Source: Lachnospiraceae bacterium (lineage in GTDB: Bacteria > Bacillota > Clostridia > Lachnospirales > Lachnospiraceae). From it: a DNA stretch of 37,697 bases. Below, piece after piece: positions 1 to 37,697 of this stretch (position 1 is the first letter of the stretch; each line of letters starts with the position of its first letter). A program made the position numbers and the translations under genes. The notes under the pieces are model-generated. The model made no database searches and was not told the DNA's origin. It saw nothing but the letters and a program-made list of their open reading frames with translations. Location of the stretch: positions 1 through 37,697 of the forward strand of contig JAFWIM010000226.1 in NCBI GenBank assembly GCA_017514845.1, written 5' to 3'.

Positions 1-59
1 AACTAAACCCGTCAAAGGAATGGCAGCCGCCACATAATTCCTTGCTTACTACTTTCTGA

Positions 60-215
60 TTAGAACCAGTCACAGTCACAGTCATCTTCGCACTCATCAC
101 ACCCCATCCAATCATCTTCATCGCTGCCGGCCTTAAGTGTCGCAATTAGTACCAAGGCGACAAAGATAGCCGCGCTTACAAGAGCGCCGTAAACAATTAA
201 CGTTTCAACCTTCAC
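60..215 (-). CDS. small membrane protein with Cys/Asp-rich tail
   Basis: This is a 51-residue ORF with a GTG start, an AGGAGG site 9 nt upstream, and a start region touching the end of the preceding gene. An overlapping GTG at 221 (GTGA overlap) is the alternative start, but it lies too close to the ribosome site. Residues about 5-28 form one hydrophobic membrane segment (LIVYGALVSAAIFVALVLIA). The C-terminal 22 residues are very acidic and contain four Cys (GCDECEDDCDCDWF). No family is recognised. The tail could bind metal, which is inference. It is the last gene of the early region before the window edge; on a circular map terS would come next. Confidence 0.6.
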   Translation of the reverse strand: MKVETLIVYGALVSAAIFVALVLIATLKAGSDEDDWMGCDECEDDCDCDWF

Positions 216-217
216 GT

Positions 218-553
218 TCACTTCCCTCCTAAAAAATCAAAGATATCCATCTGCCCCGGCAACTGTTCATTGTCGACCGCTGCCTGCAGCGGCTTATTCT
301 TGCGCCGCTGCGTTTTTGCAGCGTATGCATCGCGGTCCGGAGCTTTCGGATGATTATCCCATTCTTCCGGCCTTCTCACGTAATGGAATCCATAACTGCG
401 TTCCCACTTGAATGTGTCTTTTATCAGCCGATTGATACTGTCAGTGTCGTCTTTGTACGGATCAATCCAGACAGTAACAACACCTGTCTCATCCAGTCGT
501 GCGTCAAATCCCCGCTGCCTCAGCTCCTTAAGAAGCTCTGCTGTACTGTCCAC
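218..553 (-). CDS. phage protein of unknown function with possible sliding-clamp motif
   Basis: This is a 111-aa soluble protein in the early operon, overlapping the previous gene by about 26 nt and followed directly by the small membrane protein. The N-terminal half is predicted alpha/beta; the middle is basic (KTQRRKNKP). The extreme C-terminus reads GQMDIFDFL, which resembles the bacterial beta-clamp-binding pentapeptide (Q-L-S/D-L-F type) in an exposed tail. That would fit a protein acting at the replication fork, but it is only a motif match. No family assignment is made. Confidence 0.75.
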   Translation of the reverse strand: MDSTAELLKELRQRGFDARLDETGVVTVWIDPYKDDTDSINRLIKDTFKWERSYGFHYVRRPEEWDNHPKAPDRDAYAAKTQRRKNKPLQAAVDNEQLPGQMDIFDFLGGK

Positions 554-812
554 AACTCATCATCCTCCTGAACTCTTGAGCGTTTCTGCGTCTGCAATAC
601 TCCTCGCATTCCCAGCTCCGCCAGAACATTCTATCAGCATCAATAAAGTCATTAGGTACCCACAAATCATATTCCTCTGCCCTGAATCTTCCATCAAACG
701 AAACCTCGGTGATTGTCATCTTACCAACGGTGAACCGGAAGCCAGGCAGCTCCTTTACATTATAGTGAGCATAGAATATCACTTTACCAACATCGCACCG
801 TCTTATCATCAT
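528..812 (-). CDS. hypothetical phage protein (94 aa)
   Basis: This ORF overlaps both neighbours by a few bases, as is usual in a translationally coupled early phage operon. The sequence has beta-rich character in the first 55 residues (GKVIFYAHYNV, RFTVGKMTITEVSFDGRF) followed by a Trp/Arg/Cys-rich helix (MFWRSWECEEYCRRRN). It is somewhat reminiscent of small YopX-like or DUF phage proteins, but I cannot name a family. Function is unknown. Confidence 0.7.
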   Translation of the reverse strand: MMIRRCDVGKVIFYAHYNVKELPGFRFTVGKMTITEVSFDGRFRAEEYDLWVPNDFIDADRMFWRSWECEEYCRRRNAQEFRRMMSCGQYSRAS

Positions 813-1459
813 TTTCCCTCTTCCTCTGCGCTGATCAGTGTGTCATCTCCTTCCTTGTACGGCTCTGGCAAGGGCATCCATGCCAAGACCATTACTCCTA
901 TATCCTCAGGTGAATCATCCATGTCCCCAATGTACCATTTGCCAATTCCTTCTGTTGCGCGATACTCAAGTATGTCGCATCCGGAATAATTCCCAAAGCA
1001 CGCGAGTACCTTCTGACTGTATCCATCCTCATCCAGCTCCGGAAGTCTCTCACTTACGGGGATCCATTTCTGCTCTGGCTGTGTGGATAACAGCTCTGCT
1101 GAATCTCTCATTAACTTTCTGTAGCAACTTGTTTCATCGTCTTGCCACGCTCCGTCCCATCGTTCATCTCTTAGCGGGCATTTGTAACAGTTTATGCCAT
1201 CTTCGTTGTTGTCGCAGATTTTCAGCGCATCTATCGCCGCCTGTCTTGAGATTAAATCACACGCGTGCGTTTCCGTGCGTTTATCCGTGCGTTCTTCTTG
1301 GTCCCGATTCCAATCCTCTATTGCTTCACGTGTCCCACATTCCGGACAGATCTCCATGCCCTTACTCCTTCTGGATATCGCCGGCGGCTCTGTGTATGTT
1401 CTACCGCAGACAGGACATGTTCTTTTACTTCTCAGTTCTTCGTTCTCTAAATCAAGCAT
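809..1459 (-). CDS. DUF551-type protein with N-terminal zinc-ribbon motifs
   Basis: This is a 216-aa modular protein. Residues about 15-42 carry two CxxC knuckles (CPVCG and CPECG), likely a zinc ribbon. A central DLISRQAAIDAL element follows, a motif common in Firmicutes phage proteins, then a Cys-containing stretch (CYKCPLRD). The last about 70 residues match the DUF551 pattern: WIPVSERLPE near the start and WMPLPEPYK near the end. DUF551 proteins are frequent in phage early regions and have no established activity. Domain recognition is fairly secure; function is unknown. Confidence 0.85.
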   Translation of the reverse strand: MLDLENEELRSKRTCPVCGRTYTEPPAISRRSKGMEICPECGTREAIEDWNRDQEERTDKRTETHACDLISRQAAIDALKICDNNEDGINCYKCPLRDERWDGAWQDDETSCYRKLMRDSAELLSTQPEQKWIPVSERLPELDEDGYSQKVLACFGNYSGCDILEYRATEGIGKWYIGDMDDSPEDIGVMVLAWMPLPEPYKEGDDTLISAEEEGK

Positions 1460-1481
1460 TTCGCATCACCGTCCTCCATGT

Positions 1482-2273
1482 TCAACTCCAATCGCACTCA
1501 GGCTTTTTATCAAGATCCACGTAATCATCAAATTCCTCTCCCGTGTCTTCGATATGCACAAAGTAGGATTTCAGCTTATAGATATAGCAGAGCATCGGGT
1601 CAGCCCTCAAAATATTTCCGAAATCAATCTCTTCATCGAGCTCCGAAATGCTCCACCCCTCTTTTGCATTCCACATGATGAGCGGAACCTTGAAGTTACA
1701 GCTCTTACCGTGTTCATCCTGGCCGTCTTCCGTCACCAGATACAGTGAGGCGTGCCTGTACATGCTCCTGAAGTAACCCCGGTTCTTATCTTCCTCCTCA
1801 ATCCACACCTTACATTCAACAGGCTCATATGTTGGCTCATCGTCATAATTAATATCCCTGTCTTCGGTATCGAAGTACTCGGAGACATATTTGCGATATA
1901 CCTTGAAAATTTCACTCAGTTCTATCCTTCGGGTACCTGTATTCTTTTCTCTGTCCGGAATGTCCGTATCCGTCATGAATACCCGGAAGTTCTCGAGTAT
2001 CCTTTTCTTCTCCGCTACGACTGTCTGGCTCATGATCTCCGCAAGGACGATTTCCAGTTTCGGGATGTATTCCGGAGCTACGTTGGCAACCGTTTTTTCA
2101 ACGGATTCCTCAACCACCTGTTTGATCTTCTTATAGCCGATGCCGCTGTAAGAGAACTGATCATTGATTGCCTTCTGAATGGCGGTCTTGACAGCCTCCG
2201 TTACCTGTTGCTCCACCCATCCTTCGGTGAAGAGGCTGCTCGTTATGTCAGCCATTTTCTTTTCGAAATCCAT
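1482..2273 (-). CDS. hypothetical phage protein (263 aa)
   Basis: The start is an ATG with AAAGGAG 7-8 nt upstream. The first 100 residues are strongly helical with heptad-like spacing (VTEAVKTAIQKAIND, KQVVEESVEKTVANV), suggesting an oligomerising coiled coil. The rest is acidic and mixed alpha/beta, with many Asp/Glu/Tyr (EEEDKNRGYF, DEEIDFGN). There are no catalytic motifs, membrane segments or signal peptide. It is co-directional with its neighbours in the early operon. I do not recognise a family. Confidence 0.75.
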   Translation of the reverse strand: MDFEKKMADITSSLFTEGWVEQQVTEAVKTAIQKAINDQFSYSGIGYKKIKQVVEESVEKTVANVAPEYIPKLEIVLAEIMSQTVVAEKKRILENFRVFMTDTDIPDREKNTGTRRIELSEIFKVYRKYVSEYFDTEDRDINYDDEPTYEPVECKVWIEEEDKNRGYFRSMYRHASLYLVTEDGQDEHGKSCNFKVPLIMWNAKEGWSISELDEEIDFGNILRADPMLCYIYKLKSYFVHIEDTGEEFDDYVDLDKKPECDWS

Positions 2274-2321
2274 AAGTGCTCCTTTCCGTTCATGTACGTC
2301 CGTTTGTATTTACCTTTCCTA

Positions 2322-2786
2322 TCATACGATCACTCTCCGATTCCATGCCGTGATGCTTGCGGCCTCTCCTTCCTCTTCGCCTATGACGCCACCATGGACC
2401 TTCGCGCCGCACGACTCGCAATATACCCAGTGAGGATATCCCATCTTCATTATGTGTGCTGTACCACCGCAAAACGGGCATTGCTTTAGACGATCCGTAA
2501 CCTTTTCGTCAGCTGTTCCCTTTTTATCCGTCAGACCGTACAAATAATCTACGGATACGCCGAAGTAGTTTGCAAGGTTTACTATGATCGGTGCTCTTGG
2601 TGTTCTCTCGCCTCTCGTGTATCTATGCATAGAAACTTCAGTGATGCCAACCGCATCCGCGACTTCTCTATAACTGACTTTCTTTTCCTCTATCAGTTTA
2701 CTTAATCTTTCCGACATGTTTATATATGCATCTTTCGGAATGTCCCTCACATGAATAGCTTCGATTCCTCTATTTTTGTGCAACAT
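2322..2786 (-). CDS. XRE-family HTH regulator fused to a Lar-like zinc ribbon
   Basis: The protein has two parts. Near residues 25-87 is a Cro/CI-type helix-turn-helix (VSYREVADAVGITEVSMHRY, then LANYFGVSVDYLYGLT). From about residue 103 to the end is a zinc ribbon with CPFCG and CESCG knuckles ending in ITAWNRR. That is the signature of restriction-alleviation (Lar-type) proteins found in phages, which normally stand alone at about 60 aa. I prefer the ATG at 2786 because AAAGGA lies upstream; ATGs at 2807 and 2717 lack one. A perfect 8-bp inverted repeat just upstream (2807-2834) may be its own operator. A regulator of early genes with an anti-restriction tail is inferred. Confidence 0.8.
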   Translation of the reverse strand: MLHKNRGIEAIHVRDIPKDAYINMSERLSKLIEEKKVSYREVADAVGITEVSMHRYTRGERTPRAPIIVNLANYFGVSVDYLYGLTDKKGTADEKVTDRLKQCPFCGGTAHIMKMGYPHWVYCESCGAKVHGGVIGEEEGEAASITAWNRRVIV

Positions 2787-2806
2787 GTTCAAAAGTATCC
2801 TTTCCA

Positions 2807-2834
2807 TGTTCTGATAACGGGAATTGTCAGAACA
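2807..2834. promoter_or_regulatory. inverted repeat, probable operator of the XRE-Lar gene
   Basis: The arms TGTTCTGA and TCAGAACA are perfect complements, separated by 12 bp. They sit directly upstream of the preferred start of the XRE-Lar gene, where an autoregulator would bind. No clear -35/-10 pair was found here, so the promoter itself is not called. Confidence 0.5.
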
Positions 2835-2852
2835 TTGTTTTTGCTTTAAAAT

Positions 2853-2875
2853 CGGGCAATTTTAACAATCGCCCG
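2853..2875 (-). terminator. weak intrinsic terminator-like hairpin
   Basis: The minus strand can form a 9-bp stem CGGGCGATT/AATTGCCCG (one G-T pair) with a 5-nt loop, followed by ATTTT. It lies between the end of the secreted-protein gene (2918) and the XRE-Lar gene. The U tract is short, so termination may be partial. Confidence 0.45.
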
Positions 2876-2917
2876 TTCTTCCATTTTCCCCACACTTTTC
2901 CCTACTCGGGACTATGA

Positions 2918-3463
2918 TCAGTAGTCTGCAGACCAATTATCCTGGGGAATCTTAACCGGAGACCATCCTCCCGTGCAGAAGGCAATGCTGTCTTTTTTGC
3001 AGACAAGCCGCCAGCAATTTTTAATCGTGCGACCGCCGCAGGTTGTTGAGCTGTACCATTTGAAGCGGAACTTTTGAACATCTGCAGAACCGCTTGGCCA
3101 GTCCATAAAGAATCCTTTCCCGGGCTTATATGTAAGCACCCGCGGATTGTGCCCGCCCATCGGAACGACTTCGGCGATTGTATAATAACCGCTGCCGGCC
3201 GGCAGGATTGTGAAGCACTGCGAGACATCATTGTAGTCGTTATTCTCCCGGAGCTTTTTCCAGCACACGGATCCGTCCGTCCTGACTTCCAATGCTGTCC
3301 CGAGCGCCGCATTGATAATGTGGACGTTCGGCGCGTATTTGCCGAAAACAAATGTCTTTTCGATGTACCGTGTCTCTGCATTGGCCGTCACGATCATGAT
3401 GGCTGTTATGGCCAGTGCGATGATAACCGCTACCGCTGCCTTGATTGCTTTTTTCATTCTCAT
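2918..3463 (-). CDS. secreted protein, possibly beta-trefoil (ricin-type lectin-like)
   Basis: The 181-aa product starts with a classic signal peptide: basic MRMKKAIKAA, a hydrophobic core (VAVIIALAITAIMIV) and an ANA cleavage site near residue 29. The mature part has features loosely like beta-trefoil lectins: an ALGTALEV repeat-like segment, SQCFTILPAGSGYYTI, then DWPSG and QKFRFKW. Several Cys could form disulfides. Export of a small carbohydrate-binding-like protein from a phage early operon is unusual. It might act on the cell surface, for example in exclusion or host conversion; this is inference. Signal peptide is clear, fold assignment tentative. Confidence 0.75.
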   Translation of the reverse strand: MRMKKAIKAAVAVIIALAITAIMIVTANAETRYIEKTFVFGKYAPNVHIINAALGTALEVRTDGSVCWKKLRENNDYNDVSQCFTILPAGSGYYTIAEVVPMGGHNPRVLTYKPGKGFFMDWPSGSADVQKFRFKWYSSTTCGGRTIKNCWRLVCKKDSIAFCTGGWSPVKIPQDNWSADY

Positions 3464-3478
3464 TCTTTCCTCCCCTTC

Positions 3479-3844
3479 TCAGTTTGTTGCATATACCGCA
3501 ATTACTTTCTTCCAGTACGGTTCAAATTTTTCCGCCTCCGCCTTAATAGCAGCGTCATACTCTGATTCCGGTTTATCGTGGTAATCTTCGTAAAGATTAT
3601 CCTCAATAATTTCTTCGAGTCTGTCGCGGTCGGTGATGACCATATCGCCATAATCGTAATATTCACAATCAAGAATCTCTTCGATCTTAACCGAAATCTC
3701 AGAACAGTACGTCCATGCTCCGTTATCGGTGACGGAGCTTTCGTCTGCCAGAATTACAATCGGCAAATCGGGATTCTCCAAAATGAACCGTCTTAGTCCG
3801 TCAGTTGCGTGGTCAAGATTTAATCGTTTTAATTCACTCATCAT
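3479..3844 (-). CDS. hypothetical acidic phage protein (121 aa)
   Basis: The start is an ATG with AGAGAGGTG upstream. The sequence is acidic with a hydrophobic strand PIVILADE near residue 27 and a cluster EYYDYGDMVITDRDRLEEIIED in the centre. No known domain or motif is recognised. It ends 14 bp before the secreted-protein gene, so the two are probably translated from one message. Confidence 0.75.
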   Translation of the reverse strand: MMSELKRLNLDHATDGLRRFILENPDLPIVILADESSVTDNGAWTYCSEISVKIEEILDCEYYDYGDMVITDRDRLEEIIEDNLYEDYHDKPESEYDAAIKAEAEKFEPYWKKVIAVYATN

Positions 3845-3847
3845 GAT

Positions 3848-4834
3848 CTACACCTCTCTGTAATTTATCTTTCTGTACTCTGGCGATTTCCGCCAAGGCT
3901 CGTAGTTATTGAAATCATCCACGCTGTTAAAGACGAATCTGTTATTTACCCACCTCTGCAAGTGTTTCTGGTATCCATCTGGTGATATATGCTCTTTGTC
4001 ATAACACATCACATATGGTGAAAATCCGATTTCCCGAAGGAAGTATATCCGCTCCAGATCCTGCTCTGGTGTCGAATTGAAGTTGAATAGGACATAGACC
4101 GAAACCTTGTGCCGGTCCCATCCCGTCACTTCTGCAAGCATTCGGAATCTTGGCTCGACTATCTTTTTGTCTTGATATCGATCATAAGCGAAATGCACTT
4201 GCTTAATCTTTATCTGCTTGAGCATCTCCGCTTTCTCTTCTGTCATCAGCCGGATATCAAGTCCCTGGTTGAAGTCAACATATGCTTTACTGTCAATCAG
4301 CTGTTGCATGATATCTTTCCAACCCTTGCAAGCAAGGAGATTCGGATCACAGAGCGATATGTATTTTTGACCGTGCCAGAACTCCGATAAATCAGCTACC
4401 TTACGAGAACACAACCCTTCTTTTGTCGGCACATGGCAGTGATCGCATCCTCGCGGACAGCCTCTTGAACAGAATCCATAAGCCGTATTTTCGATATCCT
4501 TTACTCGTCCAAAGTAGATCGAGTAATCTGGATAGATGTGTTCGACCTCTGAAGGAAGTTGCAAGTCCTTCTGCTTGTCATACTTCTCTTTGCCATCTAC
4601 AAGACTGATACAGTATCCACTTCCTCCTTTGATTACTTCGTCTGCATCCACGTAATACTCATAATCAGGTGTAAAGCTAAACACCTTAGCTATATAAACC
4701 TTGTCCATATGTCCGCTGAATAACGGCTCATACCATTCAACCGAATCACCCTGCGCTTTATGCCATGCTGAAATCTTCATCAGCGGTATGTTTGGAAAAT
4801 TGTGCCCGTCTACGTCAATAAGTCCGATCCTCAT
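3848..4834 (-). CDS. radical SAM protein
   Basis: This 328-aa protein carries the iron-sulfur motif of radical SAM enzymes: C126-PRG-C130-DH-C133, preceded by an extra C122. The N-terminal 110 residues (MRIGLIDVDG, then a Rossmann-like segment) resemble the B12-binding-like leader of the MiaB/B12 radical SAM type. Downstream strands such as SLCDPNLLACKGW and FNQGLDIRLM fit a TIM-barrel core. Homologous radical SAM proteins occur in Clostridia phages; substrate is unknown. Nucleic acid or peptide modification are possibilities. The start overlaps the preceding stop (TAATG), indicating coupling. Confidence 0.85.
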   Translation of the reverse strand: MRIGLIDVDGHNFPNIPLMKISAWHKAQGDSVEWYEPLFSGHMDKVYIAKVFSFTPDYEYYVDADEVIKGGSGYCISLVDGKEKYDKQKDLQLPSEVEHIYPDYSIYFGRVKDIENTAYGFCSRGCPRGCDHCHVPTKEGLCSRKVADLSEFWHGQKYISLCDPNLLACKGWKDIMQQLIDSKAYVDFNQGLDIRLMTEEKAEMLKQIKIKQVHFAYDRYQDKKIVEPRFRMLAEVTGWDRHKVSVYVLFNFNSTPEQDLERIYFLREIGFSPYVMCYDKEHISPDGYQKHLQRWVNNRFVFNSVDDFNNYEPWRKSPEYRKINYREV

Positions 4835-5094
4835 TACTCAACTTCGTATTTTCTCGGTACGTTTCTGACAATCCTGCACATAGCGCTTTTTGCCTGGCCG
4901 TTAAGATACTTGCTACTGCTTTTATTGACGCAAATAATAATCTTTTTCCTGCTTATCGTGTCCTCATCGCCCAGGATCCTAAGCGCATCAATCGCCATGT
5001 CGAGCGCCTCGCACGTCTCCGGCGAAAATGGCGGATCAAAAGGAAACGGATCTAGAACTCTCTCTATGCGGTTTATCGCTTCATTGATTTCCAT
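4834..5094 (-). CDS. hypothetical phage protein (86 aa)
   Basis: This small protein has a helical N-terminal half (EINEAINRIERVL, then ETCEALDMAIDALRIL) and a basic C-terminal half (NKSSSKYLNGQAKSAMCRIV). It is tightly packed between neighbours, overlapping the radical SAM gene start by the TAATG junction. No family is recognised; a helical nucleic-acid-associated protein is possible but unproven. Confidence 0.7.
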   Translation of the reverse strand: MEINEAINRIERVLDPFPFDPPFSPETCEALDMAIDALRILGDEDTISRKKIIICVNKSSSKYLNGQAKSAMCRIVRNVPRKYEVE

Positions 5095-5098
5095 CCGA

Positions 5099-5332
5099 TT
5101 ACCCTCTTACCCTTTCAAAACCGAGCGACTTGACTGCCGTACTGTACTGAAAAAGCCTGTTCTCCATCCGCTCACCTGCATCCTTGGCCTTCTCGGCCAC
5201 CTCCTTAATGTCCCGGAACGCCTGACAAACTCCGCAGTATTCTGCAGATACTTCCGGCAGCTCCTCAAGCTGTTCCCGGCAGATACCAATGATTTCCTCA
5301 TGCATCGTGCAAATCAGTTTCTCACTGTCCAT
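5099..5332 (-). CDS. hypothetical phage protein (77 aa)
   Basis: The start at the ATG 5332 is chosen because GGAGG lies 9 nt upstream. A TTG two codons earlier is too close to that site. The protein is mainly helical and acidic, with three Cys (ICTM, ICRE, CGVC). Its start falls 2 bp past the stop of the MazG-like gene, implying coupled translation. Function is unknown. Confidence 0.7.
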   Translation of the reverse strand: MDSEKLICTMHEEIIGICREQLEELPEVSAEYCGVCQAFRDIKEVAEKAKDAGERMENRLFQYSTAVKSLGFERVRG

Positions 5333-5334
5333 TG

Positions 5335-5607
5335 TCAATCACCTCCCATCCTGATTTTCCATCTGACAAGCTTCTGTGCCTTGATGGCTCTTACCCGCTC
5401 ATCAGAGATAATGCTGCTTAGCTGGTCAAGGATGAGCAGAACATCTGCAGTCTCCTCGGTCAGGGAATCTATGCATTCCATTTCCGACTTCGGAGTTGGA
5501 TTCTCTCCACGGTACTTCCTGGCAAGTTTAAGTGCCGCATGCGTCAGCTCGGCGCTTTCCTCTGCCAGCATCTCAAGCATGGCCGCCTTCCCGATCAAAT
5601 CAATCAT
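5335..5607 (-). CDS. MazG-like nucleotide pyrophosphohydrolase
   Basis: The 90-aa all-helical protein shows the paired acidic helices of the MazG/all-alpha NTP pyrophosphatase superfamily: EESAELTHAALKLARK near residue 16 and EETADVLLILDQL near residue 51. Family members bind Mg2+ through such E-xx-E and E-xx-D positions and hydrolyse NTPs to NMP and PPi. In phages they are thought to reshape nucleotide pools or alarmones during infection. The length is normal for a single-domain member. The final MGGD overlaps the ribosome site of the next gene. Confidence 0.8.
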   Translation of the reverse strand: MIDLIGKAAMLEMLAEESAELTHAALKLARKYRGENPTPKSEMECIDSLTEETADVLLILDQLSSIISDERVRAIKAQKLVRWKIRMGGD

Positions 5608-5628
5608 CTGCTCTCCCTCTCATCATTT

Positions 5629-6486
5629 TCATGCTTTTTTCTGCGCCTCTCTCCGGATCCGGATGTCCGGCCTGTGCATCTCCTGACGCTCAATCGCCTT
5701 GTTGAACTCTTCCCGCTGCTGCTCCTCGCTAAGTGTAAGGTAGCCGGCAGTGGTGTTGATGTTCTCATGTCCCATGAGGTCTTTTAAAAGTGCAATATCT
5801 TTGTTGACCTTAAGAAACTCTATCGCGTACAAGTGCCGGAACGCATGAGGATGTGCCACATCCCTCGGGACGCCGTACTTGACCGCCCACCTTGCTAGAT
5901 CTGCGGCAGCTCCCCGCGTCGTCATCTGATTCCCGAATCGATTTGGGAACAAAAGCTCCCCGGGAACATTCTTGAAATAATCTGCAGACTCGTAAATCAG
6001 GATGTCCGGGATCCGGATCCGGCGGATCTTTCCCTTTGTCCACATTTCGCAGACACCCGTTTCGAGTCCGGATTTATCCAGGCGAACGAACTCGGAGATT
6101 CTTGCGCCTGTCTTTGCCAGAAAAACCGTCATCCAGTATCCGCGGACATTCCCATCACCCAGCAGGCCGGCTATCATCTGCTCGTACTGGTCAACGGTGA
6201 TCACGTTTTCGACTGTCGGCTTTGCCTGCACCCTGACCGTCTTGACCTTGCAGTCGTGCCGGCCAATAAATTCACAGAAGCGATTCAGCGCCGTTGTGCG
6301 GTTTGCCGCCGTCTTAGGTGCGTAACCCGCTACCTGACCCAGCTTGTAAGATACCGCGTGCTCTTTCGTGAGTATCTCATACTCTTCCAGGAAGCTCTCG
6401 ACTGCATAACAGTAGCTCCGTATCGTTGACGGGCTTTTCTCATCGTCGACAAGATACTCACGGAACTTTTCAACCTCCGGTCTCAT
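5629..6486 (-). CDS. second tyrosine recombinase (XerC/D-like)
   Basis: This is a complete 285-aa recombinase. The N-terminal SAM-like DNA-binding part covers residues about 1-85. Catalytic residues visible are R129 (TGARISE), K151/K153, H214 and R217 (HPHAFRHL), H240 (LMGHE) and nucleophile Y249 (TAGYL). It is shorter than the integrase at 13688 and lies inside the early replication cluster, immediately after the replication protein (overlapping it by 4 bp). A role in resolving multimers, or in a site-specific switch, is more likely than lysogenic integration. No inverted target pair was identified. Confidence 0.88.
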   Translation of the reverse strand: MRPEVEKFREYLVDDEKSPSTIRSYCYAVESFLEEYEILTKEHAVSYKLGQVAGYAPKTAANRTTALNRFCEFIGRHDCKVKTVRVQAKPTVENVITVDQYEQMIAGLLGDGNVRGYWMTVFLAKTGARISEFVRLDKSGLETGVCEMWTKGKIRRIRIPDILIYESADYFKNVPGELLFPNRFGNQMTTRGAAADLARWAVKYGVPRDVAHPHAFRHLYAIEFLKVNKDIALLKDLMGHENINTTAGYLTLSEEQQREEFNKAIERQEMHRPDIRIRREAQKKA

Positions 6487-7391
6487 CCTGCTCCCTCATG
6501 TGCCGGCGGGGCGCCGAGTAGTGCGCTCTCGATCTGCTTCATTTCATCGGCTGACCGCTGCCGCTGCTCAAAATTGTAAAAACTGCCTTTCGGTTTCTTA
6601 TCGGACGTACCGCTGCCGCTCCGCGGCTTAGCTAACGGAAAGAAGCTCTTCCACTTGTGAATGGTGGCTTCGTCTATAATCGCCGCCTGCTCCTTCGGAT
6701 CCGTGGACAATTCCGTCAGCTTCTTGATCAGCCGGTTGATCTGGTAGTCTGTCAGCTTCTCCTCTCTTGCTTCGAGGTATGCGGTAAAAGCCTCATTGAC
6801 TGACGAATCACTGAAATATGCACCGCCGCGCGATATAGATATATTTTCCTTTACTTTACTTTTATTTACTTTTCTTTTCTTTAGGTCTTTTTTCTCGGAA
6901 TTACTCCCGTTTTTCTCGGAAAAACCCGCGTTTTTCTCGGAATTACTTAAAAAAGGTTTCACTTTAATAAAGCTCTCGGTCTCCTCATTTTCGAGAAGCC
7001 AGAACTCTGCTCTGACTTCGACGGCATTTTTTGAAGCCCTAACCTTAACAGCTTCCTGATACCGCCTCTGTATTCCGGTGGAGGTTATGACAGTGACCGG
7101 AACAACAAGTGTGCTGGTGATGGATACCAGTAGTGACCGGCTGAACAAGTATTCCATAATCTGCCTGACCTTTTCGCGGGACATTCCGAGATCCTGCGAT
7201 GCAATGAGTTCGAGATCTTCGTTGAGCTCGATATAGTAGCCCTTATCCTTGTAGATCCTCGTCAGGAGATACATGTAACATGTAAAACCATCCGCGCCGA
7301 ACTTGGCCATGAGGATCCTGATCCCGAAGTCATTGAAAATATCCGTATCAACGGGGAAGTAATCGAGACCTTGTTTACGTGGTCTTCCCAT
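6483..7391 (-). CDS. replication protein with DUF4373 (Lin1244/Lin1753-type) N-terminal domain
   Basis: The 302-aa protein begins MGRPRKQGLDYFPVDTDIF, the hallmark of the DUF4373 domain (residues about 1-95), a winged-helix-like module often found before DnaD-like domains. A low-complexity linker (about 135-175) contains three SEKN/SEKK heptads and is rich in Lys. A C-terminal helical part (about 185-245) ends with HKWKSFFPL. Related phage proteins initiate or load replication. The start follows a strong AAGGAGG site. The linker DNA holds 21-bp direct repeats beside an AT-rich tract, so the gene may contain the origin. No helicase or polymerase gene is present, so host enzymes are presumably recruited. 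Confidence 0.82.
   Translation of the reverse strand: MGRPRKQGLDYFPVDTDIFNDFGIRILMAKFGADGFTCYMYLLTRIYKDKGYYIELNEDLELIASQDLGMSREKVRQIMEYLFSRSLLVSITSTLVVPVTVITSTGIQRRYQEAVKVRASKNAVEVRAEFWLLENEETESFIKVKPFLSNSEKNAGFSEKNGSNSEKKDLKKRKVNKSKVKENISISRGGAYFSDSSVNEAFTAYLEAREEKLTDYQINRLIKKLTELSTDPKEQAAIIDEATIHKWKSFFPLAKPRSGSGTSDKKPKGSFYNFEQRQRSADEMKQIESALLGAPPAHEGAG
6835..6945. other. candidate replication origin: iterons plus AT-rich tract
   Basis: Three copies of TTTTTCTCGGAA start at 6889, 6910 and 6931, exactly 21 bp apart, so each lies on the same helix face. Next to them (6840-6888) is a nearly pure A/T and pyrimidine tract. Both lie inside the replication gene, where many phage and plasmid initiators keep their own origin. 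The repeats also encode a heptapeptide repeat, so a protein-level explanation remains possible. Confidence 0.5.
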
Positions 7392-7422
7392 ATGATTACC
7401 TCCTTAGGTTAGTGTCGGCCGG

Positions 7423-7887
7423 TCAGATATGCATGCCGGCCGGATCGCTCCAGTCTTCAGACGCAGCGCCGACCGTTACGGTCAGTCCCTCATCAAAAGA
7501 AAAGAGCTTTCTAACGGTGATCTCAATCACCTGTGCATCATCGTAATAAGCGGAGCCGTTCAGGGCATCCAGCACGGCCTTCACGATGTTATCGGCGTCC
7601 GGCTTCCTCGTTGGGAACTTCTCACCGTTCTGGATCTTTATCATGTCCTTTTTCGTTGTCCTGGCTGCCGGCTTATAATATGCCGTGATCCGGATCCTGA
7701 CCGGCACGCCCTTAGCAAATACCAGTTCCTTCGGATTTCCGGCCTCGAACAGGAACGCGTTCAATATCCTGTATTCATAGTATTCCGTCCGCGCAGGTGT
7801 AAAGCTGACCGAATCGCCTTTCTTCGTGCGGACTGTTCGCGCCCTGGCCTTGCCCTGAGGCGGCCCCGGGACGCTGAATGTTATCAT
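7423..7887 (-). CDS. rusA: RusA-family Holliday junction resolvase
   Basis: The 154-aa product matches RusA-type endonucleases. It opens ITFSVPGPPQGKARAR, and the active-site region has KPDADN (95-100), K103, D107 in VLDALNG and the terminal pair YYDDAQV (114-120). The conserved Asp residues coordinate Mg2+. The enzyme cuts four-way junctions and phage replication intermediates before packaging. The ribosome site AAAGGAGG lies well placed upstream. It sits upstream of the replication protein in the same transcript. Confidence 0.9.
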   Translation of the reverse strand: MITFSVPGPPQGKARARTVRTKKGDSVSFTPARTEYYEYRILNAFLFEAGNPKELVFAKGVPVRIRITAYYKPAARTTKKDMIKIQNGEKFPTRKPDADNIVKAVLDALNGSAYYDDAQVIEITVRKLFSFDEGLTVTVGAASEDWSDPAGMHI

Positions 7888-7992
7888 TGTCTCTTATATA
7901 CCTCCTTTCGCATGCTTGCCTCGATGGCAGCGGATCGCTGCCTGTCGCAGGATCATCACAGCGCCGGATGCTCCGGAGCTCTGACCGTCCTA

Positions 7993-8019
7993 CGAAAAAA
8001 GGGGTAGCATACTACCCCT
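7993..8019 (-). terminator. intrinsic terminator
   Basis: On the minus strand AGGGGTAG/CTACCCCT forms a GC-rich 7-8 bp stem with a 4-nt loop, followed by TTTTTT. It is just downstream of the 70-aa gene ending at 8034 and before RusA. It probably attenuates the early transcript, so antitermination or a second promoter may be needed for the replication genes. Confidence 0.8.
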
Positions 8020-8033
8020 GAAAATGACGTGCA

Positions 8034-8246
8034 TCACCCGCTGACACATCCGATCACTTCCCGGAGGTGCTTGATCTCGTGTTCATTCAGGTCATGCCTC
8101 ACCTCACCGATGAAGTAATACGGCTGCTTGCTCCTCGGATACTTAATGGCGTATGTGATGATGTTCTTTGTCTTGCTGTCTTCTACTCGTATATAAGCCT
8201 TGAGCTTCCCATGCGGCATCTCTGCCCTGATTGATTTTGTCTGCAT
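8034..8246 (-). CDS. hypothetical phage protein (70 aa)
   Basis: This small basic protein has a beta-rich pattern (KLKAYIRVEDS, NIITYAIKY, PYYFIGEVRH) and a C-terminal helix (LNEHEIKHLREVIG). The start has AAGGAAGG upstream. It is followed by a strong terminator and preceded by an 800-bp noncoding stretch containing tRNA-like structures. No family is recognised. Confidence 0.7.
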   Translation of the reverse strand: MQTKSIRAEMPHGKLKAYIRVEDSKTKNIITYAIKYPRSKQPYYFIGEVRHDLNEHEIKHLREVIGCVSG

Positions 8247-8331
8247 TCTTGTTCCTTCCTTTCCTGGCTCTGCATTTTACCGGCTGGCCTCGGTCGCCCA
8301 TCGGGCGGCTGCATTACGGGTCTTTACAAAT

Positions 8332-8652
8332 ATCGGGGCGGTATCATGTTACGGATTGCCAAAATGAGGCATTTATATGGTTTTGTCAGTAGTGTGCATT
8401 TGCTATATTCTGTCACTGAACATTTGCTGCGTATTCGTACAATGATCAGATTTTTCGTGAGATCCGCCCCGATTTATTCAGTTGTAATTTGTGCTGCTAT
8501 CCGGCAGCGGTAGTTAGCTCATCTCATAGGCTTCCCTCTCTTTCTGCTTTATTTTGGTATGTGTCTATAACGACGGGGCTAAAAGTAAAGTGCATATAAA
8601 CTAAATCGCGGAATCAGAGATATTGAAAATTCATTGTTTGAAACAGCCCCGT
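8332..8652 (-). ncRNA. gene-free stretch with two long-range stems
   Basis: No plausible gene occupies 8247-8739. The sequence can close two large loops: ATCGGGGCGG (8332-8341) with CCGCCCCGAT (8464-8473), a perfect 10-bp pair, and ACGGGGCT (8573-8580) with AGCCCCGT (8645-8652), a perfect 8-bp pair. Both enclose AT-rich DNA. Another perfect hairpin, GTACCGCTGC/GCAGCGGTAC with a 3-nt loop, lies at 8666-8688. I infer structured RNA in the early transcript, but these closed loops do not show a T arm and are not tRNA-like. Confidence 0.4.
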
Positions 8653-8739
8653 AATTACCGGCCCGTACCGCTGCCAGGCAGCGGTACAGCACTAAAATAT
8701 AAAGGAGCACGCATACGATGGCTTAACGATGCGCGAAGA

Positions 8740-8874
8740 CGGAACGGCGGGACTCGGACCCGCTGAGGCTTGTGAGTATCAGGTAGGTTTCACGATTATT
8801 CAGCAGTTGGCAGCTTGCTTTATATGTTTCTAAAGGACTAAAAATGCGCCTCTGCTCCCTGTGAGCTCGTTCCG
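8740..8874 (-). ncRNA. tRNA-like element with about 78-nt insertion in the anticodon arm
   Basis: Read on the minus strand, CGGAACG (8874-8868) pairs perfectly with CGTTCCG (8746-8740). Next come a spacer A, a 4-bp D-like arm GCTC/GAGC with a 5-nt loop ACAGG, a single A, and a 5-bp stem GAGGC/GCCTC. After one further A there is a 5-bp T arm GCGGG/CCCGC with a 7-nt loop TCCGAGT that joins the closing stem directly. These spacings are those of a tRNA. The difference is that the anticodon stem encloses 78 nt (8770-8847) instead of 7. It could be a tRNA with an insertion or a dedicated tRNA-mimic RNA. No CCA is encoded. Confidence 0.6.
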
Positions 8875-8947
8875 GGAATCCCTCCGTCTCCGGAGGGACC
8901 AGCAATATGAGGAATAAAAATGCTCATCCCGGGCAATCGCCCGGAAG

Positions 8948-9037
8948 GCAGGACGGCGGGCATGACCCCGCTGCCGAAGATAAGGACAGTTTGGGGAAAG
9001 GTATTATCCTTCGGCACTCCCTTTCGGAGCATCCAGC
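8948..9037 (-). ncRNA. tRNA-like element with extended anticodon arm
   Basis: On the minus strand GCTGGATG pairs with CGTCCTGC (one mismatch, one G-T) as a closing stem. Inside is a D-like arm CTCC/GGAG with a 5-nt loop. A long arm follows, TGCCGAAGGATAA (9016-9004) with TTATCTTCGGCA (8983-8972), 12 bp with one bulge and a 20-nt loop. A T-like arm GCGGG/CCCGC with a 6-nt loop abuts the closing stem. The layout equals the neighbouring element at 8740-8874. It lies between two early genes and is not a normal tRNA because no 7-nt anticodon loop can be drawn. Confidence 0.5.
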
Positions 9038-9049
9038 ATGACCGGGCAT

Positions 9050-9418
9050 TCACCTGGATATCATCTTTGCAGCGATCTCCCTGACGATCGCGCCGGCGAT
9101 CAGATCCGGATCCACGCTGAGCTGCTGGGTGATGAACACATCAGAAGTGACTCCCAGATCCCGCTCAGCTTCCCGGACGTCAAACTCGGGGACATACTTC
9201 TTGGAATCCTTGTTCCGAAGGCGGTCACGATAGCTCATGTAATCGGTGAGTACCGCGTACCTTATCTGCAGGAGCTTTCCTGTCCCCCTGAGTGCATACG
9301 GGCCGTAGCGCTTCCCGACTCCGGAATAACTCCGGATCTCGTTTATGATCGTCTTCATTGCGGTCGTAGAAAGCCCGAGCTCTTCCATGGCCTCTGTCCG
9401 TGTTATGTACTGCTTCAT
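9050..9418 (-). CDS. probable DNA-binding early regulator (HTH)
   Basis: The 122-aa protein starts MKQYITRTEAMEELGLSTTA, a winged-helix/excisionase-like beginning, followed by a basic helix (RYAVLTDYMSYRDRLRNKDSKK). The C-terminal half is acidic-helical (EFDVREAERDLGVTSDVF, LIAGAIVREIAAKM). AGGAGG is 7 nt upstream of the ATG. It lies directly after the DUF5688-type gene in the early operon. A DNA-binding role is inferred from the helix pattern; the exact family is not identified. Confidence 0.65.
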   Translation of the reverse strand: MKQYITRTEAMEELGLSTTAMKTIINEIRSYSGVGKRYGPYALRGTGKLLQIRYAVLTDYMSYRDRLRNKDSKKYVPEFDVREAERDLGVTSDVFITQQLSVDPDLIAGAIVREIAAKMISR

Positions 9419-9430
9419 CAGCTACACCTC

Positions 9431-10072
9431 CTAAACTGTCAGGTAATAGACTTTGTCTATAAGGCGGTTGTCCTGGCCTGTCTCGCGGTCGACACCAAGC
9501 ATGATTGAAACACGGTCCTCCAGACTTCCCATTCCTATGTCAGGTTCTAATATCCATTCGTGAGGCGATGACGGGTAAGCAATCCATCTTGAAGTTCTTG
9601 CATCTTTTGAGACATCCTTCAGGAGTTCCTTGCAGTACAGGATCGCGCCAGCTCCCGCGAAATGAATCTCGTTCGTCACGATATAAAGAGAGAACCCGTC
9701 ATTCTCTAATTCTTCCGGCGTAAAGACCGGAGCTCCGTACAGATCCATTGCAAGCTCGTTCATGGCGGCATGAAGCTCATCAATCCGGACAGCTCCGGAA
9801 GTGTTTTTGACTGCCGTTTCCCAGGCGTCGGCAGTATTGATTCCAATCGCCTCAAGATGAACAGGAAACACAAGCGCATTCATGTAAGAACCCCCGTCCG
9901 GGGTCTCTCTGACAGATATGATATACTCTTCCAGTCCCGGGAACATCTCGCACTCCCTTGTGACAGCTCCGTCTTCCTCGGGCTTCCTAAGATTCACCCG
10001 GAGCATTCCGAGAAATTCTTCGCGGAGCTGCTCAATTGTCTGAAATTCTTTTGTTATAAATTTGAGACCCAT
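9431..10072 (-). CDS. DUF5688-type protein
   Basis: The 213-aa protein shows the features of DUF5688 proteins common in Lachnospiraceae: FPVHLEAIGINTADAWETAV in the middle, LYIVTNEIHFAGAGAILY, then WIAYPSSPHEWILEPD near residue 165. These proteins are found in phages and mobile elements and have no established activity. It supports a Lachnospiraceae host. The ribosome site is GAAAGGAAGG. No signal peptide or membrane segment is present. Confidence 0.8.
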   Translation of the reverse strand: MGLKFITKEFQTIEQLREEFLGMLRVNLRKPEEDGAVTRECEMFPGLEEYIISVRETPDGGSYMNALVFPVHLEAIGINTADAWETAVKNTSGAVRIDELHAAMNELAMDLYGAPVFTPEELENDGFSLYIVTNEIHFAGAGAILYCKELLKDVSKDARTSRWIAYPSSPHEWILEPDIGMGSLEDRVSIMLGVDRETGQDNRLIDKVYYLTV

Positions 10073-10117
10073 ATAATTCCCTTCCTTTCACGTGTGCCGG
10101 CATTGCCGGCTTTATGC

Positions 10118-10168
10118 CCCCTCGGAGCGTTTGAAGCTCCTTAACACAGCCGTCCGCCGTAAGAGGGA
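10118..10168 (-). ncRNA. minimal tRNA-like remnant: closing stem plus T arm
   Basis: On the minus strand GGAGC/GCTCC encloses the 7-nt loop TTCAAAC, a canonical T-loop sequence. Flanking bases TCCCTC and GAGGGG can close the element. The 22 nt between the 5' closing strand and the T arm form no clear D or anticodon arm. It could be a degenerate relative of the other tRNA-like elements, or a chance hairpin. Confidence 0.35.
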
Positions 10169-10212
10169 CTTATCCTTGGAGGAATTCTGCAAATGAAATA
10201 CAGAAAACCGAT

Positions 10213-10281
10213 GAAGGCCGCGGGATTCGAACCCGCTCAGCGTGGAAAGGCCAATAGAAACACGCCTGCACCAGCACCCTC
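10213..10281 (-). ncRNA. tRNA-like element with 16-nt anticodon loop
   Basis: On the minus strand a perfect T arm GCGGG-TTCGAAT-CCCGC is followed by GGCCTTC, which pairs with GAGGGTG (two G-T pairs, one mismatch). A very small D-like arm (TGC/GCA or CTG/CAG) follows the 5' strand. The anticodon stem GCGTG/CACGC is perfect but encloses 16 nt. At 69 nt it is tRNA-sized, and the T arm alone would attract tRNA finders. No anticodon can be assigned. It lies between genes ending at 10304 and starting at 10072. Confidence 0.5.
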
Positions 10282-10303
10282 GTTTGCAGCGGGCAAATCC
10301 GCT

Positions 10304-10540
10304 TCACCTCACCATGTCATATAATTCTTTCTCGATCACTGTGAGTGCTTCATTGAATTCATCCCATTCACTGTCTGTTATGATTCCGAGCACTCCGGCC
10401 GCTGCCAATTCTCCAGAGAGGAAAGCCATGCTGCTCCTGACTGCCGAGAAACACAAAAGACCTTTCTCAGCGTCGGCGCGTTTCATCCTGCAGGTGCTTT
10501 CGATCTCTCTACGTAAGAACTCCAGGAATATGTCCTTCAC
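10304..10540 (-). CDS. hypothetical phage protein (78 aa)
   Basis: This is an all-helical small protein with a GTG start preceded by GGAAGGAG. Sequence features are FLRREIESTCRMKRADAEKGLL, a less polar centre (SSMAFLSGELAAAGVLGIIT) and a heptad-like C-terminus (ALTVIEKELYDMV). Similar small helical proteins occur in Lachnospiraceae elements, but no function is known. It is followed immediately by tRNA-like sequence. Confidence 0.7.
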   Translation of the reverse strand: MKDIFLEFLRREIESTCRMKRADAEKGLLCFSAVRSSMAFLSGELAAAGVLGIITDSEWDEFNEALTVIEKELYDMVR

Positions 10541-10594
10541 TATTTCACTCCTTCCTGCTAAAGGATGTCGCGGAACGCGACCCCCTTAAAACAC

Positions 10595-11149
10595 CTAAAT
10601 GCCATTACTCGAGTAACTGTTAATGTTGCAGATCCTCGGGCGAAGTGTCTTATCTGAGAGCCCTTTCATCATCATTTGCATTCTGTAGCTATCTTTAAGT
10701 GATAATTCTGATGGATGCTCATAAGCTTTTTGTGGGTATATATCATGCTTCGCGATAAAAGCCTGGTAAAAGAAATTAACCTCTTCCTTCCAAAGTTCAC
10801 GGTAGAAATCAAACTCAATAGCTATCTCTATTCCTTGAGCTTTTGTGCAACTGATAAGAAATGTGCTTCGTGAGCCCTTCCCGTAGAGAAGAGTACGAAC
10901 ACGCCTCCTATTCTCCGTGATATCCGGAAAATGCTTGTAAAAGATTTGCAGAAGCAATCTATGTTCAAATTCTCCGTGGTAGCTGAATGACTGAATCTCT
11001 TCAATATCTTCTGAAATATCCGCTTCCTCGATACCATACTTTTTCATCAGCTTTTCAAGGAGCTTTGCGGCATCTTCCTTTTCACCGCCGACGCCGCGAT
11101 CGGCCAATGCCTTCACCTTCTTAATCAGTTCAATCTTTTTTGATTCCAT
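10595..11149 (-). CDS. DUF2786 domain protein
   Basis: Residues 1-45 (KVKALADRGVGGEKEDAAKLLEKLMKKYGI) match the short helical DUF2786 domain, found in phage and bacterial proteins of unknown role. The remaining about 130 residues are basic and contain TFLISCTKAQGIEIAIEF and an aromatic helical segment (FYRELWKEEVNFFYQAF). No catalytic motif is evident. It is the second conventional gene after the early promoter region and is AT-richer than its neighbours. Confidence 0.8.
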   Translation of the reverse strand: MESKKIELIKKVKALADRGVGGEKEDAAKLLEKLMKKYGIEEADISEDIEEIQSFSYHGEFEHRLLLQIFYKHFPDITENRRRVRTLLYGKGSRSTFLISCTKAQGIEIAIEFDFYRELWKEEVNFFYQAFIAKHDIYPQKAYEHPSELSLKDSYRMQMMMKGLSDKTLRPRICNINSYSSNGI

Positions 11150-11230
11150 CCCTTATCCTGTCTTTAAAATATTTATCCCTCTACTCCCTAACCGTTGGGA
11201 GAGCCTAAACCTGTCGCCTTTAACAGAAAT

Positions 11231-11527
11231 TTAAGAAACTTTTCTCAAATGTATCCGGCGCTCATAATCCGACAGGACAATCTTGTCGACCGGAAGGTCG
11301 TCGAAATACATCTTTTCCTTCGCGTTGTCGAGATCCCTGCAGATAACGTGTTTCCCGTTCTGGCTCACGAGAGGGATGCGGATAACATGCTTGCGGCCGT
11401 TCTCGTCCTCAATGATGTTGTCAAGCGGCATGTCATAATATGCCTGGTTGACCGTATAGATCTTATCCTTGGGGATCCAGAACACTGCTTTGATTCCATT
11501 CGGCGTCCGGAACTTTGCCATTTCCAT
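11231..11527 (-). CDS. hypothetical early phage protein (98 aa)
   Basis: The ATG start has GAAAGGAAAT upstream. The protein is beta-rich and charged (GIKAVFWIPKDKIYTV, KHVIRIPLVSQNGKHVICRD) and ends in a basic ERRIHLRKVS tail. It lies just downstream of two tRNA-like elements and is an early gene. No family is recognised. Confidence 0.7.
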   Translation of the reverse strand: MEMAKFRTPNGIKAVFWIPKDKIYTVNQAYYDMPLDNIIEDENGRKHVIRIPLVSQNGKHVICRDLDNAKEKMYFDDLPVDKIVLSDYERRIHLRKVS

Positions 11528-11641
11528 TTTTTATTTCCTTTCTGCTTGGGTATTGTGAACTCCTTTGATTTGAAAATTATGACCGGTCTCTTTCCAGCGC
11601 TCTCCTCCCTGATCGGGGATCACTGCACACGCTGGGTGAAT

Positions 11642-11715
11642 CGGGATGGCAGGATTCGAACCTGCAGCCTCCGGTTATGAGGGGTACCGGCGCTCTACCA
11701 TTGAGCTACATCCCG
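11642..11715 (-). tRNA. tRNA-like gene, CAT triplet, abnormal 10-nt anticodon loop
   Basis: On the minus strand the acceptor stem CGGGATG/CATCCCG is perfect (7 bp). The D arm GCTC-AATGGTA-GAGC is canonical with the GG pair. The T arm GCAGG-TTCGAAT-CCTGC is perfect. The anticodon arm (11671-11690) has a 5-bp stem CCGGT/ACCGG but a 10-nt loop instead of 7. Within it T-CAT-A is the only triplet placed like an anticodon (Met/Ile type). The gene encodes no CCA. It may be a functional phage tRNA with an odd loop, a frameshift-type tRNA, or a mimic. Total length is 74 nt. Confidence 0.65.
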
Positions 11716-11935
11716 TGTTCGCGCTTGTTGTCGCACAAGGCGTTAAGCGGTGGTTTCTATCGACTCATGAAGATCTCCCACGCCGGTCTCTCCCGACTGT
11801 CACGGTCATCCAGATGAGCATACCGTTTCTGCTTGTACCGCTGGATTCAGCCCCTTATTTTCGTGTGTCCATTTTAGGTGTCCTCGCGTTTGCAACCGCG
11901 CACACTGGATTAAGTAGTACTTTCCTACACTACGT
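11716..11935. other. noncoding spacer between two tRNA-like genes
   Basis: I found no ORF with a ribosome site here. The minus strand can form GTAGT/ACTAC near 11914-11933 and a CGCG/CGCG hairpin with an 8-nt loop near 11885-11900. It may hold processing signals or another degraded tRNA-like unit, but no complete T arm with a closing stem was found. Confidence 0.4.
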
Positions 11936-12009
11936 CGGGAAGACGGGATTTGAACCCGTAAAGTCCATTGGCTTTTACCAACCGCTCTGCCAGATTGAGC
12001 TACATCCCG
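11936..12009 (-). tRNA. tRNA-like gene with 6-nt anticodon loop
   Basis: On the minus strand the acceptor CGGGATG/CTTCCCG pairs at six of seven positions. The D arm GCTC-AATCTGGCA-GAGC and T arm ACGGG-TTCAAAT-CCCGT are canonical. The best anticodon stem is GTTGG/CCAAT (one G-T pair) with a 6-nt loop TAAAAG, and the variable region is 7 nt. No register gives a normal 7-nt loop with U33, so the isotype is left undetermined. The first 16 bases equal those of the element at 11642, suggesting the two are duplicates that diverged in the anticodon arm. Confidence 0.6.
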
Positions 12010-12049
12010 AAAAATAAAAATCCCTACTACTTTTTATTTCAGAATTTTT

Positions 12050-12081
12050 TTCGAGTTTTAAACTCGAAAAAACTCGAATTA
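12050..12081. promoter_or_regulatory. TCGAGTTT palindrome cluster
   Basis: Three copies of a CGAGTTT/AAACTCG half-site lie in alternating orientation, two forming a perfect palindrome flanked by T and A runs. It is downstream of the first early mini-genes and upstream of the tRNA-like genes. It could be a protein site or an RNA hairpin (processing or weak terminator). There is no U tract after it on the minus strand. Confidence 0.35.
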
Positions 12082-12089
12082 ACGAAAAA

Positions 12090-12197
12090 TTAATCTTTTG
12101 TTCGCTTCGCCGCCCGCTCTTTCCTGCGGAGCTTAGCCAGATGCTTTATCTCCTGCTTTCTGGCGTGCTGGCGGCGGATTCTCTCCGCCGCCCTCAT
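12090..12197 (-). CDS. very small basic protein (35 aa), second early gene
   Basis: The start ATG overlaps the stop of the 46-aa ORF by ATGA, a strong sign of coupled translation. The product is extremely basic and helical (RRQHARKQEIKHLAKLRRKE). It might bind nucleic acid. No family is recognised; the call rests on the coupled start and its location right after the early promoter. Confidence 0.5.
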   Translation of the reverse strand: MRAAERIRRQHARKQEIKHLAKLRRKERAAKRTKD

Positions 12198-12334
12198 GCG
12201 CTCGCCTTCGGAGGAGACGGCAAATTCTTGAGTGCTATCATGATTTCGCCAACGTTCAAAAGCTTCGGCCGTTCCTCTTTCCCAAGCTCTCGGAAAATCT
12301 GCAGAAGCTTGTCTTCCTGTTCGCGCTCGCTCAT
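12194..12334 (-). CDS. small early protein (46 aa), first gene after the early promoter
   Basis: The ATG at 12334 is preceded by AAAGGGGGTG at good spacing and lies about 45 bp from the early -10 box. The product is mostly helical (SEREQEDKLLQIFRELGKEE, then KLLNVGEIMIALKNL). It occupies the cro position but no helix-turn-helix is evident, so I do not call it Cro. The plus-strand reading over this region lacks a ribosome site. Confidence 0.6.
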   Translation of the reverse strand: MSEREQEDKLLQIFRELGKEERPKLLNVGEIMIALKNLPSPPKASA

Positions 12335-12367
12335 TATTGACACCCCCTTTCGTTTATTTCCAATTTG

Positions 12368-12433
12368 TTGCCTCTGGTTATATCATAATTGCCAATGGTA
12401 ATTTTGTCAATAAGAATTTGTAACCAAAGGCAA
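12368..12433. promoter_or_regulatory. three CI-type operators in the lysis/lysogeny switch
   Basis: TTGCCTCTGGTTA (12368-12380), TTGCCAATGGTAA (12389-12401) and TAACCAAAGGCAA (12421-12433, opposite orientation) share a 13-bp pseudo-palindrome, TTgCCnnTGGtnA. The first two are 21 bp apart, two helix turns. The first covers the start region of the early promoter, the second its spacer. The third lies just upstream of the repressor promoter -35. This matches a repressor that blocks early genes and tunes its own expression. Confidence 0.8.
12382..12410 (-). promoter_or_regulatory. early lytic promoter
   Basis: On the minus strand TTGACA (12410-12405) and TATGAT (12387-12382) are separated by 17 bp, close to the vegetative sigma consensus. 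The second operator lies within the spacer. The promoter fires leftward into the 46-aa gene and the whole early region. Confidence 0.85.
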
Positions 12434-12441
12434 CAATTTCA

Positions 12442-12470
12442 TTGAAAGCGGTTTTTTATTGTGGTAAAGT
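12442..12470 (+). promoter_or_regulatory. repressor promoter
   Basis: TTGAAA (12442-12447) and TAAAGT (12465-12470) are 17 bp apart. The start point would fall near 12477, giving a short leader with AAAGGAGGTG before the TTG start. This makes any start codon upstream of about 12477 impossible. Confidence 0.75.
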
Positions 12471-12492
12471 TCTATTAAAGGAGGTGATACGC

Positions 12493-12972
12493 TTGAGCGA
12501 AGAAAACAGAGTAAGAGAATTGCGCAAGGCATTGAACTGCACACTCGATAAATTTTCAGAACCGCTTGGAGTGAGTAAGACAGCGATATCAAGAATCGAG
12601 AACGGTGAACGTACACTTACTGATCAGATGGCAAAAGCAATCTGCAGTGTGTATAGGGTTAATGAAACATGGCTTAAAAACGGAATCGGTGAAATGTTCG
12701 AGACTCGCCCGATCGGCGACGACCTGAAGGCGCGGATTGATTATTTTCTTCCGGATGAGAGCGAGACATTCCGTCTCAGGTTGGCCAGGCTGATCCTCAG
12801 CATGGATAAAGAGGACATGGCAAAGCTGGAAGCTTATGCAAGAAAGTACCTCTTCCCGAAAGAATCGGACACTGATGCTATTGATCAGAAAGTTGAGAGC
12901 TACCGCGCGGAGCTGGAAGCAGAGGTTGCATCTGAAAAAGCAGAAGCTTCACGGACTACAAAAGACGCTTGA
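12493..12972 (+). CDS. CI-type phage repressor (XRE HTH, no peptidase domain)
   Basis: This is a 159-aa protein with a TTG start 8 nt after AAAGGAGG; the ATG at 12442 lies in the promoter. Residues 1-65 form a Cro/CI helix-turn-helix (LDKFSEPLGVSKTAISRIENG). The rest is helical and acidic, ending in a coiled-coil-like tail rich in Glu/Ala. There is no LexA/S24 cleavage site or Ser-Lys dyad, so RecA-stimulated self-cleavage is not expected. Induction would need another route, such as an antirepressor. It is divergent from the early promoter and flanked by three matching operators. Confidence 0.88.
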   Translation: MSEENRVRELRKALNCTLDKFSEPLGVSKTAISRIENGERTLTDQMAKAICSVYRVNETWLKNGIGEMFETRPIGDDLKARIDYFLPDESETFRLRLARLILSMDKEDMAKLEAYARKYLFPKESDTDAIDQKVESYRAELEAEVASEKAEASRTTKDA

Positions 12973-12997
12973 AAAATCGCAAATGGGGGAAAGGTGA

Positions 12998-13564
12998 ATG
13001 ATGAGGAAAGCGATCGCCGCGATGGCGGCAATGACGATTTGTTTAACGGCGTGCGCAGCTCCTGCGTCGCCGAAAATTGAGACCGTTGAGGAAAAAATTG
13101 GAAATCTCACGATTCAAGCACCCATCGGATGGGAAAAGTCAACGGACGATAAAAGCAAGGAATTCACTCGTTACAGCTATTATGTGGAGGGAAATGATGA
13201 AACGCAGGCATTTCTCTCTATTTACTACAACAAGGATCCTAACCAGGACTTTTCTATTTCTGATTTTGATCCTTATTTTGACACTGATGCCATGAATGCG
13301 AATAGCGATGCTATTTATACTTATGACAGCATCAATGATGATTTTCTCGGGAATAAACCCATCCGGAAAGCGTCCGGGACTTGGTATAACGGGAAACTGT
13401 ATGACAGGACTTTCGTTATGATGTATGACGCAGACTGTAAACAAATCGCTGTCGAGTATAATTATCTGGATGAGCTGGCAGATCAGGGTTATGCAGACTA
13501 TGCCGACACTCTTTTAGACACAATGCAGCTAATCTATGACTATCAATATACAACGGCACAATAA
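12998..13564 (+). CDS. lysogeny-module lipoprotein
   Basis: This is a 188-aa protein with a lipoprotein signal: MMRKAIAAMAAMTICLTACAAP, with lipobox LTAC and lipidation at C19. The mature part is a compact alpha/beta domain (GNLTIQAPIGWEKSTD, FLSIYYNKDPNQDF, YADTLLDTMQLI), similar in style to small surface lipoproteins of Firmicutes. Placed directly behind the repressor, it is probably made in lysogens. Temperate phages commonly carry superinfection-exclusion lipoproteins here. That role is inferred. Confidence 0.82.
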   Translation: MMRKAIAAMAAMTICLTACAAPASPKIETVEEKIGNLTIQAPIGWEKSTDDKSKEFTRYSYYVEGNDETQAFLSIYYNKDPNQDFSISDFDPYFDTDAMNANSDAIYTYDSINDDFLGNKPIRKASGTWYNGKLYDRTFVMMYDADCKQIAVEYNYLDELADQGYADYADTLLDTMQLIYDYQYTTAQ

Positions 13565-13566
13565 AA

Positions 13567-13600
13567 AAGACCGCCCTACTGCAATAGAGCGGTCTTCCGG
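13567..13600 (-). terminator. hairpin with U tract on the minus strand
   Basis: AAGACCGC (13567-13574) and GCGGTCTT (13589-13596) form an 8-bp stem with a 14-nt loop. The run of six A's at 13563-13568 supplies a U tract for minus-strand transcripts. On the plus strand it can still end the lipoprotein message, but without U's it would be weaker. Confidence 0.6.
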
Positions 13601-13649
13601 GATGCAGTTGTCCGCAGCCCTTAATACTAAGACAGGTAAAATTATAACT

Positions 13650-13655
13650 GCGTCC
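13650..13655 (+). promoter_or_regulatory. probable integrase promoter -10 box
   Basis: TATAAT lies 33 bp before the chosen integrase start with GGAGG in between. A -35 is poor (GTAAAA/TAAAAT at 17-18 bp). The integrase could therefore have its own weak promoter rather than relying on the repressor transcript. Confidence 0.5.
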
Positions 13656-13687
13656 CTCTTATAATGCAAGCATGGAGGTTACTCGAA

Positions 13688-14797
13688 ATGTGGATACAGA
13701 AACGAGGGAATAAATACCGCTTTATGGAGCGTTATATCGATCCAATAACGGGAAAACAGCAGTATGTGACGTGTACGCTCGAAAAGGACACTCCGCAGTA
13801 CCAGCGCAGGGCGTCAGCCATACTGCAGGACAAGATCACGGAAAAGCTCCAGGCATCCGCGGCACCCGACAAAATTACACTGCAGACTCTCATGGATAAG
13901 TATGCAAAGTATCAGTCTGTGACCGTCAAGGAAACGACAGCTGTCCGGAACTCTTACCAGGCCGCGGCCGTTGGCAGGATCCTCGGCGGACAGTCCATAG
14001 TAAGCAGCCTGACCGCCGCCTATGTGACTGACAAGCTGATCAGCGCCGGGGAAACGCCGGCATGCACAAACGGCCGGATAAAATATCTTAAAGCTTGTAT
14101 CAGGTGGGGGTATAAGATGGACTTGGTTGAGTCTCCTGCTCTGGCCGACAAAATAAGTTATCTCCCGGACCCGGGAAGAAAGGAGAAACTCATGACGAAA
14201 TTTATGGAACCGGAGGAACTGCAGAAGCTGCTTGACTCGATGGATAATAACCGCTGGAAGCTCCTCACCCGTTTCCTTTGCCTCTCCGGGCTTAGGATCG
14301 GTGAGTTGATCGCACTGACTGACAAAGATGTCGGTGATAAGTATATCCATGTCAGCAAGACTTATGATGTCAAACTCGATAAGCTTCACGGCACTCCGAA
14401 GACTGATACATCGAACAGGGATGTTTATATCCAGAAAGAATTGGCTGACTGCATCCGGGAGATGAGGAAGGAACGCAGAATCATGCTCCTTGCTGCCGGA
14501 GCTTCATCTAATCTTTTTTACCCGGATGCTAAAGGCGGATATCTCCACTACTTTGCTTTTAATAAATACCTGGCGGAGAACTCCAAACGCGTACTAGGCC
14601 GGAAGTTGACACCGCATGCGTGCCGGCACACGATGACCAGCATCTTCGCGGCGCAGGGTGCGAGCATCGACACAATCAGCCGTAGGCTTGGCCATAGCGA
14701 TTCCGGGATCACAAAAGAGATCTATCTGCATGTGACAGGTGAACAGCGCAAAAAAGATGAGGCACAGATTGACAATATCCGCATGCTGAGCAGCTGA
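13688..14797 (+). CDS. int: phage integrase (tyrosine recombinase)
   Basis: This 369-aa enzyme is presumed to catalyse integration. The start ATG at 13688 is chosen because GGAGG is 9 nt upstream; the ATG at 13664 has none and abuts the predicted transcription start. An N-terminal arm-binding domain (MWIQKRGNKYRF, YIDPITGK) is followed by a core-binding domain (about 62-160). The catalytic domain shows R203 (LSGLRIGEL), K238, H310 and R313 (PHACRHT), H336 (RLGHSD) and Y346. Immediately downstream is the presumptive attP with paired direct repeats. Confidence 0.95.
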   Translation: MWIQKRGNKYRFMERYIDPITGKQQYVTCTLEKDTPQYQRRASAILQDKITEKLQASAAPDKITLQTLMDKYAKYQSVTVKETTAVRNSYQAAAVGRILGGQSIVSSLTAAYVTDKLISAGETPACTNGRIKYLKACIRWGYKMDLVESPALADKISYLPDPGRKEKLMTKFMEPEELQKLLDSMDNNRWKLLTRFLCLSGLRIGELIALTDKDVGDKYIHVSKTYDVKLDKLHGTPKTDTSNRDVYIQKELADCIREMRKERRIMLLAAGASSNLFYPDAKGGYLHYFAFNKYLAENSKRVLGRKLTPHACRHTMTSIFAAQGASIDTISRRLGHSDSGITKEIYLHVTGEQRKKDEAQIDNIRMLSS

Positions 14798-14801
14798 TAC
14801 C

Positions 14802-15043
14802 GGTAGCAAAATGGTAGCATTAATTCTTTTCTTTTGCGACTTCTGGCGACCGTTTTTATATTTTAGTACATCCCGGAAGACAGCGTAATTATCAATAAAT
14901 CCGCCATCATGTGTCTGCACGCGACCAGTGTATGAGGGTACACCGCCGGCACTAAATCGAAATCCCGTTTTTGTTGAATATATCAGCAAAAATGGGGTTT
15001 TTTAATGCTCAAAAAATAGAAATGGTAGCAGAATGGTAGCATT
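14802..15043. other. presumptive attP region with integrase arm-type repeats
   Basis: GGTAGCAAAATGGTAGCATT (14802-14821) and GGTAGCAGAATGGTAGCATT (15024-15043) differ at one base and each contains two GGTAGCA motifs. They bracket about 200 bp directly after the integrase stop. Paired arm sites flanking a core are typical of phage attachment regions. No core matching a host gene could be checked. Confidence 0.6.
14964..15003 (+). terminator. integrase terminator
   Basis: CCCGTTTTTGTTGA and TCAGCAAAAATGGG form a 14-bp stem with several G-T pairs and a 5-nt loop, followed by GTTTTTT. It ends the integrase transcript and separates it from the next operon, although it lies inside the putative attachment region. 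Confidence 0.65.
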
Positions 15044-15067
15044 TTGATCTAAATAAAAATGTTTACA

Positions 15068-15113
15068 TATTGCGCAATAAATGCTTGACATATTACGCAA
15101 TATGTGTTAATAT
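15068..15113 (+). promoter_or_regulatory. strong promoter with two palindromic operators
   Basis: TTGACA (15085-15090) and TAATAT (15108-15113) are 17 bp apart, close to consensus. A perfect palindrome TATTGCGCAATA (15068-15079) and a near-palindrome CATATTACGCAATATG (15089-15104) share the same core, their centres 23 bp apart. The second overlaps the -35 and spacer, so a bound dimer would repress. The small RHH protein encoded at the end of the operon is the natural candidate. Confidence 0.8.
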
Positions 15114-15154
15114 ATAATCACAGAAACAAAAGTAAACGCAAGGAGGACAAGGAA

Positions 15155-15469
15155 ATGTTTAGATTCACGGTACTCGGAAACAAAAAGGAAACTTATATCG
15201 ATGGAGTAACTCTTGAGAATGCAATCGCGAGATCTAAAAATGCATTATTCAGCGCCTGCACAACTTGCGAACACCACGCAGAGAACATCAAGATCTCAGA
15301 ACATCACGATGACGGTCAGTATCATGTCGTAGCATTTACCTACACGGATGCTTACACTGGCGAAGATGGAACGTGTCAAATTAAGATCGTTCGTGAAGGA
15401 CATGAATACACACCGATGCCTTCTCTCTTCCCGGCTATCACAAAGATGCTCGACGAAATGACGCTGTAG
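15155..15469 (+). CDS. small protein of unknown function, first gene of acr-aca-like operon
   Basis: The 104-aa product starts at the ATG 15155 behind AAGGAGG; an in-frame ATG at 15104 lies inside the promoter and is not used. The sequence is beta-rich with a short helix (TLENAIARSKNALFSA), a CTTCEHH segment and a long hairpin (QYHVVAFTYTDAYTG, TCQIKIVREG). No family is recognised. It has its own promoter after the integrase, like accessory morons. The presence of a downstream autoregulator makes a counter-defence product plausible. Confidence 0.75.
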   Translation: MFRFTVLGNKKETYIDGVTLENAIARSKNALFSACTTCEHHAENIKISEHHDDGQYHVVAFTYTDAYTGEDGTCQIKIVREGHEYTPMPSLFPAITKMLDEMTL

Positions 15470-15496
15470 AATGATTTAAACAAGGAGGATAAAGAA

Positions 15497-15694
15497 ATGA
15501 AGACAAGAGAAACGTGGATTGAAGAAGCCGAGAATTTTATTTACTGGATGAAAGAGGCCGGCAGGGAAAACGAGATTAATCTCGAGACCGTCCTTGAAGA
15601 AGTAAAGGACGGATGGAGCGAAGACGTCAACTATGACGGCACTCCAGAAGAATACGCAAAGGAACTTTTTGATTATATTCAGGATCTTATGTAA
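15497..15694 (+). CDS. very acidic 65-aa protein, candidate inhibitor
   Basis: AAGGAGG precedes the ATG by 10 nt. About 19 of 65 residues are Asp/Glu against 6 Lys/Arg, so the protein is strongly negative. It is predicted helical, with WIEEAENFIYWMKEAG and PEEYAKELFDYIQDL. Small acidic phage proteins often mimic DNA or bind basic surfaces of defence nucleases. It sits between the 104-aa gene and the RHH regulator. No family is recognised; anti-defence function is inference. Confidence 0.75.
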   Translation: MKTRETWIEEAENFIYWMKEAGRENEINLETVLEEVKDGWSEDVNYDGTPEEYAKELFDYIQDLM

Positions 15695-15707
15695 GGAGGG
15701 CGGGGCA

Positions 15708-15902
15708 ATGGCGGAAAAAACCGGTTTCGATCAGAATGCATATATCCAACAGTACAATAAACAGAATTATGCGCGCGTCTGCTTGCAGGTTCCGCCGAAA
15801 ATTAAAGAGGAATGGCAGGCAAAAGCGAAGGCCGAAGGGATGAGCTTAACAGCATGGCTCATAAAAATGACAAGGCTTGACGCAGGAGCAGATAAAGAAT
15901 AA
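15708..15902 (+). CDS. ribbon-helix-helix regulator (Arc-like; Aca-like position)
   Basis: The 64-aa product starts at 15708 behind AAGGAGGGCGG. The C-terminal 40 residues show a ribbon-helix-helix fold: a strand ARVCLQVPP, a helix IKEEWQAKAKAEG, then MSLTAWLIKMTRLDA. Such proteins dimerise and bind short palindromes. Two matching palindromes lie at the promoter of this operon, so autorepression is likely. This arrangement, small genes followed by a small DNA-binding repressor, is that of acr-aca loci; antitoxin is the alternative, but the partner genes do not look like toxins. Confidence 0.82.
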   Translation: MAEKTGFDQNAYIQQYNKQNYARVCLQVPPKIKEEWQAKAKAEGMSLTAWLIKMTRLDAGADKE

Positions 15903-15973
15903 ACTAGAATAGTCTTCGGGGTCCCCCTGATGTGGATTTAAAAGTTAATGTTTAAAGTGGCATGCACCACGAA

Positions 15974-16004
15974 AAAAAGAGGAGGCGAAAAACCTCCTCT
16001 TTTT
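15974..16004. terminator. bidirectional terminator
   Basis: AAAAAGAGGAGG (15974-15985) and CCTCCTCTTTTT (15993-16004) are perfect complements with a 7-nt loop and U tracts on both strands. It ends the plus-strand three-gene operon and can also stop late minus-strand transcripts coming through 16400-16005. Confidence 0.9.
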
Positions 16005-16020
16005 GTATGTCTTTAAAAAG

Positions 16021-16240
16021 ATCAGCAGCAAGGATAGCATAAGGATATCCTTATGCGGAATTTTGAGATTAGCAAGGATAGCTTATGGGGGACCATAAGC
16101 GAAAAATCTCAAAACCTAATTCCGGAGCCCTTCCCAAAATTCCAAATCATAACTTCGCGAGCAGGGCGTGCGTATATACCGCACAACTTCGCAAGCAGGG
16201 ACTGCGTGCGCACAAGCTTGCTTTTTGGGAGATCCCAAAC
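16021..16240. other. dense inverted and direct repeats, probable structured 3' RNA
   Basis: GCATAAGGATATCCTTATGC (16037-16056) is a perfect 20-bp palindrome. GGAATTTTGAGATT (16057-16070) pairs with the bases at 16105-16123 around an inner hairpin GCTTATGG-GGGA-CCATAAGC (16081-16100). AGCAAGGATAGC occurs at 16027 and again at 16071. Farther on, ACTTCGCGAGCAGGG (16152) and ACTTCGCAAGCAGGG (16186) form a second direct repeat, enclosed by CCCAAAA and TTTTGGG (16133-16229). No ORF is credible. On the minus strand this would be the 3' untranslated end of the late transcript, before the bidirectional terminator. Confidence 0.65.
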
Positions 16241-16327
16241 CCCAGGATGCTTAAGAAAACCTTCATGTGATAATCATGTTGATTTCAAGACTTGACCAAA
16301 AGTTATCCTAAACTCTCCTACAACTAA

Positions 16328-16398
16328 CAACTAAACTTCCTCAACCAACAACTAAACTTCCTCAACCAACAACTAAACTTCCTCAACCAACAACTAAA
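16328..16398. repeat. 21-bp tandem repeat array
   Basis: CAACTAAACTTCCTCAACCAA begins at 16328, 16349 and 16370 with no visible difference, then eight bases of a fourth copy. It lies directly after the endolysin stop on the minus-strand sense. The exact identity suggests recent slippage expansion or a binding array. It is too short in unit and lacks spacers for CRISPR. Confidence 0.85.
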
Positions 16399-16419
16399 GA
16401 AGTAAATAAAGTAGTTTAC

Positions 16420-17667
16420 TTACAAAGTAACTGCTTTCCGTCCGAAAACGTCAGCCCAGCACTTTGGTCCCCAGACAGATCTATCGCCAAGATCTACGCC
16501 AACTTTTGCGCGTGCTTCCATATAGGCCGCAGCCGCGTGCATCGTATTCCCCTGCGCCTTACCGTCGAGTTTAAGTTCCTGACCGTCAGCTCCGCGGAAT
16601 CCTCTTCCTCTGAGTACTGTCTGCAGAACATAATCATCAGATCTGAAGACTCCCGCTTCGTTATAACTTACATTTCCGAATTCAAACATAGTTCCTGAAA
16701 ACTCCTTTTTCTTTTCTGAATAGTCGATGTAACAAAAGCCCATGATTTTCGGATCATCCCAGCTGTACGTTTTGACCGCACAACTGTCTCCGGAACGGTC
16801 ATACTGAGCGTTCGAAGTGTTTCCTTCGCCACAATCAAATGTGTGCTTTTCCTCGTTGATGGCAAGAACTCTTCCCATATGGGAGTGTTTAAAGACTACT
16901 GGCGCGCCGATGAGCGGCTTCGTTCCTGTCCTTCCGGCCTTTTTGAAAGCCTCAAAGGTTTCAAAACATGAATAACCACAGTATGAAGATCTAGTCATGT
17001 TCCAGTTGGACAGAGCTCTTTCAACGCCAAACTCCATAACTTCCATGGCAAACTGATATGTCGCGCACCATGCCTGATCCTGGCAGCCTTCCAACCCCAC
17101 GTTTTTAACGATAGAAGAAAAAACCTGATGGTTGTTGCCGGTCTCCGTATAAGGAATCTGTGCAAGTTCCCACTCGCGGTCGATAAGATTCTGCAAAGTT
17201 CCGCTCATAATCTCTCCTTTTTTCGTATACCCAAACGGATCACTTTTCTCGGTCGGGAAACAATAAAATGTGTATGTGCTGTCCCAGTCGTTATTTATAA
17301 CTGTCTTGTCTCTCTGGTAGGCAGATCTGTCACGCACGGCCCCTGTGCTTATGCTTCTAATATCAGAAAAGCAGTCGTGCTCATTGATATATGCAGGAAG
17401 CGTCCTGAGCCCTTCACAGAGGACATATCTGGTATAAAGACGATAAGTAGCTCCTGCGCTTCCGTTGTCCATCCAGAAAGCCGCTCTGGAGAACCAGCCG
17501 CTTTTACGCACGTACTCGTAAAGTGTCGGATACTTTGACTGCTGCTCAAAAAGATTAGCCATGAGTGACAGCTCAGCGCATGCTCCATCAATGCTGCCTT
17601 GTTCCTGGAGCGCGAGGTTGGCTAATCCGGCAATCTCTTCGGACGTAAGATCATACTTTCTATACAC
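16420..17667 (-). CDS. modular endolysin
   Basis: The 415-aa lysis enzyme has a GTG start behind AGGAGG. Residues about 8-60 resemble a SleB/cell-wall-hydrolase type domain (IAGLANLALQEQGS with a likely catalytic Glu). Residues about 175-320 carry a CHAP/cysteine peptidase-like motif: C201 in AWCATYQ, H263 in HSHMGRVL, then GEGNTS (280-285). The last 70 residues (LRGRGFRGADGQELKLDG, NTMHAAAAY) look like a peptidoglycan-binding repeat. Two catalytic activities plus cell-wall binding fit Firmicutes phage endolysins. The holin genes precede it. A strong terminator lies 20 nt upstream of the start. Confidence 0.82.
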   Translation of the reverse strand: MYRKYDLTSEEIAGLANLALQEQGSIDGACAELSLMANLFEQQSKYPTLYEYVRKSGWFSRAAFWMDNGSAGATYRLYTRYVLCEGLRTLPAYINEHDCFSDIRSISTGAVRDRSAYQRDKTVINNDWDSTYTFYCFPTEKSDPFGYTKKGEIMSGTLQNLIDREWELAQIPYTETGNNHQVFSSIVKNVGLEGCQDQAWCATYQFAMEVMEFGVERALSNWNMTRSSYCGYSCFETFEAFKKAGRTGTKPLIGAPVVFKHSHMGRVLAINEEKHTFDCGEGNTSNAQYDRSGDSCAVKTYSWDDPKIMGFCYIDYSEKKKEFSGTMFEFGNVSYNEAGVFRSDDYVLQTVLRGRGFRGADGQELKLDGKAQGNTMHAAAAYMEARAKVGVDLGDRSVWGPKCWADVFGRKAVTL

Positions 17668-17681
17668 GGTTACCTCCTACT

Positions 17682-17708
17682 AAAAAACGGGGAGCCGAAG
17701 CTCCCCGT
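17682..17708 (-). terminator. strong intrinsic terminator between holin and endolysin
   Basis: On the minus strand ACGGGGAGC-TTCG-GCTCCCCGT is a perfect 9-bp stem with a UUCG-type tetraloop, followed by TTTTT. It ends right before the endolysin ribosome site, leaving no room for a promoter between, so endolysin depends on read-through. Confidence 0.9.
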
Positions 17709-17717
17709 CCATCTTTG

Positions 17718-18083
17718 TTATTCCTCAGCGATATCCTGATTTTCAGAATTGTTTATCTTTCCATCATCCAGAAGATCCTTCACCTGCGCAAACCACATGT
17801 CAATTAATTCCATAAGGAAATCTTCTGAAATAAAGAAAAGCAGCCAACCAGGTAAGAGGCCGCGTGCTTTGCCGACAACGTATTTCAGTTTCTGCCGGCC
17901 TTCTCCTGACTTAAACATATGCTCTGCCTTAAGCATGTACTGATAGATCTCTGCACGAATCCCTTCAAGACCCTTCATCCGCGCGTTCTCGATGACAATA
18001 TACACTGTCACGATTACCAGCACGACAAGGATAAAGAGAAGTATCGGTGTAGGAACAGAATTAAGCGCTGTCCAAATATCCAT
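17718..18083 (-). CDS. LL-H-family phage holin
   Basis: The 121-aa protein has one clear N-terminal membrane segment (PTPILLFILVVLVIVTVYIVI, residues about 12-32). An amphipathic cytoplasmic region follows with the LL-H-holin-like pattern RAEIYQYMLKAEHMF, GRQKLKYVVGKARGLLP and SEDFLMELIDMWF. Holins of this type release endolysin at the end of infection. The ATG follows TGGAGG. The gene is adjacent to the endolysin. Confidence 0.8.
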   Translation of the reverse strand: MDIWTALNSVPTPILLFILVVLVIVTVYIVIENARMKGLEGIRAEIYQYMLKAEHMFKSGEGRQKLKYVVGKARGLLPGWLLFFISEDFLMELIDMWFAQVKDLLDDGKINNSENQDIAEE

Positions 18084-18113
18084 ATTATGCCTCCATAATC
18101 ATAAAAATTATTA

Positions 18114-18458
18114 CTACTTGTTACTTAAAAACTTGATAATGTCATTCTCGGCCTGCTTAAGAGAATCCGTATCATTGCCATCTATAGCATGTCGGAGAAG
18201 AGCATGCGTTCCCATCAGAAGTACTTTCATCTCTTCCTGAACAGAACTAATCTGTTCGGAATCTCGGTTTGCTTTGCGTTCCAGCTCCTTGATTCGGTTC
18301 TCGTGATCCTCAATTTTAGTGTCCTGTTCAATCTCTGGGCGTTTCAGGAACCCAACTGCTCTTGCAATCCAAACGAGAGCTGTTCCGATTATTCCGATGC
18401 CACCGCAGGCAGTGAGAAATATTGAAATGATGTCCTGCAATGAGTACATGGTCTGCAA
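18114..18458 (-). CDS. membrane-anchored coiled-coil protein of lysis module
   Basis: The 114-aa product starts with TTG because GGAGG lies 9 nt upstream; the ATG three codons later is too far. One membrane helix (IFLTACGGIGIIGTALVWIA) precedes a charged coiled coil (EDHENRIKELERKANRDSEQ) and a soluble tail. Such proteins are frequent beside holins in Firmicutes phages and may act as a holin partner or spanin-like tether; the role is inferred. Confidence 0.7.
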   Translation of the reverse strand: MQTMYSLQDIISIFLTACGGIGIIGTALVWIARAVGFLKRPEIEQDTKIEDHENRIKELERKANRDSEQISSVQEEMKVLLMGTHALLRHAIDGNDTDSLKQAENDIIKFLSNK

Positions 18459-18481
18459 TGGTGTCTACCTCCTATCGACAT

Positions 18482-18508
18482 AAAAAAAGAGATGCTTTTA
18501 GCACCTCG
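18482..18508 (-). terminator. intrinsic terminator after the tail genes
   Basis: GAGGTGC/GCATCTC with one G-T pair and a 5-nt loop is followed by seven U's on the minus strand. It lies between the carbohydrate-binding tail gene and the lysis cassette. Confidence 0.75.
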
Positions 18509-18543
18509 GCTTGTCTCTAGTTCTGCTCATTTGAAGATCTCCT

Positions 18544-18960
18544 TTACTCATTTACTTCAATCCAAGTATAGACACCAGGTGCACCCGGTTCCCATACGTT
18601 GCCATCAATGGAAGACTCCCATGTCTTGCCATTGTGCGTGACCCTGTCACCCTTCATATACGGATTGGTCGAATCCGGCTGTACCCATTCACCGATATCT
18701 GTACCGTCCTGTCCCGGAAGGATTTCCGCCCAGAGCGACGGAGCTGCTGTCGGTGTCCAAGCTTCCTGCGGCGTGTGATCCTGTAAGCACTTGTACAGCT
18801 TGCCGCCGTAGGTTACGCGGTAGCCGACTGTATAGCCGGGCCCGGTGGCGCTCCACGGGTTATAAAGGTCTACGCATTCAAGCGCCTGCTCGTCTGTCAT
18901 AAGGTTACGGGCGGTCTTGACAGCTTCGAGAGCATTTAAAATTCTTTCTTTATTCATCAT
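18544..18960 (-). CDS. tail-associated protein with two carbohydrate-binding-like modules
   Basis: The 138-aa protein has an N-terminal helical segment (MMNKERILNALEAVKTARNL). Two short modules of the chitin-binding CBM5/12 type follow: GYRVTYGGKLYKCLQDHTP with PSLWAEI, and GDRVTHNGKTWESSIDGNV with YTWIEV. These modules bind sugars through aromatic residues. It is the last structural gene and probably sits at the tail tip or on a fibre to help host adsorption. Confidence 0.8.
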   Translation of the reverse strand: MMNKERILNALEAVKTARNLMTDEQALECVDLYNPWSATGPGYTVGYRVTYGGKLYKCLQDHTPQEAWTPTAAPSLWAEILPGQDGTDIGEWVQPDSTNPYMKGDRVTHNGKTWESSIDGNVWEPGAPGVYTWIEVNE

Positions 18961-19289
18961 CCAAATACCTCCTCGAGCGCGTTAATAACGTCTTTTGCTT
19001 CGATATAGTCCTCAGCCTCATCACCGCTTAAAATGACCATGCTGCTCAGTTCCTCCTGCTCCTCGGGCGTGTGCTCGCGGTACTTTTTCTGTATCGTCCC
19101 GTCGACAATCTGCCAGCCGTCCTCGACTGTGTTCGCGGGCTGTACCGTTGCAACGATCGGGAAATACCCGGCTTCCGCGTATACGTTCTCCGGGATCTTT
19201 CCGGTGTACGTCCTGCCGTTCAGCTTGATTTTATCGGGAGCCAGTACCGGCCCCCCGTTCATTAATTTCGCATACTTAATATTGTTCAT
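18957..19289 (-). CDS. tail-fibre-associated hypothetical protein (110 aa)
   Basis: This is a beta-rich protein (KLNGRTYTGKIPENVYAEAG, FPIVATVQPANTV, GWQIVDGTIQKKY) with an acidic helical end. It resembles small XkdW-like or baseplate-associated proteins in length and context, but identity is not certain. It overlaps the next gene by 4 bp (ATGA). Confidence 0.65.
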   Translation of the reverse strand: MNNIKYAKLMNGGPVLAPDKIKLNGRTYTGKIPENVYAEAGYFPIVATVQPANTVEDGWQIVDGTIQKKYREHTPEEQEELSSMVILSGDEAEDYIEAKDVINALEEVFG

Positions 19290-20272
19290 CCTGCATCTAC
19301 CTCCGGAATGTTGAGCCCGTCGTCAAATACGGCTTTCAGCGGGCGCCGCCCCTGTGAAAAGATGATTTTACCGTCTACGCGATTAAGCAGCCCGCCTTCG
19401 CGCGTAAGGGAATAATAAACCGGGATCCCGTCGTAGACCGTCTCCCCGTTTTCCTTGTACTGTATCTCGTAGTAGTTCGTGGCGTACTGATGGCATGTAG
19501 CCCAGTATGTCGCCCCGTTGGCAATGGTCCACGTTTTTCCGTCTGTCCATCTTGTACGGACGCCCACCGGGTCGTATGCCTGCGACGTTGAGCCGCCGAT
19601 TTTCAGTGCCTCTGCGATGGGCTCCGCAATGTGTCCCGCGAGTTTGAGCGCCGAGGTTTTTGTCGTGTCCACGGTGCCATGATGCGCGGCAACGTTTCCC
19701 GTTTGGCACGTCGGACGGTTCTCAACGTCGTCCGTATCCGTGAGCATGGCCGCGGTTACCGTTTCGCGGTTGCCGTCCGCCGGGTCGATGAGTGTGACCG
19801 TGCAGGCTCCGTTGACTTCGTGAATGTCAATAATCCGGTTTGATTTTGTCGTGGCTCTGTACGGTCTAAAGGGGACATATGTCGTCGCCCAGAAAAGGTT
19901 GGTCCATGTGCCATGATCGGGGGTATGTTTTTTGATATGGAGCTCGTATCCCCCGTTCGCGGCGCTGGGCCGGTTCGTCTCGACGCCTAAAAAGGCGTAA
20001 CAGACATCATCCTCCCTGAGCATCATATCCCACCATTCGGCCCACTGGACGTCGACGGTCGCGGTGTCCGCATAGTCATTGATGTTTTTGATCTTCTTGC
20101 CGTCCTCGTCGAGGAAGTACCTGCCCTTCTGTGCCGCCTGTTTGAGCGAGAGCCCGGAAATATGCGCAGGCTCTCCTCGGTCCGCATAATCCGGCTGATT
20201 CCATGTGCGGACGGCCTGCGGGCGGAGCAGCACGTTGTTCATTCTTCTACGGTTAATCGTGAGCGCGCTCAT
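19286..20272 (-). CDS. probable receptor-binding or tail-tip protein (328 aa)
   Basis: The start ATG at 20272 follows GGAGG and nearly touches the previous stop; an upstream in-frame ATG at 20326 lies inside the preceding gene without a ribosome site. The protein is Trp/Tyr-rich and beta-like (DVQWAEWWDMM, YYEIQYKENGETVYDG) with an acidic end. No known fold is recognised. It lies among adhesion proteins in GC-richer DNA, which suggests a recently exchanged host-range cassette. Confidence 0.7.
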   Translation of the reverse strand: MSALTINRRRMNNVLLRPQAVRTWNQPDYADRGEPAHISGLSLKQAAQKGRYFLDEDGKKIKNINDYADTATVDVQWAEWWDMMLREDDVCYAFLGVETNRPSAANGGYELHIKKHTPDHGTWTNLFWATTYVPFRPYRATTKSNRIIDIHEVNGACTVTLIDPADGNRETVTAAMLTDTDDVENRPTCQTGNVAAHHGTVDTTKTSALKLAGHIAEPIAEALKIGGSTSQAYDPVGVRTRWTDGKTWTIANGATYWATCHQYATNYYEIQYKENGETVYDGIPVYYSLTREGGLLNRVDGKIIFSQGRRPLKAVFDDGLNIPEVDAG

Positions 20273-20273
20273 A

Positions 20274-20897
20274 TTATGCGCCTCCTTCCTCTTCCTCCTC
20301 TTCCGGGAGCGGGTACGAATTCGCAAAGGCTCTCAAACTCTCATTGACATTGAGCTCGTAAGCCTCGCCCGCGATCGGAGCAGAGCCGTATACGTTGAGC
20401 CCTTCCGGGAGAGTAAGCGCCAGCCCTTCTTCGTTGACCTTCAAAATCTCGATTGTGACCGTCGCTTCGACTTCGGTCGGTGCCGTCGGGAGAGAGACGG
20501 AGAGCGCCTCGAGGTCCTCGTCAAATACATATTTATGGCCCCACTGAGCGGTGAGCTCGTAGGTTGTCTCCCCGGCTATGACGTGCCGCGGGATAGGCTG
20601 ATTATTAGTAGCGAGCTGGACAATGGCAACAACGTCCGCCGCTGAGCAGCCGCCTCCCCCGCTGCCGGAACCGCCGCCTGCCTGCTCGTGCCAGGTTGCG
20701 CCTTCCTCGTCATACATGTAAGTCGTGCCCGTGTCTACTTCGATAAAGCTCGACCCGTTGCAAATGAGAATGTTTTTATAAGATGTTGTGGGCTTCGTGT
20801 CGGAAGAAAGTCCAACCAAACAAAACACCTCTCTGCTCTTTGTTACTCCGTCTACAATCTTAGACGGAGCTGCTTTTGATGATAAAATTGTAATCAT
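20274..20897 (-). CDS. tail/baseplate adaptor-like protein (207 aa)
   Basis: An N-terminal beta-structured domain (TSYKNILICNGSSFIEV, TYMYDEEGATWHEQ) is followed by a flexible GSGSGGGG linker, then a second beta domain (EVEATVTIEILKVNEEG). The C-terminus is acidic. The linker between two small domains fits an adaptor in the tail-tip complex. No family is named. GC content is higher than in the capsid genes. Confidence 0.65.
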   Translation of the reverse strand: MITILSSKAAPSKIVDGVTKSREVFCLVGLSSDTKPTTSYKNILICNGSSFIEVDTGTTYMYDEEGATWHEQAGGGSGSGGGGCSAADVVAIVQLATNNQPIPRHVIAGETTYELTAQWGHKYVFDEDLEALSVSLPTAPTEVEATVTIEILKVNEEGLALTLPEGLNVYGSAPIAGEAYELNVNESLRAFANSYPLPEEEEEEGGA

Positions 20898-22114
20898 CCG
20901 TTACCTCCTTCCAATGCGGCCACGCGGCCCTCAAGCTGTGATATCCTCGATGTGAGTGTCGTAATGTTCGCCGCTGTTGCGATCTCGACACCACTGTCAT
21001 AGACAGTGATATCATCATATGCAGATATATCGATTGCATGTGCGACAAGTCTGTACTTGCCCATCTGGATTCCCCATCCGCAGAATCCAAAGTGGATGTT
21101 GTCGGAATCCGCCCGAATGAACTGGAGATGCTGAGTGATTTCCTGCTCGATTTCTTCGCCATACACAAGCTGTACTGTATAAGTGCAGATAATTTCCGCG
21201 CCTGCCTGTACCGCCGCCATTATCTGCTCATATGTTTTATCAGCTGTCGGATTGGTTGGATTATCTCCTGCTATCTTCGTGACCGTAATATGAAGCTTGT
21301 CAGCTTTGCCATTGACCTCACTTGTTAAGCTGTTGATATCTCCCATCATAGCCGGAGACCCTGTTGCAGATGTGCGGACAACACTGCCGTTACTCTTGAG
21401 GATGATATACGGAGCAGTTATCATCCATGCATCACCGTAGGCAGGATCACGATTGCTCATAAAAGTCAGACCGTTCTCGCCAAATTTGATCTGCGATGTA
21501 CCTACACCCATCAGACAGTGATATCTTGTCTGATACGGATCATCATCGGTTGACTGGCTGTATCTGTACTCGACAGCCATCACGCTTCGCCCGGAGGAGA
21601 GTGCATCAATGACATCGGCATAAGTCTGTCGGCATGTACATACCGCACTGTCTCCGCTACCGACTGTGTCGAACTCCACAACGTATGGTGCTGCGGAGAT
21701 AACGGCTGAGTTGATTTCTTCGGCTTTCTCTTCAATCTGTGCGAGTACCTGTTCAAAATAAGCAACATCCTGCTCACTCGGCTCTGTCGTTTCTATCGGC
21801 ATGTCTGCCCTTTTCAGCACCGGTATCTTGATCTTATAGACCGTTCTGCCGCTTGCATCCCCCCTGTCGAAGATATAACAAAAGAAGCTTCCGACCTCTT
21901 CCAGGAAGCTGTCAGGAATCGGAATGGTCGTTATCCCATCCGAACAAGACCCCGCCCGCAGAGTGGACCCGCCCGACTCCTCAAGAGCAAAGTGTGCCTC
22001 GACCACTGACGGAAGATTAAGGCCGACAACCCTCAGTGTCTGACCATAGTCGTGCAGATACGCCGGCTGTGACGTTACAGATCTGCAAGATCCATCAAAA
22101 AATGCATTGATCAA
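20894..22114 (-). CDS. minor tail protein with C-terminal coiled coil (406 aa)
   Basis: This ORF uses a TTG start after AAGGAGGTG. The N-terminal region (residues about 1-100) looks like an attachment domain (YGQTLRVVGLNLPSVVEAHF); a helical segment (SEQDVAYFEQVLAQIEEKAE) leads to a larger beta-rich part. It ends in a leucine-zipper-like coil (SRISQLEGRVAALEGG), probably for trimerisation. This is typical of phage baseplate or fibre proteins. Exact family is uncertain. Confidence 0.75.
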   Translation of the reverse strand: MINAFFDGSCRSVTSQPAYLHDYGQTLRVVGLNLPSVVEAHFALEESGGSTLRAGSCSDGITTIPIPDSFLEEVGSFFCYIFDRGDASGRTVYKIKIPVLKRADMPIETTEPSEQDVAYFEQVLAQIEEKAEEINSAVISAAPYVVEFDTVGSGDSAVCTCRQTYADVIDALSSGRSVMAVEYRYSQSTDDDPYQTRYHCLMGVGTSQIKFGENGLTFMSNRDPAYGDAWMITAPYIILKSNGSVVRTSATGSPAMMGDINSLTSEVNGKADKLHITVTKIAGDNPTNPTADKTYEQIMAAVQAGAEIICTYTVQLVYGEEIEQEITQHLQFIRADSDNIHFGFCGWGIQMGKYRLVAHAIDISAYDDITVYDSGVEIATAANITTLTSRISQLEGRVAALEGGNG

Positions 22115-22126
22115 TTTGACACCTCC

Positions 22127-24457
22127 TTATGCAAAGTGCATTGTGACCGTTGCTCCAATTCCACAGCACTCATTGTTGACAACATCCGGGAAGGCTGCTG
22201 TTTTACTGATTGCGATATTTATTCCGACCGGTGTTGCCGTCGCCGTAATCGTATACCCTGACGCTGTGGCCACATCCGTCCCACTGGAGAGGATGTAATT
22301 GCCACCCTGTCTGGCATTAACTCTCAGCGCTGTGACTGTAACTGTCGGCAGGGCGGCCGCTTCGGTCGGCATCGCATGTGGGATCGTAAAGCGGATCTCT
22401 GTGCCGCCTGATGTCACATATCCGGATCCGTCCCAGGTGAAGGACTGATTAGCATTCTTGCGCGGTCCTTCAGCGAGCTGTCTCCATCCGTACCAGATGC
22501 CGACATGTGCTACATACGTCCGCACAAAAATGTCGCCGTGATACGTCAAGACGATTTGCGCGCGACTCTCCTTTACGATCGGGACAGGCAGGACCCACAT
22601 AACAAACGCCTGTGTTGTCGGCGCATTTGTAAGGGCAGACGCAACAGAAACGGACGGAGCAAGGTAGCACCCGACCGTTAAGACGTCGTTGAGATCTGTC
22701 AGAGATGTGCTTCCGAGGATCTTTGTATCATCATAGATGCCCTGATTTCCGTCAACGCGCTCATCTATGACGAGGCGGGACACGCTCACGCATCTCTGAC
22801 CGTCCGTGCCTGCGATGTCTGTCAGCATGTAGATTGTGCCGCCAACATCGACAAGCGCTTTCGGCTCATCACCACCATGATAATGCGACGGTATGCGATA
22901 CGCTTTTTTAAGGATGTTGTAACTCGAGTAATCATGCTGCACGATATACGCGCCGCTGCTCCCCGTGAGCAGCTGAAGCATCTGGCCATCAATGACAGCA
23001 CCCTGCTCAACATAGAGCGTGCCCGTATCTCCGACAAGCTCGGCAATGTCATCTCCAACCGAAAGAAAATGCTTATCCAGCTCCGCGAACGCGCTGTCGT
23101 GTACGATACAGATGTCGCCATCCTCGCTGTAGCAATTGACATAGTAGATATCGCGTTCCTCGTCATAAAGGATACTGCGCACGTTCAGGTGTACGGGCAA
23201 CGTCACGAACGCCTCGAACGTCAGAGTTTCGGGGTCGATCCGGGCGATCTGGTTGTGACCGTCGCCGCAGGCGGCATAGATCTTATGCGTCTTTGCGTTG
23301 TAGCAGAGACCTGCACCGCTTCCGACTCCGGATATGACCTTTGACATTCCTGATACCGGATTAAAATCCGTATCATATGCAGTGAGGACTATATCCCCAA
23401 GATCTTCCACGCTTTCATATGTCGTTCCGTATGCTGCTACAATGCGATCATTGGTCGAATCGTAGCAGGCCCCGCGGAGGGAATAGTCACGCGTGTTTCC
23501 GGTCGATGCATTGAACTGTTTGACCATGCGCTCGATGGGCGCGCTAGATCTGAGCTCCTTGCTCACGATCAGCGGACGTACCGCATACGTCCCGCTGTTA
23601 TCGATCACGATACTATCGTCCGACCAGATCGGAGCGCTGAGCTTATACGATGCCGGCGGAACTACTACTTTGTGACCACTTGCCAGCGCCGCCTCAAATG
23701 CTGCCTTATCGTCTGTCGTTCCGTCAGCCTTCGCACCGAACATCTCAGGAGTGACAAATCCCGTGTCATACGCCGCGGCGTTGCCGGATCCGTCGAAACC
23801 GAGAAACCGCTGAGGGATTCCGGTCGACGCGAGGGAAGAAGCAAGCGCCTGGAGCATCTGAGGCATGCCCTCTATGTTCTGAACCGCATTGGTGACGTTA
23901 TCAACGGCCGTGTTTGCTACGTTCTGGGCGTTCTCCGCGGCCCTCTGTGCCGCCTGCGCTGACGCTGTTGCATTCGCCGCCGCCGCAACCGCGCTATCAG
24001 CTGAGGCCGCCGCTGCATTCGCCCGAGCTGTTGCATTTTCTGCCGCTTCTCTGTTGCGCTCGACATAACTTATAAGGCTCTCGGATTCGTGCCCGCCCAT
24101 GTTCACCGGTGACCGCTCGACATCAATTATAAAGTTCGCCGTGGCCTTCTTCATTCCTGTCCGTTCGAAGACAAGCTCCGCTATGGCTTTCCCCGGTGCC
24201 GCTGTCATCTGCTCCTTGATGTCTACTATGACACGCCCGTTCTCATCCATGCCACGCGCAACAGGATTAGAATAAACATTCTTGTCGGCTTTCAGAATAT
24301 TGATCGTAACTTCCGGGATACCATACGTCAGATCAAAGGGGCTGTCGCCGTCCATGATGTCAAATACCCACTGACCGCCAAATTCGCCTTCATTAGCATG
24401 TACGACCGTCTTGGCACTATCGTATCTGGGTATTGTGTTAAGCTTATAGATGATCAT
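22127..24457 (-). CDS. BppU-type tail fibre with pectate-lyase-like segment
   Basis: The 776-aa protein has an N-terminal baseplate-upper-protein-like domain (about 1-115: IYKLNTIPRYDSAKTVVHAN, then WVFDIMDG and VSNPVARG-like motifs). An alanine-rich coiled coil follows (about 135-195). Then comes the beginning of a beta-helix as in Pectate_lyase_3 (FVTPEMFGAKADGTTDD). A middle part resembles a beta-propeller, and a pyocin-knob-like segment ends WYGWRQL. It probably mediates binding to cell-surface polysaccharide. Catalysis is not shown. Confidence 0.82.
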   Translation of the reverse strand: MIIYKLNTIPRYDSAKTVVHANEGEFGGQWVFDIMDGDSPFDLTYGIPEVTINILKADKNVYSNPVARGMDENGRVIVDIKEQMTAAPGKAIAELVFERTGMKKATANFIIDVERSPVNMGGHESESLISYVERNREAAENATARANAAAASADSAVAAAANATASAQAAQRAAENAQNVANTAVDNVTNAVQNIEGMPQMLQALASSLASTGIPQRFLGFDGSGNAAAYDTGFVTPEMFGAKADGTTDDKAAFEAALASGHKVVVPPASYKLSAPIWSDDSIVIDNSGTYAVRPLIVSKELRSSAPIERMVKQFNASTGNTRDYSLRGACYDSTNDRIVAAYGTTYESVEDLGDIVLTAYDTDFNPVSGMSKVISGVGSGAGLCYNAKTHKIYAACGDGHNQIARIDPETLTFEAFVTLPVHLNVRSILYDEERDIYYVNCYSEDGDICIVHDSAFAELDKHFLSVGDDIAELVGDTGTLYVEQGAVIDGQMLQLLTGSSGAYIVQHDYSSYNILKKAYRIPSHYHGGDEPKALVDVGGTIYMLTDIAGTDGQRCVSVSRLVIDERVDGNQGIYDDTKILGSTSLTDLNDVLTVGCYLAPSVSVASALTNAPTTQAFVMWVLPVPIVKESRAQIVLTYHGDIFVRTYVAHVGIWYGWRQLAEGPRKNANQSFTWDGSGYVTSGGTEIRFTIPHAMPTEAAALPTVTVTALRVNARQGGNYILSSGTDVATASGYTITATATPVGINIAISKTAAFPDVVNNECCGIGATVTMHFA

Positions 24458-24461
24458 AAAC

Positions 24462-25598
24462 TCACCTCATAGCTGATGCATATTCCTGCATCAGATTCCG
24501 TAGCGTATTATTAAGCGTCTTTTTAATTGTGCCGAAACTCATCGATGTGTACTGCTCTTTAATCACATCCCAGACAAGCTTGACGACCTTGACTTCCTCG
24601 GAGATTCCAAGGGGCTGATAAATTACCCTGACGGTATCGCACAGGCCTATATGTCTGTGCGGAAGTTTCCCAACATATTCCGCCATCTTTGATAATTCAT
24701 ATCCTGACAGTGTTATGTTCGTTTCGACATTCCACGGTTTCTTTTTCTTCTCGGTGTTGTTCTGTGCGTCTGCCTTTGTTTCGAAAACCGTGTCCTGTTT
24801 CATCTTTGCAGTCAGGTCCACAAGCTTATAGTTCGGCAGGATCCTGACCGGAGATTGATCACTTCCCATCCAGAAATACGGCTTATACTGCAAATTATTG
24901 TCGTAAGTCGAGTACATCACCGCACCCGTGTATGTTTCCGCGCTGGACGTTTCTCCGGCAATGTCGCCGATGTTGACGCCGTACCTGTAAACGACGCCCG
25001 AATTCTGGCCGCGTTCCGCAAGGAATTCCACCCGCCAGCGGTCATACCTTACCTCACCATATCCGATCTCGTCTGCAATCGATCCATTGACGCCCTGGAT
25101 GTAATCGCGCACCCTGACGGGCGTTTTAATGTCTGTCTGAATAGTTTCCTCGATATCTGTATAAAATGTCAGAACTGAAGCGTGTTCCGGATAGTTGTAG
25201 ACGCGCACATCATTGTTAAGATAGCTGTATCCGATGATGGAATTCTTAAGCTGCGCGAACCTCTGTTTAACCGTCAGCTCGCTCGGCATCTGGCCGTTTA
25301 TGTACAGTCCGCATGTGATCATTCCGACATGCTTTGCATAGATCTTCATGGTCTTGATGCCGCGCTTGACCTTATAAATAACAAAAGGCTGCACTCTTCC
25401 GGTGTCGTCATATGGAGCGCCGATATAACGGAGTTCGCAAATAGAATCCGCCCTTATCCCGTTTGTGGGATATTCCGCCTCAAGAAGACAGTCGCCGTTC
25501 CGGGATTCCGTAACTTTACAGCTGATAATATCGGTCATTCGCCCGAGGCCGTTCGATGTGAAAGCGAGCTCTGTAAAATCGAAAAGCTTTGGAATCAT
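24462..25598 (-). CDS. tail-associated protein (prophage endopeptidase tail family)
   Basis: The 378-aa protein starts at the ATG overlapping the previous stop as ATGA (25598), with GAGGTGG upstream; an ATG four codons earlier is the alternative. The sequence (LFDFTELAFTSNGLGRMTD, VRDYIQGVNGSIADEIGYGE) matches the Tal/Prophage_tail family that forms the tail tip below the distal tail ring. Some members have peptidase activity; no catalytic motif is evident here. It links the tail tube to the fibres. Confidence 0.82.
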   Translation of the reverse strand: MIPKLFDFTELAFTSNGLGRMTDIISCKVTESRNGDCLLEAEYPTNGIRADSICELRYIGAPYDDTGRVQPFVIYKVKRGIKTMKIYAKHVGMITCGLYINGQMPSELTVKQRFAQLKNSIIGYSYLNNDVRVYNYPEHASVLTFYTDIEETIQTDIKTPVRVRDYIQGVNGSIADEIGYGEVRYDRWRVEFLAERGQNSGVVYRYGVNIGDIAGETSSAETYTGAVMYSTYDNNLQYKPYFWMGSDQSPVRILPNYKLVDLTAKMKQDTVFETKADAQNNTEKKKKPWNVETNITLSGYELSKMAEYVGKLPHRHIGLCDTVRVIYQPLGISEEVKVVKLVWDVIKEQYTSMSFGTIKKTLNNTLRNLMQEYASAMR

Positions 25599-26377
25599 AC
25601 CATGTACCACCTCGGATAAAATTCGAATGCACCGTGTATGCTCTCAACCCTTACCGTCTTACCGGCGGGAATGCACATTACCTTGTAATCGTTAGGAAAG
25701 CTTTCAACTATCGCAGCATTCGCGCCGGCAAGCATACCAGGAAACTGACATGTAGCTTCATGGAGCTCCGCATCATATTTTATGTCGTTATCGAGATAGT
25801 TATAATTCGTGTCACTTGATTTGAAGCCAATAACACTTATGATACTGTCTAAATCGTCATAAACGCCTATCTCATGCCGCGCACTGTCCCTGATCTTTGC
25901 AACGATGATGGGATATGCATCATAGCTTGTCGGATTTGACAGGATGATTTCATCACCGTCCTCCAGAATCCGCGGGATAGCGCCGTCAAGAAGATACTTC
26001 TGAGGCATGCACTGGAATTTCAAATCGAAACGTCCCGACCGGTTAAGCGTCCGCACTTCCGGATCCAGAGGGCTGAGCGCCCTCGCCATTCTGTAATAAT
26101 TTGGATGATAGCAGTCGGTCAGTTTATAAATGTTATCCGTGTGGGCGTTCCACCACTCACTGAAAGCATCCCATTTCTTGTCAAACCCCCGTGAGATCCA
26201 CGCGGAATATGTAATATCTACATGGGTCCATGATCCTACATAGGTTATCAGCCGGCCGGGCCTGCCCGGCACCTCAACGGTCTCAATCTTACGCTGAGGT
26301 GTCCCCCATGTCCCCGTACCGCTGACATTGACACCGAAATCAAGTGAACATTTTTTGTCATATATAAAGTATCCCAT
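25595..26377 (-). CDS. distal tail protein (Dit)
   Basis: The 260-aa sequence has the Dit pattern of Gram-positive siphoviruses: CSLDFGVNVSGTGTWGTP, VEVPGRPGRLI near residue 35, and FDLKFQCMPQKYLLDG near residue 120. Dit forms the hexameric ring joining the tail tube to the baseplate. It follows the tape measure directly, as in other siphoviruses. Confidence 0.87.
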   Translation of the reverse strand: MGYFIYDKKCSLDFGVNVSGTGTWGTPQRKIETVEVPGRPGRLITYVGSWTHVDITYSAWISRGFDKKWDAFSEWWNAHTDNIYKLTDCYHPNYYRMARALSPLDPEVRTLNRSGRFDLKFQCMPQKYLLDGAIPRILEDGDEIILSNPTSYDAYPIIVAKIRDSARHEIGVYDDLDSIISVIGFKSSDTNYNYLDNDIKYDAELHEATCQFPGMLAGANAAIVESFPNDYKVMCIPAGKTVRVESIHGAFEFYPRWYMV

Positions 26378-26378
26378 A

Positions 26379-29300
26379 TCACTTGACCCCCATCATGTCA
26401 TTGATCTTATCAATTACCATGTCCGCAAGTTCTTCCTCATCCTGTCCGGGAGCTCCGTATACATTGACAGTGAACCCGCCATAGTTGTTCGTCGGTCCAG
26501 CTCCGGCAAGGGCCGGAAGATATGCGCTGTCTCCACTGCTGAGGATTGCCCCGGTCTTTCGATACAGATCTAATGCTCTAGATCTCTTTGAGACCGACAG
26601 CGGAATAACAACCTCCGGCTGATTTCCTTCAGCCAGGAAAGAGAGCTGTTCCTGCGTGACAAATCCGCCTTCTGCGTGCCCTGATACCTTGCTGACGATT
26701 TCTTGAACGGTACGCGTGACATTCTGCACGACATGAACAACAGCGGTCATCGGCCTGCTTAATATACCCTGCATGGTCGACCATGCGGAACTTGCCGCGC
26801 TGACGGCATTGTTTACCGCCGAAACAACGCCATGCATCGGATTGGCAATAATCGGAACCATGGAGCTGTGTGCAGCACTTGCCGCCTGCGGGCCGCCATT
26901 AACAGCATTAATCTGACCCTGCATTGGCGGTGTGATAATCGCGTTCATTCCCGCTTTTGCAGTAGTCGCCGCGTTATTTCCACCGTCAACCCTATCGACC
27001 TTTGGGGTCATAGGTTTGACGAGGATATTATTCATTTGATTCCGCGCCTTGTTCGCTTCCTGCGCCGTCTTTGCGACCGGTCCGACTTTACTGTTCAGTT
27101 TTACAGCTTGGAAAATGTCCTGCATTCCCACGATGCCGAGTTGTGCCTGAGCTTTCGCGCCTTCAGTATCTACAGAAGGCTTAATAGGATTGGAATTAAT
27201 TGCATGAATCGATTCATCGGCGGTCTGCCTGATTTCCGCTATAGAAGCCTCGGCTTGTGTGGCAGATTCAGCTGCGGCCGCTGACGCTGTCGCTCCAGCT
27301 TCATTTGCTGCTGTTCCAATATTGGCATAGGACTCAGCGACCTTTTCATTTGCTTCCGGAGTGCCTTCAGCAGCAAGTTTCATGGTCTCTTCAAGCCCTG
27401 ATACCTGTGCATCGGCTTCGGCCGCAGCTCCTGCAGCTTTTTCATATGCGCTCTTTGCTTTGTTAAAAGCATCATTTGCTTGCCCAACAGCTTCATAAGC
27501 TCTATTCTGCCGGTCTATGGTTTCCTCAGTTACCTGCCCGGATATTCTCGAGGCGGCTATCTGTTCTTCAACAGCTTCCTTCTGCTTCTTTACCGCTTCT
27601 GTGTAAGTGTCTTCTACCTTGGCAAGTGACTGATGTGCTTCTGCCTGGGCTTTTAACGCCTCTCCGTAATCCTTCTGAAATGCCTGCTGTATAGCCTGTA
27701 TTTTGAGCTTTTCGATGTTTTCATCGATTGCTCCATTGATTTCTTCAAGCGCCGCTTTCGAGTTTTCGGCATGGGAAATGAACTCTGTTGAAAAATCCGT
27801 GCCCATTGCCTGATTTAACTCATTGAGTGCAAAGTTTGCGGTTTGCTCCATGCCCTCTTTGAGATTGCCCTCTGCGTCATAGCACGAATTAAGCATGTCC
27901 TGATAATAAGACAACCCCGCTCCGGCTGTCTCAATACCGGCCGCGCTTGCTTCGATCGCGGATCCGACACCGTCGACATGCTGAGCGGCCGCATCTGCCG
28001 CACTGGAAACCTCTGCGACCTTATTTGCAAATTCTATTTGCTCTGCTGTCGCTTCTCTTGACTTCGCGCCGGCGGCTGCCATAGCACCGCCAAGCACCGC
28101 CAAAGGAAGAACTACCGCGCCGGCTGCCAGACCCATGCCGAGTGTAGAAGTAGCCATAAACTCGGAAATACCGCCGGCCGCTTCTACTGCGCTTGAGAAC
28201 TCTCCGACCTTCTTGGCAACTGTACCGACTCCCGTCACGACCTGTCCGGTCGCTGTTACGACTTTTCCAAATACAGAAATGCAAGGACCCGCCGCGGCCG
28301 CAACTGCTCCCCATTGTACAATGTTTGCTTTCTGAGCATCGTCAAGAGCATTGAAAGCGCTTGTGGCCTGTGTGACCTTCTCAAATCCCGCCTCGATCGC
28401 CGGAGCGAATTCCGTGAGGATCGCCTGACCGGCTTCGATACCGGAATTTTTTATCCGGTTGACCGCCTTGTTAAACTTAGAGCTTGTTGTGTTCGCGACC
28501 TTGTCGAATGCTATCTGTGTAGCTCCGGCAGTCTTATTCATGGATTCGAGGGCTTTGTTAAACTCCTTCGCTCCATTGGCTGCAATGTTCATTGCCGCCC
28601 TGCCGGCACGGACATTTCCGAACATGTCGCCGAGCTCTACGCCGGCTTCATCAGCTCCCTCGATTACAATACCGAGAACGTCAGCAAAAGAAGCACCGGA
28701 ATCCATGAGTTCATGGAAGCTCTTGCCAGTCTTCTCCTTCAGGATGTCGCTCGCTTTAGTCCCTGACTTACCCAGCTCATTGATCATTGAGTTGAGGTAT
28801 GTCGTGGACTCCGCCGTGCTGACACCGTTTTTCGTCATGGCGACATATGCCGCAGCTACATTGTCAAGGTTGACGCCGTATGCCGCTGCTGTCGGAATGA
28901 CTGTACCGAGAGACTGGCCGAGCTGTGCGACCGTCGTTTTACCTAAGTTCTGGGTATTGATGAGCTTGTCGGAAACTGCTGTTGCCGCGTCCGCAGAAAG
29001 CCCGTAGGCGTTCAAAATCGTCGTTAAGGTATCAACGGACGTCGTGACATCCGTAAAGCCTGCTTTTGCCAATTTGGAAGCGTCAGCCACAAATCCGACT
29101 GCCTCACCGGTCGACCGTCCGGCGGAGATTGCCTGATAGGTTGCCTCAGCGAGGTCACCCGCCCCGATTCCGGTTGTATTGGAAAGTTCCTTGATCTGCT
29201 TCTCCATGTCTGACATGGATACTTCAGACTCATCGGCGATCGTCGAGACTTTCGCCATTCCATCTTCTAACCCGGTGGCCAGCTTGACAGAGGCAGCTCC

Positions 29301-29771
29301 GGCCGCCATGATCGGCGCCGTCACCGTGGTCGTGAGCTTATCACCGACCTTAGTAATGTTCTGTCCGAGCTCCTGAATCTTCTGACCGGCTTTCTCGACT
29401 TCCTGCCCCCATACGGTGAGAAGGTTGTTCTGTGCGAGCTGGCCGTTTAGGCGGTTAAGCTCGTTTTGAGCATCCGCGAGAGCCTGTTTCCATTTGAGCG
29501 TCCTCGTGTCGGCTTCACCGTATTTTTCAGATGCTTTCTGAACCATCTGCGCACACTGTTCGATGTGCTTTTTCTGGTCCTTTATCGCATCGCGGAGAAG
29601 TTTCGCCCGTTCGGCCGCCTTTTTCATTGCCGAATCATTTTTAGAAAAACTTGATTCTGTGGCCGCAAGCTCTGACTTGAGGGTCTTCGTTGCCTGTATG
29701 ATATTCTGCATCTGCTGGCGGTACTGTGCTTCGCCTTCCACGCCGATCCGCGGACCGATATTTACAGCCAT
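26379..29771 (-). CDS. tape measure protein (TP901-like)
   Basis: This is the longest gene, 1130 aa. The N-terminus is coiled coil (residues about 15-115), followed by the TP901 core (ATGLEDGMAKVSTIADESEV, AISAGRSTGEAV, GVSTAESTTYLNSMINELGKSG). Hydrophobic segments at about 540-575 could cross the membrane during DNA ejection. Then come long Ala/Glu-rich helices and a C-terminal part with VIPLSVSKRSRALDLYRKTG. Tape measure length usually scales with tail length at about 0.15 nm per residue, which would predict about 170 nm. Confidence 0.93.
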   Translation of the reverse strand: MAVNIGPRIGVEGEAQYRQQMQNIIQATKTLKSELAATESSFSKNDSAMKKAAERAKLLRDAIKDQKKHIEQCAQMVQKASEKYGEADTRTLKWKQALADAQNELNRLNGQLAQNNLLTVWGQEVEKAGQKIQELGQNITKVGDKLTTTVTAPIMAAGAASVKLATGLEDGMAKVSTIADESEVSMSDMEKQIKELSNTTGIGAGDLAEATYQAISAGRSTGEAVGFVADASKLAKAGFTDVTTSVDTLTTILNAYGLSADAATAVSDKLINTQNLGKTTVAQLGQSLGTVIPTAAAYGVNLDNVAAAYVAMTKNGVSTAESTTYLNSMINELGKSGTKASDILKEKTGKSFHELMDSGASFADVLGIVIEGADEAGVELGDMFGNVRAGRAAMNIAANGAKEFNKALESMNKTAGATQIAFDKVANTTSSKFNKAVNRIKNSGIEAGQAILTEFAPAIEAGFEKVTQATSAFNALDDAQKANIVQWGAVAAAAGPCISVFGKVVTATGQVVTGVGTVAKKVGEFSSAVEAAGGISEFMATSTLGMGLAAGAVVLPLAVLGGAMAAAGAKSREATAEQIEFANKVAEVSSAADAAAQHVDGVGSAIEASAAGIETAGAGLSYYQDMLNSCYDAEGNLKEGMEQTANFALNELNQAMGTDFSTEFISHAENSKAALEEINGAIDENIEKLKIQAIQQAFQKDYGEALKAQAEAHQSLAKVEDTYTEAVKKQKEAVEEQIAASRISGQVTEETIDRQNRAYEAVGQANDAFNKAKSAYEKAAGAAAEADAQVSGLEETMKLAAEGTPEANEKVAESYANIGTAANEAGATASAAAAESATQAEASIAEIRQTADESIHAINSNPIKPSVDTEGAKAQAQLGIVGMQDIFQAVKLNSKVGPVAKTAQEANKARNQMNNILVKPMTPKVDRVDGGNNAATTAKAGMNAIITPPMQGQINAVNGGPQAASAAHSSMVPIIANPMHGVVSAVNNAVSAASSAWSTMQGILSRPMTAVVHVVQNVTRTVQEIVSKVSGHAEGGFVTQEQLSFLAEGNQPEVVIPLSVSKRSRALDLYRKTGAILSSGDSAYLPALAGAGPTNNYGGFTVNVYGAPGQDEEELADMVIDKINDMMGVK

Positions 29772-29783
29772 TGACTCCCCTCC

Positions 29784-30277
29784 TTATTCCATCCTCATTA
29801 TTTCGTCATACGTCTTTTTCCGCGCTTTTTGTTCCGCGCCGCCTTTATAAATGGACATACATGCAATGAGGTCGCACATCATCCCGTATGATGTACGACC
29901 CACTTCATCTTCAGACATATTCATCATATGTCCGTAAAATACAAACCATGCCCAATTGATCGTTACTGTGCGGCGCTTTCCGCGTTTCCCGACTTGTCTT
30001 CCGCTACTTCAACCGTGCGCTCGCTGTCATGCTTTTCCTGCTCGGCAAGTGCTACGGCAAGCTCTTCAAACACATACTCAGGGAGATCGAGGATCTCTTT
30101 CGGGTTGAGTGAAGCGCCACCGTGTACTTTGCAGTATGCCTTGCTCATGATCACTGCTTTCTGAACGACAGCAGAAACGTACGAGCGATCCGCGTTTTTC
30201 ACGATCCAGTCGTTAAATTCGCAGTGAGCCCAAACACTGTAATAGAATCCGTATTCCTTTCCGTTAACCTTAAACAT
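29784..30277 (-). CDS. tail assembly chaperone, -1 frameshift extended form (gpGT-like)
   Basis: Slippery heptamer GGGAAAC (minus strand, 29990-29984) lies in the correct phase (G GGA AAC) six codons before the stop of the short chaperone. The -1 frame is open from there to a TAA at 29784, adding 66 residues (RTVTINWAWFVFYGH, then MCDLIACMSIYKGG, EQKARKKTYDEIM) for a 164-aa fusion. It ends just before the tape measure ribosome site. Lambda gpG-gpGT uses the near-identical GGGAAAG. Such fusions recruit tail tube subunits to the tape measure. Confidence 0.88.
29963..30277 (-). CDS. tail assembly chaperone, short form (gpG-like)
   Basis: The 104-aa unshifted product has an N-terminal beta part (FKVNGKEYGFYYSVWAHCEF) and a helical body (VVQKAVIMSKAYCKVHG, PEYVFEELAVALAEQEK). 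It lies between tail tube and tape measure genes, where chaperones coat the tape measure during assembly. Its C-terminal acidic tail (ERTVEVAEDKSGNAESAAQ) covers the slippery site. Confidence 0.85.
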   Translation of the reverse strand: MFKVNGKEYGFYYSVWAHCEFNDWIVKNADRSYVSAVVQKAVIMSKAYCKVHGGASLNPKEILDLPEYVFEELAVALAEQEKHDSERTVEVAEDKSGNAESAAQ

Positions 30278-30291
30278 GTGCTGCTCCTTTA

Positions 30292-30879
30292 TTAGATTCC
30301 GAAGACTTCCTTGATGGCTGCTTCAGCTTCTGCCTCGGTTGCGTAATCTTCCTTTCCGAGGCTCTTCCACTTGTGCTTTGCATTGTCGCCGCGCAGGATG
30401 GCCGCGCTGAGTGCCTGTGTCTGGTAGTTCTTCTGTTCTTCAGAAGTTGCATGAGAGTTCTGAAGCTGATTGAACTGCACCTTCACGATGATTGTCGGGC
30501 AGTATGTTGTCACGCCGTCCGACTGATAACGTGCGATATAGCCAACACCGACATACGGAACGACCTGATCATCGTCGTAATCAAGCCAGTCGCTGTTATT
30601 TGCCGGCGCAGGGAGCCCCATGATCATCTGCTCGGCTTCCTGGAACAGTCCGTCTACTGTCAGGTTGAGAGTTCCGCCGGTAAAGGTTCCGGCATCAGTC
30701 TCAGCTGCCGCATTGTCAGCGTAAAAAACATTGTCCTCAGCACTATCCGGTTCGATCGAAACATCGACACCGCGGGCCAGCTTCCTGCCGTTACTGTAAG
30801 AAATGACACCGTCAGCGCATGCGTATTTCGCTACATACGGGAGAGAAAAACCCGTGCATACTTTTCCAGCTGCTGCCAT
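30292..30879 (-). CDS. major tail tube protein
   Basis: The 195-aa protein resembles the phi13/TP901-type major tail proteins: GFSLPYVAKYACADGVISYS near the N-terminus, a tube-domain pattern (GGTLNLTVDGLFQEAEQM), and VGVGYIARYQSDGVTTY. The N-terminus (MAAAGKVCTG) follows AAGGAGGTG. It polymerises into the siphovirus tail tube. Its position before the chaperone pair is the standard order. Confidence 0.88.
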   Translation of the reverse strand: MAAAGKVCTGFSLPYVAKYACADGVISYSNGRKLARGVDVSIEPDSAEDNVFYADNAAAETDAGTFTGGTLNLTVDGLFQEAEQMIMGLPAPANNSDWLDYDDDQVVPYVGVGYIARYQSDGVTTYCPTIIVKVQFNQLQNSHATSEEQKNYQTQALSAAILRGDNAKHKWKSLGKEDYATEAEAEAAIKEVFGI

Positions 30880-30891
30880 ATTGGCACCTCC

Positions 30892-31383
30892 TTAATGTAT
30901 TCTTTTTTTAATTTCCTCGTCCATTTGTTTCTGAATTGCCGCCTCAGCTGCTCCCTTGGCGGCATTGGTCGCCCGGGTGATGACCGGGTTTCTGGAACGG
31001 AAAGACGTCCCCGATTCCAGGGCGCGGATAATCATTGCATTCGGCTGCCCTTTTGGGTATTTTTTCGTGACTGTCGAGTTATACCCATCCATACCAATTT
31101 TCACATTGATAAATCCACCGTCATTTCTAAAATGCGAAATACCAAGACCAGAAAGAAGACCGCTTTTTTGCCTTCCTGTCAATCCGCTCGCAAATCCGCC
31201 ATTCGCGCGTTTTTGTTTTTCCGATTCAACCGGAATATTTGATATTTCTGATCGGCACCGGTCAGCTACGATCTTGGCGCCCATATAAGCCGAGCGCTTG
31301 CATATCTCCTCGCTCTCATCAAAGAGTTTCGTAAGATCTGTAATATAATTGTCAATTCCCGGATTGATGTAGAGCTTTGCCAT
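30892..31383 (-). CDS. head-tail joining protein, HK97 gp10-like
   Basis: The start ATG (31383) overlaps the preceding stop as TGATG and has GGGAGGTG upstream; the earlier in-frame ATG at 31401 is rejected. The 163-aa protein has the HK97 gp10 pattern: an N-terminal helical part (IDNYITDLTKLFDESEEICKR), KIVADRCRSEI, then a basic C-terminal end (NAAKGAAEAAIQKQ). It is part of the connector or tail-completion complex. The adjacent genes suit this role. Confidence 0.8.
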   Translation of the reverse strand: MAKLYINPGIDNYITDLTKLFDESEEICKRSAYMGAKIVADRCRSEISNIPVESEKQKRANGGFASGLTGRQKSGLLSGLGISHFRNDGGFINVKIGMDGYNSTVTKKYPKGQPNAMIIRALESGTSFRSRNPVITRATNAAKGAAEAAIQKQMDEEIKKRIH

Positions 31384-31718
31384 CAGATATTCACCTCCCA
31401 TGCATAGTGGATAAGATTTGTATCGTCCTCATGCATGACATCGTTAAGCCGCCATTCCGACGACTCGCAGAGAAGATCCTGAATGTCATCAACAGCCTGG
31501 TCGAATTCCGTGAGGGTGAAGTAATCGACGTAGATGTGTATGTTCTGCTCGGCCTTCGTGGTATCTGCGCTGAAGGATCCGTCACCTTCGCCGTCTTCCG
31601 CCCAGACTGTATATGGAACTTTCGGACGATTCGGCGCGTGATAATGATAGGTTTTTGTTCCTGTTATATCCGCAAGCTTCGCCCCGAATGCTTTAAGTCT
31701 GTTCTGTAAAGACGTCAT
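31383..31718 (-). CDS. tail terminator-like protein
   Basis: The 111-aa alpha/beta protein (NRLKAFGAKLADITGTKTYH, YTVWAEDGEG, IHIYVDYFTLTEFDQAVDDI) resembles small tail-terminator/tail-completion proteins found between the gp10-like and head-closure genes. It has a good GAGGGAGGAG site. It overlaps the head-closure gene by 26 nt. Assignment is from size, pattern and position. Confidence 0.7.
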   Translation of the reverse strand: MTSLQNRLKAFGAKLADITGTKTYHYHAPNRPKVPYTVWAEDGEGDGSFSADTTKAEQNIHIYVDYFTLTEFDQAVDDIQDLLCESSEWRLNDVMHEDDTNLIHYAWEVNI

Positions 31719-32046
31719 AATGATTCTCCTCCCTCACGAGCGTCAGGTCCACGACCTTCAGGCCTTCTTCGTCTTTCGCCGGCTGGATCAGGTCAATGCG
31801 GTACTGATCGCGCCCGTCGACAATAACATAATTGCCGATCTCGACAGGTACGGCCCAAATGCGGACCAGCTTGCTTATCTGCTGGTCGGCACCCTTGGCC
31901 GCATAGAGCCTTGTAACACCGATAACCCTGTCCGAATAGTACAGATCTTCCGGGATTGTCTCCACCAGCATTTCCCGCGGCATTTCACCCGGTTCGGCTG
32001 TATTCTCGAGCGAGTAAATACGGAGAGTTCCGTCTGCAAGCATCAT
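31693..32046 (-). CDS. head closure protein (stopper)
   Basis: The 117-aa beta-rich protein includes DRVIGVTRLYAAKGADQQIS and YVIVDGRDQYRIDLIQPAKD, the latter a typical pattern of SPP1 gp16-like or phage head-tail adaptor proteins. It closes the portal after packaging. It overlaps the upstream connector gene by 4 bp, consistent with coupled translation. Confidence 0.75.
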   Translation of the reverse strand: MMLADGTLRIYSLENTAEPGEMPREMLVETIPEDLYYSDRVIGVTRLYAAKGADQQISKLVRIWAVPVEIGNYVIVDGRDQYRIDLIQPAKDEEGLKVVDLTLVREENHYDVFTEQT

Positions 32047-32324
32047 GCCTTATTCACCTCGCCCTTCTCATCGATGAGGCGGGAATGCAGCGCATATTGG
32101 AGCATGCGCGGCATCCCATCGTTAGTATTGCGTTTACGATATAACCAAGAGGCATACATAACGACCAGATGGCTGTCTTTTACGGCAGACGAATCGAGGG
32201 TGATGCCCTTCTCTTCGATCTGCTCTTTTGCGCTCTTGATTAAAAAATCGAGATAGTCATTCAGAAGCCCGGGCGGGTTCTGTAAGTCCGCCCTGAGCAT
32301 CGTTAAAAGATCGCTGTCTGTCAT
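32043..32324 (-). CDS. head-tail connector (HK97 gp6-like)
   Basis: The 93-aa helical protein (SDLLTMLRADLQ, LLNDYLDFLIKSAKEQIEEKG, LVVMYASWLYRKRN) matches the QLRG/gp6-like connector pattern: a short helical protein with a Tyr-rich third helix. It binds beneath the portal as a ring. It follows the capsid gene, the usual position. Confidence 0.82.
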   Translation of the reverse strand: MTDSDLLTMLRADLQNPPGLLNDYLDFLIKSAKEQIEEKGITLDSSAVKDSHLVVMYASWLYRKRNTNDGMPRMLQYALHSRLIDEKGEVNKA

Positions 32325-32346
32325 GCCTGCCTCCTGCTGTCAGTTA

Positions 32347-33789
32347 TCAGTCGTGGCTGTCGTCGTCACCTGTCGTCTCGGCTGCCGTATTGGCCGTATC
32401 CGGCGCGAAGCTGATGCCGCTCGTTGTCGGAGCGGAGCTTGTGATAGAGCATACGCCGAAAGCTTCAGCAATGACCGGCTTTCCGTCATATCTTGCAGTG
32501 CCTTTAAATACGGTCTGATCCTCGATGAATCTGTAATGCTCGGACTGTCCGAGCTTCGTGCCGGCACGCTCGACAAGGAGATAAGCCTCGCCGTAACCGA
32601 ATACGATGTCGCCATCCGGGATAAAGTCGAGTTCGATGATCTCGCCGCCGACTACAGGCATAGTGCCATTGATGCCGGCCACGATCGCTGCATTCATGTT
32701 CTTATCCATGGACTGGATGAGCAGGTCGGTGTGCGTGTTCTGAGACATAAGCCAGAAGATTCCGCCGTTGAAGTAATCATTCTTGATCACTTTCTTGCGG
32801 CCTGCGAGTTCGCGGAACAGTGCAATTCCGGAAGCGCCAGCGCCGGCCAGTACATGGGAGCTGTGCAGATCCGCCCATGTTCTTTCTGTAGCACCGTAGT
32901 TCGCCGGAGCAGAAGTCTGTGCGAGTCTTGTGACGATACCGAGCGGCATCTTTGTGCCTGTGCCGTATACAATAGCCTTGTCCAGGGCTTTCGCGATCGC
33001 GATTCCAAGGCATGTCAGAAGCTCATTTGCAAGATTTAAATCAGAATCCTCAAGCACTGCGTTGCAGACCGCGAAGAATCCGCCGACTTTGTAACCGTCA
33101 ACCTCAGTGTTATTGAATCCAAGGGAAAGCTCGTTCAGCGTTGCACACATCTCTGTCCATACGCCTTCCGGGATTGTTCCCATAACGTTCATACGGGCCG
33201 TGCCGGTCACTCTGCGGAGCGTGACCTTTCCGATCAGCTTGCTGTTCGCCTCAACGATCTGTCTCAGCAGTGGAAGCATAACCTGCGGGATTGTAAGGCC
33301 GACATTGGTCAGCGCTCTTTTGAACTCGATGCACTCGCGTGTACGCTTAAGGAATGTCTGGACATCATCCCTCTTGATCAGTGCGCTTCTTTTTTCCTCG
33401 GTCAGTGCGTAAAGCCCGACTCTCTTTGTCATTTCAGACATAGCGAAACCGCTCCTTTCTTCTGTTTCTTCTGTTTTCTCTTCCGGATCCGCATCGCCCT
33501 GCGGTTCTGCCGGCGTTGTTTCATTGTTATCTTCGATCTCTCTGAGCTCTTTTTCGAGGTTTTCGATCTCTCCTTCGAGCTCCCTGACCGCCTCAGCGTT
33601 CTCACGCTTTTCTGCTTCAAACTTCTCAATAGCCTCATCGACTACAGAGCGCTCTTCATCGGTCGTCGCTTCCTCGATAGATTTCTCTAGATCTGCTTCG
33701 CGCTGTGCGAAATCGACCTTCTTCAGCTCCTCAAGCGCGCTGCGCTTGTCCTCGATGCGCTTTTTAAGCATTAACACTCTCAGTGCCAT
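32347..33789 (-). CDS. major capsid protein with fused scaffold (HK97 fold)
   Basis: The 480-aa precursor starts with a 110-residue coiled-coil delta domain rich in Glu/Lys (RIEDKRSALEELKKVDFAQR). The domain acts as internal scaffold and should be removed by the prohead protease near an EERSGFAM junction. The mature HK97-fold part contains FKRALTNVGLTIPQVMLP, PEGVWTEMCATLNE, GKALDKAIVYGTG and IIELDFIPDG. The start lies next to the protease end. No separate scaffold gene is needed or present. Confidence 0.93.
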   Translation of the reverse strand: MALRVLMLKKRIEDKRSALEELKKVDFAQREADLEKSIEEATTDEERSVVDEAIEKFEAEKRENAEAVRELEGEIENLEKELREIEDNNETTPAEPQGDADPEEKTEETEERSGFAMSEMTKRVGLYALTEEKRSALIKRDDVQTFLKRTRECIEFKRALTNVGLTIPQVMLPLLRQIVEANSKLIGKVTLRRVTGTARMNVMGTIPEGVWTEMCATLNELSLGFNNTEVDGYKVGGFFAVCNAVLEDSDLNLANELLTCLGIAIAKALDKAIVYGTGTKMPLGIVTRLAQTSAPANYGATERTWADLHSSHVLAGAGASGIALFRELAGRKKVIKNDYFNGGIFWLMSQNTHTDLLIQSMDKNMNAAIVAGINGTMPVVGGEIIELDFIPDGDIVFGYGEAYLLVERAGTKLGQSEHYRFIEDQTVFKGTARYDGKPVIAEAFGVCSITSSAPTTSGISFAPDTANTAAETTGDDDSHD

Positions 33790-34366
33790 GACTTACCTCC
33801 TTCAGTTTCTTCCTTGTTTCCTCCCGCCATACGTCAGCTTTGCGCCTTTCGATTTCCTCGATGTCCGCTTTTCTGGCAGAGATCGCAGTATCTTCATAGG
33901 CCGGGAATGTGCAGCATGAGACTTCGTAAAGTTTGACCTTCTTGATAGTGAAATGATGTGTACCGTCCTCGCGCTCCTCGTGTTCTTCAGCAAGGATATT
34001 AAATCCAAAAGAACACTGCGAAACATCACCCCTCTGAACGCGCGCGTAAAGGTTCATGGCTTCGGTATCGTTCGGATTGATATCGATGCCGCCCCACAGT
34101 CCGTGCTCGTCTTCTTTGAGCTCAAGCGTTCCCGCAGTCGTGCGACCGAGAACAAGACGCGATTCATGGTCGATCAGTGCCCTCACGTCGGAATGCAGTT
34201 CTTCGGTGAACGCGCCCGGCGCTACGGACTCAGTGCAGCCCTTGAATATCTCGTAGTTGCTATTGAAAACAGCGAAGTATCCCTCAATGCGGGGCTTTTC
34301 GCCATCTTTCCTGATTTGAATCTCGGACGGAATCGTCCGAATCTGCAAAAGAGCTCTATTTATCAT
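33764..34366 (-). CDS. prohead protease (HK97 family)
   Basis: The start ATG 34366 is chosen because AAGGAGG lies upstream; the ORF can extend to 34402 but without a ribosome site. The 200-aa serine protease shows the family residues: H67 in RALIDHESRLVLGRT and the Ser of GDVSQCSFGF (S116/S119), with E148 nearby (LYEVSCC). It cleaves the capsid delta domain during maturation. It overlaps the end of the portal gene by 11 bp. Confidence 0.9.
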   Translation of the reverse strand: MINRALLQIRTIPSEIQIRKDGEKPRIEGYFAVFNSNYEIFKGCTESVAPGAFTEELHSDVRALIDHESRLVLGRTTAGTLELKEDEHGLWGGIDINPNDTEAMNLYARVQRGDVSQCSFGFNILAEEHEEREDGTHHFTIKKVKLYEVSCCTFPAYEDTAISARKADIEEIERRKADVWREETRKKLKEVSHGTESVNA

Positions 34367-35561
34367 CGCTCTTACCTCCTTGCAGTAGCTTTTTCTGATC
34401 ACCTATCTTGTCGACAGGGATGTAATTCTCAAGAATCCGCGGTTTGTCCAGACCTTCCAGCGGACTCATGCCGAGTTTGTCGCGCACTTCGTTTCCGGTA
34501 ATAATACCGCGATCGGACAGACCGCCGTAAACATCCGCAATCTGCTCGATATTCCAGTCCATGAGCGAGGTCGTGTTGAATCGGAAGTACCATTTCGACG
34601 ACAGGATGAGCTTTCTTGTGAATTCCTGCTCAATCCCACGGCAGAGGGTGCCGATCGTGTTATTGATAAAAGAGTTCCATTCGTTCTGGTCGTATTTCCC
34701 GACGCCCAGGAGGAAAGCGGGAATACCGAATAGCGCCGCAACTGCTCTTTTATCGATTTCGACCGTGTCATTGATCGCAAGCTCCGACAGCGAAAGCGGT
34801 CTGATTTCCTTGACATCGATTAGATCTGCGGGAATTACCCACGGCTGACCGTCTTCGGCTGTTTCAAGATATTCCTCGATCAGCTTCGTTCTGCCCTGCT
34901 TGCTCGAAAAGTCATCCGCGAGACCGTCGACCTTCACAACAAGCGGAGGTTTATATTTCGAAGACATGAAAGCGTTCTCTGTCTTCCTTGCCTGCGTAAG
35001 ATTAGCCAGGATATCTTTAATCACGACCCTGACGCCGTCGCCGAGCCATGGATATTCGTCGTCCGGCATCCATACACAGTGGATCAGGTCGTCAGCTTTG
35101 TACTTTCGGCCATCGATCAGCACATAATAGCCGTATCCTTCCGGATAGAAGCTGACACGGTACGGCTGTATCGGTTCCAGATCGTCAATAAGACCGCCTT
35201 TTGTCCTGACCCTGACAACGCTGTTCCCATCACCGCCGAGGAGCATATTCTTAACGACCGCGGAGATGAATGTCTTGCGTGTCATGTACCGGTTCGGGTT
35301 GATGTCGACTTTACGTGACAATTCATTCACAATCCGCGTGTCACCATTGGCTGTATTCGCCATAAGGTGAATCGTCATGCTCGAAATCAGGTCAGCTATC
35401 CTCATGACAGCGGTCACTACTTCCGGATTCTTGCTAAGCTTCGTGTACCCGTCCAGACAGAGCAGGTCGTAGGCTTTCGGATCACTGAGCAGGATTGTCG
35501 CCCTGGTGGATCCGGCCGGACTCGTGCCGCTCCGCACTTTATTTTTACGTTTTCTGGCCAT
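34356..35561 (-). CDS. portal protein (HK97 family)
   Basis: The 401-aa portal begins MARKRKNKVRSG; the start at 35561 follows GGAAGGAG. Family motifs include SKNPEVVTAVMRIADLIS, NRYMTRKTFISAVV, YQPYRVSFYPEG and FGIPAFLLGVGKYDQNEWN, the last typical of this family. Twelve copies form the DNA channel at one capsid vertex and bind terminase. It follows terL with only 2 bp between. Confidence 0.93.
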   Translation of the reverse strand: MARKRKNKVRSGTSPAGSTRATILLSDPKAYDLLCLDGYTKLSKNPEVVTAVMRIADLISSMTIHLMANTANGDTRIVNELSRKVDINPNRYMTRKTFISAVVKNMLLGGDGNSVVRVRTKGGLIDDLEPIQPYRVSFYPEGYGYYVLIDGRKYKADDLIHCVWMPDDEYPWLGDGVRVVIKDILANLTQARKTENAFMSSKYKPPLVVKVDGLADDFSSKQGRTKLIEEYLETAEDGQPWVIPADLIDVKEIRPLSLSELAINDTVEIDKRAVAALFGIPAFLLGVGKYDQNEWNSFINNTIGTLCRGIEQEFTRKLILSSKWYFRFNTTSLMDWNIEQIADVYGGLSDRGIITGNEVRDKLGMSPLEGLDKPRILENYIPVDKIGDQKKLLQGGKSDDK

Positions 35562-35563
35562 AC

Positions 35564-37300
35564 TCACTCCTTCCACCAGTTCGCCGTCTTGGCGTTCTTA
35601 TCAACATTCTCTAAATATCTGACGCATGCAAAGACAGAGGCGTCAAAAATATCGATTCGATAGGTCTGCTGTATCTTCTCGTACATGATCATATCGTCCG
35701 TCTTTTCAACTGCCCGGACGTTCTCAACGCAATACTCATAAGGTTCGGCATGCAGATAGTACAGTTTCCCGTCTTTTGCCATTTTTTCAATATGGCGGAA
35801 TCCTTCAGACTTCACGTAATAGTACTGAGGCTGGTCAATGACTTTGAAACCTGCATTTTTCATCAGCCGGATGTATTCACGTCCGAATTTCCGGTCATGC
35901 CCGACCTGCGCAATCTTAAAACCGCGCTGCTTCATCTCGATGAACCATTTAACAATGTCGCTGTACTCCGTCGTGGGAGTATTGCACATTGTTAACCAAC
36001 CGTCATCCATCCAACCAAAAAGCGGGATATTATCCTTTTCTGCTTTTTCGTGCGCAGCGACTACCGGGAACCAGCAATGCGGGATGATAATATTGACGCC
36101 TTTATACTCCCCGTAGAGCACGGCCGCTGTCAGGTCGTGCATCTTAGATAGGTCAGCTCCGCCGAACCACTTGATAGGCAGCCGTGCAAGCTCCTCAAGC
36201 GTCCAATCATACCCAGCGTCCGACCTTCTGAATTCTGCGATATTGAAATATGCTTTGATCGCGTTTGTGAACACGTTCAGGGACTTCGCGAAGAAGTCCT
36301 TCCTCTGCTGCGGGTCGTTCTGGGCCTGCAAGCTGTCGTTAAGGATCTCCTGCGGCCTGATCGTGACGCCGTAAGACGGATTCGCCTGCTCGTGAACAAC
36401 AGGATTCGTGTAGTCGATATTCCCGTTCTCGTCCGGATTCGCGCAGCATATAAAAACAAAGTATTGCTCGTCTTTAATCGTTCCGTCGAGAATGCTCCGG
36501 CAGTACTTCAATCTCTGGCCGAGGAATCCGTTCGCATCGTCGCCGGCTGTCGAGATCCCGATCATGAGTTTATTCGTGTAGGCCTTCATGGCCTCTTTGA
36601 ATAGGTTGTACTGCTTCGGAGATTTGAACGCGTGGATCTCGTCACAGATTGCAATATTGCAGTTAAGTGAATCCTGCGTATCCGGATTCGCTGCGAGTGC
36701 GCGTATAAAAAAAGAGCCATCCGGAAGCGTCGCTTCCATGGAGTGCTCATTATTGTTGTCTATAATATGGACATGTCCGCCGTCTTTGTCGTCCTCTTTC
36801 ATGTGCTTGACATTGTAGACGAGGAAATTGAACGTTTCCAAGCTCTGCATGAGGGCCGCGGAGGATACATAGGTTTTAGCTCCTGATCGGCGATACCAGA
36901 GGGACAACGCCCATGCAAGTGACGCCGCGAACGATGTTTTTACATTTTTTCGGGGGATAAAAATAAGCGCTTCATGGAAGCGCACGATTTCCGTACCGTT
37001 ATGAAAGAAGCCGAGAAGGTTGTAGACTATGAAAATGTGAAAAGGCTGTAGCAAGAACGGTTTTCCGCGCATCGGAGTGCCGTCCAGAGCCTCACCCTGT
37101 TGGTGGCACAGCGTCCGCTCTATGATGTTAATTACAAACTCAGGTCCTTTTGGTCTGATCTCATAATCCGGATTTTCCAGGTCTCTGAAAAACCGTTCGA
37201 CACACTGCTTTCTTTCGATGTTCACATTGATCCGGCCTGACCTGATGCCTTCCGCATAGTCAAGTGCTACCTTCCAGTGCTTACCATTAACTTGCTTCAA
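35564..37300 (-). CDS. terL: terminase large subunit
   Basis: The 578-aa packaging motor starts with TTG inside the end of terS (GAAGGCGA upstream). ATPase residues: Walker A-like IPRKNVKTS (115-123) and Walker [11 protein letters not shown] (216-225). The nuclease domain begins with [12 protein letters not shown] (D383) and contains a later HDRKFGREY. It cuts concatemeric DNA and pumps it into the prohead. No in-frame ATG is better placed. Confidence 0.93.
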
Positions 37301-37652
37301 TCGCCTTCAGCGCTTCCACCAGAGCGCTGCCTTTCTCTTCTCCCTGCTTGCCGCCGGTCATTTTCTTGTAGGCCGCAGGCGTCAGACCGAGCTCTTTCCA
37401 GTACGCGAGCGCCTGGGTATTGAGATCCATCCACATGACAAGCTTCGGATTCTTGACCGTGTTCGTAGCTCCGGCTTTATTGGTGTATTCGATGACCGGG
37501 ACCGCACCGTCCTGCACATACTGCTCAAAACAGGCGTCCCTCTGCTCAAGGATATCCGACAAAGTCCGGACAAGCGAGTCATACTGCTTCGGGTCAATGT
37601 TCACCTGACGGAGGTATTTCGATATTTTGTTTTTCCACTTTTTTGCCTCCAC
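37287..37652 (-). CDS. terS: terminase small subunit (P27 family)
   Basis: The 121-aa protein uses a GTG start after AAGGGGGTAA. It shows P27-like features: [50 protein letters not shown] and [11 protein letters not shown]. It recognises the packaging site, usually located within or next to its gene. It overlaps terL by 14 bp. It is the first structural gene near the window edge. Confidence 0.9.
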
Positions 37653-37697
37653 GGGCTTACCCCCTTTTCCCTAAATCTTGCCAGAGTTGGAAACACT
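37653..37697. other. short leader upstream of terS at window edge
   Basis: Only the terS ribosome site is recognised here. On a circular genome it would continue into 1-59, giving about 104 bp between the last early gene and terS. A packaging (cos or pac) site could lie in or near this junction, but none is recognisable. The two window ends show no obvious shared terminal sequence. Confidence 0.4.

Follow-up and report, generated by a model that had tools for sequence, protein, structure and literature searches.

Arrays of tRNA-like elements alternating with conserved non-coding spacers occur in 16 phage or prophage contigs, and one such array lies on the minus strand of the window, i.e., the whole 37,697-nt stretch of Lachnospiraceae contig JAFWIM010000226.1 analyzed here (Table 1). 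With moderate confidence, we read these elements as non-decoding tRNA modules kept for processing by RNase P and RNase Z, which would release early non-coding RNAs. What is observed is that the elements exist, are conserved, and alternate with conserved spacers, that spacer alpha covaries, and that spacers start in a constant register after the tRNA 3′ end. Because the look-alikes in related phages sit at the exact borders of conserved non-coding segments, they are probably cutting marks rather than parts for translation.

Table 1. Features of the array and its surroundings in the window.
Feature	Position	Strand	Basis
Promoter-like site TTGACA-17-TATGAT	12382..12410	-	11/12 consensus matches only
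Element A, tRNA-like	11935..12009	-	Rfam tRNA, 45.5 bits; relatives
Spacer alpha, non-coding RNA directly after A	11716..11934	-	7 homologues
Element B, tRNA-like, 10-nt loop ACCCCTCATA	11641..11715	-	Rfam tRNA, 65 bits
Leader segment after B (TTCACCCAGCGTGTGCAGTGATCCCC...), conserved, ahead of first early gene	11582..11640	-	Aligned in L001-L004
Element C, T-arm hairpin, acceptor and D arm weak, ahead of epsilon	10213..10281	-	Fold; relatives
Epsilon, small conserved RNA, not tRNA-like	10116..10171	-	Homologues in contigs of 4 relatives and in L041
Element D, tRNA-shaped four-way junction, non-canonical T loop, long central arm	8948..9037	-	Fold; relatives
Element E, tRNA-like: acceptor, D and T arms, 78-nt loop replacing anticodon loop	8739..8874	-	Scanner score 21.5
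Twister-P1-like ribozyme candidate, end of same non-coding stretch as E	8262..8320	-	cmscan, 31.6 bits

Elements A and B both exceed the gathering score of 29 for tRNA (RF00005) in cmscan, and both are detected by ARAGORN, a check proposed in the preliminary description of this DNA, which assigns an amino acid to neither. The anticodon arm of A is capped by a 6-nt loop or, drawn otherwise, consists of a 6-bp stem with a tetraloop, which is GAAA in the A-type element of three of the four relatives (L002, L003, and L004; L001 has no A-type element). That of B consists of a 5-bp stem and a 10-nt loop that is identical in the B-type copies of L001–L004 (L014 has this loop too, having been retrieved by searching for it). 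In E, the acceptor is paired at 7/7 positions, and a 5-bp T stem carries a 7-nt T loop. With two lower overlapping matches of the tRNA clan omitted, the cmscan listing for the window has none of C, D, and E as RF00005 tRNA. Element E is recovered by a custom scanner for acceptor, D, and T arms, at a score reached in none of 100 minus-strand shuffles of the window (mean 0.03 hits at ≥20.5 and 0.02 at ≥21); at ≥20, its hits in the window are A, B, and E, all minus-strand, and the plus strand gives none. Folding is better than in shuffled sequences for E, D, B, and A (z = −1.95, −2.52, −2.41, and −2.24, respectively) and not for C (z = −0.47). Because A, B, and E lack a 7-nt anticodon loop with a readable anticodon, they are not filed as decoding tRNAs; neither ARAGORN nor cmscan found a decoding tRNA in the window. 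Element E is identical in all four relatives over 8740–8874, the most conserved stretch within 7800–10300, and being invariant it yields no covariation. Its 78-nt loop is conserved as strongly as the arms, a feature unexpected for simple punctuation.

The preliminary description had proposed five tRNA-like RNAs that lack a 7-nt anticodon loop, and a weaker sixth at 10118–10168. This is borne out for A, B, and E, including their loops of 6, 10, and 78 nt. For C, it is mainly the T arm that stands: this arm is perfect and, judged by eye, still paired in 4/4 relatives, but the acceptor is weak and the D arm very short, and just the 17 bases of the T arm match tmRNA (RF00023; 15.8 bits vs. 47). 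Element D keeps its four-way junction; its T loop has 6 nt and no TTC, its acceptor holds a T-T mismatch, and its central loop measures 29 nt (16 counting inner pairs) rather than the 20 nt first given. A single pair in D has changed on both sides, which is not above shuffles (71/500 as high). C and D are weak tRNA mimics. The sixth element was not tRNA-like at all but a separate conserved RNA, epsilon, the closing stem of which (CCCTC/GAGGG) is altered yet still pairs in another phage (CCCCA/TGGGG in L041).

In all 21 scored spacer copies, which represent five spacer types and are not 21 independent events because copies are related, the spacer starts in one register, with its anchor at +2 after the discriminator, where anchors were sought only ≤16 bases from the element end (contig L033, truncated at its start, has one more beta-type copy there, outside the scored set). 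A tRNA fold thus exactly borders each scored RNA unit. This register holds despite differing acceptor ends of the preceding elements, one of which is a genuine tRNA-Met (L055). The units are separate blocks, the order of which differs between phages, and arrays range from one unit (L056) to several.

Spacer alpha constitutes at least one well-supported structured RNA class without a match in Rfam 15. In its conserved core (11800–11908), two helices, one nested in the other, covary, and an H-type pseudoknot is possible, the second helix of the pseudoknot being invariant. Across seven sequences, 98% of cells are paired and 9/22 pairs have changed on both sides, with 0/500 shuffles as high on either measure; further pair types are not above shuffles (247/500). 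Delta is weaker (3/12 pairs; 47/500 shuffles as high), and the analysis of beta and gamma was by folding. No Rfam match is listed for array spacers in the loci scanned, at E ≤ 10 for the window and at 0.1, 1, or 0.5 elsewhere (the scans left out L030, L032, L033, L036, L038, L040, L041, and L056).

For the proposed processing, A, B, E, and more loosely C and D would be non-decoding tRNA-like modules of an early-operon transcript, presumably begun at the promoter-like site. They would retain the features recognized by RNase P, RNase Z, and the CCA-adding enzyme, namely the acceptor stem, the D/T elbow, and the discriminator base, having lost the decoding anticodon loop. Host RNase P and RNase Z would cut both ends of each module, freeing the intervening pieces: leader non-coding RNAs (alpha here; beta, gamma, and delta in relatives) and, further downstream, gene-bearing pieces. 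The released spacers would be functional products. tRNAs without an encoded CCA are processed by an RNase Z route; CCA is encoded after 0/27 host tRNAs and 0/44 array elements, and therefore the same route could serve both. More tentatively, the arrays may be modular phage RNA cassettes: anticodon-less folds would act as dedicated cut-and-exchange tags delimiting a variable set of new structured RNA classes (alpha to epsilon), and through homologous exchange inside these tags phages could reassort the RNAs, much as gene cassettes are, to serve early host takeover or counter-defence. In phage genomes, numerous tRNA-shaped genes lie next to large structured RNAs of unexplained purpose; non-decoding tRNA folds at exact RNA borders would distinguish a role in processing from one in translation, and phage tRNA counts may overstate decoding capacity.

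Loss of the canonical loop extends across the arrays: 9/44 non-redundant array elements have it vs. 23/27 host tRNAs (Fisher p 9e-8), although 9/44 understates canonical loops because five or more of the failures are genuine tRNAs (L037 9075, L038 7520, L033 572, L055 8199 and 8893), and the 44 contain dubious or mis-registered calls (L003 5080–5217, L038 6362–6552, L001 3751–3846). In the group nearest the window, the proportion is 1/15. Among the 35 elements that fail, a set containing mis-registered calls and genuine tRNAs, TTC at 54–56 is present in 33, A58 in 35, D-loop GG in 29, and all seven acceptor pairs in 25. Such pairing figures are partly circular because pairing raises the score in the scanner as well as in the Rfam model; the register, alpha, and the comparison of element G depend less on this. 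The compensatory stem changes that the preliminary description proposed to seek are present in G, known from three relatives, where 4/7 acceptor pairs have changed on both sides and the odd loop is constant (exceptions are one D-stem pair broken in one sequence and one drawn anticodon-stem pair broken in 2/3). The mid-region spans 18–138 nt, both extremes coming from dubious or mis-registered calls or genuine tRNAs. Open frames beginning inside enlarged loops were seen by eye in L037 and L039, and a kissing interaction of the B loop with spacer gamma is conceivable.

Between element types, the anticodon region is the most variable part, in loop size and sequence (within type, the B loop is constant), whereas acceptor, D, and T arms are kept. 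The kept arms are also those expected of decoys, i.e., tRNA-like RNAs so abundant that acceptor- or elbow-acting defence enzymes bind or cleave them and spare the real tRNAs; evasion of tRNA-targeting defence by phage tRNAs has been reported (PMC11555353, PMC12409363). We consider such decoys unlikely: they leave the conserved spacers and the fixed register to the tRNA 3′ end unexplained. Anticodon nucleases, which the preliminary description mentions, are disfavoured as targets because the anticodon region varies most while the other arms are kept, and the element types share no anticodon loop for these enzymes to act on. The earlier suggestion of mimics for processing enzymes fares better, in that processing fits best, with the elements as boundary-marking substrates rather than blocking mimics.

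Downstream of the promoter-like site, which is divergent from a cI-like gene, the strand opens with the array, and the array lies before the first early gene (8000–12500 contains eight promoter-like sites vs. a shuffle mean of 4.9). This position, together with the long, nearly invariant alpha core and its possible pseudoknot, would also suit a leader that is one cis-acting or large multi-domain RNA (antitermination, attenuation, or cage-like assembly) with tRNA-like folds as structural domains. We rate this explanation lower again, since the units are separable and variable in order and number, and the spacers have no listed Rfam match in the scanned loci. That the elements are decaying tRNA genes, as was also proposed earlier, here as remnants of a phage tRNA array, is improbable. 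L055 mixes genuine and odd tRNAs, and the odd elements therefore probably descend from tRNAs, and C and D are poor mimics; however, constraint has not been lost on all arms, and decay is unsupported because E is the most conserved part of its region and the G acceptor is compensated beside an unchanged odd loop. Working tRNAs with enlarged loops, for unusual codons, frameshifting, or stop suppression, are scarcely credible, for although the B loop contains CTCATA, which we take to resemble a tRNA-Met loop with extra bases, loop sizes span tetraloops to 78 nt and more, and L055 6738–6817 and 7740–7800 appear by eye to be nearly without an anticodon arm.

Processing at tRNA folds has a partial counterpart in the tRNA punctuation of polycistronic mitochondrial transcripts, in which cuts at tRNA folds release the RNAs on either side; the present arrays differ in being phage-borne, with non-decoding markers and pieces that would be mostly non-coding, and cleavage is here a proposal. 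GOLLD (RF02032) and ROOL beside tRNA islands likewise place a structured phage RNA directly before a tRNA: just 8–10 nt separate the end of GOLLD from the next tRNA in L059, L062, and L063, where that tRNA is slightly odd (L059) or normal (L062, L063), and there is no such tRNA in L064 and L065. In contrast, array spacers are ~155–230 nt and have no Rfam match, to GOLLD, ROOL, or otherwise, where scanned. Phage tRNA arrays share the tandem tRNA-shaped genes (ARAGORN finds Pro, Met, Trp, Tyr, Asn, and Gln in L055), but here spacers are long and conserved, and the window has no decoding tRNA. YrlA, a bacterial Y RNA, contains a tRNA-shaped module that does not decode, like the present elements; its model (RF02553) has no match in window 8000–12500 at E ≤ 10 and one sub-threshold match in L037, and the TROVE/Ro60 partner was found in 0/15 genomes or records, several of which are fragments. 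In T4, a tRNA cluster likewise gives rise to stable RNAs that are not tRNAs, namely RNAs 1 and 2. A literature search returned no title recognized as concerning such arrays.

Of the two matches to the array among 397 family genomes, one was the own genome and the other a host tRNA cluster (L020). Under stricter filters, the alpha model recovered only the own genome among 392 order genomes, as did element E among 42 genus genomes. The hairpin-plus-tRNA pattern gave 0 matches in genome contigs, and the 98-aa protein encoded between elements had none in viral or genome contigs. Pattern hits L010, L012, and L013 were dropped for want of a tRNA-like element, and L026, L027, and L028 as host tRNA clusters. 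In the phage collection, the alpha region had no match. The best 20 of 99 records for the beta/gamma region with its elements all lie over the tRNA-like part, 19 being annotated as tRNA-Pro and one unannotated (Javan636); the L034 array matched one record over 28 bases, where ARAGORN finds no tRNA. No frame cluster spans all nine groups of array flanks (partial flanks); the widest clusters (seven groups) overlie the arrays, and the next (five groups) includes window 2325–2861, which overlaps an HTH regulator.

The twister-P1 candidate scores below the gathering score of 67.2 (E 0.0005). At E ≤ 0.1 it is reported in L002 and L003 and not in L001 or L004; the DNA is 94–97% identical in all four.

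The preliminary description proposed five tRNA-like RNAs without a normal anticodon loop (A to E; see table). Two of these, A and B, were recovered on the minus strand by both ARAGORN and cmscan and without a normal anticodon. E was added by a scanner that requires acceptor, D, and T arms and makes no demand on the anticodon arm. With a cut-off of 20.5, the real minus strand of the window gives three hits (A, B, and E), against a mean of 0.03 per shuffled window strand (100 shuffles), and the plus strand gives none. C and D fall below this score; in D, the T loop is six bases long with no TTC and the acceptor contains a mismatch, and C has a good T arm and little else, folding no better than shuffled sequences.

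Coordinates of features in the window and in other phage loci (L-numbers)
Feature	Sequence	Coordinates	Strand
Element A	window	11935-12009	-
Element B	window	11641-11715	-
Element C	window	10213-10281	-
Element D	window	8948-9037	-
Element E	window	8739-8874	-
Epsilon RNA	window	10116-10171	-
Epsilon homologue	L041	~2270-2330	+
Twister-P1-like ribozyme candidate	window	8262-8320	-
Radical SAM protein	window	3848-4834	-
Weak MazG-like ORF	window	5335-5607	
Integrase-family protein	window	5629-6486	-
cI-like repressor	window	12442-12972	
Integrase	window	13664-14797	+
Minimal tRNA folds	L055	6738-6817; 7740-7800	
Elements with loop insert	L037; L039	8752-8856; 5201-5295	
YrlA-like match	L037	9204-9296	
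GOLLD with tRNA-like element	L059	1105-1576	

The region is common to the window and four IMG/VR contigs (L001-L004), with 81-98% identity in most 50-base stretches of 7800-9400; the DUF5688 frame, absent from L002, has 62% identity with gaps scored as differences. The B loop, ACCCCTCATA, is invariant in B-type copies of all four, and CGAAAG caps the A-type element in each of L002, L003, and L004. In the central arm of D, one pair is changed on both sides, one becomes G-U, and a third is disrupted in a single sequence, a record no better than that of shuffles. All 135 bases of E are identical to the window in 4/4 relatives. Punctuation of a transcript by tRNA folds does not by itself account for the perfectly conserved 78-base loop of E, and this loop might itself be a payload.

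Similar arrays were sought with patterns from the B loop, the hairpin-tRNA junction, and the spacers, and in 42 genomes of the genus. Sixteen contigs carry them, comprising the window itself, 13 IMG/VR records (G042-G046 and G442-G449), and two genome contigs (G018:C367 and G034:C1). Six of the 42 genomes gave matches, three being arrays (own, G018, and G034) and three host tRNA clusters. Arrays are rare among the genomes searched, and several records are fragments. Conserved stretches of approximately 155-230 bases separate the tRNA-like elements. They fall into at least four spacer types (alpha, beta, gamma, and delta), the order of which varies from phage to phage, the 5' half of beta being of two kinds. 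Many spacers carry a GACAG-stem-GARAGA-stem hairpin near the 3' end, with stem letters changing together among the 23 listed. No frame cluster in the flanks is common to all nine array groups compared; one, resembling an HTH regulator, occurs in five. The literature searched, mostly outside subscription journals, yielded no paper recognised as concerning such arrays.

At the same threshold, the scanner found 59 hits in 17 loci of the 16 contigs, 44 of which share less than 85% identity. Scored simply as a 7-nt loop on a 5-bp stem, a canonical anticodon arm was found in 9/44 array elements vs. 23/27 scanner-found tRNAs from 13 host stretches (Fisher p 9e-8). Because ARAGORN identifies at least five of the elements failing this test as genuine tRNAs, and three of the 44 calls are dubious or mis-registered, the real proportion of canonical elements is closer to one third. 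Those canonical elements all lie outside the nearest group (window, L001-L004, L015, L018, L041, and L056), in which 1/15 passes, except for that one, an L041 element with a 7-nt loop lacking U33. Host tRNAs are ordinary (24 loops of 7 in an alternative reading of the same 27, and CCA encoded in none); A and B are two of the 38 cmscan matches in the host genome. The 35 failing elements retain T-loop TTC (33), A58 (35), D-loop GG (29), and all seven acceptor pairs (25), with 23 different acceptor strands, figures that describe the set and are no proof of selection, since the scanner rewards pairing.

Less circular evidence comes from G, a tRNA-like element that has the same enlarged loop and different acceptor stems in three related phages. 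Both-sided changes with pairing kept occur at 4/7 acceptor pairs and one T-stem pair (three sequences; 1/500 shuffles as high), the exceptions being one D-stem pair broken in one sequence and one drawn anticodon-stem pair broken in two. In alpha, 98% of cells are paired (25-40% in slid controls) and 9/22 pairs change on both sides, neither value being reached in 500 shuffles; alpha has no more additional pair types than shuffles do (247/500 as high), and the second helix of a putative pseudoknot is without variation. Covariation in delta is weaker (47/500 as high). In 21/21 scored spacer copies of five types (alpha 7, beta 5, beta2 3, gamma 3, and delta 3), the start falls at the same offset from the predicted discriminator base; these are copies that are related rather than independent and whose anchors were looked for within 16 bases of the element end. 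The elements ahead of them vary in sequence and size, and in L055 a genuine tRNA-Met precedes alpha. RNase Z cuts CCA-less tRNAs just after the discriminator base.

Judged from sequence, the elements appear to retain the features recognised by RNase P and RNase Z and to lose those used by the ribosome. Given that the unit borders fall exactly at the tRNA 3' end, the simplest account of the arrays is punctuation, in which tRNA-like folds would mark cut points for these enzymes in an RNA precursor. C, D, and E are interspersed among early genes, with C upstream of epsilon, a small conserved RNA whose closing stem covaries between the window and L041, two otherwise different phages. The L041 homologue is likewise preceded by a tRNA-like element, a parallel that points to C being an eroded example of these elements.

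The same layout, with a known RNA standing where alpha would be, recurs at three GOLLD loci. The non-coding region of Streptococcus phage Javan636 (L059) matched 237 phage records, 25 of them listed; among six of those listed plus Javan636, GOLLD is present in 5/7 loci. A tRNA begins 8-10 bases past GOLLD in three (L059, L062, and L063), normal in two and with a slightly long anticodon arm in L059, and no tRNA starts at that distance in L064 and L065. The L059 element, 10 bases after GOLLD and unannotated in the record, is a stop (TTA) tRNA by ARAGORN, and more T arms are visible by eye downstream. The spacers have no match in Rfam 15 in the loci scanned, and membership tests for Y RNA and tmRNA were negative; a sub-threshold match to YrlA, of the Y RNA family, lies within the L037 array (32.9 bits vs. 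gathering 69).

The window, a complete contig of a draft genome, resembles a temperate tailed phage, with terminase, portal, tape measure, a weak endolysin match, and the cI-like repressor and integrase given in the table. A related terminase occurs in 1218 phage records, the eight listed being Geobacillus, Exiguobacterium, Ruminococcus gnavus, and Streptococcus phages (50-63% identity). In the window, an 11-of-12 promoter match directed away from the repressor is placed upstream of the array, which would therefore be made early. The Twister-P1-like candidate (31.6 bits, under gathering 67.2; DNA 94-97% kept in four relatives) would give the same transcript a self-cutting site. The phage encodes two integrase-family proteins, and a radical SAM protein assigned to phrog_9298 (E 1e-107), for which Pfam gave no hit at 0.01 and which is encoded close to the MazG-like ORF.

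Two further element forms were noted. The minimal folds of L055 are, by eye, nearly without an anticodon arm, and the first (score 20.2, under the count threshold) perhaps also lacks the D arm. In L037 and L039, the loop insert carries a ribosome-site-like GGAGG and an ATG, the copies differing by 9 bases by eye, and could be a short reading frame beginning inside a tRNA fold.
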